A stretch of DNA of 34,051 bases from a virus, in the IMG/VR virus record IMGVR_UViG_3300010160_000137, positions 1-34,051 of that record, one strand, 5' to 3'. The notes under the pieces are model-generated. The model ran no database searches. It was given only the letters and a program-made list of their open reading frames with translations, and was not told the DNA's origin. The position numbers were made by a program, and so were the translations under genes. Positions 1 to 34,051 of this stretch are shown here, piece after piece; position 1 is the first letter of the stretch; every line of letters begins with the position of its first letter.

Positions 1-1371
1 AAATATTTAAAAAATCCAAATATAAACAAAGAGCAGAAGCAAGAAGTTAAAACGCAAATTTCGACACTAAAAAAAGATAGAGCCGCTTCTGTTAACACAA
101 TTGAAGTCCGTCAAGAACAAGACAGAATAACACAAATAACCGAATTACGTGCACAATTTCACGTGGTAAAGGAGAAAGAAGTTGAAAAAGAAATCAATCT
201 GATCAATAAAAAATACACGGATTTAAAAGCCAAAGCCAAAGGCAATGCGAAGGCTATCGCATTGCTTGAAGGGTATCAAGCTACCGATTTGGCGAATGTA
301 AAAATTCGCGAAGAACAACGCTTTCAGCACGAGAAAAAAGAACTACAAGCTTCTGGATTGACGAGCATGTTGTCAAAAGAAGAGCAAGAAATGACTCAGA
401 TCAAACAGAAATATGATGCTAAAATTGAAGCCCTCAAAGAAAATTATAGTGAAGAATTGCAGTTAACACATGAATTTCAAGATCAACTAGCGGCCATCAT
501 AGCGGCAAAAAACAAGGAAGTAGCTGATAAAAAGAAAGAAGAATCGAAGAAAGTAAACGATTTTTTGATTAATGCCACGCAGGAAGCAGCAAACGCGGTA
601 TTTTCCATTGCTTCTACCAACAGACAAGCGGAAACGCAAGAGCATATCGGCGAAATAAATAGGCAACGAGAGGCCGAATTAGCGAATAAAGATTTAACCG
701 AAGAACAGAAGAAGGTAATCAACGCCAAATACGACAAACAAATAGCCTCCGAAAAACTACGTGCATGGCAGGCTGATAAACACGCAAGCTTAGGGCAAGC
801 AATTATAAATGGTGCTTTAGCCATCACGAAGTATTTGTCAATGGCGCAACCTTGGATGGCAGCGATAGCAGCAGTAACGACAACTGCACAAATAGCGGTA
901 ATAGATTCACAAAAGCCACCCAAATTTGCCAAAGGTGGGCAGCTTCCACAAGGCCCCACACATGCGAATGGCGGTATTTCCTTGATGGCGCCTAACGGAC
1001 AAAAAGTAGGCGAGATAGAAGGCGGTGAGCCTATTTTAAGCAGAGAAACGTACACAAACAACCGCCAACTGATCGATGCTTTGTTATACAGCTCGCAACG
1101 ACTCAATGGCGCAGCCATAGGCATCAATACCCGTGAAGCCATCAAAGCCGATCGCATGTTTAGAAATGGGGGAATCGCTCCTACTACCGTCAACAATAAC
1201 ACGCATCAGGTAACTAATCAGGCCACTGATTTGTCCATTTTGGTTCACGAAATACGTGATTTAAAAGCTGTTGTCAAAGAAGAAAAAGCCCGCCCAGTGG
1301 AGTTTAATTATCGGGTGCTTGAGGCCTTTGGCGATAAGATTGATAGGATACGGGCGGGGGTGGATGCGTAG
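1..1371 (+). CDS. Tail tape-measure protein, C-terminal part (5' truncated by window edge)
   Basis: The frame is open from base 1, so the true start lies outside the window. The first in-frame alternative start is a GTG at 163 in the middle of a continuous coiled coil, which makes it unlikely. Residues are Lys/Glu/Gln-rich and helical for about 250 codons. A hydrophobic Ala-rich stretch follows (around bases 780-900), then a Gly-rich segment FAKGGQLPQGPTHANGGIS and a short terminal coiled coil. This matches the C-terminal layout of tape-measure proteins in Bacteroidota siphophages, which set tail length and help DNA pass the envelope. The matching N-terminus starts at 33781 at the other window end. 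The assignment is by layout and context, since tape-measure sequences are poorly conserved. Confidence 0.75.
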   Translation, partial: KYLKNPNINKEQKQEVKTQISTLKKDRAASVNTIEVRQEQDRITQITELRAQFHVVKEKEVEKEINLINKKYTDLKAKAKGNAKAIALLEGYQATDLANVKIREEQRFQHEKKELQASGLTSMLSKEEQEMTQIKQKYDAKIEALKENYSEELQLTHEFQDQLAAIIAAKNKEVADKKKEESKKVNDFLINATQEAANAVFSIASTNRQAETQEHIGEINRQREAELANKDLTEEQKKVINAKYDKQIASEKLRAWQADKHASLGQAIINGALAITKYLSMAQPWMAAIAAVTTTAQIAVIDSQKPPKFAKGGQLPQGPTHANGGISLMAPNGQKVGEIEGGEPILSRETYTNNRQLIDALLYSSQRLNGAAIGINTREAIKADRMFRNGGIAPTTVNNNTHQVTNQATDLSILVHEIRDLKAVVKEEKARPVEFNYRVLEAFGDKIDRIRAGVDA

Positions 1372-1377
1372 TAAAAC

Positions 1378-1440
1378 ACATTATATATACATGCAAAATT
1401 ACATTATTTTATAATGTATATATAATGTTTTATTACATTA
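1378..1440. promoter_or_regulatory. Clustered TAATGT/ACATTA inverted repeats upstream of parA (candidate operator or parS)
   Basis: A perfect 15-bp inverted repeat, ACATTATATATACAT (1378-1392) and its complement at 1414-1428, is separated by 21 bp. Within 63 bp the hexamer TAATGT or its complement occurs five times (1378, 1401, 1412, 1423, 1435). One more copy is at 2511, just after the par operon. Short repeated sites beside a ParA gene and a small DNA-binding partner are typical of par autoregulation and centromere sites. An alternative is a weak AT-only transcription terminator after the tape measure. Confidence 0.45.
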
Positions 1441-1516
1441 AAAAATAATTTATAAATAATATTTTTTTATTTGTAAAAATAATACATATTTGAATGTTAT
1501 TTAAATATGTATTTAT

Positions 1517-2155
1517 ATGATTTATGTTTTTGGTGGAATTAAGGGAGGGGTTGGAAAAACAACTATAAGCCTTAATTTTTTGAATTACCTAACTAGAGAA
1601 AAACAGAGCGATGTTTTACTAGTAGATGCCGACGATCAAGAGACTGCAACAGACTATACCGCTTGGCGCGATGCTACCCTTCAAGGCAACATAGGTTACA
1701 CAGCAATAAGGTTAGCTGGAGATTCGATTCGAACACAAATTCCTAGTCTTAGTAAAAAATACGACCATATAATTATTGATACTGGTGGTCGTGATACAAA
1801 AAGTCAACGCGCTGCTTTAGTAGTCGCGGATGTTTTTGTGGTGCCTTTTTATCCGCGAAGTTTTGATTTTTGGACAATTACAAAAGTTAAGCACCTAGTA
1901 GATGAAATAAGAACGATTAATCCGAATTTAAAAGTTTTTTCTTTTTTGAATAGAGCTGACTTAACAAGTGCTGATAATCGTGATACTGCAGACGCTTTAA
2001 AAGAGTCTGCAGATATGATTTTTATTGATAAGCCAGTCATTAATCGTAAATGCTTTTCGAATGCGTCAGGTCGAGGCTTATCCGTTTTTGAAATAACCCC
2101 AAAAGATGAAAAGGCTATATCTGAATTAAACGCTCTTTTTTCTGAACTGGTTTAA
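1517..2155 (+). CDS. parA: ParA-family partition ATPase
   Basis: The 212-residue protein begins MIYVFGGIKGGVGKTT, with the deviant Walker A motif KGGVGKTT at residues 9-16, including the signature lysine of the ParA/MinD family. It continues with the VLLVDADDQETATDY switch region (Walker A' type) and a DHIIIDTGG Walker B segment near residue 88. The length fits small type Ib-like ParA proteins that lack an N-terminal DNA-binding domain. These ATPases segregate low-copy plasmids using the nucleoid as matrix. The next gene, 10 bp downstream, is the probable centromere-binding partner. Start: the ATG gives the canonical N-terminal strand directly before Walker A. A role in partitioning a phage-plasmid prophage is inferred from the iterons and Rep gene that follow. 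Confidence 0.9.
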   Translation: MIYVFGGIKGGVGKTTISLNFLNYLTREKQSDVLLVDADDQETATDYTAWRDATLQGNIGYTAIRLAGDSIRTQIPSLSKKYDHIIIDTGGRDTKSQRAALVVADVFVVPFYPRSFDFWTITKVKHLVDEIRTINPNLKVFSFLNRADLTSADNRDTADALKESADMIFIDKPVINRKCFSNASGRGLSVFEITPKDEKAISELNALFSELV

Positions 2156-2165
2156 ATTATCTAAT

Positions 2166-2474
2166 ATGTCGAAAATTCAATTGCCACCCCAAAGAAATAA
2201 TGGGGATATAAAAGAAAAATCAATTAGCGAAAAGAAGATAATTGATGTGATAAATAAGGGAGGTAGTTCTATACAAGAACCCGACAATCCATCACCAGAT
2301 GTATTGAAGGTTTTTACTATTAAAATCCCAAAAAGTGACCTAGAAATAATATCTATTCTTTGTAAAAAAAGGCCTCAACGAATTGGAAGAAAGATATCAT
2401 TTGCTAAACAAGACTGGTTTTTAGACGCTGTGAAAGAGAAAATAGAGAGAGAACGGAAGAAATTTGACATTTAA
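2166..2474 (+). CDS. Small probable DNA-binding partition partner (ParB-like, possibly ribbon-helix-helix)
   Basis: The 102-residue basic protein lies 10 bp after parA in the same operon. The first 50 residues are polar and look disordered. The C-terminal half (VFTIKIPKSDLEIIS, then a Lys/Arg-rich loop, then DWFLDAVKEKIERER) has a short strand followed by two helices, as in ribbon-helix-helix proteins. Such proteins are the usual partners of short ParA ATPases: they bind repeated centromere sites and repress their own operon. The repeated TAATGT sites at 1378-1440 and 2511 are the obvious candidate targets. No specific family was recognised, so the role rests on position, size and predicted fold. 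Confidence 0.55.
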   Translation: MSKIQLPPQRNNGDIKEKSISEKKIIDVINKGGSSIQEPDNPSPDVLKVFTIKIPKSDLEIISILCKKRPQRIGRKISFAKQDWFLDAVKEKIERERKKFDI

Positions 2475-3269
2475 ATAAAATGTCAAAAACATATTTTTTA
2501 TATTATAAAATAATGTAATTTATATTTTTTTTGGATAGTAAATTGATATTATTAAAATGTGTTTTAAGTCAGTGAATAAGCAGGTATTCACTAAAAGGCT
2601 ATTATAGCCTAAAACTGCTGTCTAAATCTGACAAAAACCGAACTATTTATTTCTCTTCTTTCATTTCGTTCTCGTATATGCAATTTGTCCTATTTATATT
2701 ACCTGAACCCAAGTACTAGGGTACTAATTTTAATAAAATAGGGGATAGGGATCAACTTGTCTCGTTAAAAAGATTAAAGAAGATGGATTTGATGCGTTTA
2801 GTTCTAGTTTTTAATCTAACTGGGACAAATTGCATAACAACCTAATTTGTGTCAATTATTTATTATATTTAAATAACTGATTATTAGCTTATTATGTCAA
2901 TTTCCAGACAAAAACCGAACCAATTATTGCATTATCCATATTTCAGACGAGTAAATCCTGACAAAAACCGAACTAAAAAAATTCGTCGCAACAAAATCTT
3001 TTTTTAAGAGGATGATTCTTTTTAAAAAAGCCCATTTAAAACCTATTTTACTATTCAACCCTAAATACTTTTTATCTTTGATTATATTTGTTATAATCAA
3101 TTGATATTTGTACTTGTGCATTATGCATTATAAATCAATGCTTTATAGAGGTTTTATCTGACAAAAACCGAACTAATTCCCGACAAAAACCGAACTAAGT
3201 TCTGACAAAAACCGAACTAATTCCCGACAAAAACCGAACTAAGTTCTCGCGTTCCTGACAAAAACCGAA
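2475..3269. other. Plasmid origin region, non-coding and AT-rich
   Basis: This 795-bp stretch between the par operon and the Rep stop codon has no convincing gene. A leftward 65-codon reading frame at 2924-3121 runs across iterons and is not credible. It holds eight iterons, a 14-bp long-distance inverted repeat and very AT-rich segments that could serve as an unwinding element. Its position next to a Rep_3 initiator gene marks it as the likely plasmid replication origin. Confidence 0.75.
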
Positions 3270-3272
3270 CTA
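2630..3272 (+). repeat. Iterons: eight copies of GACAAAAACCGAACTA
   Basis: The 16-bp repeat GACAAAAACCGAACTA starts at 2630, 2907 (ends CCA instead of CTA), 2960, 3160, 3182, 3204, 3226 and 3257. Copies 4 to 7 are spaced exactly 22 bp, about two helical turns, and the last copy overlaps the rep stop codon. Spacers in the tight array alternate between ATTCCC and AGTTCT, giving a 44-bp higher-order unit. All copies point the same way. This is the classic form of an iteron origin bound by a Rep_3/RepA-type initiator for initiation and copy control. Confidence 0.92.
2677..2836. repeat. 14-bp inverted repeat flanking a 132-bp segment in the origin
   Basis: TATGCAATTTGTCC at 2677-2690 is the exact reverse complement of GGACAAATTGCATA at 2823-2836. 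A nested pair GATTAAA/TTTAATC lies inside. The enclosed segment has no gene. It could be a replication or plasmid control element, a transcribed hairpin or a protein-binding pair. No function was recognised. Confidence 0.5.
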
Positions 3273-4325
3273 TTTATTGCCAAATTCATTTAGCAGGGCT
3301 GCTAAGGCAAAATGTCTAGGGCTTTTCACTTTATCGTCGGTTAACCCCTTCTTGTAGATCTGCTCTTCAATAAATAGAATTTTATGGATGATATCGCGCT
3401 GATTGATCTCTTTGTTATGAAGAACATGATTAATATCTTCAATATCCTTAGGTTGAAACTTAAAGTTAGTCCGAAGCATATTTCTTATATAATTCGCCCT
3501 TTCATCCATTTCTTTAAAAAGCTCTGGGGTTATCACTTTAAAGCATAGCATCACAGGTTTATTTCTTTTTTTCTCAACGAAACTTTTTACTGTACAATCA
3601 AACCAGCAATCACCTATTTCTTTTAACTCATTCATCACTGGGATTAAAACCCTTCTTTTAAAATCTGAGTATTCACTATACATGGAAGTAAGGCATAAAT
3701 CCGCCCTGAGTTCATCTAATGATATTTTAAACTCTCCTTTCTTTTTCCAAGAACAGAGAAGCTTATAGATTGTAGGCGTGAACTTACAGGTGGCGTTTTG
3801 TGACACTTCATATGCATGTCTCGTATAATTCTTCGGCGTACCATCAGCGTCCCTGTCTATTTTTATCAGAATATCAGCCACCCTTTTTTCTATTTCAATA
3901 ACCATTACAGAACTTCTTTTAGAGCTAATTTCTAGATCAGCTCTAATTAGCCCCGTGATTCGCTCCATATCTTTCCCTTCTTTCGAGATGTATGGAACAG
4001 CAACGACAATAGAAGCCAGTCGCTTAATATTTTCACGAATTTCTTGATACTGCCTCGGCTTGCCAATATCGCTCATGGGTATAGCCAGTTTAATCAAGTC
4101 TGGATTTGAAAATATTTCTAATTGATTATAGAGGTGCCCTTTCATTGCCAAATGAATAGGCTCCTGTAAGTAATACATGATTGCTGTCAGTATTTTATGC
4201 TGGATCAACGTATAACCACCTACATCGGCACCGAATCGGCTTTTGGTAACACGATTTGGCTGCACAATGTAATTTCGAATTTGTGGCAATACGATTCTTT
4301 TGGGTTTCTTAGGTAGTTTTTCCAT
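3270..4325 (-). CDS. Rep_3-family plasmid replication initiator
   Basis: The 351-residue protein resembles the Initiator Replication protein (Rep_3, RepB/RepE-like) family. An N-terminal winged-helix region (residues about 30-190) includes a long helix, GYTLIQHKILTAIMYYLQE. A second winged helix follows with the typical segment YKLLCSWKKKGEFKISLDEL, then a basic region with DFKRRVLIPVMNELKEI. Such initiators bind iterons as monomers and open the origin, while dimers repress their own gene. The gene ends inside the last of eight iterons, so it reads toward its origin. It starts 2 bp after the resolvase stop on the same strand, suggesting co-transcription with the resolvase. Confidence 0.88.
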   Translation of the reverse strand: MEKLPKKPKRIVLPQIRNYIVQPNRVTKSRFGADVGGYTLIQHKILTAIMYYLQEPIHLAMKGHLYNQLEIFSNPDLIKLAIPMSDIGKPRQYQEIRENIKRLASIVVAVPYISKEGKDMERITGLIRADLEISSKRSSVMVIEIEKRVADILIKIDRDADGTPKNYTRHAYEVSQNATCKFTPTIYKLLCSWKKKGEFKISLDELRADLCLTSMYSEYSDFKRRVLIPVMNELKEIGDCWFDCTVKSFVEKKRNKPVMLCFKVITPELFKEMDERANYIRNMLRTNFKFQPKDIEDINHVLHNKEINQRDIIHKILFIEEQIYKKGLTDDKVKSPRHFALAALLNEFGNK

Positions 4326-4327
4326 GA

Positions 4328-4915
4328 CTAAATTTTATTTACGCCAATTTTTGCACCTTCATACCTCAAGTATTTATACAACGTGGTGCTACTGCCAATA
4401 CTTAGTGCTTTTAAAATGTCACTCACAGATTGGCCAGAATCGTATAGAACTTTTGCGGTTTTTGCGGTTTGCTTCGCTTTATCAGATAGCCCGAATTTCC
4501 TCCCTCCTTTACGCCCTCTAGCACGCGCAGAAGCAAGACCAGCGATAGTCCTTTCCCGAATAATCTCCCGTTCATTTTCTGCAAATACGGCACTCAGGGT
4601 GTACCATAGCCTACCCATTGGGGTTGTAGTATCAATCCCTTCAGTTATACTTCTAAACTCAATACCTCGCTCCCTTAGTTCAGCCATCAGCCTAACCAAT
4701 GCCAGTGTCGACCGCCCTAAACGGTCTATACGCCACACGACTACTATATCACCACTTCGAAGCAACGTGAGCATACGATCAAATTCTGGGCGCTCTTTAG
4801 AAGTCCCCCCAATCTTTTCTTTAAAAATCTCTTCTACTCCTGATTTTTTCAAACTATCAAGTTGAAGATCTAAATTCTGCTCATTTCGTGAAACACGTAC
4901 GTAGCCTACTAGCAT
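4328..4915 (-). CDS. Serine recombinase, resolvase/invertase family
   Basis: The 195-residue protein has the standard small-serine-recombinase layout. The N-terminal catalytic domain begins MLVGYVRVSRNEQNLDLQLD, with nucleophile Ser9. The motif VVWRIDRLGRS (around residues 60-70) supplies active-site arginines, and a long E-helix follows (AVFAENEREIIRERT). A C-terminal helix-turn-helix covers roughly residues 145-188. Enzymes of this size act as plasmid dimer resolvases or DNA invertases. The adjoining 24-bp dyad with a central GT (5017-5040) is a plausible crossover site, and linkage to rep favours multimer resolution. No large-serine-integrase domain is present, so integration is unlikely. 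Confidence 0.9.
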   Translation of the reverse strand: MLVGYVRVSRNEQNLDLQLDSLKKSGVEEIFKEKIGGTSKERPEFDRMLTLLRSGDIVVVWRIDRLGRSTLALVRLMAELRERGIEFRSITEGIDTTTPMGRLWYTLSAVFAENEREIIRERTIAGLASARARGRKGGRKFGLSDKAKQTAKTAKVLYDSGQSVSDILKALSIGSSTTLYKYLRYEGAKIGVNKI

Positions 4916-5040
4916 TTAAACATCATTTATTTTAAAAGTAAACATAGATTAAATAAATGATATAAATGGAATATTCTAGGTGTATTTTTTTGAATCTCGA
5001 TGACTCGGTTTAAAATCCATTTAAACGGTCGTTTGAATGG
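4913..5040. other. Candidate resolvase (res) site with dyads
   Basis: A 24-bp near-perfect dyad at 5017-5040, CCATTTAAACG-GT-CGTTTGAATGG, has 11-bp arms (one mismatch) around a central dinucleotide, as at small-serine-recombinase crossover sites. The half-site CATTTAAAC recurs at 4913-4921, at the resolvase start codon. A second perfect 11-bp inverted repeat (ATCATTTATTT, 4922-4932 and 4951-4961) lies between them. Position directly upstream of the resolvase gene fits a multi-subsite res. No contact data are available, so this is inference from symmetry and place. Confidence 0.55.
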
Positions 5041-5079
5041 AACATAGCAATTGAAAATATTTGGCTAACTTTGTATTCA

Positions 5080-5361
5080 ATGGACTTGACAAAACTATCT
5101 GACGCATCAGATCAGCTTGATGAGAAAAACAAGAAAGCGATCCTTGATGTGATCAATCTAAAAGTAGAAGACGATATGAAAGATGTACTAACTAAAATGG
5201 ATAGCATGTTTGCCAGATTTGAAACCAGATTCGAGCATATGGAAGGTAAATTTGCCCAAATAGATAGCAAGTTTACACATGTAGAAGATAAAATATCTAC
5301 CCTCTACTGGGTTGTTGGCCTCTCTACTGCACTAATAGCTATCTTCATAGCACTAAAATAA
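5080..5361 (+). CDS. Small coiled-coil protein with a C-terminal membrane anchor
   Basis: The predicted protein has 93 residues starting at ATG 5080. An in-frame TTG at 5071 is rejected because it lies in a TAnnTTTG promoter box (TAACTTTG, 5066-5073). The N-terminal half (LDEKNKKAILDVINLKVEDDM) is helical, then heptad-like repeats with FETRFEHMEGKFAQ and FTHVEDKIS lead into a single membrane segment, LYWVVGLSTALIAIFIALK, at the very end. A paralogue sits at 15626-15853. The layout recalls membrane-anchored coiled-coil proteins of the Bdr/DUF1640 kind, but no family is confirmed. With the promoter box 6 bp before ATG the mRNA may be almost leaderless. Function unknown. Confidence 0.7.
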   Translation: MDLTKLSDASDQLDEKNKKAILDVINLKVEDDMKDVLTKMDSMFARFETRFEHMEGKFAQIDSKFTHVEDKISTLYWVVGLSTALIAIFIALK

Positions 5362-5391
5362 TGTGCCTGAAATTCACCTAAAGAAGTTTAG

Positions 5392-6327
5392 TTATTTTAA
5401 ATCATCAACAAAATCCCAAAAATCATATTCATGTATTAATGATATATGATGACCTGTCTTTCTTAATGCAATAGCAGCTTCAACCTTTCTACCATAACAA
5501 GCAAAAGCCCAGCACGGATTTTTGTTATCGGCAACTATTAAATAATCAGTGTTTTTGGACAAAATCTCTTTAAATATACCTCCTAAACACTCAATTTCTT
5601 TCTTCAATTGGCTCCTAGAAGCTCTTTCAGAAGCTCCAGTGAAACAAAATGTACTTCCATCAAAGCTGATTTGGGGTTCAATTGTACATATTCCTGATAT
5701 TTTAACATCTTTTATCTCATGTTCAATTTTTTCACTCAATTTAGCATCCGCAAGGTTAACAAATTCATAAAAAAATGCTTTTAACCTTACCCGCTCTTCT
5801 TCAGTTATAACTCGATCAGAGGCAGCAGATGACACCAGTGAATATATTTCATCATATGGATAGTATGTATTTAGATGGCTATGTTCTTCTAACCATTTTT
5901 CAAATGCAAATACCTCTTCATTCTTCACTATCCCATCAGATAAAATCCCATGACAAATACCTTGTAATATTTGTAAATCAGATGTAATAGTATTGTAATA
6001 GATATTATCATCATCATATTTTTGACAAAGCCAAAATAGATCTTCTATAATTTCAACACTACTTAACCCATCTTGTCCAATCGCTTGAATTAAAAGCATA
6101 AACTCCCGAAATGGATTTTTGCTAATTAAATCATAATGAATTTTAGTCCAAGCAAACAACTCATTCACCTCGGAAGAATTTATCTCTCTGTCTAAAGAAA
6201 TACCTGTTAGTATTCCTTTTAATGAATGAATAGCTTTGTCTGCTTCGGAGCGCGCAGTAAATTGCTCGTAATGCTTTTCGTCGTATTGATCTAATCTTAA
6301 CTGCAATAGGTTTTCTTGTAGCTCCAT
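5392..6327 (-). CDS. BRCT-domain protein with helical TerB-like N-terminus
   Basis: The predicted protein has 311 residues. The C-terminal part, about residues 222-305, is a BRCT domain resembling those of NAD-dependent DNA ligases: FDGSTFCFTGASERASR, then LKKEIECLGG, then LSKNTDYLIVAD and the conserved Trp in NPCWAFACYGRKV. The N-terminal 200 residues are all-helical with two similar acidic segments (GILTGISLDREINSSEV and GICHGILSDGIVKNEEV) that recall TerB-like repeats. BRCT domains bind DNA ends, nicks or phosphopeptides. The gene lies between the plasmid block and the repressor, on the repressor strand. A lysogenic accessory or DNA-repair role is possible but not shown. Confidence 0.7.
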   Translation of the reverse strand: MELQENLLQLRLDQYDEKHYEQFTARSEADKAIHSLKGILTGISLDREINSSEVNELFAWTKIHYDLISKNPFREFMLLIQAIGQDGLSSVEIIEDLFWLCQKYDDDNIYYNTITSDLQILQGICHGILSDGIVKNEEVFAFEKWLEEHSHLNTYYPYDEIYSLVSSAASDRVITEEERVRLKAFFYEFVNLADAKLSEKIEHEIKDVKISGICTIEPQISFDGSTFCFTGASERASRSQLKKEIECLGGIFKEILSKNTDYLIVADNKNPCWAFACYGRKVEAAIALRKTGHHISLIHEYDFWDFVDDLK

Positions 6328-6387
6328 AGGTGTAGTTTGTGAATCACAATGATAAAAAAAATAATCACCTTTTCACATCTGAGAAAC

Positions 6388-6774
6388 CTACTTCATCTCA
6401 AACCCAAATTTTGCAGCCAATGCGGTCACTTGTGATACAAATGGAGCAATTTTGTTCACATCTTCGAGATTATACTTTGCTTTTAAGATGATCAATAGAT
6501 CATCTGCATGAATCTTCGACCTCGACATTTTTTTTGTTAGCTCACTATTGTCTTCTTCTACCTCCGAAGAACTCAATTTAGGCTTAAAAAGCGAAAATAA
6601 ATTAAAATCTAAGGCTTCCGATAGCTGCCATAACACCGATATTTTCATATCATCGTTTTTCATATGATGGTATGTATTTTCACGTGTCCAACCTATTTTT
6701 TCGGCAACATCATTGGCCGAAAAACCCTTTTGTAAACGGATAAGGCCTATCTCACGACTAATTTTTACATCCAT
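6388..6774 (-). CDS. XRE-type helix-turn-helix regulator, candidate lysogeny repressor
   Basis: The 128-residue protein has an N-terminal helix-turn-helix, residues about 5-60: LIRLQKGFSANDVAEKIGW, then a recognition helix TRENTYHHMKN, then VLWQLSEALDFNLFSLF. This is the XRE/Cro-CI pattern. The C-terminal 60 residues are helical and may mediate dimerisation. No LexA-type protease signature is visible. The gene is divergent from the rightward early operon at 7042, the classical arrangement of a phage immunity switch. The 7-bp inverted repeat at 6815-6841 just upstream is a candidate operator. It is called a repressor mainly from position. Confidence 0.7.
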   Translation of the reverse strand: MDVKISREIGLIRLQKGFSANDVAEKIGWTRENTYHHMKNDDMKISVLWQLSEALDFNLFSLFKPKLSSSEVEEDNSELTKKMSRSKIHADDLLIILKAKYNLEDVNKIAPFVSQVTALAAKFGFEMK

Positions 6775-7041
6775 GACTTAATTTTTAATTAATTGATTTA
6801 TAGGTATATAGTGTAATACTTTATTTAATTTAGTAAGTATTGTTTTATATTTCAAAATATTGATTGTAATATTGTATCACAGTCTCCAATTATTTAGTAC
6901 GGCTAGATGTCAAAAATTTGATTTTTTATGTACAAATATTAAATAACCTTCAAATATGTAATAAAAGTGCCTTAATATTTGAACATTTTTAACAACAAAA
7001 ATCGAAATAAAATTTTGAATATTATACAAATACCTATAAAA
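6775..7041. promoter_or_regulatory. Divergent control region between repressor and early operon
   Basis: This 267-bp AT-rich gap separates divergent regulators. It holds an inverted repeat AATACTT (6815-6821) / AAGTATT (6835-6841), a nearby AATATTG direct repeat, and a rightward TTAATATTTG box around 6972-6981, which resembles TAnnTTTG with one extra base. An in-frame TTG at 6979 belongs to this box, so the early gene is started at ATG 7042. Operator and promoter roles are inferred from position and symmetry. Confidence 0.5.
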
Positions 7042-7617
7042 ATGATCAGAATTGCTAACATCAACGAAAAATTACCCGCCGGACTGGCAGACAAAAGTGT
7101 AGAGTTTTATATCCATGAAGGAGATATTTTTTGCTTACACGGCGGAAAAACATACCCATTTAGCGATATCCCAACCCATATACTCGACAAAGTAAAAGCG
7201 GATATGATGGCAAACAAAAGTGCCTTAAAGGCCATGAATACATGGGGAATTCAAAACGATAGCGACAAACTAAAACAATATATCGCTTGTCGGCATGGGG
7301 CTTTTGATCAAACGCCTGACATGACCGAAGACGGCGTAATGCTACCATCTGAATATGTAGACTGTGGCCGACGTGGACAATGCCCCAATGAAGGCAAATT
7401 GTGTTCGGCAATCGCCGTTAAAAATGGCTTTCTAAACAAAAAAGAAATCACCGTATTGAAATACATGGGTGCTGGCCTTCTGGATAAAGAAATATATATG
7501 GCGATGGGGATATCGGATAACTCGCTTCGGTATTACAAAGACAGAATCCGCCTGAAGACTGGACTGCTTTCAAAAACCTCGTTCGCCGTATTAGCCCATC
7601 AACTCAATTTGCTATGA
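7042..7617 (+). CDS. LuxR-type HTH regulator with a cysteine cluster, first early gene
   Basis: The predicted protein has 191 residues from ATG 7042. The upstream TTG at 6979 falls in a promoter-like box. The C-terminal 60 residues form a GerE/LuxR-type helix-turn-helix: FLNKKEITVLKYMGAGLLDK, then EIYMAMGISDNSLRYYKDRI. The middle carries a potential metal or Fe-S site with C83, H85, C108, C114 and C121 (VDCGRRGQCPNEGKLCSA). No receiver domain is present. As the first rightward gene opposite the repressor, it could be an early activator or the unidentified factor for the late promoters. It overlaps the next gene by ATGA. The role is inferred. Confidence 0.75.
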   Translation: MIRIANINEKLPAGLADKSVEFYIHEGDIFCLHGGKTYPFSDIPTHILDKVKADMMANKSALKAMNTWGIQNDSDKLKQYIACRHGAFDQTPDMTEDGVMLPSEYVDCGRRGQCPNEGKLCSAIAVKNGFLNKKEITVLKYMGAGLLDKEIYMAMGISDNSLRYYKDRIRLKTGLLSKTSFAVLAHQLNLL

Positions 7618-7820
7618 TAGACGAAGAATGGGTAAACTTCGCACTCCATGAACTCACCAAATATGAACATGGAATTCAGTTTATCAACCAGATACTCAGT
7701 CATTCCGATGACCCTGATATATGTAAAGCGTTGACACATGTTTTGCATAGAAAACAAAGCAAATGCAAAACGATTCAAACACTCCTTTGTGAGGAATATG
7801 AAAAATCCGAAAACCATTAA
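7614..7820 (+). CDS. Hypothetical early protein, 68 residues
   Basis: The start ATG overlaps the preceding stop in an ATGA junction, implying translational coupling. The protein is helical, mildly acidic at the N-terminus (MIDEEWVNFALHELTK), with two Cys and several His in the second half (ICKALTHVLHRKQSKCK). No family was recognised. An opposite-strand frame covers part of the same region but lacks context, so this strand is chosen. Confidence 0.55.
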   Translation: MIDEEWVNFALHELTKYEHGIQFINQILSHSDDPDICKALTHVLHRKQSKCKTIQTLLCEEYEKSENH

Positions 7821-7831
7821 AACACATCTAC

Positions 7832-8155
7832 ATGGCTAAAATACAGTTGAAAGGAATTATTAAGGAAGTAAGCCCAATTAATACCATTGGTATTAATAAT
7901 GCCAAGCATCAGTCAATGTTATTACTTGTGCCCGGATTTGTAGACAGCTACGGCGAAAAACGCGCAAAAGATGAATTTTGGCGCATCAATGTGGTAGGCG
8001 ATAAAGTTGATCAATTCAACTTATCAGCGATGAATTTAATCGATACCAAAGCGGATGTAGTGGTATACATCAACTCTAGTTTGGCGCGAAAGGATGGGGC
8101 CGTTCGTCACTTTTTAAACGCAAATTTAGCAAGTTTAGAACTAAGAAAAAATTAG
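7832..8155 (+). CDS. Probable OB-fold protein (DUF3127-like), candidate ssDNA binding
   Basis: The 107-residue protein alternates beta-type segments: MAKIQLKGIIKEVSP, then FWRINVVGDKVDQFNL, then ADVVVYINSSLARKDGA, and ends NANLASLELRKN. The W-x-V-x-GDKxDxF segment and terminal strand resemble the DUF3127 OB-fold proteins common in Bacteroidota phages and conjugative elements, which are thought to bind single-stranded DNA. It sits in the early operon upstream of replication genes, which fits. The call is by pattern memory only. Confidence 0.55.
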   Translation: MAKIQLKGIIKEVSPINTIGINNAKHQSMLLLVPGFVDSYGEKRAKDEFWRINVVGDKVDQFNLSAMNLIDTKADVVVYINSSLARKDGAVRHFLNANLASLELRKN

Positions 8156-8159
8156 CTGT

Positions 8160-8390
8160 ATGGACTGGACGAATCTATTCCTGTCAAAAAAAAGCAAGCT
8201 AAACAAATATCAATTAGCCTTGCTCATGGAGTATTATACCAACAACCCAGAACTAAGCACCTACGAATTAAGCAAGCTGTTTAATGTGGGCAACAAAACC
8301 GCTGATGGCTATATATCCAAACATTTGTTCGGTGTGATACAGGGCGAGCGCGTGCAAATCACGCTACCCTCAAAAATGAATCAGAACTAA
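8160..8390 (+). CDS. Small helix-turn-helix protein
   Basis: The protein has 76 residues and starts 4 bp after the previous stop. After a basic N-terminus, the segment LNKYQLALLMEYYTNNPELS is followed by TYELSKLFNVGNKTADGYIS, a helix-turn-helix of winged-helix or MarR-like style. A basic strand, VIQGERVQITLPS, could be the wing. It probably binds DNA as an early regulator or excisionase-like factor. No specific family was recognised. Confidence 0.6.
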   Translation: MDWTNLFLSKKSKLNKYQLALLMEYYTNNPELSTYELSKLFNVGNKTADGYISKHLFGVIQGERVQITLPSKMNQN

Positions 8391-8484
8391 TTTGCTTTTA
8401 AAGATTAAAAAGGGTTTGATTAATTTAAAATTGCTATTATTGCAATCAATTTAATGTAGTTTTTAATTTATTTTTAATACCAAT

Positions 8485-8766
8485 ATGCCCACGAACAAGA
8501 ATATAATGACGGAAGAAGAGCAGTCAGTAGAGCTGCAAAAACAGGAAGTCAGTGACCCTTTATACGATGCCATAAGCGAAGCACTCGCAGAAGACTCTAA
8601 AAGGCCGAATAAGCTTTCTGCAAGCGCGATAAACAAGATTGTAGAAGGACGAAAACACGAAACTGAAGACCCCCTATACGATGGGATATCAAAAGCATTG
8701 GCAGACTTTCATCTGTCAGAAAACCTGAACCCCGAAGTAATCGGATTTTCGATCAACAAAAATTAA
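8485..8766 (+). CDS. Hypothetical acidic protein with an internal duplicate (DPLYDxISxALA)
   Basis: The protein has 93 residues. Its notable feature is an internal repeat: DPLYDAISEALA at residues 24-35 and DPLYDGISKALA at 62-73, separated by 38 residues. The repeats may be two short helices that dock onto a partner. A second ATG eight codons in (8506) could also be the start. The last codons overlap the left end of the 392-bp tandem duplication that follows. No family was recognised. Confidence 0.55.
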   Translation: MPTNKNIMTEEEQSVELQKQEVSDPLYDAISEALAEDSKRPNKLSASAINKIVEGRKHETEDPLYDGISKALADFHLSENLNPEVIGFSINKN

Positions 8767-8778
8767 CTGAAAAATAAA

Positions 8779-8809
8779 TTTGCAAGCATTAAGGAAATTT
8801 GTATGTTTG
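8779..8809 (+). promoter_or_regulatory. Bacteroidota promoter TTTG-N19-TATGTTTG, copy 1
   Basis: The -33 element TTTG is at 8779-8782 and the -7 element TATGTTTG at 8802-8809, with 19 bp between. This is an exact match to the known Bacteroidota primary-sigma consensus TTTG / TAnnTTTG. Transcription would start a few bases after 8809, close to the 5' strand of the first RNA helix at 8814. Confidence 0.85.
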
Positions 8810-8813
8810 AACT

Positions 8814-8930
8814 GTGTAAACAGTTGGAGGAATCCAACGCAAATTTTCTTAATCAAAACATAACGTTCAGGCGATAGGGTGGAAGTCCCTCAAACCTCGA
8901 TTCTTCGACTGTTTACACGGCGACCTGAAC
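8814..8930 (+). ncRNA. Structured leader RNA with an H-type pseudoknot, copy 1
   Basis: Helices read directly: Pa GTGTAAACAG (8814-8823) with CTGTTTACAC (8909-8918), 10 bp; Pb hairpin TTGGA-GGAA-TCCAA (8824-8837) with a GNRA-type loop; Pc GTTCAGG (8865-8871) with CCTGAAC (8924-8930); Pd AGGG (8876-8879) with CCCT (8887-8890). The order Pa5'-Pb-Pc5'-Pd-Pa3'-Pc3' is an H-type pseudoknot. The predicted transcript 5' end falls at Pa. It ends 23 nt before ATG 8954, suggesting a cis-regulatory leader or processed small RNA. The second copy supports the pairing by compensatory changes. No known RNA family was recognised. Confidence 0.75.
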
Positions 8931-8953
8931 ATTCATTTAGAAAATTTACCCGC

Positions 8954-9169
8954 ATGAAAAACACCCTTCGAAGCCATCAAACCAGCGCAAAGAAAACGCA
9001 TCAATTTAAACTTGATTTAAACGCCAATACAGACAAATACCGCGGTGAAGCTACCTTTAACGTGGCCATTAAAAACGCAAGCGATCCGTTTTTTAGAAAA
9101 ATATTGAATATGCTTTTTAAGCTTAAGAGTGGCGTGGAGAATGGCCAATTGCAATTAACCGAAAAATAA
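8954..9169 (+). CDS. Small basic protein behind the structured leader, copy 1 (71 aa)
   Basis: The start is ATG 8954. A GTG at 8879 in the same frame lies inside the Pd hairpin and is rejected. The protein begins MKNTLRSHQTSAKKTHQFKL and continues with a beta-like segment (GEATFNVAIKNASDPFF) and a helix (RKILNMLFKLKSG). The C-terminal QLQLTEK runs across the duplication junction and is missing from copy 2. The basic N-terminus could bind nucleic acid, perhaps its own leader. No family was recognised, but the 96%-level match between copies implies a constrained product. Confidence 0.7.
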   Translation: MKNTLRSHQTSAKKTHQFKLDLNANTDKYRGEATFNVAIKNASDPFFRKILNMLFKLKSGVENGQLQLTEK

Positions 9170-9170
9170 A

Positions 9171-9201
9171 TTTGCAAGCATTAAGAAAATTTGTATGTTT
9201 G
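9171..9201 (+). promoter_or_regulatory. Bacteroidota promoter TTTG-N19-TATGTTTG, copy 2
   Basis: TTTG is at 9171-9174 and TATGTTTG at 9194-9201, spacing 19 bp, identical in form to copy 1. It begins two bases after the copy 1 stop codon. A DNA inverted repeat (TTAAGAAAATTT / AAATTTTCTTAA) spans from between the two elements to the leader, in both copies, and might be an operator. Confidence 0.85.
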
Positions 9202-9205
9202 AAAC

Positions 9206-9319
9206 GCTATATAGCTGGACAAATCCAGCGAAAATTTTCTTAAAAAATATAAAGCTCAGGCGATGGGATGCAAGTGCCCATATTCCTCGATTTTTCGGCT
9301 ATATAGCAGCGACCTGAGC
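9206..9319 (+). ncRNA. Structured leader RNA with an H-type pseudoknot, copy 2
   Basis: The same fold as copy 1 with different stem sequences: Pa GCTATATAGC (9206-9215) with GCTATATAGC (9298-9307); Pb TGGA-CAAA-TCCA (9216-9227), extended by GC/GC that overlaps Pa; Pc GCTCAGG (9254-9260) with CCTGAGC (9313-9319); Pd ATGGG (9263-9267) with CCCAT (9277-9281). Eight of ten Pa positions differ from copy 1 and the opposite strand differs to match. Unpaired stretches such as CCTCGATT and GCGA before Pc3' are conserved. This is strong evidence that the structure is selected. Confidence 0.75.
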
Positions 9320-9358
9320 ACTCATTTTAGGCTATTATATTTTAGAAAATTTATCCGC

Positions 9359-9556
9359 ATGAAAAACACCCTTCGAAGCCATCAAACCAGCGCAAAGAAA
9401 ACGCATCAATTTAAACTTGATTTAAACGCCAATACGGACAAATACAGCGGTGAAGCTACTTTTAGCGTCGCCATTAAAAACGCGAGCGATCCGTTTTTTA
9501 GAAAAATATTGAATATGCTTTTTAAACTTAAGAGTGGCGTGGAGAATGGGAATTAA
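9359..9556 (+). CDS. Small basic protein behind the structured leader, copy 2 (65 aa)
   Basis: The start is ATG 9359. The product is nearly identical to copy 1, with Arg-to-Ser (NTDKYSGEA) and Asn-to-Ser (TFSVAIKN) changes and an earlier end at SGVENGN. A longer in-frame start at 9263 lies inside the RNA fold and is rejected. A strong terminator follows 10 bp after the stop, so the pair of units forms a closed transcription block. Function unknown. Confidence 0.7.
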   Translation: MKNTLRSHQTSAKKTHQFKLDLNANTDKYSGEATFSVAIKNASDPFFRKILNMLFKLKSGVENGN

Positions 9557-9565
9557 GCAAAAAAA

Positions 9566-9585
9566 AAGAGGACGGCAATCCTCTT
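9566..9585. terminator. Intrinsic terminator after the duplicated unit
   Basis: A perfect 7-bp hairpin AAGAGGA-CGGCAA-TCCTCTT is preceded by a run of A (9559-9567) and followed by a modest T/C-rich tail. It sits just after the copy 2 stop codon. The A-run on the left could make it bidirectional. Confidence 0.7.
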
Positions 9586-9896
9586 CTTAAAATTTTCTTC
9601 CAAAAGAAACAATCAAATAACCGAACATTAAAATGGACGACTAAAATGATGATCAAAATATTTAAAAACGAATATTTATGACTAAACAAAACTACAAAAC
9701 GTATATCTATTTTTCTAAAAAAAGTAAAAATAAATACCTGAACAGCAGCTGAACCAATCACCTACCACTTCCTTACAAGAAGCTGAATTTTAAAACATTA
9801 ACGTATTAAACAACCAAAATGGCCCGTATTAAGGCCCAATGGGTAATTTTTGCCTAAAAATTTCACCGATTAATCAAATTTTAAACATAAAAACAC
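9586..9896. other. Intergenic region before the replication gene
   Basis: This 311-bp AT-rich stretch has no credible gene. The leftward 77-codon frame at 9528-9761 crosses the terminator and is rejected. A TAATTTTTG box at 9844-9852, 45 bp before the next ATG, resembles a -7 element with one extra base but lacks a good -33 partner. GGCCC occurs twice nearby (9822-9840). Nothing more definite was seen. Confidence 0.4.
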
Positions 9897-10889
9897 ATGG
9901 AATATATCACGTCTAAACAGGTACAGTTTTATCACCGGTCAGCCAAATTTGATCGTACCAGAATGAATATTTTCGCTCTACATGACCATATTGGCCTAAA
10001 CCTATACACCTTATTATGTGACACCATATTTGACACGGAAGGTTATTACACCAACTGGACTGAAAGAGAAATAAAAATATTCGCACTGACGTACAGAACT
10101 AGTATAGAATTCGTAAATGAGTTGATAGAAACATGTTTTGTTGAAGACGTATTCAGTCGAGATATGTATGATAGTCATCGAATACTAACCTCAGTAGATG
10201 TACAAGAAAATTTTTTAAGGATTGTTAAAGCGCAGAAATGGGCAAACGTCAGAATTGACCCAAAGTTTAATCTTCTAAAAACGACAGAAGAACCAATTCC
10301 AGAATTTTCTGAGAATGATCTAGGAATTACCGCGGAAATTTCTCAGAAAATTTCGTATAGTAAAGGTAAAGGTAAAAGTAAAGAAGAAATAGTAAAACAA
10401 AGTTTTGGTAAAGAGAGTGAGTGTGCTAACGCACACACGCACACACGCGAGGAAAAAATTCCAGTTTTTGAAAATTCAGTTTTTTCAGAAAAAAAACTAA
10501 ATGAGCCTGCCGAGGCTCAAAAACAAATGCTAGTCGCCGAAAAAAAGGGAAAAGAAAAAAATTGCGCGCAAAAAGAAAAGATCGAAAAAGTGCAAGTTCG
10601 AGAGCGTGTACACCTCAAACAAGCCGAAATAGAGCAGCTGAAGCGCGAATTAGGCGAGGAGGACTACAATTTCGTGGTCGACAAAGTGGATTTGTACAAA
10701 GGTGCAAAGGGGAAAAAATACCAAGATGATTTTTGTGCAATCAGGGGTTGGGGATTCGCTGCACTGACCGAGCATAAGGCGAAAACAGCCAACCTAAATG
10801 CCCAAAAAGAAAAAAAGAAAGGTGCAAAAGCATGCATAGGCGTTTTTGAACGCTTGGAAAGGAAATATTCAAATTCAACATATGCCTAA
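9897..10889 (+). CDS. Phage replication initiator-like protein (Lin1244/Lin1753 or DnaD-like N-terminus)
   Basis: The protein has 330 residues. Residues about 10-115 (FDRTRMNIFALHDHIGLNLY, then TNWTEREIKIFALTYRTS, then LIETCFVEDVFSRDMYDSHR) match the winged-helix domain called Lin1244/Lin1753-like (DUF4373) found in replication proteins of Bacteroidota phages. A Lys/Glu-rich low-complexity linker follows, with SKGKGKSK and AHTHTRE repeats. A C-terminal basic domain contains FVVDKVDLYKGAKGKKYQDD and IRGWGFAAL, typical of DnaD-like tails. The gene is probably the lytic replication initiator, separate from the plasmid Rep. The linker-encoding DNA has a GTGTGC/GCACAC hairpin. Confidence 0.72.
   Translation: MEYITSKQVQFYHRSAKFDRTRMNIFALHDHIGLNLYTLLCDTIFDTEGYYTNWTEREIKIFALTYRTSIEFVNELIETCFVEDVFSRDMYDSHRILTSVDVQENFLRIVKAQKWANVRIDPKFNLLKTTEEPIPEFSENDLGITAEISQKISYSKGKGKSKEEIVKQSFGKESECANAHTHTREEKIPVFENSVFSEKKLNEPAEAQKQMLVAEKKGKEKNCAQKEKIEKVQVRERVHLKQAEIEQLKRELGEEDYNFVVDKVDLYKGAKGKKYQDDFCAIRGWGFAALTEHKAKTANLNAQKEKKKGAKACIGVFERLERKYSNSTYA
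10421..10448. repeat. CA-rich hairpin and tandem GCACACAC within the initiator gene
   Basis: GTGTGC-TAAC-GCACAC forms a perfect hairpin (10421-10436), and GCACACAC is repeated in tandem (10431-10438, 10439-10446), followed by GCGAGG. It encodes the AHTHTR linker. Just upstream, GTAAAG-type repeats encode SKGKGKSK. A repeat-bearing linker inside a phage initiator gene is a possible origin site, as in lambda O, but slippage-prone low complexity is the plain alternative. Confidence 0.5.
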
Positions 10890-10918
10890 AAATTACAGGC
10901 TAATCAAAAAACAAATCT

Positions 10919-11734
10919 ATGGAACTCGCTAGAATACACCCACAAGCAGCTAATTTTTTAGCAATACAAGAAACAAAGGAGCTGGAGCTAAAACCATTTT
11001 TGCAAGCCCTAAACTCCAAAAAAGTATCAGAAAGCACCGACGAAGAAGTGATTTTAACGCTCGCTAAAGCTGTATTAACAGCAATACATCGCCTGAAAAG
11101 AGAAGTTGAAGACGACGAGGAGTATGAGCAATTGGCGAATTCTATTTTACGAGAAGTTCGCGAAGATTTTCACATGCTTACTCTCGATGAAATTCAATTA
11201 GCTTGTATTCGAGGTTCTAAAGGGTTATTTGGCGAAGTGTTTGCAATTAGTGCCGTTCAGATTTTGCAATGGCTGGGAGCTTTTAAAGTTGATCAGAATC
11301 GCCACAGAGCAAAAAAACAATTAATACTTGCACAAGAAGTAAAAATAGAGCCTCGGGAAGTAACCGACGAAGACTCCAAAAAACTAGCCTTAAATGCATT
11401 CAATAGATATAAAAAGACTGGGAAGTATGAGGATTACGGTAATATCATTTACCATTTTCTTGAAAAAAAAGGGTTGATTAATTTTTGCAATCAACGCAAA
11501 AATGAGATTAAAGAGGCTGTTTTAAAAATGGAGCTGGCGCGATTATCAGCCCCCTTAAATTTAGATGAAAAAAGAAGATTTGAGCGCGAAAAAAACGATT
11601 TGCTAAACAAACCAGAAGACCTAAAAGGCATGTTTAAACGCCATGCGCTGAATGTATTTTTTGCTGATTTATGTACGTTGGGTGCCGAGTTGGAAATACC
11701 GCTTGAAGGTTGGGGAACAGCTGTAGCGGTCTAA
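10919..11734 (+). CDS. Phage protein of unknown function, possibly a replication accessory
   Basis: The 271-residue, largely helical, charged protein directly follows the replication initiator by 29 bp. The segment MLTLDEIQLACIRGSKGLFG followed by EVFAISAVQILQWLGAF resembles a motif recurrent in Bacteroidota phage and mobile-element proteins near replication genes. C-terminal helices are rich in Lys and Glu (LDEKRRFEREKNDLLNKPED). No enzyme motif or Walker sequence is visible, so it is not an ATPase helicase loader of DnaC type. Function unassigned. Confidence 0.6.
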   Translation: MELARIHPQAANFLAIQETKELELKPFLQALNSKKVSESTDEEVILTLAKAVLTAIHRLKREVEDDEEYEQLANSILREVREDFHMLTLDEIQLACIRGSKGLFGEVFAISAVQILQWLGAFKVDQNRHRAKKQLILAQEVKIEPREVTDEDSKKLALNAFNRYKKTGKYEDYGNIIYHFLEKKGLINFCNQRKNEIKEAVLKMELARLSAPLNLDEKRRFEREKNDLLNKPEDLKGMFKRHALNVFFADLCTLGAELEIPLEGWGTAVAV

Positions 11735-11778
11735 GGTTTTAGTTTTTCGTACATTTGTATATATCTAATTCAAAAATC

Positions 11779-12015
11779 ATGAAGCTGCTATTAGACATAC
11801 AAGACGACAAAGTTTCTTTCTTTATGGAACTTCTGAAAAATTTCAAGTACGTAACAGCAAAGCCTTTTGTAGATAAAAATGTTGCTGAAACTGATTTTTG
11901 GGAAGAACTGCCCGAAAATGCTCAGAAAGGTATAGAGCGAGCACAAAAACAGGTTAAAAGCGGACAAACAACCCCACACGCCCAGGTAATGAAAAAATAT
12001 GCCAGATATCTATGA
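11779..12015 (+). CDS. Antitoxin of a ParDE/RelBE-type pair
   Basis: The predicted protein has 78 residues from ATG 11779. A TTG at 11755 is rejected because it belongs to the -7 box TACATTTG (11750-11757). The N-terminus MKLLLDIQDDKVSFFMELLK is the short strand and helix typical of Bacteroidota antitoxins. The C-terminal GIERAQKQVKSGQTTPHAQV matches the toxin-wrapping tail often seen in this group. It overlaps the toxin gene by ATGA. Such pairs are usually autoregulated by the antitoxin and stabilise plasmids after loss, which suits a phage-plasmid. Confidence 0.78.
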   Translation: MKLLLDIQDDKVSFFMELLKNFKYVTAKPFVDKNVAETDFWEELPENAQKGIERAQKQVKSGQTTPHAQVMKKYARYL

Positions 12016-12299
12016 ATTTAGATATTCTATGGACATCAGAAGCAATCGAAACATTTGATGCAATTATTTTTCACCTGCAACACCATTGGAGCGAAAGCGT
12101 TGCTAAAAAGTTTGTTCAAACAGCAGAAAAAAAGCTTTCAAATATATCCAAGCATCCATATATATTCAAAGCGTCGGCACTAAAGCCATCTGTTCGCAAA
12201 GCACCTATTTCAAAAAATTGCTCCCTATTCTATGAGGTTCAATCAAACCAAATTGTCCTATTGTTTTTTTGGGATAACCGACAAGAGCAAGGCCTCTAA
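12012..12299 (+). CDS. RelE/ParE-superfamily toxin
   Basis: The 95-residue protein has the superfamily pattern. A start strand MNLDILWTSEAIETFDAIIF leads into a long helix ending SVAKKFVQTAEKKLSNISKHP. Then come strands with VRKAPISKNCSLFYEV and IVLLFFWDNRQEQGL. The closing WDNRQ(D/E) box is common in Bacteroidota ParE/RelE toxins. ParE-like members poison gyrase and RelE-like members cut ribosome-bound mRNA; the sequence does not decide which. It is coupled to the antitoxin by a 4-bp overlap. Confidence 0.8.
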   Translation: MNLDILWTSEAIETFDAIIFHLQHHWSESVAKKFVQTAEKKLSNISKHPYIFKASALKPSVRKAPISKNCSLFYEVQSNQIVLLFFWDNRQEQGL

Positions 12300-12318
12300 T
12301 TTCGGTATCCCGCATAGT

Positions 12319-12331
12319 GTGTAAGTTACAC
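12319..12331. promoter_or_regulatory. Palindrome GTGTAA-G-TTACAC upstream of the membrane regulator
   Basis: A 13-bp perfect dyad lies 33 bp before ATG 12365 and 19 bp after the toxin stop. It lacks a T-run, so a terminator is unlikely. A TATATTCG box close to TAnnTTTG follows at about 12342. It may be an operator for the 12365 gene. Confidence 0.35.
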
Positions 12332-12364
12332 TAATATCCTATATTCGCTCCATTTTATAAAACA

Positions 12365-13420
12365 ATGAACATACTTATAGGGCACGGGCTTTACTTACAC
12401 TGGGTTTCTCTTCTTTTCATCATTTTCGTTTTTATTGTTTCCATCCTGCAAGGATGGAACCTTTTGATCACCCCAAAAGAACAACAACGTACGTGGCAAT
12501 TTATATTAGTTGTTCTAGTACTATTTCGTGATATTGTTGAGGGACTGTTTCAAACTACCAGCGCAGAAATAGCGATATCAATACCCGTTCAGCGGTTTTT
12601 AGGGTATGGCTTCGGTTACCTTGCTGCTGCATTTTTCCCAATTTATTGGTATAAAACGATTGGCCTAAAGCCGCTGAAATGGCATGCTAAATATGGGCCT
12701 TTCATACTCTCGATACCAGTAATACTGGTTTACATATTCATTTTCCCGCTAAGTGGCGACTTGCGCTTCTCTCGAAGTTGTGCGTACGTTGTTCCGCTTT
12801 GTTATGGCACCTACCTCATCGTTCACATATGGCGCACTATATTTAAAGCATTTTTCGAGACGGCTAACAAACGTGTACTGCAACAAAGGCTGCTGCTGCT
12901 ATTTACCGTAGTCCCATGGTTATTATCGCCTATCATTGGGCTTAATCATCCACAATGGGTGGAAGATATTGTAATTAATACCATTTTCGTCTTAATAAAC
13001 TGCTTGTTTCTATGGCAAATAGGTATTAAAACCAAAAAGAGAACCGAGGTTGATAAAAAGTTTCTGAAAGCACGAAATTTTTATTATTCGCTTGATTTTA
13101 AGCCCATAAGCACGCCAATACATCCAACGTATATCACCTCAAATAGGAATACATCAGCATTTGAATTTAATTGCGAGCGTCTCGATTTTGATAAATTAGA
13201 AATCAAAATCGCGCGACTCATGATCGACAAAATGCCACGAAAAGAGATAGCAGAAATGTTAACTATTTCTAGCAAGAAACTTGAAACAAGTATATCGAGC
13301 ATATACAAAAAAACTAATATCGGCGACGAGTTTGGAATTAAGCGACAATCAAAATTAATCCAGATTTTAAATAGCCCAATCCATAAAAATGAACTATTAT
13401 GGGTATTGGGGGCAAATTAA
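12365..13420 (+). CDS. Membrane-anchored LuxR-type HTH regulator
   Basis: The predicted protein has 351 residues. The N-terminal two thirds contain about six or seven hydrophobic segments: SLLFIIFVFIVSILQGW near residue 15, FILVVLVLFRDIVEGL near 46, YGPFILSIPVILVYIFIF near 110, then YVVPLCYGTYLIVHIW, LLLLFTVVPWLLSPIIGL and TIFVLINCLFLWQIGI. The C-terminal cytoplasmic part, residues about 270-345, has a LuxR/GerE-like helix-turn-helix: LEIKIARLMIDKMPRKEIAE followed by MLTISSKKLETSISSIYKKT. The layout is that of a one-component membrane sensor-regulator. On a prophage it might link a host membrane signal to induction. Target and ligand are unknown. Confidence 0.75.
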   Translation: MNILIGHGLYLHWVSLLFIIFVFIVSILQGWNLLITPKEQQRTWQFILVVLVLFRDIVEGLFQTTSAEIAISIPVQRFLGYGFGYLAAAFFPIYWYKTIGLKPLKWHAKYGPFILSIPVILVYIFIFPLSGDLRFSRSCAYVVPLCYGTYLIVHIWRTIFKAFFETANKRVLQQRLLLLFTVVPWLLSPIIGLNHPQWVEDIVINTIFVLINCLFLWQIGIKTKKRTEVDKKFLKARNFYYSLDFKPISTPIHPTYITSNRNTSAFEFNCERLDFDKLEIKIARLMIDKMPRKEIAEMLTISSKKLETSISSIYKKTNIGDEFGIKRQSKLIQILNSPIHKNELLWVLGAN

Positions 13421-13468
13421 GGGAATTTTAGGGGGGATTTACGGGGACTTTGGGGGAATATATAGGGG
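13421..13468 (+). repeat. G-run cluster with G-quadruplex potential
   Basis: Five G-runs on the plus strand lie at 13421-13423 (GGG), 13431-13436 (6), 13443-13446 (4), 13452-13456 (5) and 13465-13468 (4), with loops of 5 to 8 nt between the last four. This is striking in AT-rich DNA and lies directly after the stop of the membrane regulator. It could form a quadruplex in DNA or in the mRNA 3' end. Confidence 0.5.
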
Positions 13469-13531
13469 TTTTTATTCGGTGTACGTGTTTACCTTGCGAC
13501 TCAATTTTTAGCAAAAACAAACAATATACTA

Positions 13532-13762
13532 ATGCAAACAAACCGTCTTCAATTACAACAAAAATCTAGTGGCCTTAAACCTATTATATCGTTCCCTGAT
13601 GTGTTTGATTTTTTAAAATCATGTCAAGAAAAGGGTGTTCTTCCTAATGATATAGGTAACATGCTTCAGTTATATTCCCAAAAAAAAGTAACAGATAGTA
13701 TGGATAAATGGATGTTCGAAGAGCTTGAGTTCCTGATGCGGTCGATGAGCATTAATTTATAG
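13532..13762 (+). CDS. Hypothetical protein, 76 residues
   Basis: It starts MQTNRLQLQQKSSGLKPIIS and ends MFEELEFLMRSMSINL. The body looks helical (FPDVFDFLKSCQEKGVLPND, then MLQLYSQKKVTDSMDKW). It stands alone between the G-run cluster and the next operon. No family was recognised. Confidence 0.5.
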   Translation: MQTNRLQLQQKSSGLKPIISFPDVFDFLKSCQEKGVLPNDIGNMLQLYSQKKVTDSMDKWMFEELEFLMRSMSINL

Positions 13763-13833
13763 TAAATAATATAATTTTATATTATTTATTTCAATATTAA
13801 AACAATTACCATATATTAGCGTATATCAATAGT

Positions 13834-14442
13834 ATGGATAGTATTCGAATTCCAGTATATAAACATATACGTCGTTATTTACAGGTACAGTATGGAAATT
13901 GCATTTACGCTACTGATCGAAATTATGCTAGCGCGATTATCCGCGGTATGCTCAAAAAGTTCGATAAAAAGGACCCAGCCAAAGTCCGACCATCTCAAAA
14001 ACTAAATTTAGGTGCCACGTTTGACGTGGTGATTGGCCGAGAAGGTATCCAACGATTGGGCGGGTACCTAACCAATGCTGATATTCTAAAATTTTCTCAA
14101 GCGATTGACCTCCTTATCCGACAAGAAATGTATCGCTGGTGCCAGCATCCAAATGCAACCGATCACGTGATCGATTTTAATATCCGTCGTTTTATTGATC
14201 TATACGGTTTTTCTGAGGATGATCTCCCCTTTGAAAATTTAAAACGCTGGTATTTTCGCGAACGCGAACGCATCAACAAGCGTTTAAATGCGCGTATTGA
14301 ACAAGACTATAAAATGATGCTTTCTTATGCATCAACAGAAGATGGACTACCAATTACCCGATGTATTCACTCGAGTGATGGTGAACCATCTAAAAACTGG
14401 TCAATTCTGAAAGAATTTCAATTACTGATCCCTTTTAATTAA
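13834..14442 (+). CDS. Conserved-looking phage protein of unknown function
   Basis: The protein has 202 residues and begins MDSIRIPVYKHIRRYLQVQY. The middle contains DVVIGREGIQRLGGYLTNAD and a helical segment with LIRQEMYRWCQH and INRRFIDLYGF-like spacing, followed by a charged helix (RRWYFRER-type, near residue 147). It is 4 bp upstream of the next gene and heads a four-gene unit that leads to the capsid operon. Proteins in this place in Bacteroidota siphophages are often uncharacterised. DNA binding is possible from the basic N-terminus but unproven. Confidence 0.6.
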   Translation: MDSIRIPVYKHIRRYLQVQYGNCIYATDRNYASAIIRGMLKKFDKKDPAKVRPSQKLNLGATFDVVIGREGIQRLGGYLTNADILKFSQAIDLLIRQEMYRWCQHPNATDHVIDFNIRRFIDLYGFSEDDLPFENLKRWYFRERERINKRLNARIEQDYKMMLSYASTEDGLPITRCIHSSDGEPSKNWSILKEFQLLIPFN

Positions 14443-14446
14443 AAAA

Positions 14447-14887
14447 ATGAGTCTAATAAAGGTTTTCGAGGGTGATAATATTGGCAGCATCGCCCATATA
14501 GAAATAGCTTATCATACCGATTTTGAGAGTTGGGAGCCCGCCAAATTCAAAACAGGAAAATCATGGCAGAATATTCAAATAACTGGAGAAATGGCCGAAT
14601 TAAAACGCAAGACAAAAGATGATCCCAATGGCCTTATTTTCACTTACGCTGGCTTTTTTGATATCCACATGATCAGAGATGAAGTAGAGTTAAAATTACT
14701 TCCATTCGTTGGAAAATGTGCCGTATTACGCATTACAGACAATAACAAACGAGTCCACATTATTGGTAAACCACAAAATCCCGTTTTGCTAGACGAAGAG
14801 TCAACGACAGGGAAGTTTTTTAAAAATAAAAATGGGTATCAGTTTAATTTTTTGGTGAATCAAACGAGCCCCGCAGTATCGGTTTAA
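14447..14887 (+). CDS. Phage protein of unknown function, possibly structural
   Basis: The 146-residue, mostly beta-type protein has strands such as SIAHIEIAYHTDF, NIQITGEMAELK and CAVLRITDNNKRVHIIG. Its ending KNKNGYQFNFLVNQTSPAV resembles the C-terminal strand of small structural or tail-tube-like proteins in Bacteroidota prophages, which end in a GYxFxFxxxxxxPA pattern. Location before the protease-capsid operon supports a virion role. The resemblance is from memory and modest. Confidence 0.55.
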   Translation: MSLIKVFEGDNIGSIAHIEIAYHTDFESWEPAKFKTGKSWQNIQITGEMAELKRKTKDDPNGLIFTYAGFFDIHMIRDEVELKLLPFVGKCAVLRITDNNKRVHIIGKPQNPVLLDEESTTGKFFKNKNGYQFNFLVNQTSPAVSV

Positions 14888-14927
14888 TTATAACGAAAAT
14901 CCCAATAATTACTAAAAATTAAAAACC

Positions 14928-15194
14928 ATGGAAACAATCATTCAACTAATTTTCGAAATTAACAAGGTCGAAAAAAGTAAATTACTGCTACTCGAACGAA
15001 CAACGTTGCTAAAGCCATTGAGATCAAGACTCAATATGGAGGTAGAAAAAATAAAAACCAATCCCTCTTTAGCATTATCTAATGATGAGAAATTAAAAAT
15101 CAAAGAGGCTTGTAGAAGTATTGCAGATAGATGGTGGCGGGCTCCATATCTAACTTTGCAGATAGATTTAGGGATAGATATTCATGAAGATTAA
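14928..15194 (+). CDS. Hypothetical helical protein, 88 residues
   Basis: It begins METIIQLIFEINKVEKSKLL and is mostly helical and basic, ending in SIADRWWRAPYLTLQIDLGI. Two adjacent Trp followed by a hydrophobic tail is the only distinctive feature. It lies 6 bp upstream of the next gene, so the two are probably co-translated. No family was recognised. Confidence 0.5.
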   Translation: METIIQLIFEINKVEKSKLLLLERTTLLKPLRSRLNMEVEKIKTNPSLALSNDEKLKIKEACRSIADRWWRAPYLTLQIDLGIDIHED

Positions 15195-15200
15195 GAAAAA

Positions 15201-15608
15201 ATGACACGAAAAATCATTGTGAAAGGCGCGCGCCTATACCCTATTCATCCATTGAAAAAGGGGGAATTAATTGGGGCTTTTTATTTTAATGGGGGTTCGA
15301 TAATCGCCAAAATAATAGATACTAGCTTGTACCTAAGCAGTGTTAAAGATTTGGGGGAGTTGAGAAATGGTGATTTTCTGGAGGGGGAGCTACAAATAAT
15401 TCAAAAGTTTGATAAAAAGGTCAAAGTATACGTAAATATGTCCTATCAGGTCAGTCGCGTAGATCGAATGGCTTACCACGGGGCAAAACCAAAACCCAGT
15501 TTTTTAGATCAGTTGATCCTTGAGGCTAAAAAAATCTGGAAAAATGTTACGCCTCGAAAAATAGAGTCAATCCCAACTTGCGAAAAATTTCAATTTAGTA
15601 AAAACTAA
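15201..15608 (+). CDS. Hypothetical protein, 135 residues
   Basis: It begins MTRKIIVKGARLYPIHPLKK. The first 90 residues look like a small beta-barrel (GELIGAFYFNGGSIIAKIID, then LEGELQIIQKFDKKVKVYVN), with a basic helical tail FLDQLILEAKKIWKNVTPRK. It is the last gene of the unit preceding the capsid operon and faces the leftward gene at 15626. Function unknown. Confidence 0.5.
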   Translation: MTRKIIVKGARLYPIHPLKKGELIGAFYFNGGSIIAKIIDTSLYLSSVKDLGELRNGDFLEGELQIIQKFDKKVKVYVNMSYQVSRVDRMAYHGAKPKPSFLDQLILEAKKIWKNVTPRKIESIPTCEKFQFSKN

Positions 15609-15625
15609 ATCGTTGCTGAATCAAA

Positions 15626-15853
15626 CTATTTCAAAGCCAGAATAGCCAATAGGATCGTTATTATTGATCCAGCAGCAATTATCACCCAACGCGTAGTGAT
15701 AATACTTTCCTCCATATGGGCAAACTTTGCGTCCATCTTTCCTAAAATCTTTTCCATATCGTCCTCTATTTTTAGGTCTATTAATTGAAGAATAGCAGAA
15801 CGATTCTGTTCGTCCAACCCATTCGCTATACTGTTTGAATCGTTCAACTTCAT
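15626..15853 (-). CDS. Small coiled-coil membrane-anchored protein, paralogue of 5080-5361
   Basis: The 75-residue protein has LDEQNRSAILQLIDLKIEDD and MEKILGKMDAKFAHMEESI, aligning with LDEKNKKAILDVINLKVEDD and its flank in the 5080 gene. It then ends in one membrane helix, WVIIAAGSIITILLAILALK. It lacks about 18 residues of the longer coiled coil. Its upstream promoter box on this strand, TATTTTTG (15861-15868), is 7 bp before ATG, the same spacing as in the paralogue. It is the only leftward gene here, lying back to back with the late promoter. An overlapping frame at 15621 is rejected because of this homology. Confidence 0.65.
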   Translation of the reverse strand: MKLNDSNSIANGLDEQNRSAILQLIDLKIEDDMEKILGKMDAKFAHMEESIITTRWVIIAAGSIITILLAILALK

Positions 15854-15886
15854 TTAAGTACAAAAATAAGCAAAAAAAATCACAGC

Positions 15887-15931
15887 TGTTTTGCCTGTCC
15901 TTTCGCGTCCTAAGCTTATAACTGAATTTTG
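15887..15931 (+). promoter_or_regulatory. Late promoter P1 (capsid operon): TGTCCTTT-N20-GAATTTTG
   Basis: TGTCCTTT is at 15896-15903 and GAATTTTG at 15924-15931, exactly 20 bp apart, 20 bp before ATG 15952. GAATTTTG keeps the nnTTTG half of the -7 consensus. The -33 TTTG is replaced by the TGTCCTTT box, preceded by TGTTTTGCC. Three other structural operons carry the same pair at the same spacing. Confidence 0.82.
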
Positions 15932-15951
15932 GGGTATCAAAAACAACCCCG

Positions 15952-16965
15952 ATGCGAACCCCGTTTTATTCCATACAATTAAACAAGCCCGAGCAAACCG
16001 CCGAAATACACATTTATGGCGTAATAGGTGAAGGCAACCCCAATGATGACACGTTTGCAAAATCGTTTGTTCGTGATTTTCAAGAAATAGAAGGATCGGC
16101 AAATACGATCAATATTCGAATTAATTCGCCTGGCGGTTCGGTTTGGGATGGGCTACCCATGTTTAATGCCATACGTGCATCTAAAAAAGAGGTTCATACC
16201 TATGTAGACGGCATCGCCTACAGCATGGGGGCCATGATTGCACTCGCTGGTCATACAGTCCACATGGCGAGTGGTTCTCTCCTAATGCTACATAATGTTT
16301 CTGGACTAGCATTTGGCAATGCAAAGTCTTTACGAAAATCAGCAGAGACGATGGATAAATATGATGAGCTATTTGCCGAACTAATTGCTACTCGTGCGAA
16401 CAAAACCATTGATTTTGTGAAAGCTAATTGGCTGAATTATGAAGACAATTACTTTAAACCAGAACAAGCCAAAGAAGCAGGATTAATAGATATAATCGAG
16501 TCCTATCAAGCTAAAAACATCCCCCCCAACATCAAGGCACTGAACCACTATCAAGTGGCAGCATTTTATCAAAAACAGCCCGATGAGCCTAGCGCAACAT
16601 TCCTCGAAAAAGTAATCCAATCCGTAAAAAATACCGTAACAAACCAACCCATGAATAAATTCAAAAAACTAATGACCATCGGCATTAGGGCCGAGGACGA
16701 TGAACCCATTGAAGTTGAAAAGGCTGAATCTGAGATAGAAGCTTTGAAACAGGAAAATGAGGCACTAAAAGCCGAAATAGAGGCCTTGAAAAAGGAAAAT
16801 GAAGCCTTGAAAGCTAGATCAGATGACTTAAAAGCGCAACTAAATGAGGTGTCTACTCCGCCCAGTGCGCCCGTTGCCCCAGCTGATGTAATCTATAATT
16901 CATCATCTAGGCCAAGTTATGAAACGTCTTTCGATCGTGAAAGGCGAGCAATTCTTGGCCGATAA
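15952..16965 (+). CDS. Head maturation protease (ClpP-like) fused to a scaffold-like coiled coil
   Basis: The predicted protein has 337 residues. Residues about 1-200 are a ClpP/S14-type protease: INIRINSPGGSVWDG (oxyanion loop), YVDGIAYSMGAMIALAG with probable nucleophile Ser91, and GSLLMLHNVSG with His114. The third triad residue, an Asp, is probably in the NWLNYEDNYF area. Residues about 240-300 are a strong coiled coil with repeated IEALKQENEALKAE units, followed by a Pro-rich tail. This is the known layout in which a phage prohead protease carries the scaffold on the same chain. It directly precedes the capsid gene. The protease would remove the scaffold during head maturation. Confidence 0.85.
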   Translation: MRTPFYSIQLNKPEQTAEIHIYGVIGEGNPNDDTFAKSFVRDFQEIEGSANTINIRINSPGGSVWDGLPMFNAIRASKKEVHTYVDGIAYSMGAMIALAGHTVHMASGSLLMLHNVSGLAFGNAKSLRKSAETMDKYDELFAELIATRANKTIDFVKANWLNYEDNYFKPEQAKEAGLIDIIESYQAKNIPPNIKALNHYQVAAFYQKQPDEPSATFLEKVIQSVKNTVTNQPMNKFKKLMTIGIRAEDDEPIEVEKAESEIEALKQENEALKAEIEALKKENEALKARSDDLKAQLNEVSTPPSAPVAPADVIYNSSSRPSYETSFDRERRAILGR

Positions 16966-16994
16966 CCCATTTTTTAACTTTTAAAACAAAAAAT

Positions 16995-17936
16995 ATGAAA
17001 TTTTCTGAACAAGACGCGAGTGCTGTTAAAGCATATGTAGGCACTTATGAGAAGCAATTGTTCTCGACGTTACGCAACTCGTTGACCATATTAAATGATA
17101 TTGATTTGCGTATAGGTGTTAAAAATCAATTGAATTTAACCAAATTAACGGTTAAAAATGGTATTCGTGCGTATAGGCAAGCTTTTGACGCATCAGCTGA
17201 TGACTTACATTTTTCTGGCCGGACGTTGTCTGTCAAACTATTAAAGCGAGATATGTTTATTTCTCCTTTAGAATTTCGCGACACGCATATGAGCGAGTAT
17301 ATGAAACAAGGCGTGAATGGCGATGATATTCCTTTCGCTGAATACATATCAACTGAAATTAGCAAAAAGATTGGTCAAGAAGTGAACGACAATGCCTATT
17401 TCGCAAAAGAAGGCGACGGATCATCTGCCGAGAAATGTTTCGACGGGTTTGGCACTATCATTGAAAAAGCAATTACATCTGAGACAGCAGTAAAGGGAAG
17501 TGGATTAGAACCTGTAGCTACTGGTGCTATTACAACATCCAACGCTGTTGAAAAATTTGAAATCATGTTAGAGGCGATGCCATCTGCTTACATCGATTCA
17601 GGGTTTAACCTGTACTGCAGCACGGATTTATGGAGAAAATATCAGAAAGATTATCGCGAACGATATGGCAAATATACAGGGCCAGATGATCAAGGACTTT
17701 TTTATCTAGACAGTGCCTTAGATAAGGTTCAAATAAAACCATGCTCATGGATGAAAAAATCACAGCGAATTATTGCCACCCCAAAAGAAAATTTATTGGC
17801 TGGTGTAGATGGCATGGGCGATATGGACAAAATGAGTGTTTTCTTCAAGCACGAAGTTTTTGAATGGCGTTGGATTTTCGCTTTAGGGTTCTCAATCCGC
17901 GACTTTGAAGCAATCAAAGTAAACGATCAAGCATAG
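16995..17936 (+). CDS. Major capsid protein (probable HK97-like fold)
   Basis: The 313-residue protein lies 29 bp after the protease-scaffold gene, the usual capsid position. Features fit an HK97-type subunit without a delta domain: an N-terminal helix, a long E-loop-like region (HFSGRTLSVKLLKRDMFISP), a spine-like helix (FAEYISTEISKKIGQEVNDN) and a C-terminal domain ending VFFKHEVFEWRWIFALGFSI. The scaffold is supplied by the upstream fused coiled coil. No signal peptide or enzyme motif is present. Assigned by order, length and composition. Confidence 0.75.
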   Translation: MKFSEQDASAVKAYVGTYEKQLFSTLRNSLTILNDIDLRIGVKNQLNLTKLTVKNGIRAYRQAFDASADDLHFSGRTLSVKLLKRDMFISPLEFRDTHMSEYMKQGVNGDDIPFAEYISTEISKKIGQEVNDNAYFAKEGDGSSAEKCFDGFGTIIEKAITSETAVKGSGLEPVATGAITTSNAVEKFEIMLEAMPSAYIDSGFNLYCSTDLWRKYQKDYRERYGKYTGPDDQGLFYLDSALDKVQIKPCSWMKKSQRIIATPKENLLAGVDGMGDMDKMSVFFKHEVFEWRWIFALGFSIRDFEAIKVNDQA

Positions 17937-17940
17937 CACA

Positions 17941-18144
17941 ATGGCAAAAGAGAAAAAAGCAAACGATTTAGTGGCAAAAGGTGCCACTAAATACATGGTC
18001 AATTTCGGGGTTTACATCCCCGAAATGCAAAAAACCTACACAAAAGAAGAGCTTGAAAACGATCCAGATGCATGTGCCTACCTGGTTGAAATTGGCTCGC
18101 AAGCGGTAACCGAATTAATCACCCATTCAAAAAATGAACAATGA
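17941..18144 (+). CDS. Small structural-operon protein, 67 residues
   Basis: It starts 4 bp after the capsid stop and overlaps the next gene by ATGA. It begins MAKEKKANDLVAKGATKYMV and has an acidic middle (TKEELENDPDACAYLVEIGS). Short proteins here in related phages may be head decoration or connector parts. No specific family was recognised. Confidence 0.55.
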   Translation: MAKEKKANDLVAKGATKYMVNFGVYIPEMQKTYTKEELENDPDACAYLVEIGSQAVTELITHSKNEQ

Positions 18145-18719
18145 GCATCTATGCACAGATTCAAAATCTCTCCCTGAAATTCACTGATGGAACCGAAAAT
18201 CAAAGCGGTATTCAAGAGAAGGCTTGGTTTATTCCACAGAGCTCGTTAAAAACAACGGGCAGCCCAAAGATTGGTAATACAGCTGGGTCCATCCTTGAAA
18301 TCACTGAACCCCATGTGCTGGAGGCGGGTAAAAAACCGATACTCATGCAACCGCTGTATAAAAAATCAGGTTTAAAATCAACGTTGGAAGGAGAAGAGCT
18401 TTCAAAAATGTTTAAATCGGGTGTCGAATTTTTCATACCGCAAATCACAGCTGATAATTTGGGTACGATCGCAGCGATTAAAAACTACAGGGGCATCCTT
18501 TTATTGAAGCGTCCAGGAGTGGATAATGAATTTATTCAGGTTGGGTCGGAAGGATTAGCAGCCCATGTAACAGGTGCTGAGGTCGATTTTGGCACAGGGC
18601 CAACGGGTGCCGTGGGTATTAAAGTTACATTTGAGGCCTATGGCAGTATGCCATGTTATATCTATAAAGGAGAGCTTCCCAGCGATAAAGCACCATCCAG
18701 CGCACCAAAAGGCAATTAG
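18141..18719 (+). CDS. Probable virion protein, candidate tail-tube or head-completion subunit
   Basis: The 192-residue protein is beta-rich with many Gly/Ser/Thr. An N-terminal half with AGSILEITEPHVLEAGKKPI leads to a strand-rich C-terminal half, EFIQVGSEGLAAHVTGAEVD and GAVGIKVTFEAYGSMPCYIY, like a tube-type barrel. It is the last gene of the capsid operon before a terminator. The major tail protein is a reasonable reading because no better candidate appears, but the family was not recognised. Confidence 0.5.
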   Translation: MSIYAQIQNLSLKFTDGTENQSGIQEKAWFIPQSSLKTTGSPKIGNTAGSILEITEPHVLEAGKKPILMQPLYKKSGLKSTLEGEELSKMFKSGVEFFIPQITADNLGTIAAIKNYRGILLLKRPGVDNEFIQVGSEGLAAHVTGAEVDFGTGPTGAVGIKVTFEAYGSMPCYIYKGELPSDKAPSSAPKGN

Positions 18720-18743
18720 GTAGGTGTGTGCAAAGCACCTACC
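18719..18743 (+). terminator. Hairpin GGTAGGT/ACCTACC at the end of the capsid operon
   Basis: A perfect 7-bp stem (18719-18725, 18737-18743) with an 11-nt loop begins at the stop codon. There is no T-run directly after, so alone it is more an mRNA-stabilising or processing hairpin. It precedes the true terminator. Confidence 0.5.
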
Positions 18744-18748
18744 TTCGC

Positions 18749-18779
18749 AGACCTCGCCAAAAATAGGCGGGGTCTTTTT
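18749..18779 (+). terminator. Strong intrinsic terminator of the capsid operon
   Basis: The stem AGACCTCGCC (18749-18758) / GGCGGGGTCT (18766-18775) has 10 bp with one G-U pair and a short loop, followed by TTTTT. It separates the capsid operon from the nuclease gene. Confidence 0.85.
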
Positions 18780-18800
18780 CAAAAATTTAATCAAAAAAAC

Positions 18801-19295
18801 ATGAAGAAAATATTAATTCTAACGATTCTGATCGCAGCGCAATCCCTCGCTTTTGCGCAAAAAGTAAGTGGTGTAGCCTCTAATGTACATGATGGTGATA
18901 CCTTTTGGCTAAACAAACCTGACGGGACTGTCCTCAAAATTCGCCTCGCTAGCATTGACGCACCTGAGCTAGCACAAGCCTACGGCAAAGCTTCCAGAGA
19001 CTTTTTAAAGAAATTGATCGATCAAAAAACAGTTGTGGTAGACGTCCAAGAAAAAGATAAGTATCAACGTTCGGTGGGCGTTGTTTTTCTGAATAACGAA
19101 AACATCAATCGTGCGCTTGTTGCCAATGGGTACGCATGGCACTATTTGAAATACTCCCGTGATGCTGAACTGTCTAAAATTGAGGCTGACGCAAAAATGA
19201 AGAAAAAAGGCTTGTGGCATGATGAAAAACCATTATCGCCGTGGCAGTATCGAGCAGATAAACGAGCAGCACAAAAGATTAAAATGGCAGCCTAG
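18801..19295 (+). CDS. Secreted thermonuclease (staphylococcal-nuclease family)
   Basis: The predicted protein has 164 residues from ATG 18801; an earlier in-frame start at 18726 lies in the terminator. Residues 1-19, MKKILILTILIAAQSLAFA, are a clear signal peptide. The SNase domain follows with conserved elements: NVHDGDTFWL, KIRLASIDAPEL (catalytic Arg and Glu), YGKASRDFLKKLI, VQEKDKYQRSVGVVFL (second catalytic Arg) and NRALVANGYAWHYLKYS. It cleaves DNA and RNA with calcium outside the cytoplasm. Isolated between terminators inside the late region, it looks like a moron: a gene expressed for itself, perhaps aiding entry exclusion or nutrient use. Confidence 0.9.
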   Translation: MKKILILTILIAAQSLAFAQKVSGVASNVHDGDTFWLNKPDGTVLKIRLASIDAPELAQAYGKASRDFLKKLIDQKTVVVDVQEKDKYQRSVGVVFLNNENINRALVANGYAWHYLKYSRDAELSKIEADAKMKKKGLWHDEKPLSPWQYRADKRAAQKIKMAA

Positions 19296-19327
19296 TATTT
19301 AGGCTGGAAACACAATGCTTTTTGAAA

Positions 19328-19356
19328 AGTCATGTAAAATTACATGGCTTTTTTTT
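19328..19356 (+). terminator. Terminator 1 after the nuclease gene
   Basis: The hairpin AGTCATGTAA-AA-TTACATGGCT (19328-19349) has a following run of eight T. It contains the 16-bp palindrome CATGTAAAATTACATG, repeated exactly in the next terminator. Confidence 0.8.
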
Positions 19357-19380
19357 GCATTCAAACACACTTAATTTGTG

Positions 19381-19406
19381 AAGGCATGTAAAATTACATG
19401 CCTTTT
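19381..19406. terminator. Terminator 2, same palindrome, 54 bp downstream
   Basis: AAGGCATGTAA-AA-TTACATGCCTT (19381-19404) is a perfect 11-bp stem with TTTTT after it. It carries the same CATGTAAAATTACATG core as the first terminator and insulates the nuclease from the following cassette. Confidence 0.8.
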
Positions 19407-19459
19407 TAGTATTTAATAATTCGAGTATTCCACTTCCCCTTGCTGAATTTTATAAAACA

Positions 19460-19556
19460 AATGTCTAAAATTTTGCACATTTAATAAATAATTGTATATT
19501 TGAATATACCAATTAGAAGAGCGGTGCAGCTCTATAAACTCTGCGACAAAATCATG
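19460..19556 (+). promoter_or_regulatory. Promoter-leader module, plus-strand copy (TTTG-N19-TATATTTG)
   Basis: This 97-bp block matches the minus-strand block 20849-20945 at about 87 of 97 positions. It contains TTTG (19472-19475), a 19-bp spacer and TATATTTG (19495-19502), then a leader of about 50 nt with a small hairpin AGAGC-GGTGCA-GCTCT (19518-19533) and ends in ATG (19554). An apparent TTG start at 19500 falls in the -7 element and cannot be translated from this promoter. Confidence 0.82.
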
Positions 19557-19823
19557 AAAGAAATACTGAAAAACGTTGAAATCATGGGAAAAGACGAAGT
19601 CATCCCATCAGAGTACAAGTGTATAATGTTAATTCGTATAAAGCTGCTCAATGACTTAGATGAAGTTTTGTGTGCTTTAGAAAAACCATTATGCATATTG
19701 AAAGAGTACGATGAAGATCGAGTTGCTTGTTACTATATAAATGAAAGGGCACGAGATTTATCCATCTCTGAGATAAAAAAACATTGTTTGCGACATCACA
19801 ATAAAGCAGCCAGAATACTTTAA
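19554..19823 (+). CDS. Hypothetical protein, 89 residues, left arm of the mirror cassette
   Basis: It is translated from ATG 19554 at the end of the shared leader: MKEILKNVEIMGKDEVIPSE, then helical segments MLIRIKLLNDLDEVLCALEK and RARDLSISEIKKHCLRHHNK. It is rich in Lys and Cys. An intrinsic terminator follows the stop directly, then an XRE gene. It shows no similarity to the gene in the same position on the other arm (20468-20851). No family was recognised. Confidence 0.55.
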   Translation: MKEILKNVEIMGKDEVIPSEYKCIMLIRIKLLNDLDEVLCALEKPLCILKEYDEDRVACYYINERARDLSISEIKKHCLRHHNKAARIL

Positions 19824-19827
19824 TTTA

Positions 19828-19853
19828 AAAAATACCCTCAGGGGTATTTTTTG
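19828..19853 (+). terminator. Terminator between the 89-residue ORF and the XRE gene
   Basis: AAAAATACCC (19828-19837) pairs with GGGTATTTTT around a 4-nt loop, with a T-run after it. It would partly block transcription into the XRE gene at 19870, 17 bp downstream. Confidence 0.75.
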
Positions 19854-19869
19854 TCATATTTCATATAAA

Positions 19870-20115
19870 ATGAAAGCAAAAATCAATGAAACTGTTTTAA
19901 TTGCAAACAGAAAAATAATCGGAGAAAAAATCCTTGAAATGCGAAAAGCACGGGGGTTAACTCAACTTGAATGCGCAAAATTAGTAGGTGTAAACCGAAC
20001 TAGAATTTCACAAATTGAAAATGGTAGCTGGAATTTAGGGATAGACACCATCACGCTTTTTGCTGTTTATTTAGGCTTTACGATTCAGTTTAAAAAAAAT
20101 GAATCAGTTTGGTGA
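19870..20115 (+). CDS. XRE-family HTH regulator, rightward member of a convergent pair
   Basis: The 81-residue protein has a central XRE domain: IIGEKILEMRKARGLTQLEC, then AKLVGVNRTRISQIENGSWN, then IDTITLFAVYLGFTIQFK. The recognition helix is NRTRISQIENG. It is homologous over its whole length to the leftward XRE gene 14 bp away (20130-20366): both start MK-x-N-I-[DN]E-type and end with a G/S-F-x-I-x-(F/L)K strand. It probably dimerises and represses, perhaps the inverted promoters of this cassette. Confidence 0.82.
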   Translation: MKAKINETVLIANRKIIGEKILEMRKARGLTQLECAKLVGVNRTRISQIENGSWNLGIDTITLFAVYLGFTIQFKKNESVW

Positions 20116-20129
20116 GATACAAGCGATTA

Positions 20130-20366
20130 TTATTCACTTAAATCTAGCTTGATTTTAAAGCTCAAATGAGATGAGAAAAGAGAAAACATTTTAAGGTCAA
20201 AATTCCACTTCCCCAATTCGACCTTAGAAATAGTTGATGATTTTATTCCCATTGACACAGCCAGCTCCTCTTTTGTGATGCCTTTGCTTTCTCGAATTTC
20301 CCGAATTTGGTGCCCAATTGACACCCTTTGGTTTAATAAAAAAACCTCATCTATATTACCCTTCAC
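20130..20366 (-). CDS. XRE-family HTH regulator, leftward member of a convergent pair
   Basis: The protein has 78 residues: MKGNIDEVFLLNQRVSIGHQ, IREIRESKGITKEELAVSMG, IKSSTISKVELGKWNFDLKM, then SLFSSHLSFKIKLD. The HTH is canonical. It converges on the 19870 gene, with stops 14 bp apart and no room for a separating terminator, so antisense overlap of transcripts is likely. The two recognition helices differ (IKSSTISKVELGK against NRTRISQIENGSW), implying different operators or heterodimer tuning. A strong hairpin precedes its start. Confidence 0.8.
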   Translation of the reverse strand: MKGNIDEVFLLNQRVSIGHQIREIRESKGITKEELAVSMGIKSSTISKVELGKWNFDLKMFSLFSSHLSFKIKLDLSE

Positions 20367-20393
20367 AAATTAAAATCATTAAATAGTTTAACC

Positions 20394-20434
20394 TTAAACG
20401 GCATTGCTCTAAAATCGGGAGCAATGCTGTTTAA
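20394..20434. terminator. Long hairpin between the 20468 gene and the leftward XRE gene
   Basis: TTAAACGGCATTGCTC (20394-20409) pairs with GAGCAATGCTGTTTAA (20419-20434): 16 bp with one G-U. It lies about 30 bp upstream of the XRE start codon on its strand. The T-run is weak, so it may act as an attenuator or processing hairpin instead of a full terminator. Confidence 0.6.
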
Positions 20435-20467
20435 AAACATCAGATAACATATAGCTGCTTTTAGTCA

Positions 20468-20851
20468 CTATATGTTTATTTGACTCATATATAATTTTCT
20501 TTCTGCTCTTTTTTTTCGGGCAGCACTACCCCGCTCATGCTTCTCATCTAGTTGAAATTTGCGCTTATATTCATCTGCCCAAATTTTACGAAAGGTCCCA
20601 TTTCTATATAAATTTCTTCCTTTAATTCGAATAGTCGAGCCATCTCCTAGATCAATTGTGAATGTGTGTTGCTGTTTATCTTTTCCGTAACTGTCTTTAA
20701 TTATTTTTCCTATAACTCGTTCAGTTCCTTCAAATTTGGGATTTCTGTATGAGCCAGAAAAAGTATCTCTCTCAAAACAAACCTCATCCCCAACAACGAC
20801 GTCGCCTGTGCAATCAATTACAAATAATTCGTTTTCTGTGTGTGTTCCCAT
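20468..20851 (-). CDS. Hypothetical protein, 127 residues, right arm of the mirror cassette
   Basis: The start is ATG at 20851, at the end of the shared leader. A longer frame from 20905 begins in the promoter's -7 box and is rejected. The N-terminal part is beta-rich (LFVIDCTGDVVVGDEVCFER, then TFTIDLGDGSTIRIKGRNLY), like a small SH3-type or phage lysis-control domain. The C-terminal 35 residues are very basic (IWADEYKRKFQLDEKHERGS, then RKKRAERKLY), suggesting nucleic-acid binding. No family was confirmed. Confidence 0.6.
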   Translation of the reverse strand: MGTHTENELFVIDCTGDVVVGDEVCFERDTFSGSYRNPKFEGTERVIGKIIKDSYGKDKQQHTFTIDLGDGSTIRIKGRNLYRNGTFRKIWADEYKRKFQLDEKHERGSAARKKRAERKLYMSQINI

Positions 20852-20945
20852 GATTTTTTTGCCGAGTTTATCGAGCTGCCCCGCTCTTCTAATTGGTATA
20901 TTCAAATATACAACTATTTACTAAATGTGCAAAATATTGTACATT
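20849..20945 (-). promoter_or_regulatory. Promoter-leader module, minus-strand copy (TTTG-N19-TATATTTG)
   Basis: Read on the minus strand, it has TTTG (20933-20930), 19 bp, then TATATTTG (20910-20903) and a leader with the GAGC-GGGGCA-GCTC hairpin before ATG 20851. It is an inverted copy of 19460-19556. Differences cluster upstream of the -33 element, in the spacer and near the ATG. The -7 element and first 23 leader bases are identical. Confidence 0.82.
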
Positions 20946-20966
20946 TTTTCTAAATAAATTAAAACA

Positions 20967-21194
20967 TCAAGAAAATAGTTTTTCATAGTGATTTTTGCTT
21001 AGCCAATCGCCCATTTCTCTCATGAACCTAGCAAGGTCTTTATATTTAGCTGGATCAAAATCGTTGAGTGTTGTGATTTTCTGGGTATCGTTAAATTTAT
21101 GATCTTCAAAAACACACACAATTTGGTTTTCTTGATCGGTGCAAATCCAGTGATTAGGTCTTTCTGATTCTTGTAAAATATATTTTTGTGCCAT
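20967..21194 (-). CDS. Hypothetical protein, 75 residues
   Basis: It begins MAQKYILQESERPNHWICTD and has a beta-type first half (WICTDQENQIVCVFEDHKFN) and a helical second half (FDPAKYKDLARFMREMGDWL). Leftward, it ends 22 bp before the minus-strand promoter-leader module. It looks like a small folded domain. No family was recognised. Confidence 0.55.
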   Translation of the reverse strand: MAQKYILQESERPNHWICTDQENQIVCVFEDHKFNDTQKITTLNDFDPAKYKDLARFMREMGDWLSKNHYEKLFS

Positions 21195-21296
21195 TTGTGT
21201 TTTTTAGTTCACAAAACTAAGATTCTTCTACCAGAAATCCGCTTGCAATTGAGCCTTTAGGCTGGAGAGTATGTCAGATATTTCTCACGGTTGCGT

Positions 21297-21332
21297 TGTC
21301 CTTTCCACATCACTTTCCCTTGCCGAATTTTG
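21297..21332 (+). promoter_or_regulatory. Late promoter P2 (terminase operon): TGTCCTTT-N20-GAATTTTG
   Basis: TGTCCTTT is at 21297-21304 and GAATTTTG at 21325-21332, again with 20 bp between. ATG 21337 follows only 4 bp after the -7-like element, so the transcript may start at or inside the start codon. A longer reading frame from 21271 would begin upstream of this promoter and is rejected. Confidence 0.82.
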
Positions 21333-21336
21333 CTTG

Positions 21337-21939
21337 ATGCAGGCAATACAAACATGGCTAAACTCATCACGCGAATACCTCGCGGGTGTTTCGCTATATG
21401 TGACCTATGGCACGAATAATTTTCTAAAAAAACGTTTTCAATCAAGCCCAGACGCCTACAGTAAACAAAAACTGGCTGAAGAGCTGCAAAAACTTGTAGG
21501 GGAAGTAGGCCTAACAATTCAGGTTGTGGAGGAAGGTCCAAAACCTCCACAACCCAACTCGAAAGAAGAACACGCCAAATACCTCGCCTTATTGCGCAAA
21601 CGGGATGAGATCGTTCGCCAGATCGACCGTAATATGGCCTTGCTGGATTTTAGTAACAACAAAAACGTGCTTCACGAAACGGCTAAACAAATTCTTCGTC
21701 TCCATCAAACAAAAACCGAAATATGGGCTCAAATCGATTTTTATCAAGAACACGACTGTTTTGAGTTGCCTCCCCAAAAAAAAGAACAAAGCAGGGACAA
21801 GGAAATCCAATTGCTTTATCAAGCCATTAGCAAAGCAAACAAGCGCCTGAAAAATCCAGATTATAAAAACAGAACAAAAACAGAGGCTTTGAAGAACAAG
21901 CACTTAAAACGATTAAGTGAATTAAAAGAACAAGCATGA
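21337..21939 (+). CDS. Terminase-operon protein, small-terminase-like N-terminus
   Basis: The predicted protein has 200 residues from ATG 21337. The N-terminal segment MQAIQTWLNSSREYLAGVSL followed by YVTYGTNNFLKKRFQ resembles a small domain often found first in Bacteroidota phage terminase operons, with a HTH-like character. The remainder is charged and helical (LRKRDEIVRQIDRNMALLDF, then many Lys/Glu). It is coupled by ATGA to the small-terminase candidate. It may help DNA recognition during packaging. Role inferred from position. Confidence 0.6.
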   Translation: MQAIQTWLNSSREYLAGVSLYVTYGTNNFLKKRFQSSPDAYSKQKLAEELQKLVGEVGLTIQVVEEGPKPPQPNSKEEHAKYLALLRKRDEIVRQIDRNMALLDFSNNKNVLHETAKQILRLHQTKTEIWAQIDFYQEHDCFELPPQKKEQSRDKEIQLLYQAISKANKRLKNPDYKNRTKTEALKNKHLKRLSELKEQA

Positions 21940-22577
21940 GCAACATTAAACCACGCGATATAAAATCTACCACCCCACTTGATCGAATTCTTAAATCATG
22001 GTTAGCGCACGATCTAGATCATCTATCTGAAGAAGATAAAGGCATTTTGCAGCGCATAACCGAAATTGATAAGCGCATGCAAGAAGGACAGCTTGTAAAA
22101 GGCAATAAGGGTGATTTTTCGCGTCCTATGCGTTTGAAGGAGCTCGTTGAATGGCACACCGAGCGGTTTAAAATTAGCAGCCGACAAGCCTACGCCGATA
22201 TCGCGATGGCAAAGCAGTTTTTTTTATCGACCGAAACACGCGACGACAAAGAGTTTGCACGTGGGCAAATGATTCAGCAGGGTGAAGAGATGATGTTTCA
22301 AGCAGCAGCGCAATCGGACTTTAAGTCTGCTGCTGCTTTTTTTAAAGAACTAAGGTTGTTGCGTGGACTGGATAAAGTAGACGTCGAAACCCCTGATTTG
22401 AGCAAATGGGAACCTATCCAACTTCGTATTATCGCTGATCCAGCTGAATTAGGATATGAAAAAATGGAGCATCCAAATAAAGAGGTGGAGAGGTTGTTAA
22501 AATCGTTCAAAAAAGGGCCGATAGAGAAATTGTTGGATGATCCCCAGTCAGATATAGAGGAGGTTTATTATGAGTAG
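21936..22577 (+). CDS. Probable terminase small subunit
   Basis: The 213-residue protein sits directly upstream of the large terminase and overlaps it by 8 bp. It has a HTH-like region around residues 65-95 (MRLKELVEWHTERFKISSRQ, then AYADIAMAKQFF) followed by a helical oligomerisation region (DFKSAAAFFKELRLLRGLDK) and an acidic tail. Small terminases bind the packaging site with an N-terminal HTH and form a ring. No packaging site was identified. Confidence 0.65.
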   Translation: MSNIKPRDIKSTTPLDRILKSWLAHDLDHLSEEDKGILQRITEIDKRMQEGQLVKGNKGDFSRPMRLKELVEWHTERFKISSRQAYADIAMAKQFFLSTETRDDKEFARGQMIQQGEEMMFQAAAQSDFKSAAAFFKELRLLRGLDKVDVETPDLSKWEPIQLRIIADPAELGYEKMEHPNKEVERLLKSFKKGPIEKLLDDPQSDIEEVYYE

Positions 22578-23016
22578 GGAGGTTAAAATTTGGCTTAACA
22601 AGCCACAACGTATGTCGTGGTTAATAGGTGCTAAAGAAGAATACGGCGTTTGGGGGCGTGCCACTGGGAAAACACAGGGACCCATTGCACACCGCAGTTC
22701 GCACGCAGCGAACTTGATGCCTCGCGGGGCGACAGGTATAGTCGGCACCACTTATTTACAGTTGTTAGAGCGAACCTTGCCACCGCTGATTAAAGGATGG
22801 ACAGACCTCGGATACGAGGAAAATGTTCATTTTTGGCGTCGTCGCTTCCCTCCTAAGGTACTAAATATACCCAGTGCTATTTATCCAGTATTAACAGCTG
22901 AACACACTATTTTTTGGTGGAATGGTCACGTTTTCCATCTCATTTCACAAGACCGCCCTGGGCTAGCGAACGGGAAAAATCTAGATGCCATTATCTGTGG
23001 TGAAGCTCGGTTTTAA
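22570..23016 (+). CDS. Terminase large subunit, ATPase part (ends at in-frame TAA)
   Basis: The 148-residue part carries the packaging ATPase core: Walker A WGRATGKTQG at residues 28-37 and Walker B LDAIICGEA at 138-146, with the catalytic Glu in GEA. It ends at TAA 23014-23016 right after GEARF. The same frame continues without shift into 23032-24207, where NHARYMDDIVPTNRG follows naturally. So one codon, by comparison probably Leu (TTA) or similar, is a stop here. Either the gene is disrupted, it is translated in two parts, or the base is a sequencing error. Confidence 0.85.
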   Translation: MSREVKIWLNKPQRMSWLIGAKEEYGVWGRATGKTQGPIAHRSSHAANLMPRGATGIVGTTYLQLLERTLPPLIKGWTDLGYEENVHFWRRRFPPKVLNIPSAIYPVLTAEHTIFWWNGHVFHLISQDRPGLANGKNLDAIICGEARF

Positions 23017-23031
23017 AACCACGCCCGCTAC

Positions 23032-24207
23032 ATGGACGACATCGTCCCAACCAATCGCGGAAATCGCGAAGTATTTGGCCATCTGGCCGAACATCACATG
23101 ATTACGATGTTTACCGACATGCCAACTACGCCAAAAGGAAAGTGGATATTAGAGAAGGCGCGGCAAGTAGATCAAGAAAAGATTAAACAAATCATCAATA
23201 TTCAACTGGACTACAACAATATAGAGGTCGAGTTAACCAATCCAACAATAACAGTTGGACGTCGCGCCTACCTCAAGCGACAACTAAGCAGTTACGCCTA
23301 TGTGCTTAATGAATTACGCAAAGATTCTGTTTGGTACTCTGAGGCCTCATCGCTTGATAATATCCAAATACTAGGCGTCGATCAGATTAAACAGTGGCGT
23401 CGCGGGATGGATTGGCCCGAGTTTCAAGCTTCGGTACTAAACAAACAAGTCGTTCATTCCGACAATGGATTTTATGCCTTGCTTGATACCGACATACATA
23501 CCTATGACGATTTTGATTATGGATATATCGAAGGCTTAGGCATACACTTGCCCAATGGCACCCTAAACGATTGCCGAAAAGATCGCGACTTGATCAAAAA
23601 TAAACCACTCGAGATATCAATGGATTATAACGCCTCCATCAATAGCCTCGTGATTGGGCAAGAAACAGAACGGTTTTTCAGGGTACTGAAATCGATGTTT
23701 GCCACCAACAAAGAGAAAAAAATATTACCTGATTTGATTGATGATTTTTGTGCGTACTATCGATACCACAATTGCCATGAGGTAAACTACTACTATGACC
23801 ACACAGCAATAGGAACCGATTCCACACGTCTGGAATCATTAGCAGACATTGTTTCTAACCAATTGATCAAAAAAGGATGGACAGTCCGCCGTTGCTACAT
23901 TGGCCAACAACCGCGCCATGCCATTCGTTACCATATGTGGCAAGCTGTTTTGAAGGAAAGTGATCCAAAATATAAACCTATCCGTTTCAACAGAGAAAAT
24001 AGCAAAAGCGTACTTACCTCGATGCAGCTTGCGGGTGTTCGCGTCGGCAAGAATGGCTTTGAAAAAGACAAACGATCAGAAGCAAACAGGCTAATACCTC
24101 AAGAAGACGCAACCCACCTATCTGATGCGATGGACACTCTCTACATCGGCAAATTCCGAAACAGTTACGGTTACCAACCTGAGGTAGGTGGATTTATAAC
24201 GAGTTAA
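23032..24207 (+). CDS. Terminase large subunit, C-terminal part with nuclease domain
   Basis: The 391-residue part is in the same frame as the ATPase fragment. It starts MDDIVPTNRGNREVFGHLAE and contains the coupling-motif region HHMITMFTDMPTTPKGKWIL. The RNase H-like nuclease elements are LEISMDYNASINSLVIG (first Asp), VNYYYDHTAIGTDSTRL (second Asp) and THLSDAMDTLYIG (third Asp). ATG 23032 lies 15 bp after the interrupting TAA, so reinitiation could make a separate nuclease polypeptide. A complete large terminase would be about 545 residues, the normal size. Confidence 0.85.
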   Translation: MDDIVPTNRGNREVFGHLAEHHMITMFTDMPTTPKGKWILEKARQVDQEKIKQIINIQLDYNNIEVELTNPTITVGRRAYLKRQLSSYAYVLNELRKDSVWYSEASSLDNIQILGVDQIKQWRRGMDWPEFQASVLNKQVVHSDNGFYALLDTDIHTYDDFDYGYIEGLGIHLPNGTLNDCRKDRDLIKNKPLEISMDYNASINSLVIGQETERFFRVLKSMFATNKEKKILPDLIDDFCAYYRYHNCHEVNYYYDHTAIGTDSTRLESLADIVSNQLIKKGWTVRRCYIGQQPRHAIRYHMWQAVLKESDPKYKPIRFNRENSKSVLTSMQLAGVRVGKNGFEKDKRSEANRLIPQEDATHLSDAMDTLYIGKFRNSYGYQPEVGGFITS

Positions 24208-24423
24208 AAACCATTTCATATACGGGTGTTTTTTGTTTTTAACTTTCCCTCCCTCGTTAGTGCGTGTCGTGGGCTCCTGTGTCACGTTGGGTATGAAATT
24301 TTCTTAAAAAATAGCTAAACAACTCACTGTCAGTCTAATATTGACCCTTTTCACTGCGTAGAAGTGCGAAGAAAAAAGCGCCTTTTACTTTCCTTTTTTG
24401 GAATAGCCTAGGCGCGTTTTACC
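24208..24423 (+). terminator. Gap after the terminase gene, with a GCGCCT/AGGCGC hairpin (24378-24415)
   Basis: No gene is seen in this 216-bp gap. AAAAAAGCGCCT (to 24383) and AGGCGCGTTTT (from 24410) form a 6-bp GC stem with a long loop, an A-run before and T-run after, so a bidirectional terminator is likely. The rest, including TTTTTTGTTTTT at 24223-24234, has no clear function. Confidence 0.55.
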
Positions 24424-24459
24424 TGTCCTTTATTCGCCCTCTAACTATACCCAACTTTG
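24424..24459 (+). promoter_or_regulatory. Late promoter P3 (portal operon): TGTCCTTT-N20-CAACTTTG
   Basis: TGTCCTTT is at 24424-24431, spacer 20 bp, then CAACTTTG at 24452-24459. Two bases of the -7-like element differ from the other three promoters, but TTTG and the spacing are kept. ATG 24464 follows 4 bp later, as in the terminase operon. It is preceded by GTTTTACC. Confidence 0.8.
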
Positions 24460-24463
24460 AATT

Positions 24464-24763
24464 ATGGAGCTGATACGTATTACCGATATGCTAAAAACTA
24501 TGCAAATGCGCGGAGAAGATCGTGAGCCAATTCCGTTCTCGATCACCTTCGTCACATGCAACTTAAAAATGGATGAAGGCGGAGAAAAAATAACCATCAA
24601 AAAAGCTGTTCTAGTTGGTAGTGGCAAAAGTAAAAGCAAAATGAAAAACCCGAATCATTATTCAAACTATACGCGAAACATTCGATCGGTAAACAGTGAC
24701 CGAATCCTCAAAATGCACCCAATATTAGTGACGCGTTTTAACAGACAAAAAATCACCCAATGA
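24464..24763 (+). CDS. Small conserved-looking protein upstream of the portal gene
   Basis: The 99-residue, basic protein begins MELIRITDMLKTMQMRGEDR and has a beta-type core (FSITFVTCNLKMDEGGEKIT, then IKKAVLVGS) and a Lys/Asn/Ser-rich C-terminus. It overlaps the portal gene by ATGA. Small genes at this place are common in Bacteroidota siphophages. Function unassigned. Confidence 0.6.
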   Translation: MELIRITDMLKTMQMRGEDREPIPFSITFVTCNLKMDEGGEKITIKKAVLVGSGKSKSKMKNPNHYSNYTRNIRSVNSDRILKMHPILVTRFNRQKITQ

Positions 24764-26091
24764 AAAAAGAGATTGAGTTTATAGACGAGCAAACCGCCAT
24801 GATGCACGAACACGGTATTATCGTCATGATGGAAACGCCGAGCGTGGCACCGACATCACCGAAGCCTAAAGAGTCTGGGAGCTCGCCTATATCGCCGTGG
24901 GGAGCTGACAACGACTTTCCTCAAAAGATCATCGAATTAGCGAGTAAGTCGACAGAACTAGCGTCACTGCTGGACTGGAAAGATAGGGCACTGCAGGGGC
25001 GCGAGGTGATTGCCGTGAATCAGGTGTGGAATCCTAAAAGTAGCCAATACGAAGAGTCTGCAATTGATGATGAGGAAATCAACGAGTTCCTAAGCAGCCG
25101 GATGTTCAAACGCTATTGGCGCGAAGCTTCGACCGATTTTAACTGGTTCTGGAACATCTTCCCCGAACTGATCAAAAATGTGAAAGGTGACAAAATCGCG
25201 AGTATCGGCATTATCGATGCCTCGTATTGTCGTTGGGGTAAAATGAACGATCGAGGCACCATTGAAACCTGTTACGTGTCGGCCGATTGGCCAGCTGCAA
25301 AAGCAGATGATCAAAATACACTTAAAATCAAAGTAGTTGATCCATACAGCCCCACGGTGGTTGATGACATCAACAAAGCGAAAAACATCAAGTCGTTTGT
25401 GTACCCAGTGTCATACCCCTCACCGGGCAAGGCTTATTATCAGCTGGCACCATGGGACGGCTGGCGTGTCTCAGGATGGCCCGAACTGGCCCAGATGATC
25501 CCCAGATCAAAGGTCAAGTTAATGACACATCTGATGTCAGCTAAGTTCATATTGGAAATACCAAGCACATTTTGGGCTCATGAGTATCCGAATTGGGATC
25601 AAAAGAGCTTTGAGGAGAAGCAGGAAATTAAAAAAGCCAAGGTAAAAGACATGAATGACATCTTAACTGGTGTCGAAAATACAGGTAAAACGATCCTGTT
25701 CGATGCTATTTCGGATATCCACGGCAACCCACACCCTAGTTGGAAGGTAATACCAATTGAGGACAAGTTACGTGATGGTAATTTCTTAGAGGATAGCAGA
25801 GAAGCGTCTCAGCACTTGCGTTCAGCCTTGAACCTCGATTCAGCCCTCACTGGTGATGGCCCGGGCAAGTCGCTCGGTGGTGGAGGGGGCGATAAACGTA
25901 TCGCGCTCAATATCTTCGTGGCGTTACTCCAACCCTATCGCGAGGTACTTCTGGAGCCCATTTACTTTATTGCAGAGTACAACGGGTGGTTAAATAAAGA
26001 AAGGTACCCCAGATTGAAATTCAAAACCGTAGAAATCCAATTAGAAACGTTGGACGTGGCACACCAAACCAGTAAAATCGTAGCAAACTAA
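24760..26091 (+). CDS. Portal protein
   Basis: The 443-residue protein lies after the terminase unit. Typical features are the N-terminal loop with WGADNDFPQKIIELASKS, the segment TELASLLDWKDRALQGREVI, wing-domain strands (KIASIGIIDASYCRWGK, then YYQLAPWDGWRVSGWPE) and a C-terminal crown helix region with EDSREASQHLRSALNLDSAL and a Gly-rich loop SLGGGGGDKR. Portals form the dodecameric channel at the head vertex and anchor the packaging motor. The stop overlaps the next start (TAATG). Confidence 0.78.
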   Translation: MKKEIEFIDEQTAMMHEHGIIVMMETPSVAPTSPKPKESGSSPISPWGADNDFPQKIIELASKSTELASLLDWKDRALQGREVIAVNQVWNPKSSQYEESAIDDEEINEFLSSRMFKRYWREASTDFNWFWNIFPELIKNVKGDKIASIGIIDASYCRWGKMNDRGTIETCYVSADWPAAKADDQNTLKIKVVDPYSPTVVDDINKAKNIKSFVYPVSYPSPGKAYYQLAPWDGWRVSGWPELAQMIPRSKVKLMTHLMSAKFILEIPSTFWAHEYPNWDQKSFEEKQEIKKAKVKDMNDILTGVENTGKTILFDAISDIHGNPHPSWKVIPIEDKLRDGNFLEDSREASQHLRSALNLDSALTGDGPGKSLGGGGGDKRIALNIFVALLQPYREVLLEPIYFIAEYNGWLNKERYPRLKFKTVEIQLETLDVAHQTSKIVAN

Positions 26092-27047
26092 TGGCATTAT
26101 TTGACAAAATAGAGGAACTGAAAGCACATAATAGTTCGATAGCTAAGGGCTTAAGTCTCGGCGTAGTGCAATCGTTTATTGATGAAGCAATCAGCAAACA
26201 TATCGTTGAGACTATTGGAAAGGCCACGTTTAGCGAGCTTGTAGAGGCAAAATCGGCAGGTATTGACCCTGAAAGCAAAATGAGCTGGCTGCTCCATCTG
26301 ACGCAAAAAGCATGTGCACACGTAGCAATTGCTAATTATGTCCCTTTTGGTTCTGTTTTATTGAGTGATTCGGGTGCGCATGTCCATTCTAGCAGTAACC
26401 AGTTGCCGGCATCTGACGCCAAATTATCCGCTTTGCGCAAACAGGCAATGGATGATGGATACCATGCGCTAGAAACACTGGTGGACTTTTTAGAGAAACA
26501 TCTCGACGAATTTCAAACCTATGCCAATTCAGAAGCTCACCAAAACAACCGCTCATTATTCATCAATAGTTCAAAAGAATTCAATGAGAGTACATCGGTG
26601 AAGATCAGTGCGCAATTATTTGCAAGTATCCGAACCGAAATCGCTCGCCTGGAACGAGACAGTATCGAACCAATTTTAGGAACTGTTTTAAGTAGTTTTT
26701 TGCGAAACAAGATTGCTTCTAATGATTCTTTTTCAGTTGGGGAGAGCAAGTTAATGAAGCATGTAAAACAGGCCATTGCACCGCTGACGCTCGCTGGGGT
26801 TATCCCGTATGGGATGATCAACATCAGCTCTACTGGACTATGGGGCTGTTCCTCCGCCGAAAGTAGTCCAGAAATAGGACGATTGCAACAAGCTATGATG
26901 GTTTTAAACACACGTGGCGAGGGCGAACTAGAAGCCCTAAGAAGCTTTTTGAACAAGAACAGGGCTTCATTCCCGAGTTACAAAGGGAAAGAATCAACAG
27001 GGACAATAAAAATAAATAGCACAAGTAGTGCGGTTTACTTGATGTAG
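26091..27047 (+). CDS. DUF6712-like phage protein, probable head-tail connector
   Basis: The 318-residue protein starts MALFDKIEELKAHNSSIAKG and is mainly helical with a repeated-looking structure. Segments SFIDEAISKHIVETIGKATF and IRTEIARLERDSIEPILGTV begin two halves, each later containing L-T-L/A-I-A-N/G-V-(I)P-(F/Y)G, that is ANYVPFGSVLL and AGVIPYGMINI. Two tandem related domains are therefore likely. The family, seen next to portal genes in Bacteroidota phages, is probably an adaptor. The family name is from memory. Confidence 0.65.
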   Translation: MALFDKIEELKAHNSSIAKGLSLGVVQSFIDEAISKHIVETIGKATFSELVEAKSAGIDPESKMSWLLHLTQKACAHVAIANYVPFGSVLLSDSGAHVHSSSNQLPASDAKLSALRKQAMDDGYHALETLVDFLEKHLDEFQTYANSEAHQNNRSLFINSSKEFNESTSVKISAQLFASIRTEIARLERDSIEPILGTVLSSFLRNKIASNDSFSVGESKLMKHVKQAIAPLTLAGVIPYGMINISSTGLWGCSSAESSPEIGRLQQAMMVLNTRGEGELEALRSFLNKNRASFPSYKGKESTGTIKINSTSSAVYLM

Positions 27048-27063
27048 AAAAGGAGAATTCATT

Positions 27064-27285
27064 ATGAACATTTACGCACACCTGTTAGGGATACTAGGCA
27101 CGGCTGGTGGTTCTGTTTTTTTAACGCACTTATTCACGCGCAATAAAACAAACGCAGAGGTGAGTAATCTCGTTGGGAAAACCTACATCGATGCCTTGGA
27201 AAACTTACGCAAAGAAGTATTTCGATTAGAAAAACGAGTTCATGAGCTCGAAAATGAACTTAACTATTGGAAAGGGAACAACTGA
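27064..27285 (+). CDS. Small membrane protein with coiled coil, lysis-cassette member
   Basis: The 73-residue protein has an N-terminal membrane segment, MNIYAHLLGILGTAGGSVFL, followed by a heptad-rich helix, YIDALENLRKEVFRLEKRVH and ELENELNYW. The stop overlaps the endolysin start (TGATG). The position suggests a lysis role, such as an i-spanin-like or accessory holin factor, but a second, better holin candidate lies downstream. Confidence 0.6.
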   Translation: MNIYAHLLGILGTAGGSVFLTHLFTRNKTNAEVSNLVGKTYIDALENLRKEVFRLEKRVHELENELNYWKGNN

Positions 27286-27737
27286 TGGAGATCAAAACAA
27301 TGTCTCAAAATGGTTTAACCTTCCTCATCCGCGAGGAAGGTATGGTGTTAAAGCCTTACTTATGTTCAGCCAACACGGCCACCATTGGCGTTGGATGTAC
27401 TTTTTACGAGGACGGAAGAAGGGTTAAGCTCAGTGATCCACCAATCAGCAAAGAACGCGCGATTGAACTTTTAAAACTCGTTTTAAAAGGCTTCGAACAA
27501 AAAGTAGCGAGGGTTACGCGCGATGATATTAACCAGAATCAATTTGACGCATTGGTGAGTTTAGCCTTTAATATCGGTACGGCTGCTTTTGATGGCTCGA
27601 CCGTCCTAAAGCGTGTAAATGCCAACCCGAATGATCCGGCCATTCAGCAAGCTTTTGAGGCGTGGCGTTTATCTGCTGGCAAACCTATTTTGCTGGCAAG
27701 AAGGCAACGAGAATATCGCTTGTATGCGAAAAAATAA
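27285..27737 (+). CDS. Endolysin, T4-lysozyme-type muramidase (GH24)
   Basis: The predicted protein has 150 residues from ATG 27285, which overlaps the previous stop. A TTG at 27267 is less likely. The catalytic triad pattern E-8aa-(D/C)-5aa-T is exact: E18, C27 and T33 in REEGMVLKPY, LCSANT and ATIGVGCTF. Later family motifs are NQNQFDALVSLAFNIGTAAF and RVNANP. No signal or SAR sequence, so release needs a holin. It cleaves the N-acetylmuramic acid to N-acetylglucosamine bond of peptidoglycan. Confidence 0.92.
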   Translation: MEIKTMSQNGLTFLIREEGMVLKPYLCSANTATIGVGCTFYEDGRRVKLSDPPISKERAIELLKLVLKGFEQKVARVTRDDINQNQFDALVSLAFNIGTAAFDGSTVLKRVNANPNDPAIQQAFEAWRLSAGKPILLARRQREYRLYAKK

Positions 27738-27794
27738 AAGGTAACAGCCTGTTTGTGCTGTCCTTTCACTCCCGCTATAATCCCCCGAATTTTG
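27737..27794 (+). promoter_or_regulatory. Late promoter P4 (holin/tail operon) with an overlapping hairpin
   Basis: TGTCCTTT is at 27759-27766, spacer 20 bp, GAATTTTG at 27787-27794. The box forms the 3' arm of a hairpin AAAGG-TA-ACAGC (27737-27748) with GCTGT-CCTTT (27757-27766), which may also stabilise or end the endolysin mRNA. Compared with the capsid promoter, the region CAGC-TGTTT upstream is also shared. ATG 27823 is 28 bp after the -7-like element. Confidence 0.8.
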
Positions 27795-27822
27795 CCCCTA
27801 TAGGTTTTAAAAAAACAAGCTC

Positions 27823-27990
27823 ATGCAATTCTGGCGTAATTATAAAACTACGGCAATAGGCTTTAGTCTAGCTGTTTTACTTGCTGTACAACCTGTGATC
27901 AGCACGGGTGAAATTGATTGGAAACAGCTCATTGTAGCCATCATGGTTGGCGCACTTGGGTTTTTAGCAAAGGATTTTGACACACGATAA
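27823..27990 (+). CDS. Holin-like small membrane protein (55 aa)
   Basis: This short ORF runs from ATG 27823 to TAA 27988-27990: MQFWRNYKTTAIGFSLAVLL, then AVQPVISTGEIDWKQ, then LIVAIMVGALGFLAKDFDTR. Two hydrophobic segments are joined by a short polar turn, with a charged C-terminus. The arrangement fits a small class II-type holin with two membrane helices. It lies between the endolysin and spanin genes, 3 bp before the latter, and is the first gene of the last late operon. It would form the membrane lesions that release the endolysin. Confidence 0.75.
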   Translation: MQFWRNYKTTAIGFSLAVLLAVQPVISTGEIDWKQLIVAIMVGALGFLAKDFDTR

Positions 27991-27993
27991 ACA

Positions 27994-28479
27994 ATGAAAT
28001 ATATCCTACTAATGTCACTAACGCTGCTATTCGGTTGCGCAAGCCAACAAACAAGGATAGAACGAGCAAGCAAGCTTTTGCGTGCCAACAATGGCCAATT
28101 AGCATCACTTTGCGCCGAACAGTTCCCAATTCGAGAACGCTTCATTTCGGGGAAAGAAATCGTCAAAGCAGATACGATTAGCGTGGCGGGTATTCATGTG
28201 CCTTGCCCAGCTTTACCCGATCAAGAACCCGTTTTCGTCAAATGCCCAGACGGCAAAAAAATCATCAAAACAGTTTACAAAACAGATACGCTGGAGCGTG
28301 AAAACACAGCTAAAATAGTCTATCTGTCAACTAGACTAGAAAAGGAGCAAGATCGGCGAAATATAGCCGAAGCAAGCCGCGATAAGTATCGAAAAAGAGC
28401 AGTGATACAATCACTAATGAGTGCTTGTTTATCCGCTATGATTATATTTTATCTGATTATTCGCTGGAAATTAAGATGA
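27994..28479 (+). CDS. Unimolecular spanin-like lipoprotein
   Basis: The 161-residue protein has an N-terminal lipoprotein signal MKYILLMSLTLLFGCAS with the lipobox Cys at residue 15. A periplasmic part has Pro/Cys segments (VPCPALPDQEPVFVKCPDGK) and a coiled coil (YLSTRLEKEQDRRNIAEASR). A C-terminal membrane helix, VIQSLMSACLSAMIIFYLII, ends near residue 157. Lipid anchor to the outer membrane and helix in the inner membrane on one chain is the u-spanin design, which fuses both membranes at the last step of lysis. It follows the holin directly. The next gene overlaps by ATGA. Confidence 0.72.
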   Translation: MKYILLMSLTLLFGCASQQTRIERASKLLRANNGQLASLCAEQFPIRERFISGKEIVKADTISVAGIHVPCPALPDQEPVFVKCPDGKKIIKTVYKTDTLERENTAKIVYLSTRLEKEQDRRNIAEASRDKYRKRAVIQSLMSACLSAMIIFYLIIRWKLR

Positions 28480-29258
28480 ACCGCATTCAAATAAGCCGTC
28501 CTACTGGGCAAGTAGAAGCATACACCGCTCCAGCCTCATGGGACGAGTTAACTCCAAAACAGCTGAGCTACTGGAGTGCGATATGCTTGCTTTCAATCCC
28601 ATTAAATGAAGCAAAAAAGCAGCTTGTGCAGCTGTTTTATCGCATCCCACAACGAACATTCAAACACTTAAAGACGGTTCAGGTGCTGCAAATTGCCGAT
28701 ACGTTGAACTTCCTTTTTGAAAACAATCAACTCACGAAATGGCTTATAAAATCTGTTAGATGGGGCTTTGTTCGTTATCATGGCCCTGGTAACTTCCTTG
28801 CAAACCTGACCATTGCTGAGTATCGATACACAGAATTATGTTATCAAAGCTATATCAGAACGCACGATAAAGAATGGCTTGTGCAGCTAATGGCCACCTT
28901 GTACCGACCAAAAAGGAAAGATAAAATCACAGATGATATTCGCGAAGACTTAACAGAACATGGCGTTTTCAAACGCAAGCGTCGTTTCTCAAAACTAAGT
29001 GCTCACTTGTTAGAAGCCTGTTTACTCAATTATGAAGGTTGTCGCAACCACATGATCAAGCAATACGCCGGTGCATTTAAGCCAGTAGGCCCGTCAGAAC
29101 AATCAAGCAAAATTTTTGATCTGGAGGAAGTAATCGAGGCTTTCGCAGGCGACAAGTTTGGCAGCTTCAGCGAAACTGAAAAAACCAATCTGCACCGCTT
29201 TTTTAGATACATGGTAAGTTCTATCGAAAAATTAGAAGAAGAAAGTAAAGCATCATGA
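28476..29258 (+). CDS. Phage tail-region protein of unknown function
   Basis: The predicted protein has 260 residues from ATG 28476, overlapping the spanin stop; a longer frame from 28425 is rejected. It begins MNRIQISRPTGQVEAYTAPA and contains SWDELTPKQLSYWSAICLLS and a basic middle (YRPKRKDKITDDIREDLTEH, then FKRKRRFSKLSAHLLEA). The C-terminus is helical and acidic. Coupled to the next gene by ATGA. It could be a tail-assembly factor. No family was recognised. Confidence 0.55.
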   Translation: MNRIQISRPTGQVEAYTAPASWDELTPKQLSYWSAICLLSIPLNEAKKQLVQLFYRIPQRTFKHLKTVQVLQIADTLNFLFENNQLTKWLIKSVRWGFVRYHGPGNFLANLTIAEYRYTELCYQSYIRTHDKEWLVQLMATLYRPKRKDKITDDIREDLTEHGVFKRKRRFSKLSAHLLEACLLNYEGCRNHMIKQYAGAFKPVGPSEQSSKIFDLEEVIEAFAGDKFGSFSETEKTNLHRFFRYMVSSIEKLEEESKAS

Positions 29259-29767
29259 ACGAAATCGAATACATCAACTATTTCGAGGGGTTGGCGCGAA
29301 AAAACAGTGTCTTAAAGCACGCGCCAGAGGGCAATCAAAAAAGCTTTTTTTGTATCAACAATCCATACGAAACCGCCGAATTTGACGATGCTATTCGTGA
29401 TTCAGCGGGGTCGACGGTACTGCTTTTAGATGCCCCTACAGGCTACTTATCAGACAATGGTAGTGGCAATTGTACTCAAACCACCAAAATAGAGTTTTTG
29501 GTGGTTGAAAGATCAAGCAAAGAGGATGTCCGAACAACGCGCGCCCATTGTTTCCAAACGGGGCTTGATATCTTGGCGCGTATCGGCTCCGACGCGAGTA
29601 AAAAGACCATCATACCCGGGCGTTCAATTTATTTCATAAACGAGAGTATCACCTACGACGTGGTTGGCCCAATCAACGTAGACTATTATGGGTATGCCTT
29701 TACATTCAGTTTTGTGTGTCCTTTCAGTTTTTCGAGCAAAACGGGAGCTTGGACAGATGTTATTTAA
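29255..29767 (+). CDS. Tail-region protein, possible tail-completion factor
   Basis: The protein has 170 residues: MNEIEYINYFEGLARKNSVL, then a beta-rich core with TKIEFLVVERSSKEDVRTTR and VRSIYFINE-like strands, ending DYYGYAFTFSFVCPFSFSSK. Tail-terminator-like proteins have similar length and mixed strands, but no family was confirmed. A partial match to the late-promoter box at 29717-29724 lies in its coding end and is not supported by a -7 element. Confidence 0.55.
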   Translation: MNEIEYINYFEGLARKNSVLKHAPEGNQKSFFCINNPYETAEFDDAIRDSAGSTVLLLDAPTGYLSDNGSGNCTQTTKIEFLVVERSSKEDVRTTRAHCFQTGLDILARIGSDASKKTIIPGRSIYFINESITYDVVGPINVDYYGYAFTFSFVCPFSFSSKTGAWTDVI

Positions 29768-29779
29768 CGATTAAATACG

Positions 29780-31450
29780 ATGGCTATTCAAGTTGTTTCA
29801 GAACCCGACATACTTGCCTTTTCAGGCAACCCGATCGTATTTAAACTCACCAGTAATGTAGGGGCAGACCCCACCAATGGGCTTGGTAGTTATTTCGACG
29901 GGGACCTCGACGATTTTAAGTTATGCCGAAAGGCGGGCACTAAGCTAATTTTTGAGTTCAACAACCAGCGCGTGGAGTTCACGGTTAATCCTCATTTGAA
30001 AAATGAAGGTGAATTAGGTAGTATTTTGCCTTCGCGCCAATCAAATTATCAGGGCGATTTTCTTGGTGGTAAAAGTAGTTTTATACCGTTTACCCCTGAT
30101 CTAAACACGCCCGCTAGTCGCTGGGATGGGGTATCAGGCAAATATTGGCCCCTGATCCCGTTAGCGTTGTTAGTACCGTATTTAAAGGCCAATTATACGC
30201 TAAATGCCCACTACGAAATAGAACAGGTAGGCGATAAAATTCGGTTCATTGCGCGTGAACGTGGTTCAAACCATAGCCTCCAATTTTCTGGCTCAAATGG
30301 CAACAAAAGTGAGTTTCTCGTGGTTGACCAGGCGGGTATCAACCCGCGAGCCCTAGCATTTAAAAAGGTATTAGTTGATATTTTTTTTAAGCTTTCTGGA
30401 AGCCCGTATTTTGAAAAAATATATTCAGAAGAAATATGGCAAGACCCACTTTTTGGGACTATCGAGTTGGATATAGCACCTGTTTTAAGTGTTTATTTAC
30501 GGCACGATTTGCCTAGTTCAAGTGCCCATACAGACTCTAAAGGGACATACTTTTGCCGTTTCACCGAGCTAATTGGCCCCAAAAAAACAGTAGGGGCATG
30601 GATTGAAACGCCTAAAAAACACGTGCTCAAAGGAGGCCTTTCACGATTGGCATTCAAAACAAAAAAGCTTCTTGATATCCTGCAGCCTGTACCAGCTGAT
30701 TTGAGTAAAAACAGGTTTTTAAAGCAAGGTAGCCGTATTATAAACATCCGTGAGGGGCAGCCCGAATGTCTTACGTACTTCAATACGCTTCCGTCTGAAA
30801 CGATGTTTATTCTCAAGGTACACGTACACTATGGCAATGGAGGGGAGGGCACTGGGACACTAGAACTAACCCAGCCCATTAAACAATACGAAAAGATTCT
30901 TATTCCATGTGGGTTGGAAACCTTGCGTCGCGTGACCAACAATGACCCTCAGCCTATTAAAAGCTATAGCGTTTGTTTGTGCACAAGCAACGGGACGGTC
31001 GTATCTGAAAAAGTCACGTACCTCCTCGATACCACATTTCGCGAAAATGTGCGCTACTTCGTGTACTCGTCTAGCTTTGGCAGCTTAGACACACTGGTAA
31101 CGTATGGGCGTGGTGAGGAGTTTTACGACCTAAATACCCAAACCGCGAGCAAGCAGTTTCGGAACTCGGCACCTATCGAGGTGAGTAATCGCGAGAACTA
31201 TCATTTAAAAATCCAACGAAACTTTAAAGTAACTACGGGCTGGCTTACTAAAAATCAATTCGATCAGTTGACTGACTTTTTCCTAGCAGAAAAGAAATGG
31301 ATAGTCGCCGAAGGTGCCTATCTACCTATTACCGTTACGAGTAAAAAACTAGGCGAGTATCAAGATCAAAACCCCTTGATTGCTCAAGTTTTTGAGTACC
31401 AGTACGATTTTGATGAAAGTAAATACACGGCATTCAGCACACTGATATGA
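29780..31450 (+). CDS. Large tail or baseplate protein, first of two
   Basis: The 556-residue protein is rich in beta strands and Gly/Asn/Ser. It begins MAIQVVSEPDILAFSGNPIV FKL-type and has repeated strand-turn blocks through to the C-terminus (NYHLKIQRNFKVTTGWLTKN, then QFDQLTDFFLAEKKWIVAEG). No catalytic motif was recognised. It overlaps the next gene by ATGA. Position between the minor tail genes and the tape measure, and composition, suggest a virion protein of the tail tip. Confidence 0.6.
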   Translation: MAIQVVSEPDILAFSGNPIVFKLTSNVGADPTNGLGSYFDGDLDDFKLCRKAGTKLIFEFNNQRVEFTVNPHLKNEGELGSILPSRQSNYQGDFLGGKSSFIPFTPDLNTPASRWDGVSGKYWPLIPLALLVPYLKANYTLNAHYEIEQVGDKIRFIARERGSNHSLQFSGSNGNKSEFLVVDQAGINPRALAFKKVLVDIFFKLSGSPYFEKIYSEEIWQDPLFGTIELDIAPVLSVYLRHDLPSSSAHTDSKGTYFCRFTELIGPKKTVGAWIETPKKHVLKGGLSRLAFKTKKLLDILQPVPADLSKNRFLKQGSRIINIREGQPECLTYFNTLPSETMFILKVHVHYGNGGEGTGTLELTQPIKQYEKILIPCGLETLRRVTNNDPQPIKSYSVCLCTSNGTVVSEKVTYLLDTTFRENVRYFVYSSSFGSLDTLVTYGRGEEFYDLNTQTASKQFRNSAPIEVSNRENYHLKIQRNFKVTTGWLTKNQFDQLTDFFLAEKKWIVAEGAYLPITVTSKKLGEYQDQNPLIAQVFEYQYDFDESKYTAFSTLI

Positions 31451-33399
31451 TTGAGCTAAGAACGCTAAATGGGGGAAATATTGACGTCAATAGCACCGCA
31501 ATAACGATTGAGCTAAACAACAGCTTGTTCAATGATGGAGCGGTTTTTAAAGGCAGTTTTAGTTATCCCATTTCACTCGCCTTAAGCCCAAATAACATTA
31601 GGCTTTTTAAGTTTGCGAATCATTTGGAGGTAGCTTCAAAAATAGTGAATATCCCAGTTTACGTACGCGTAGGTTGTTCTGTCTATAAAAAAGCATTACT
31701 ACAACTTTCGGTAGGGGAATCAACTTTCGAAGGCACGCTAAAAATGGATATTGGGAGTATTAGCGATAGTATCAGAATAACGAAGTTAACCGAAGTCCCT
31801 TTCAAGTCACATTTTTTACGAGGTGGCGATGTGCTAAAAAAAAACATGCTAGATGCTGCCAAGAATAAAAATTGGCAGGTAATCCCATATACCTTCCTTC
31901 CGGTATTCAACCCTAATTTTTGTGGTGAATCAACAGATAAAAAAACGCCTGATAACAACTCGTCCATTAATGTTTATGGGGTCAATGGATTTGACTTACC
32001 AGTGTGGGGCGTTGGCGGATTAAATGGAACTCAAATAGTTCCCTATTTTTATTTGTCATATGTATTGGCAGAGCTAACCAAGTGGCTTGGATTTAGTTTA
32101 AAAGGCGATTTTCAGACTCATCCAGACGTAGAAAGAATAGTGATCTATAACCTGAATAGCACATTCATGGGCGAAATGATCATTGCTGCCAATGACCATT
32201 TACCACCTATAAGTATTGGCGATTTTATCAAAAGCTTGTGTGCTTTTTTTTGTTGTCGCATCAAGGTAGATGCTAGCAAAAAAGAAATAGATATATCATG
32301 GAAAAAATCAATATTCATTAAACCCACCTATCATAATTGGCACGACAAGTTAATCGCAATAACCCATCATCAATTATTTGATTCAGAAGGATACACCCTC
32401 TCATGTCCAATTGATGGGGCTGACGATCAGCAACCCGTTGACAAAATCAGGATTGGGTCTGGAAAAAAGAAGATCGAAACGAATGCTGGCACACTACAGT
32501 TTGTAGAAAAAAAGTTGGAGAATGGTAATTGGAAAATACCCGTTGACAATCGAGCAGGAAATATATCAGACCCTATGTTTTCAAGGCTAAGTAATTACCG
32601 CATCATTGAAAAACGGGCAAGTTTCCCGCTGCGATTTTTGTTCACGGAAGGGATAGTAAATGGGTATCCAAAGTGCACGAGTGACGGGGCTTTTTTTAGT
32701 TTAAAAATGAGTGGTGATAGCGGATTGTTTGAGTACGCACACAAACAATGGTTTCAGAAAACATTCGAAAGTAAAATATTAAAAGCCCGTTTTTTATTGA
32801 CCGAAAATGATCTTAATCGGTTAAATGATGAGGATATCATTCACCTTAAAAGTCAAAGTGGCGTAACCGTAGCATGCTTGATCAAAAAACTAACATGTAC
32901 AAGCTATCAAGATCAAAACCGCTTTATTGCTGAGGCTGAAATGGTGGTTTTAGATAGTGCAATACTGAACCATGACCCAAAAAATGAAATAAAAGAAAAG
33001 AGTGCATCGGCAGAAGTAAATCCAGATACAGGTGTTTTTATACGATTAGATATCAATAATGCTGTTATTGATAACCGAGCCCGCGAGCTTAAAAATATTA
33101 CACATGTTTTCTTGAAGGTATACGCTGATCGGAGTTGTACCATTCCACTAACACCAACCAATTTAATCGTATACATCACTCAAACCCAAATTTCGGACGA
33201 ATTACGTGCTCCGCTGGCAACTCCATCTGCTCCAGTACAACAGCGATTTGTTGTAAATCAAGCATCGGTGAGCATTCACGCAGATTCGATTATGTATGGT
33301 GCTCCCAGTTATGGCAGACCCCCAAGTAAGCCCAGAAACCTAAGTCCAAAATACGAGTTCAAGATCAATAAAAGTTTAGAATACACCATTGTCCCATGA
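31447..33399 (+). CDS. Large tail or baseplate protein, second of two
   Basis: The 650-residue protein starts MIELRTLNGGNIDVNSTAIT followed by IELNNSLFNDGAVFKGSFSY, a start seen in distal-tail or baseplate-like proteins of Bacteroidota phages. A middle part has PISIGDFIKSLCAFFCCRIK, KVDASKKEIDISW and several aromatic strands. The last about 100 residues contain a more variable-looking region, DRSCTIPLTPTNLIVYITQT. It may form part of the tail tip or central hub. Coupled by ATGA to the next gene. Confidence 0.6.
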   Translation: MIELRTLNGGNIDVNSTAITIELNNSLFNDGAVFKGSFSYPISLALSPNNIRLFKFANHLEVASKIVNIPVYVRVGCSVYKKALLQLSVGESTFEGTLKMDIGSISDSIRITKLTEVPFKSHFLRGGDVLKKNMLDAAKNKNWQVIPYTFLPVFNPNFCGESTDKKTPDNNSSINVYGVNGFDLPVWGVGGLNGTQIVPYFYLSYVLAELTKWLGFSLKGDFQTHPDVERIVIYNLNSTFMGEMIIAANDHLPPISIGDFIKSLCAFFCCRIKVDASKKEIDISWKKSIFIKPTYHNWHDKLIAITHHQLFDSEGYTLSCPIDGADDQQPVDKIRIGSGKKKIETNAGTLQFVEKKLENGNWKIPVDNRAGNISDPMFSRLSNYRIIEKRASFPLRFLFTEGIVNGYPKCTSDGAFFSLKMSGDSGLFEYAHKQWFQKTFESKILKARFLLTENDLNRLNDEDIIHLKSQSGVTVACLIKKLTCTSYQDQNRFIAEAEMVVLDSAILNHDPKNEIKEKSASAEVNPDTGVFIRLDINNAVIDNRARELKNITHVFLKVYADRSCTIPLTPTNLIVYITQTQISDELRAPLATPSAPVQQRFVVNQASVSIHADSIMYGAPSYGRPPSKPRNLSPKYEFKINKSLEYTIVP

Positions 33400-33779
33400 C
33401 CACACCACAACCAATAGATTACGAAAAATGGCTATCCATGACGATCGATAGCCTCCATCAAGCGTTAGATCAATACAACATCGGCAAGCTTGACGGTAGA
33501 TTATGGAAAAGCATCATGGGCGAGGTCATTCACTCAGGGCAAGACGTCGAAAAGATCGTGATCAAGTTTGCGCAGTATGGCCGTTTCGTGGACATGGGCG
33601 CAGGTCGTGGAGTGAAAAGAGGGAACAGAAAACGTAAACCATGGTTCTCAAAAACCAAAACGCGAGAAGTGGCCAGATTACGCGAATTATTGGTTAACGG
33701 CATGGCAATAAAGGCAATTTCTGAAATAGAATCAGGCATGAAAAGCGATTTACAAATCAATTTAATTAATACAAAATAA
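33396..33779 (+). CDS. Small tail-region protein before the tape measure
   Basis: The protein has 127 residues: MTTPQPIDYEKWLSMTIDSL, then helical, with a Gly/Lys/Arg-rich loop FVDMGAGRGVKRGNRKRKPW. The segment KIVIKFAQYGRFVDMGAGRG resembles a recurrent element of phage neck or tail-completion proteins, RxGxFxDxGxG-like. It ends 1 bp before the tape-measure start. Role inferred from position. Confidence 0.6.
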   Translation: MTTPQPIDYEKWLSMTIDSLHQALDQYNIGKLDGRLWKSIMGEVIHSGQDVEKIVIKFAQYGRFVDMGAGRGVKRGNRKRKPWFSKTKTREVARLRELLVNGMAIKAISEIESGMKSDLQINLINTK

Positions 33780-33780
33780 G

Positions 33781-34051
33781 ATGGCAAGTAGTAGCGCGCA
33801 AAACGTCCAGTTAAATCTGAAAATAAACGGGGCTGATGCTTTTAATACCCTTAAAGACCTAAACGCTCACATTGCAGCAACAAAGGGGAAAATCAATAAA
33901 ATGAACTTGGATGACCCTAGTTATAATCACGTGGCCAAAAATCTACGTGAATGTACGGCTAGAAGCAAAGAGCTGCAAAAAGAAATTTACGGTGCACAAA
34001 AAGCATCCAAAGGCTTTTTTGATGATTTTAAAAGTGGGCTGGGGGGTATTG
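33781..34051 (+). CDS. Tail tape-measure protein, N-terminal part (3' truncated by window edge)
   Basis: ATG 33781 begins MASSSAQNVQLNLKINGADA, and 90 complete codons follow before the window ends. The opening V-x-L-x-L-(K/R)-I-x-G pattern and the following coiled-coil (LKDLNAHIAATKGKINKMNL, then RECTARSKELQKEIYGAQKA) are typical N-termini of Bacteroidota tape-measure proteins. The C-terminal part is at 1-1371. Direct joining of the window ends shifts frame and hits a stop after 16 codons, so sequence is missing between them. Confidence 0.75.
   Translation, partial: MASSSAQNVQLNLKINGADAFNTLKDLNAHIAATKGKINKMNLDDPSYNHVAKNLRECTARSKELQKEIYGAQKASKGFFDDFKSGLGGI

Follow-up and report, generated by a model that had tools for sequence, protein, structure and literature searches.

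A duplicated pseudoknot-capable leader of a phage and its Bacteroidota relatives as candidate antisense RNAs with an exchangeable start-codon guide

In phages P1 and P7, the c4-icd-ant operon carries a structured RNA, C4, upstream of icd (73 aa) and the antirepressor gene (PMC12197685, PMC8198154). The C4 RNA of P1 blocks translation near the icd/ant ribosome binding site, and it differs between the heteroimmune P1 and P7 (PMC8198154, PMC12197685). The CI RNA of P4 is flanked by two copies of its target on the same transcript, seqA upstream and seqC downstream (PMC4825925). In the IsrK-orf45-anrP operon of Gifsy-1, a small RNA heads the operon and is partially read through, pairing alternatively with a small ORF that is followed by the antirepressor gene (PMC4825925). 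Other described RNAs include the radC motif (RF01754), found near radC, and the STAXI motif (Weinberg 2010), whose repeated pseudoknots lie close to c4 RNAs and to genes for DNA handling; the same survey lists C4-type immunity RNAs for Proteobacteria and phages (PMC2864571). According to a 2025 cyanobacterial report (PMC12390103), type I toxin-antitoxin systems had until then been known only from Proteobacteria, Firmicutes and Tenericutes.

Here we analyse a leader RNA that occurs twice in a complete IMG/VR virus record of 34,051 bases (the window, meaning the whole stretch of DNA analysed) and once or more in its relatives. In 51 of 70 family members, the two window copies not being among them, the RNA resembles C4 (RF01695) in its complementarity to the site where translation of the following ORF begins. 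As in the c4-a1b1 arrangement, a second target copy lies upstream, corresponding to the strand Pa5'. Neighbours that recall the C4 operon occur in a minority of members, with an AntA antirepressor gene after the small ORF in relative L296 and a downstream KilA-N gene in L294. Unlike C4, which is proteobacterial and has its own covariance model, the family RNA is found in Bacteroidota and has a pseudoknot-capable fold with one guide, whose target is locked to the AUG itself. The C4 covariance model gave no match at the gathering threshold in the window or in 20 homologue loci, and none up to E = 5 within positions 8700-9700. The family order of target copy, structured RNA and target equals seqA-CI-seqC of P4 (PMC4825925); CI, by contrast, terminates transcription of the replication operon, whereas the downstream target in the family is a start codon. 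The predicted operon-head position, read-through and alternative pairing with the following small ORF resemble IsrK-orf45-anrP, but IsrK activates translation in trans by freeing an inhibitory structure and has no duplicated target. In SymE/SymR, an antisense RNA blocks the start codon of a SymE-domain toxin (PMC4147584, PMC1891008), and the family RNA would likewise block start codons, those of SymE-like ORFs among them. SymR, however, lies on the opposite strand (PMC4147584), whereas the family RNA lies upstream of the ORF on the same strand in all members; moreover, the putative targets of the family fall into several classes, of which SymE is one, and the window ORFs are not SymE. Proximity to RadC-like genes, or repeated pseudoknots, is shared with the radC and STAXI motifs, of which the radC motif is listed for Proteobacteria; neither gave an Rfam match in the 20 homologue loci.

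Two tandem leader units in the window phage

The window encodes phage structural genes alongside a Rep3-type initiator, a ParA-like ATPase and a resolvase, and on this gene content the phage looks like a phage-plasmid. Adjoining the initiator gene are 22-bp direct repeats with GACAAAAACCGAACTA (positions 3157-3297, with more copies at 2625 and 2902), which are probable plasmid iterons and would support this assignment.

Two tandem units on the + strand each consist of a promoter-like TTTG...TATGTTTG element, a leader of ~120 nt and a small ORF, as the preliminary description had it. The promoters are spaced by 392 and the ORFs by 405, the difference being due to ~13-16 additional nt ahead of the ATG in unit 2. 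The putative promoter of unit 1 spans 8779..8809, with TTTG at -33 (8779-8782) and TATGTTTG at -7 (8802-8809), and that of unit 2 spans 9171..9201 (TTTG, 9171-9174; TATGTTTG, 9194-9201). Both were recognised by eye as the Bacteroidota type, TTTG/TAnnTTTG, and a sigma-70 promoter scan of the units gave nothing, as expected for this type. The promoter block is identical at 49/51 positions. The ORF blocks are near-identical, as had been noted (201/209), and the leaders differ far more (92/125), so that 74% identity in the leaders stands against 96% in the flanks (Fisher p = 3e-10).

ORF 1 (8954..9169, 71 aa) starts with ATGAAAAACACC and belongs to no family, and ORF 2 (9359..9556, 65 aa) is nearly identical to it. 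No Pfam or PHROG family and no SymE match was found for the window ORF, no relatives were found in the viral contigs or plasmids searched, and no related DNA was found in annotated phages or plasmids. The ORF just 5' of the units (8485-8763) contains an internal repeat (DPLYDAISEALAED / DPLYDGISKALAD) and matches no known family.

Both leaders carry a helix Pa, a hairpin Pb, two inner hairpins and a helix Pc. In unit 1, Pa5' (GTGTAAACAG, 8814..8823) is followed by Pb (TTGGA/TCCAA, 8824..8837) and Pc5' (GTTCAGG, 8865..8871). The two inner hairpins, AGGG-UGGAAGU-CCCU (8876..8890), with the loop UGNAAGU conserved in the family, and UCGA-UUCU-UCGA (8897..8908), then lead to Pa3' (CTGTTTACAC / CUGUUUACAC, 8909..8918), a conserved GCGA linker (8920-8923) directly 5' of Pc3', and Pc3' itself (CCTGAAC, 8924..8930), which is followed by a T-rich tract. 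In unit 2, the corresponding elements are Pa5' (GCTATATAGC, 9206..9215), Pb (TGGA/TCCA, 9216..9227), Pc5' (GCTCAGG, 9254..9260), the inner hairpins TGGG/CCCA (9264..9280) and TCGA/TCGG (9287..9298), Pa3' (GCTATATAGC / GCUAUAUAGC, 9298..9307) and Pc3' (CCTGAGC, 9313..9319). The Pa strand of unit 2 is a palindrome in its own right, reading GCTATATAGC on both strands. Since the strands follow one another as Pa5', Pc5', Pa3' and Pc3', Pa and Pc interleave and constitute a pseudoknot. Pa, Pb and Pc all keep their pairing through the stem changes between the units, with GTTCAGG/CCTGAAC of Pc becoming GCTCAGG/CCTGAGC, in agreement with the preliminary description.

Relatives of the leader and support for its helices

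A search against Rfam 15 revealed no known RNA family at the gathering threshold in the window or in the 20 homologue loci, and matches up to E = 5 within 8700-9700 were at chance level only. On comparative grounds, the two leaders are members of a previously uncatalogued RNA family of Bacteroidota phages and host genomes. A relative of the window's major capsid protein (60% identity) led to a contig, L002, that bears the same RNA at its end and gave the first sighting of it outside the window phage; a search with the replisome-organizer protein gave no viral relatives. DNA patterns derived from the conserved core brought the number of phages to three, with the addition of L048, and revealed multiple copies in a Pedobacter MAG. 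Three collection scans gave about 211 pattern matches, nearly all of them due to chance, of which only those passing a pairing filter were used. A covariance model built from 10 sequences then placed the RNA in 31 of 401 genomes of the family of the Pedobacter MAG, and a second model, built from 47 matches, in 43 of 401 genomes of the order and in 4 of 395 of a phylum sample. Altogether 70 matches were collected, the weakest few of which (e.g., L278 and L279) may not be real. In these counts from 2,000 sampled genomes the units are sequences rather than independent events, and the host taxonomy of relatives besides the Pedobacter MAG is indirect.

The folding energies of single sequences are not convincing alone (z = -1.6 and -1.5 for units 1 and 2), and the lone core folds no better than its shuffles (z = 0.69). 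Comparison among relatives is decisive. For 10 family members, 90.5% of the cells pair versus 75% in shuffles, and 17 pairs are changed on both sides versus 9. For 44 distinct members, in an alignment that favours Pa and the hairpins as it was fitted to them, 94.6% of the cells form standard pairs versus 73% in shuffles, and changes on both sides are seen in 28 of 30 pairs versus 17. Such changes affect nine of ten pairs in Pa and six of seven in Pc; as Pc lies outside the covariance model, its covariation is independent support. Sliding one partner by 1-3 columns abolishes the pairing signal. All five helices, including Pc, are supported by covariation across the alignment. The loops UGNAAGU and GCGA are conserved in the family, with modest loop conservation overall. 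The proposal that the stems diverge under a pairing constraint is thus strongly supported, and the drift of Pa or Pc without compensation that would have spoken against it is not the rule, since most homologues compensate.

Topologies of HDV-like ribozymes and group I introns, considered on account of the interleaved helices and GCGA, were discarded, for the P1 length, a missing P4 and the cores do not fit, and the guide-target match described below explains the strands better.

The guide strand and the start codon of the following gene

Further analysis of the relatives revealed a second partner for Pa3'. In 51 of the 70 members, Pa3' matches the start segment of the next ORF with at most one mismatch, and the match is perfect in 45 members, which carry 30 distinct guides. 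The target segment begins at the G of the AUG in all matching members, and the ATG lies ~12-27 nt past the RNA; in Pedobacter and phage relatives, for example, Pa3' CUCGUUCUGC stands against AUGCAGAACGAG. When guides are swapped among members, only 5.5% of the combinations are near-perfect and 0.5% perfect. The summed pairing score, taken from the best duplex within the downstream 110 nt, is 1541 versus 960 +/- 25 in 5000 permutations (maximum 1069). The covariance model had fixed the position of Pa3' with no reference to the ORF, which makes the match an independent observation. It also accounts for the divergence of Pa in most homologues, since Pa3' must match the start codon of the following ORF as well; the preliminary description had named the pairing constraint and missed this second one. 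Its suggestion that copies of a riboregulator differ in specificity is strongly supported.

Upstream of the RNA core, the target is duplicated in the strand Pa5'. Among the 45 members with a perfect match, Pa5' pairs with the guide less strongly than the start-codon copy does in 27 and equally well in 18, and it is the stronger partner in none; where weaker, it usually differs by one G-U pair. That Pa5' is never the stronger partner would be unexpected if Pa alone were selected. The pairings Pa5':guide and guide:target are each compatible with Pc, and each gives an H-type pseudoknot with it. Nested folding puts the two near balance, with 22 members favouring Pa5':guide and 18 favouring guide:target. 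In the 9 nt after Pc, the T content reaches 58% versus a background of 28%. A hand count gave no significant support to the idea that guides within one genome avoid each other, since guides shared between genomes are too few for a deficit to reach significance. In three members without a start-codon target (L303, L293 and L292), a partial guide match of the CTGCGAA type lies ~45 nt downstream inside the ORF and is perhaps a displaced target.

Compared to these relatives, the window copies are atypical. The ORFs of relatives read ATG-(9 nt)-AAAAA..., whereas both window ORFs begin with ATGAAAAACACC and lack the target segment. Pa is fully paired in both copies, yet different between them, so that the window phage would carry two specificities if Pa3' serves as a guide here as it does, by comparison, in the homologues. 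For the guide of unit 1, CUGUUUACAC, the expected target is GUGUAAACAG; the rest of the window has no perfect target for either guide. In IMG/VR, the start-codon segment expected for guide 1 occurs at 13 places, which were taken as chance, as most read into a stop at once and none adjoins a family RNA. Either the window copies act only on other genomes, or their ORFs recently escaped control with the leaders still intact; near-identity of the ORF blocks without identity of the leaders fits a recent spread of a target-less ORF. In the window copies, the linker AAATTTTCTTAA (8841-8856) can form a helix with the T/A-rich sequence that precedes the ATG (8932-8947), and in copy 2 the extra 16 nt lengthen the corresponding pairing (9232-9251 with 9333-9352) to about 20 nt; this pairing may substitute for the missing one at the start codon.

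Four copies without an ORF (L300:9008, L308, L300:8852 and L310) have kept Pc, the hairpins and the guide, and have lost Pa5' and Pb. Two of them, L300:9008 and L308, are homologous with common flanks, and Pa5' and Pb have decayed in both. Their identity is 63/65 in the core, compared to 45/56 in the 5' part and 27/36 downstream (Fisher p = 0.006 against the 5' part and 0.0008 against both flanks), and thus core and guide are preferentially conserved in this lineage. In this class the Pa helix is apparently dispensable. The guide of L300:9008 and L308, CGTGTGTCGC, is the exact complement of a symE start in L263:7129, and that of L300:8852, CGACGTTCGC, is the complement of the start of a symE-like ORF in L297. 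These matches are suggestive of targets at other loci rather than proof: there are only two, they share the prefix GCGA/GCGAAC, and L300:9008 and L263:7129 are homologous, so that chance or common descent could also explain them.

Among 58 downstream ORFs, 15 are SymE-like and 10 RadC-like, with representatives passing the Pfam cut-offs of SymE_toxin and RadC, and others are short and lie in phage-like contexts. In L184 and L152 the next gene encodes a BT4734-like primase, and a HEPN gene overlaps the small ORF in L284. In addition to the AntA gene of L296 and the downstream KilA-N gene of L294, a KilA-N gene lies upstream of the RNA in the L002 phage; such antirepressor-type neighbours are absent in most members. 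The RNA accompanies about a third of the SymE loci in 22 genomes (about 11 of 33 places). By analogy, the putatively regulated genes are of the kinds that RNA silencers control. On the minus strand of L184 and L152, there are tandem RNA-ORF units in which the reading frame of the upstream ORF continues without a stop across the following RNA and on into the following ORF (246, 155 and 150 codons).

Possible modes of action

We consider it fairly probable that the leader is a modular structured antisense RNA with an exchangeable 10-nt guide, working like C4 of P1, CI of P4 and type I antitoxins. The core closed by Pc, comprising Pc and the two hairpins, would display the guide just 5' of the conserved GCGA linker, and the guide would pair with the mRNA segment from the G of the AUG and block the initiation of translation. 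Meanwhile Pa5', the upstream duplicate of the target, would act as a weak decoy that holds the guide in a competing helix of equal or lesser strength. The T-rich tract directly after Pc suggests termination there, such that much of the transcript would end as a small RNA and the read-through product would serve as the mRNA. The small RNA, or a core released from it, could silence matching mRNAs of its own locus or of an incoming relative. Divergence of Pa with the target kept matched would then represent a change of specificity, as in the C4 RNAs of the heteroimmune P1 and P7, and the window copies, whose own ORFs lack the target, would act only on other mRNAs unless these ORFs have escaped control. 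Action in trans, for which the conserved cores of the ORF-less copies give indirect support, is inferred here, as are transcription, termination after Pc, the translational block and a role in immunity.

The main rival of this antisense model, which we hold to be somewhat unlikely, is a leader switch acting purely in cis, in which the guide would pair either with Pa5', leaving the gene on, or with the start codon, turning it off. A ligand, a protein or the pace of transcription and translation would set the choice, much as in a riboswitch or kinetic attenuator. Such pairing could operate in cis alone, without any small RNA, and the position of the RNA directly upstream of an ORF in nearly all members, the H-type pseudoknot formed with Pc in both alternatives, the near balance of the two states and the conserved loops such as UGNAAGU and GCGA all fit such a switch. 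It cannot explain, however, the ORF-less copies that retain core and guide without Pa5', and the mutually unrelated target genes make a metabolite sensor unlikely, as does the modest loop conservation; a metabolite riboswitch as such was rejected on the same two observations. An unlikely reading is that of a type I toxin-antitoxin family proper, with the RNA as antitoxin and every downstream ORF as toxin. The ORF-less copies would then be retained antitoxins, and both the share of SymE-like ORFs, with representatives above the SymE_toxin cut-off, and the coupling of one ORF to a HEPN-domain gene agree with it, but many ORFs are RadC-like or of no known family, and in the sampled family only about a third of the SymE places have the RNA.

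An autoregulatory leader recognised by its own small protein or by some other phage protein, as considered in the preliminary description, is very unlikely. A structured pseudoknot adjoining a small basic ORF would suit it; nevertheless, the RNA stays constant while the proteins downstream are unrelated from locus to locus (SymE, RadC-like, phage ORFs), and Pa, the most variable part, tracks the start codon rather than the protein. Direct repeats of ~10 nt flank the RNA in most members, as would be left by an inserted mobile RNA element whose target-site duplication comprises Pa5' and the start-codon segment. Such an origin is strongly disfavoured and extremely improbable, for the internal guide is complementary to the repeat and changes along with it, the repeat is always in AUG register, the upstream promoter belongs to the family and there is no transposase.

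An extension of the antisense model, possible but doubtful, would see programmable start-codon silencers, each made of decoy, guide and target, throughout Bacteroidota. The units would duplicate, guide and target would change together and thereby shift the specificity of immunity or of an antitoxin, and the ORF-less guide cores left behind would shield hosts or prophages from foreign alleles of early phage genes and of SymE-type toxins, with the window phage carrying two guides for targets that it no longer has itself. If the antisense reading is true, a Bacteroidota family directed at phages, SymE and RadC-like genes would widen the ranges of C4-type and type I systems, and an RNA family absent from Rfam 15 would have a readable targeting code, in which three copies of one 10-mer (decoy, complement and target) covary across 30 guides. 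Because each guide is simply a 10-mer in a constant position, pairs of silencer and start codon would be predictable from their sequence.

Two further pairs of related elements lie in the window. Two small coiled-coil-like proteins with a C-terminal hydrophobic stretch, related to each other, are encoded on opposite strands at 5071-5361 (+) and 15626-15853 (-). A second duplicated leader is present as 109-nt inverted copies at 19448-19556 (+) and 20849-20957 (-) that are 87% identical; each has a TTG...TATATTTG promoter-like element, a GAGC-GGNGCA-GCTC hairpin and the start codon of an ORF, the two ORFs being unrelated, and the pair is possibly another RNA regulator.
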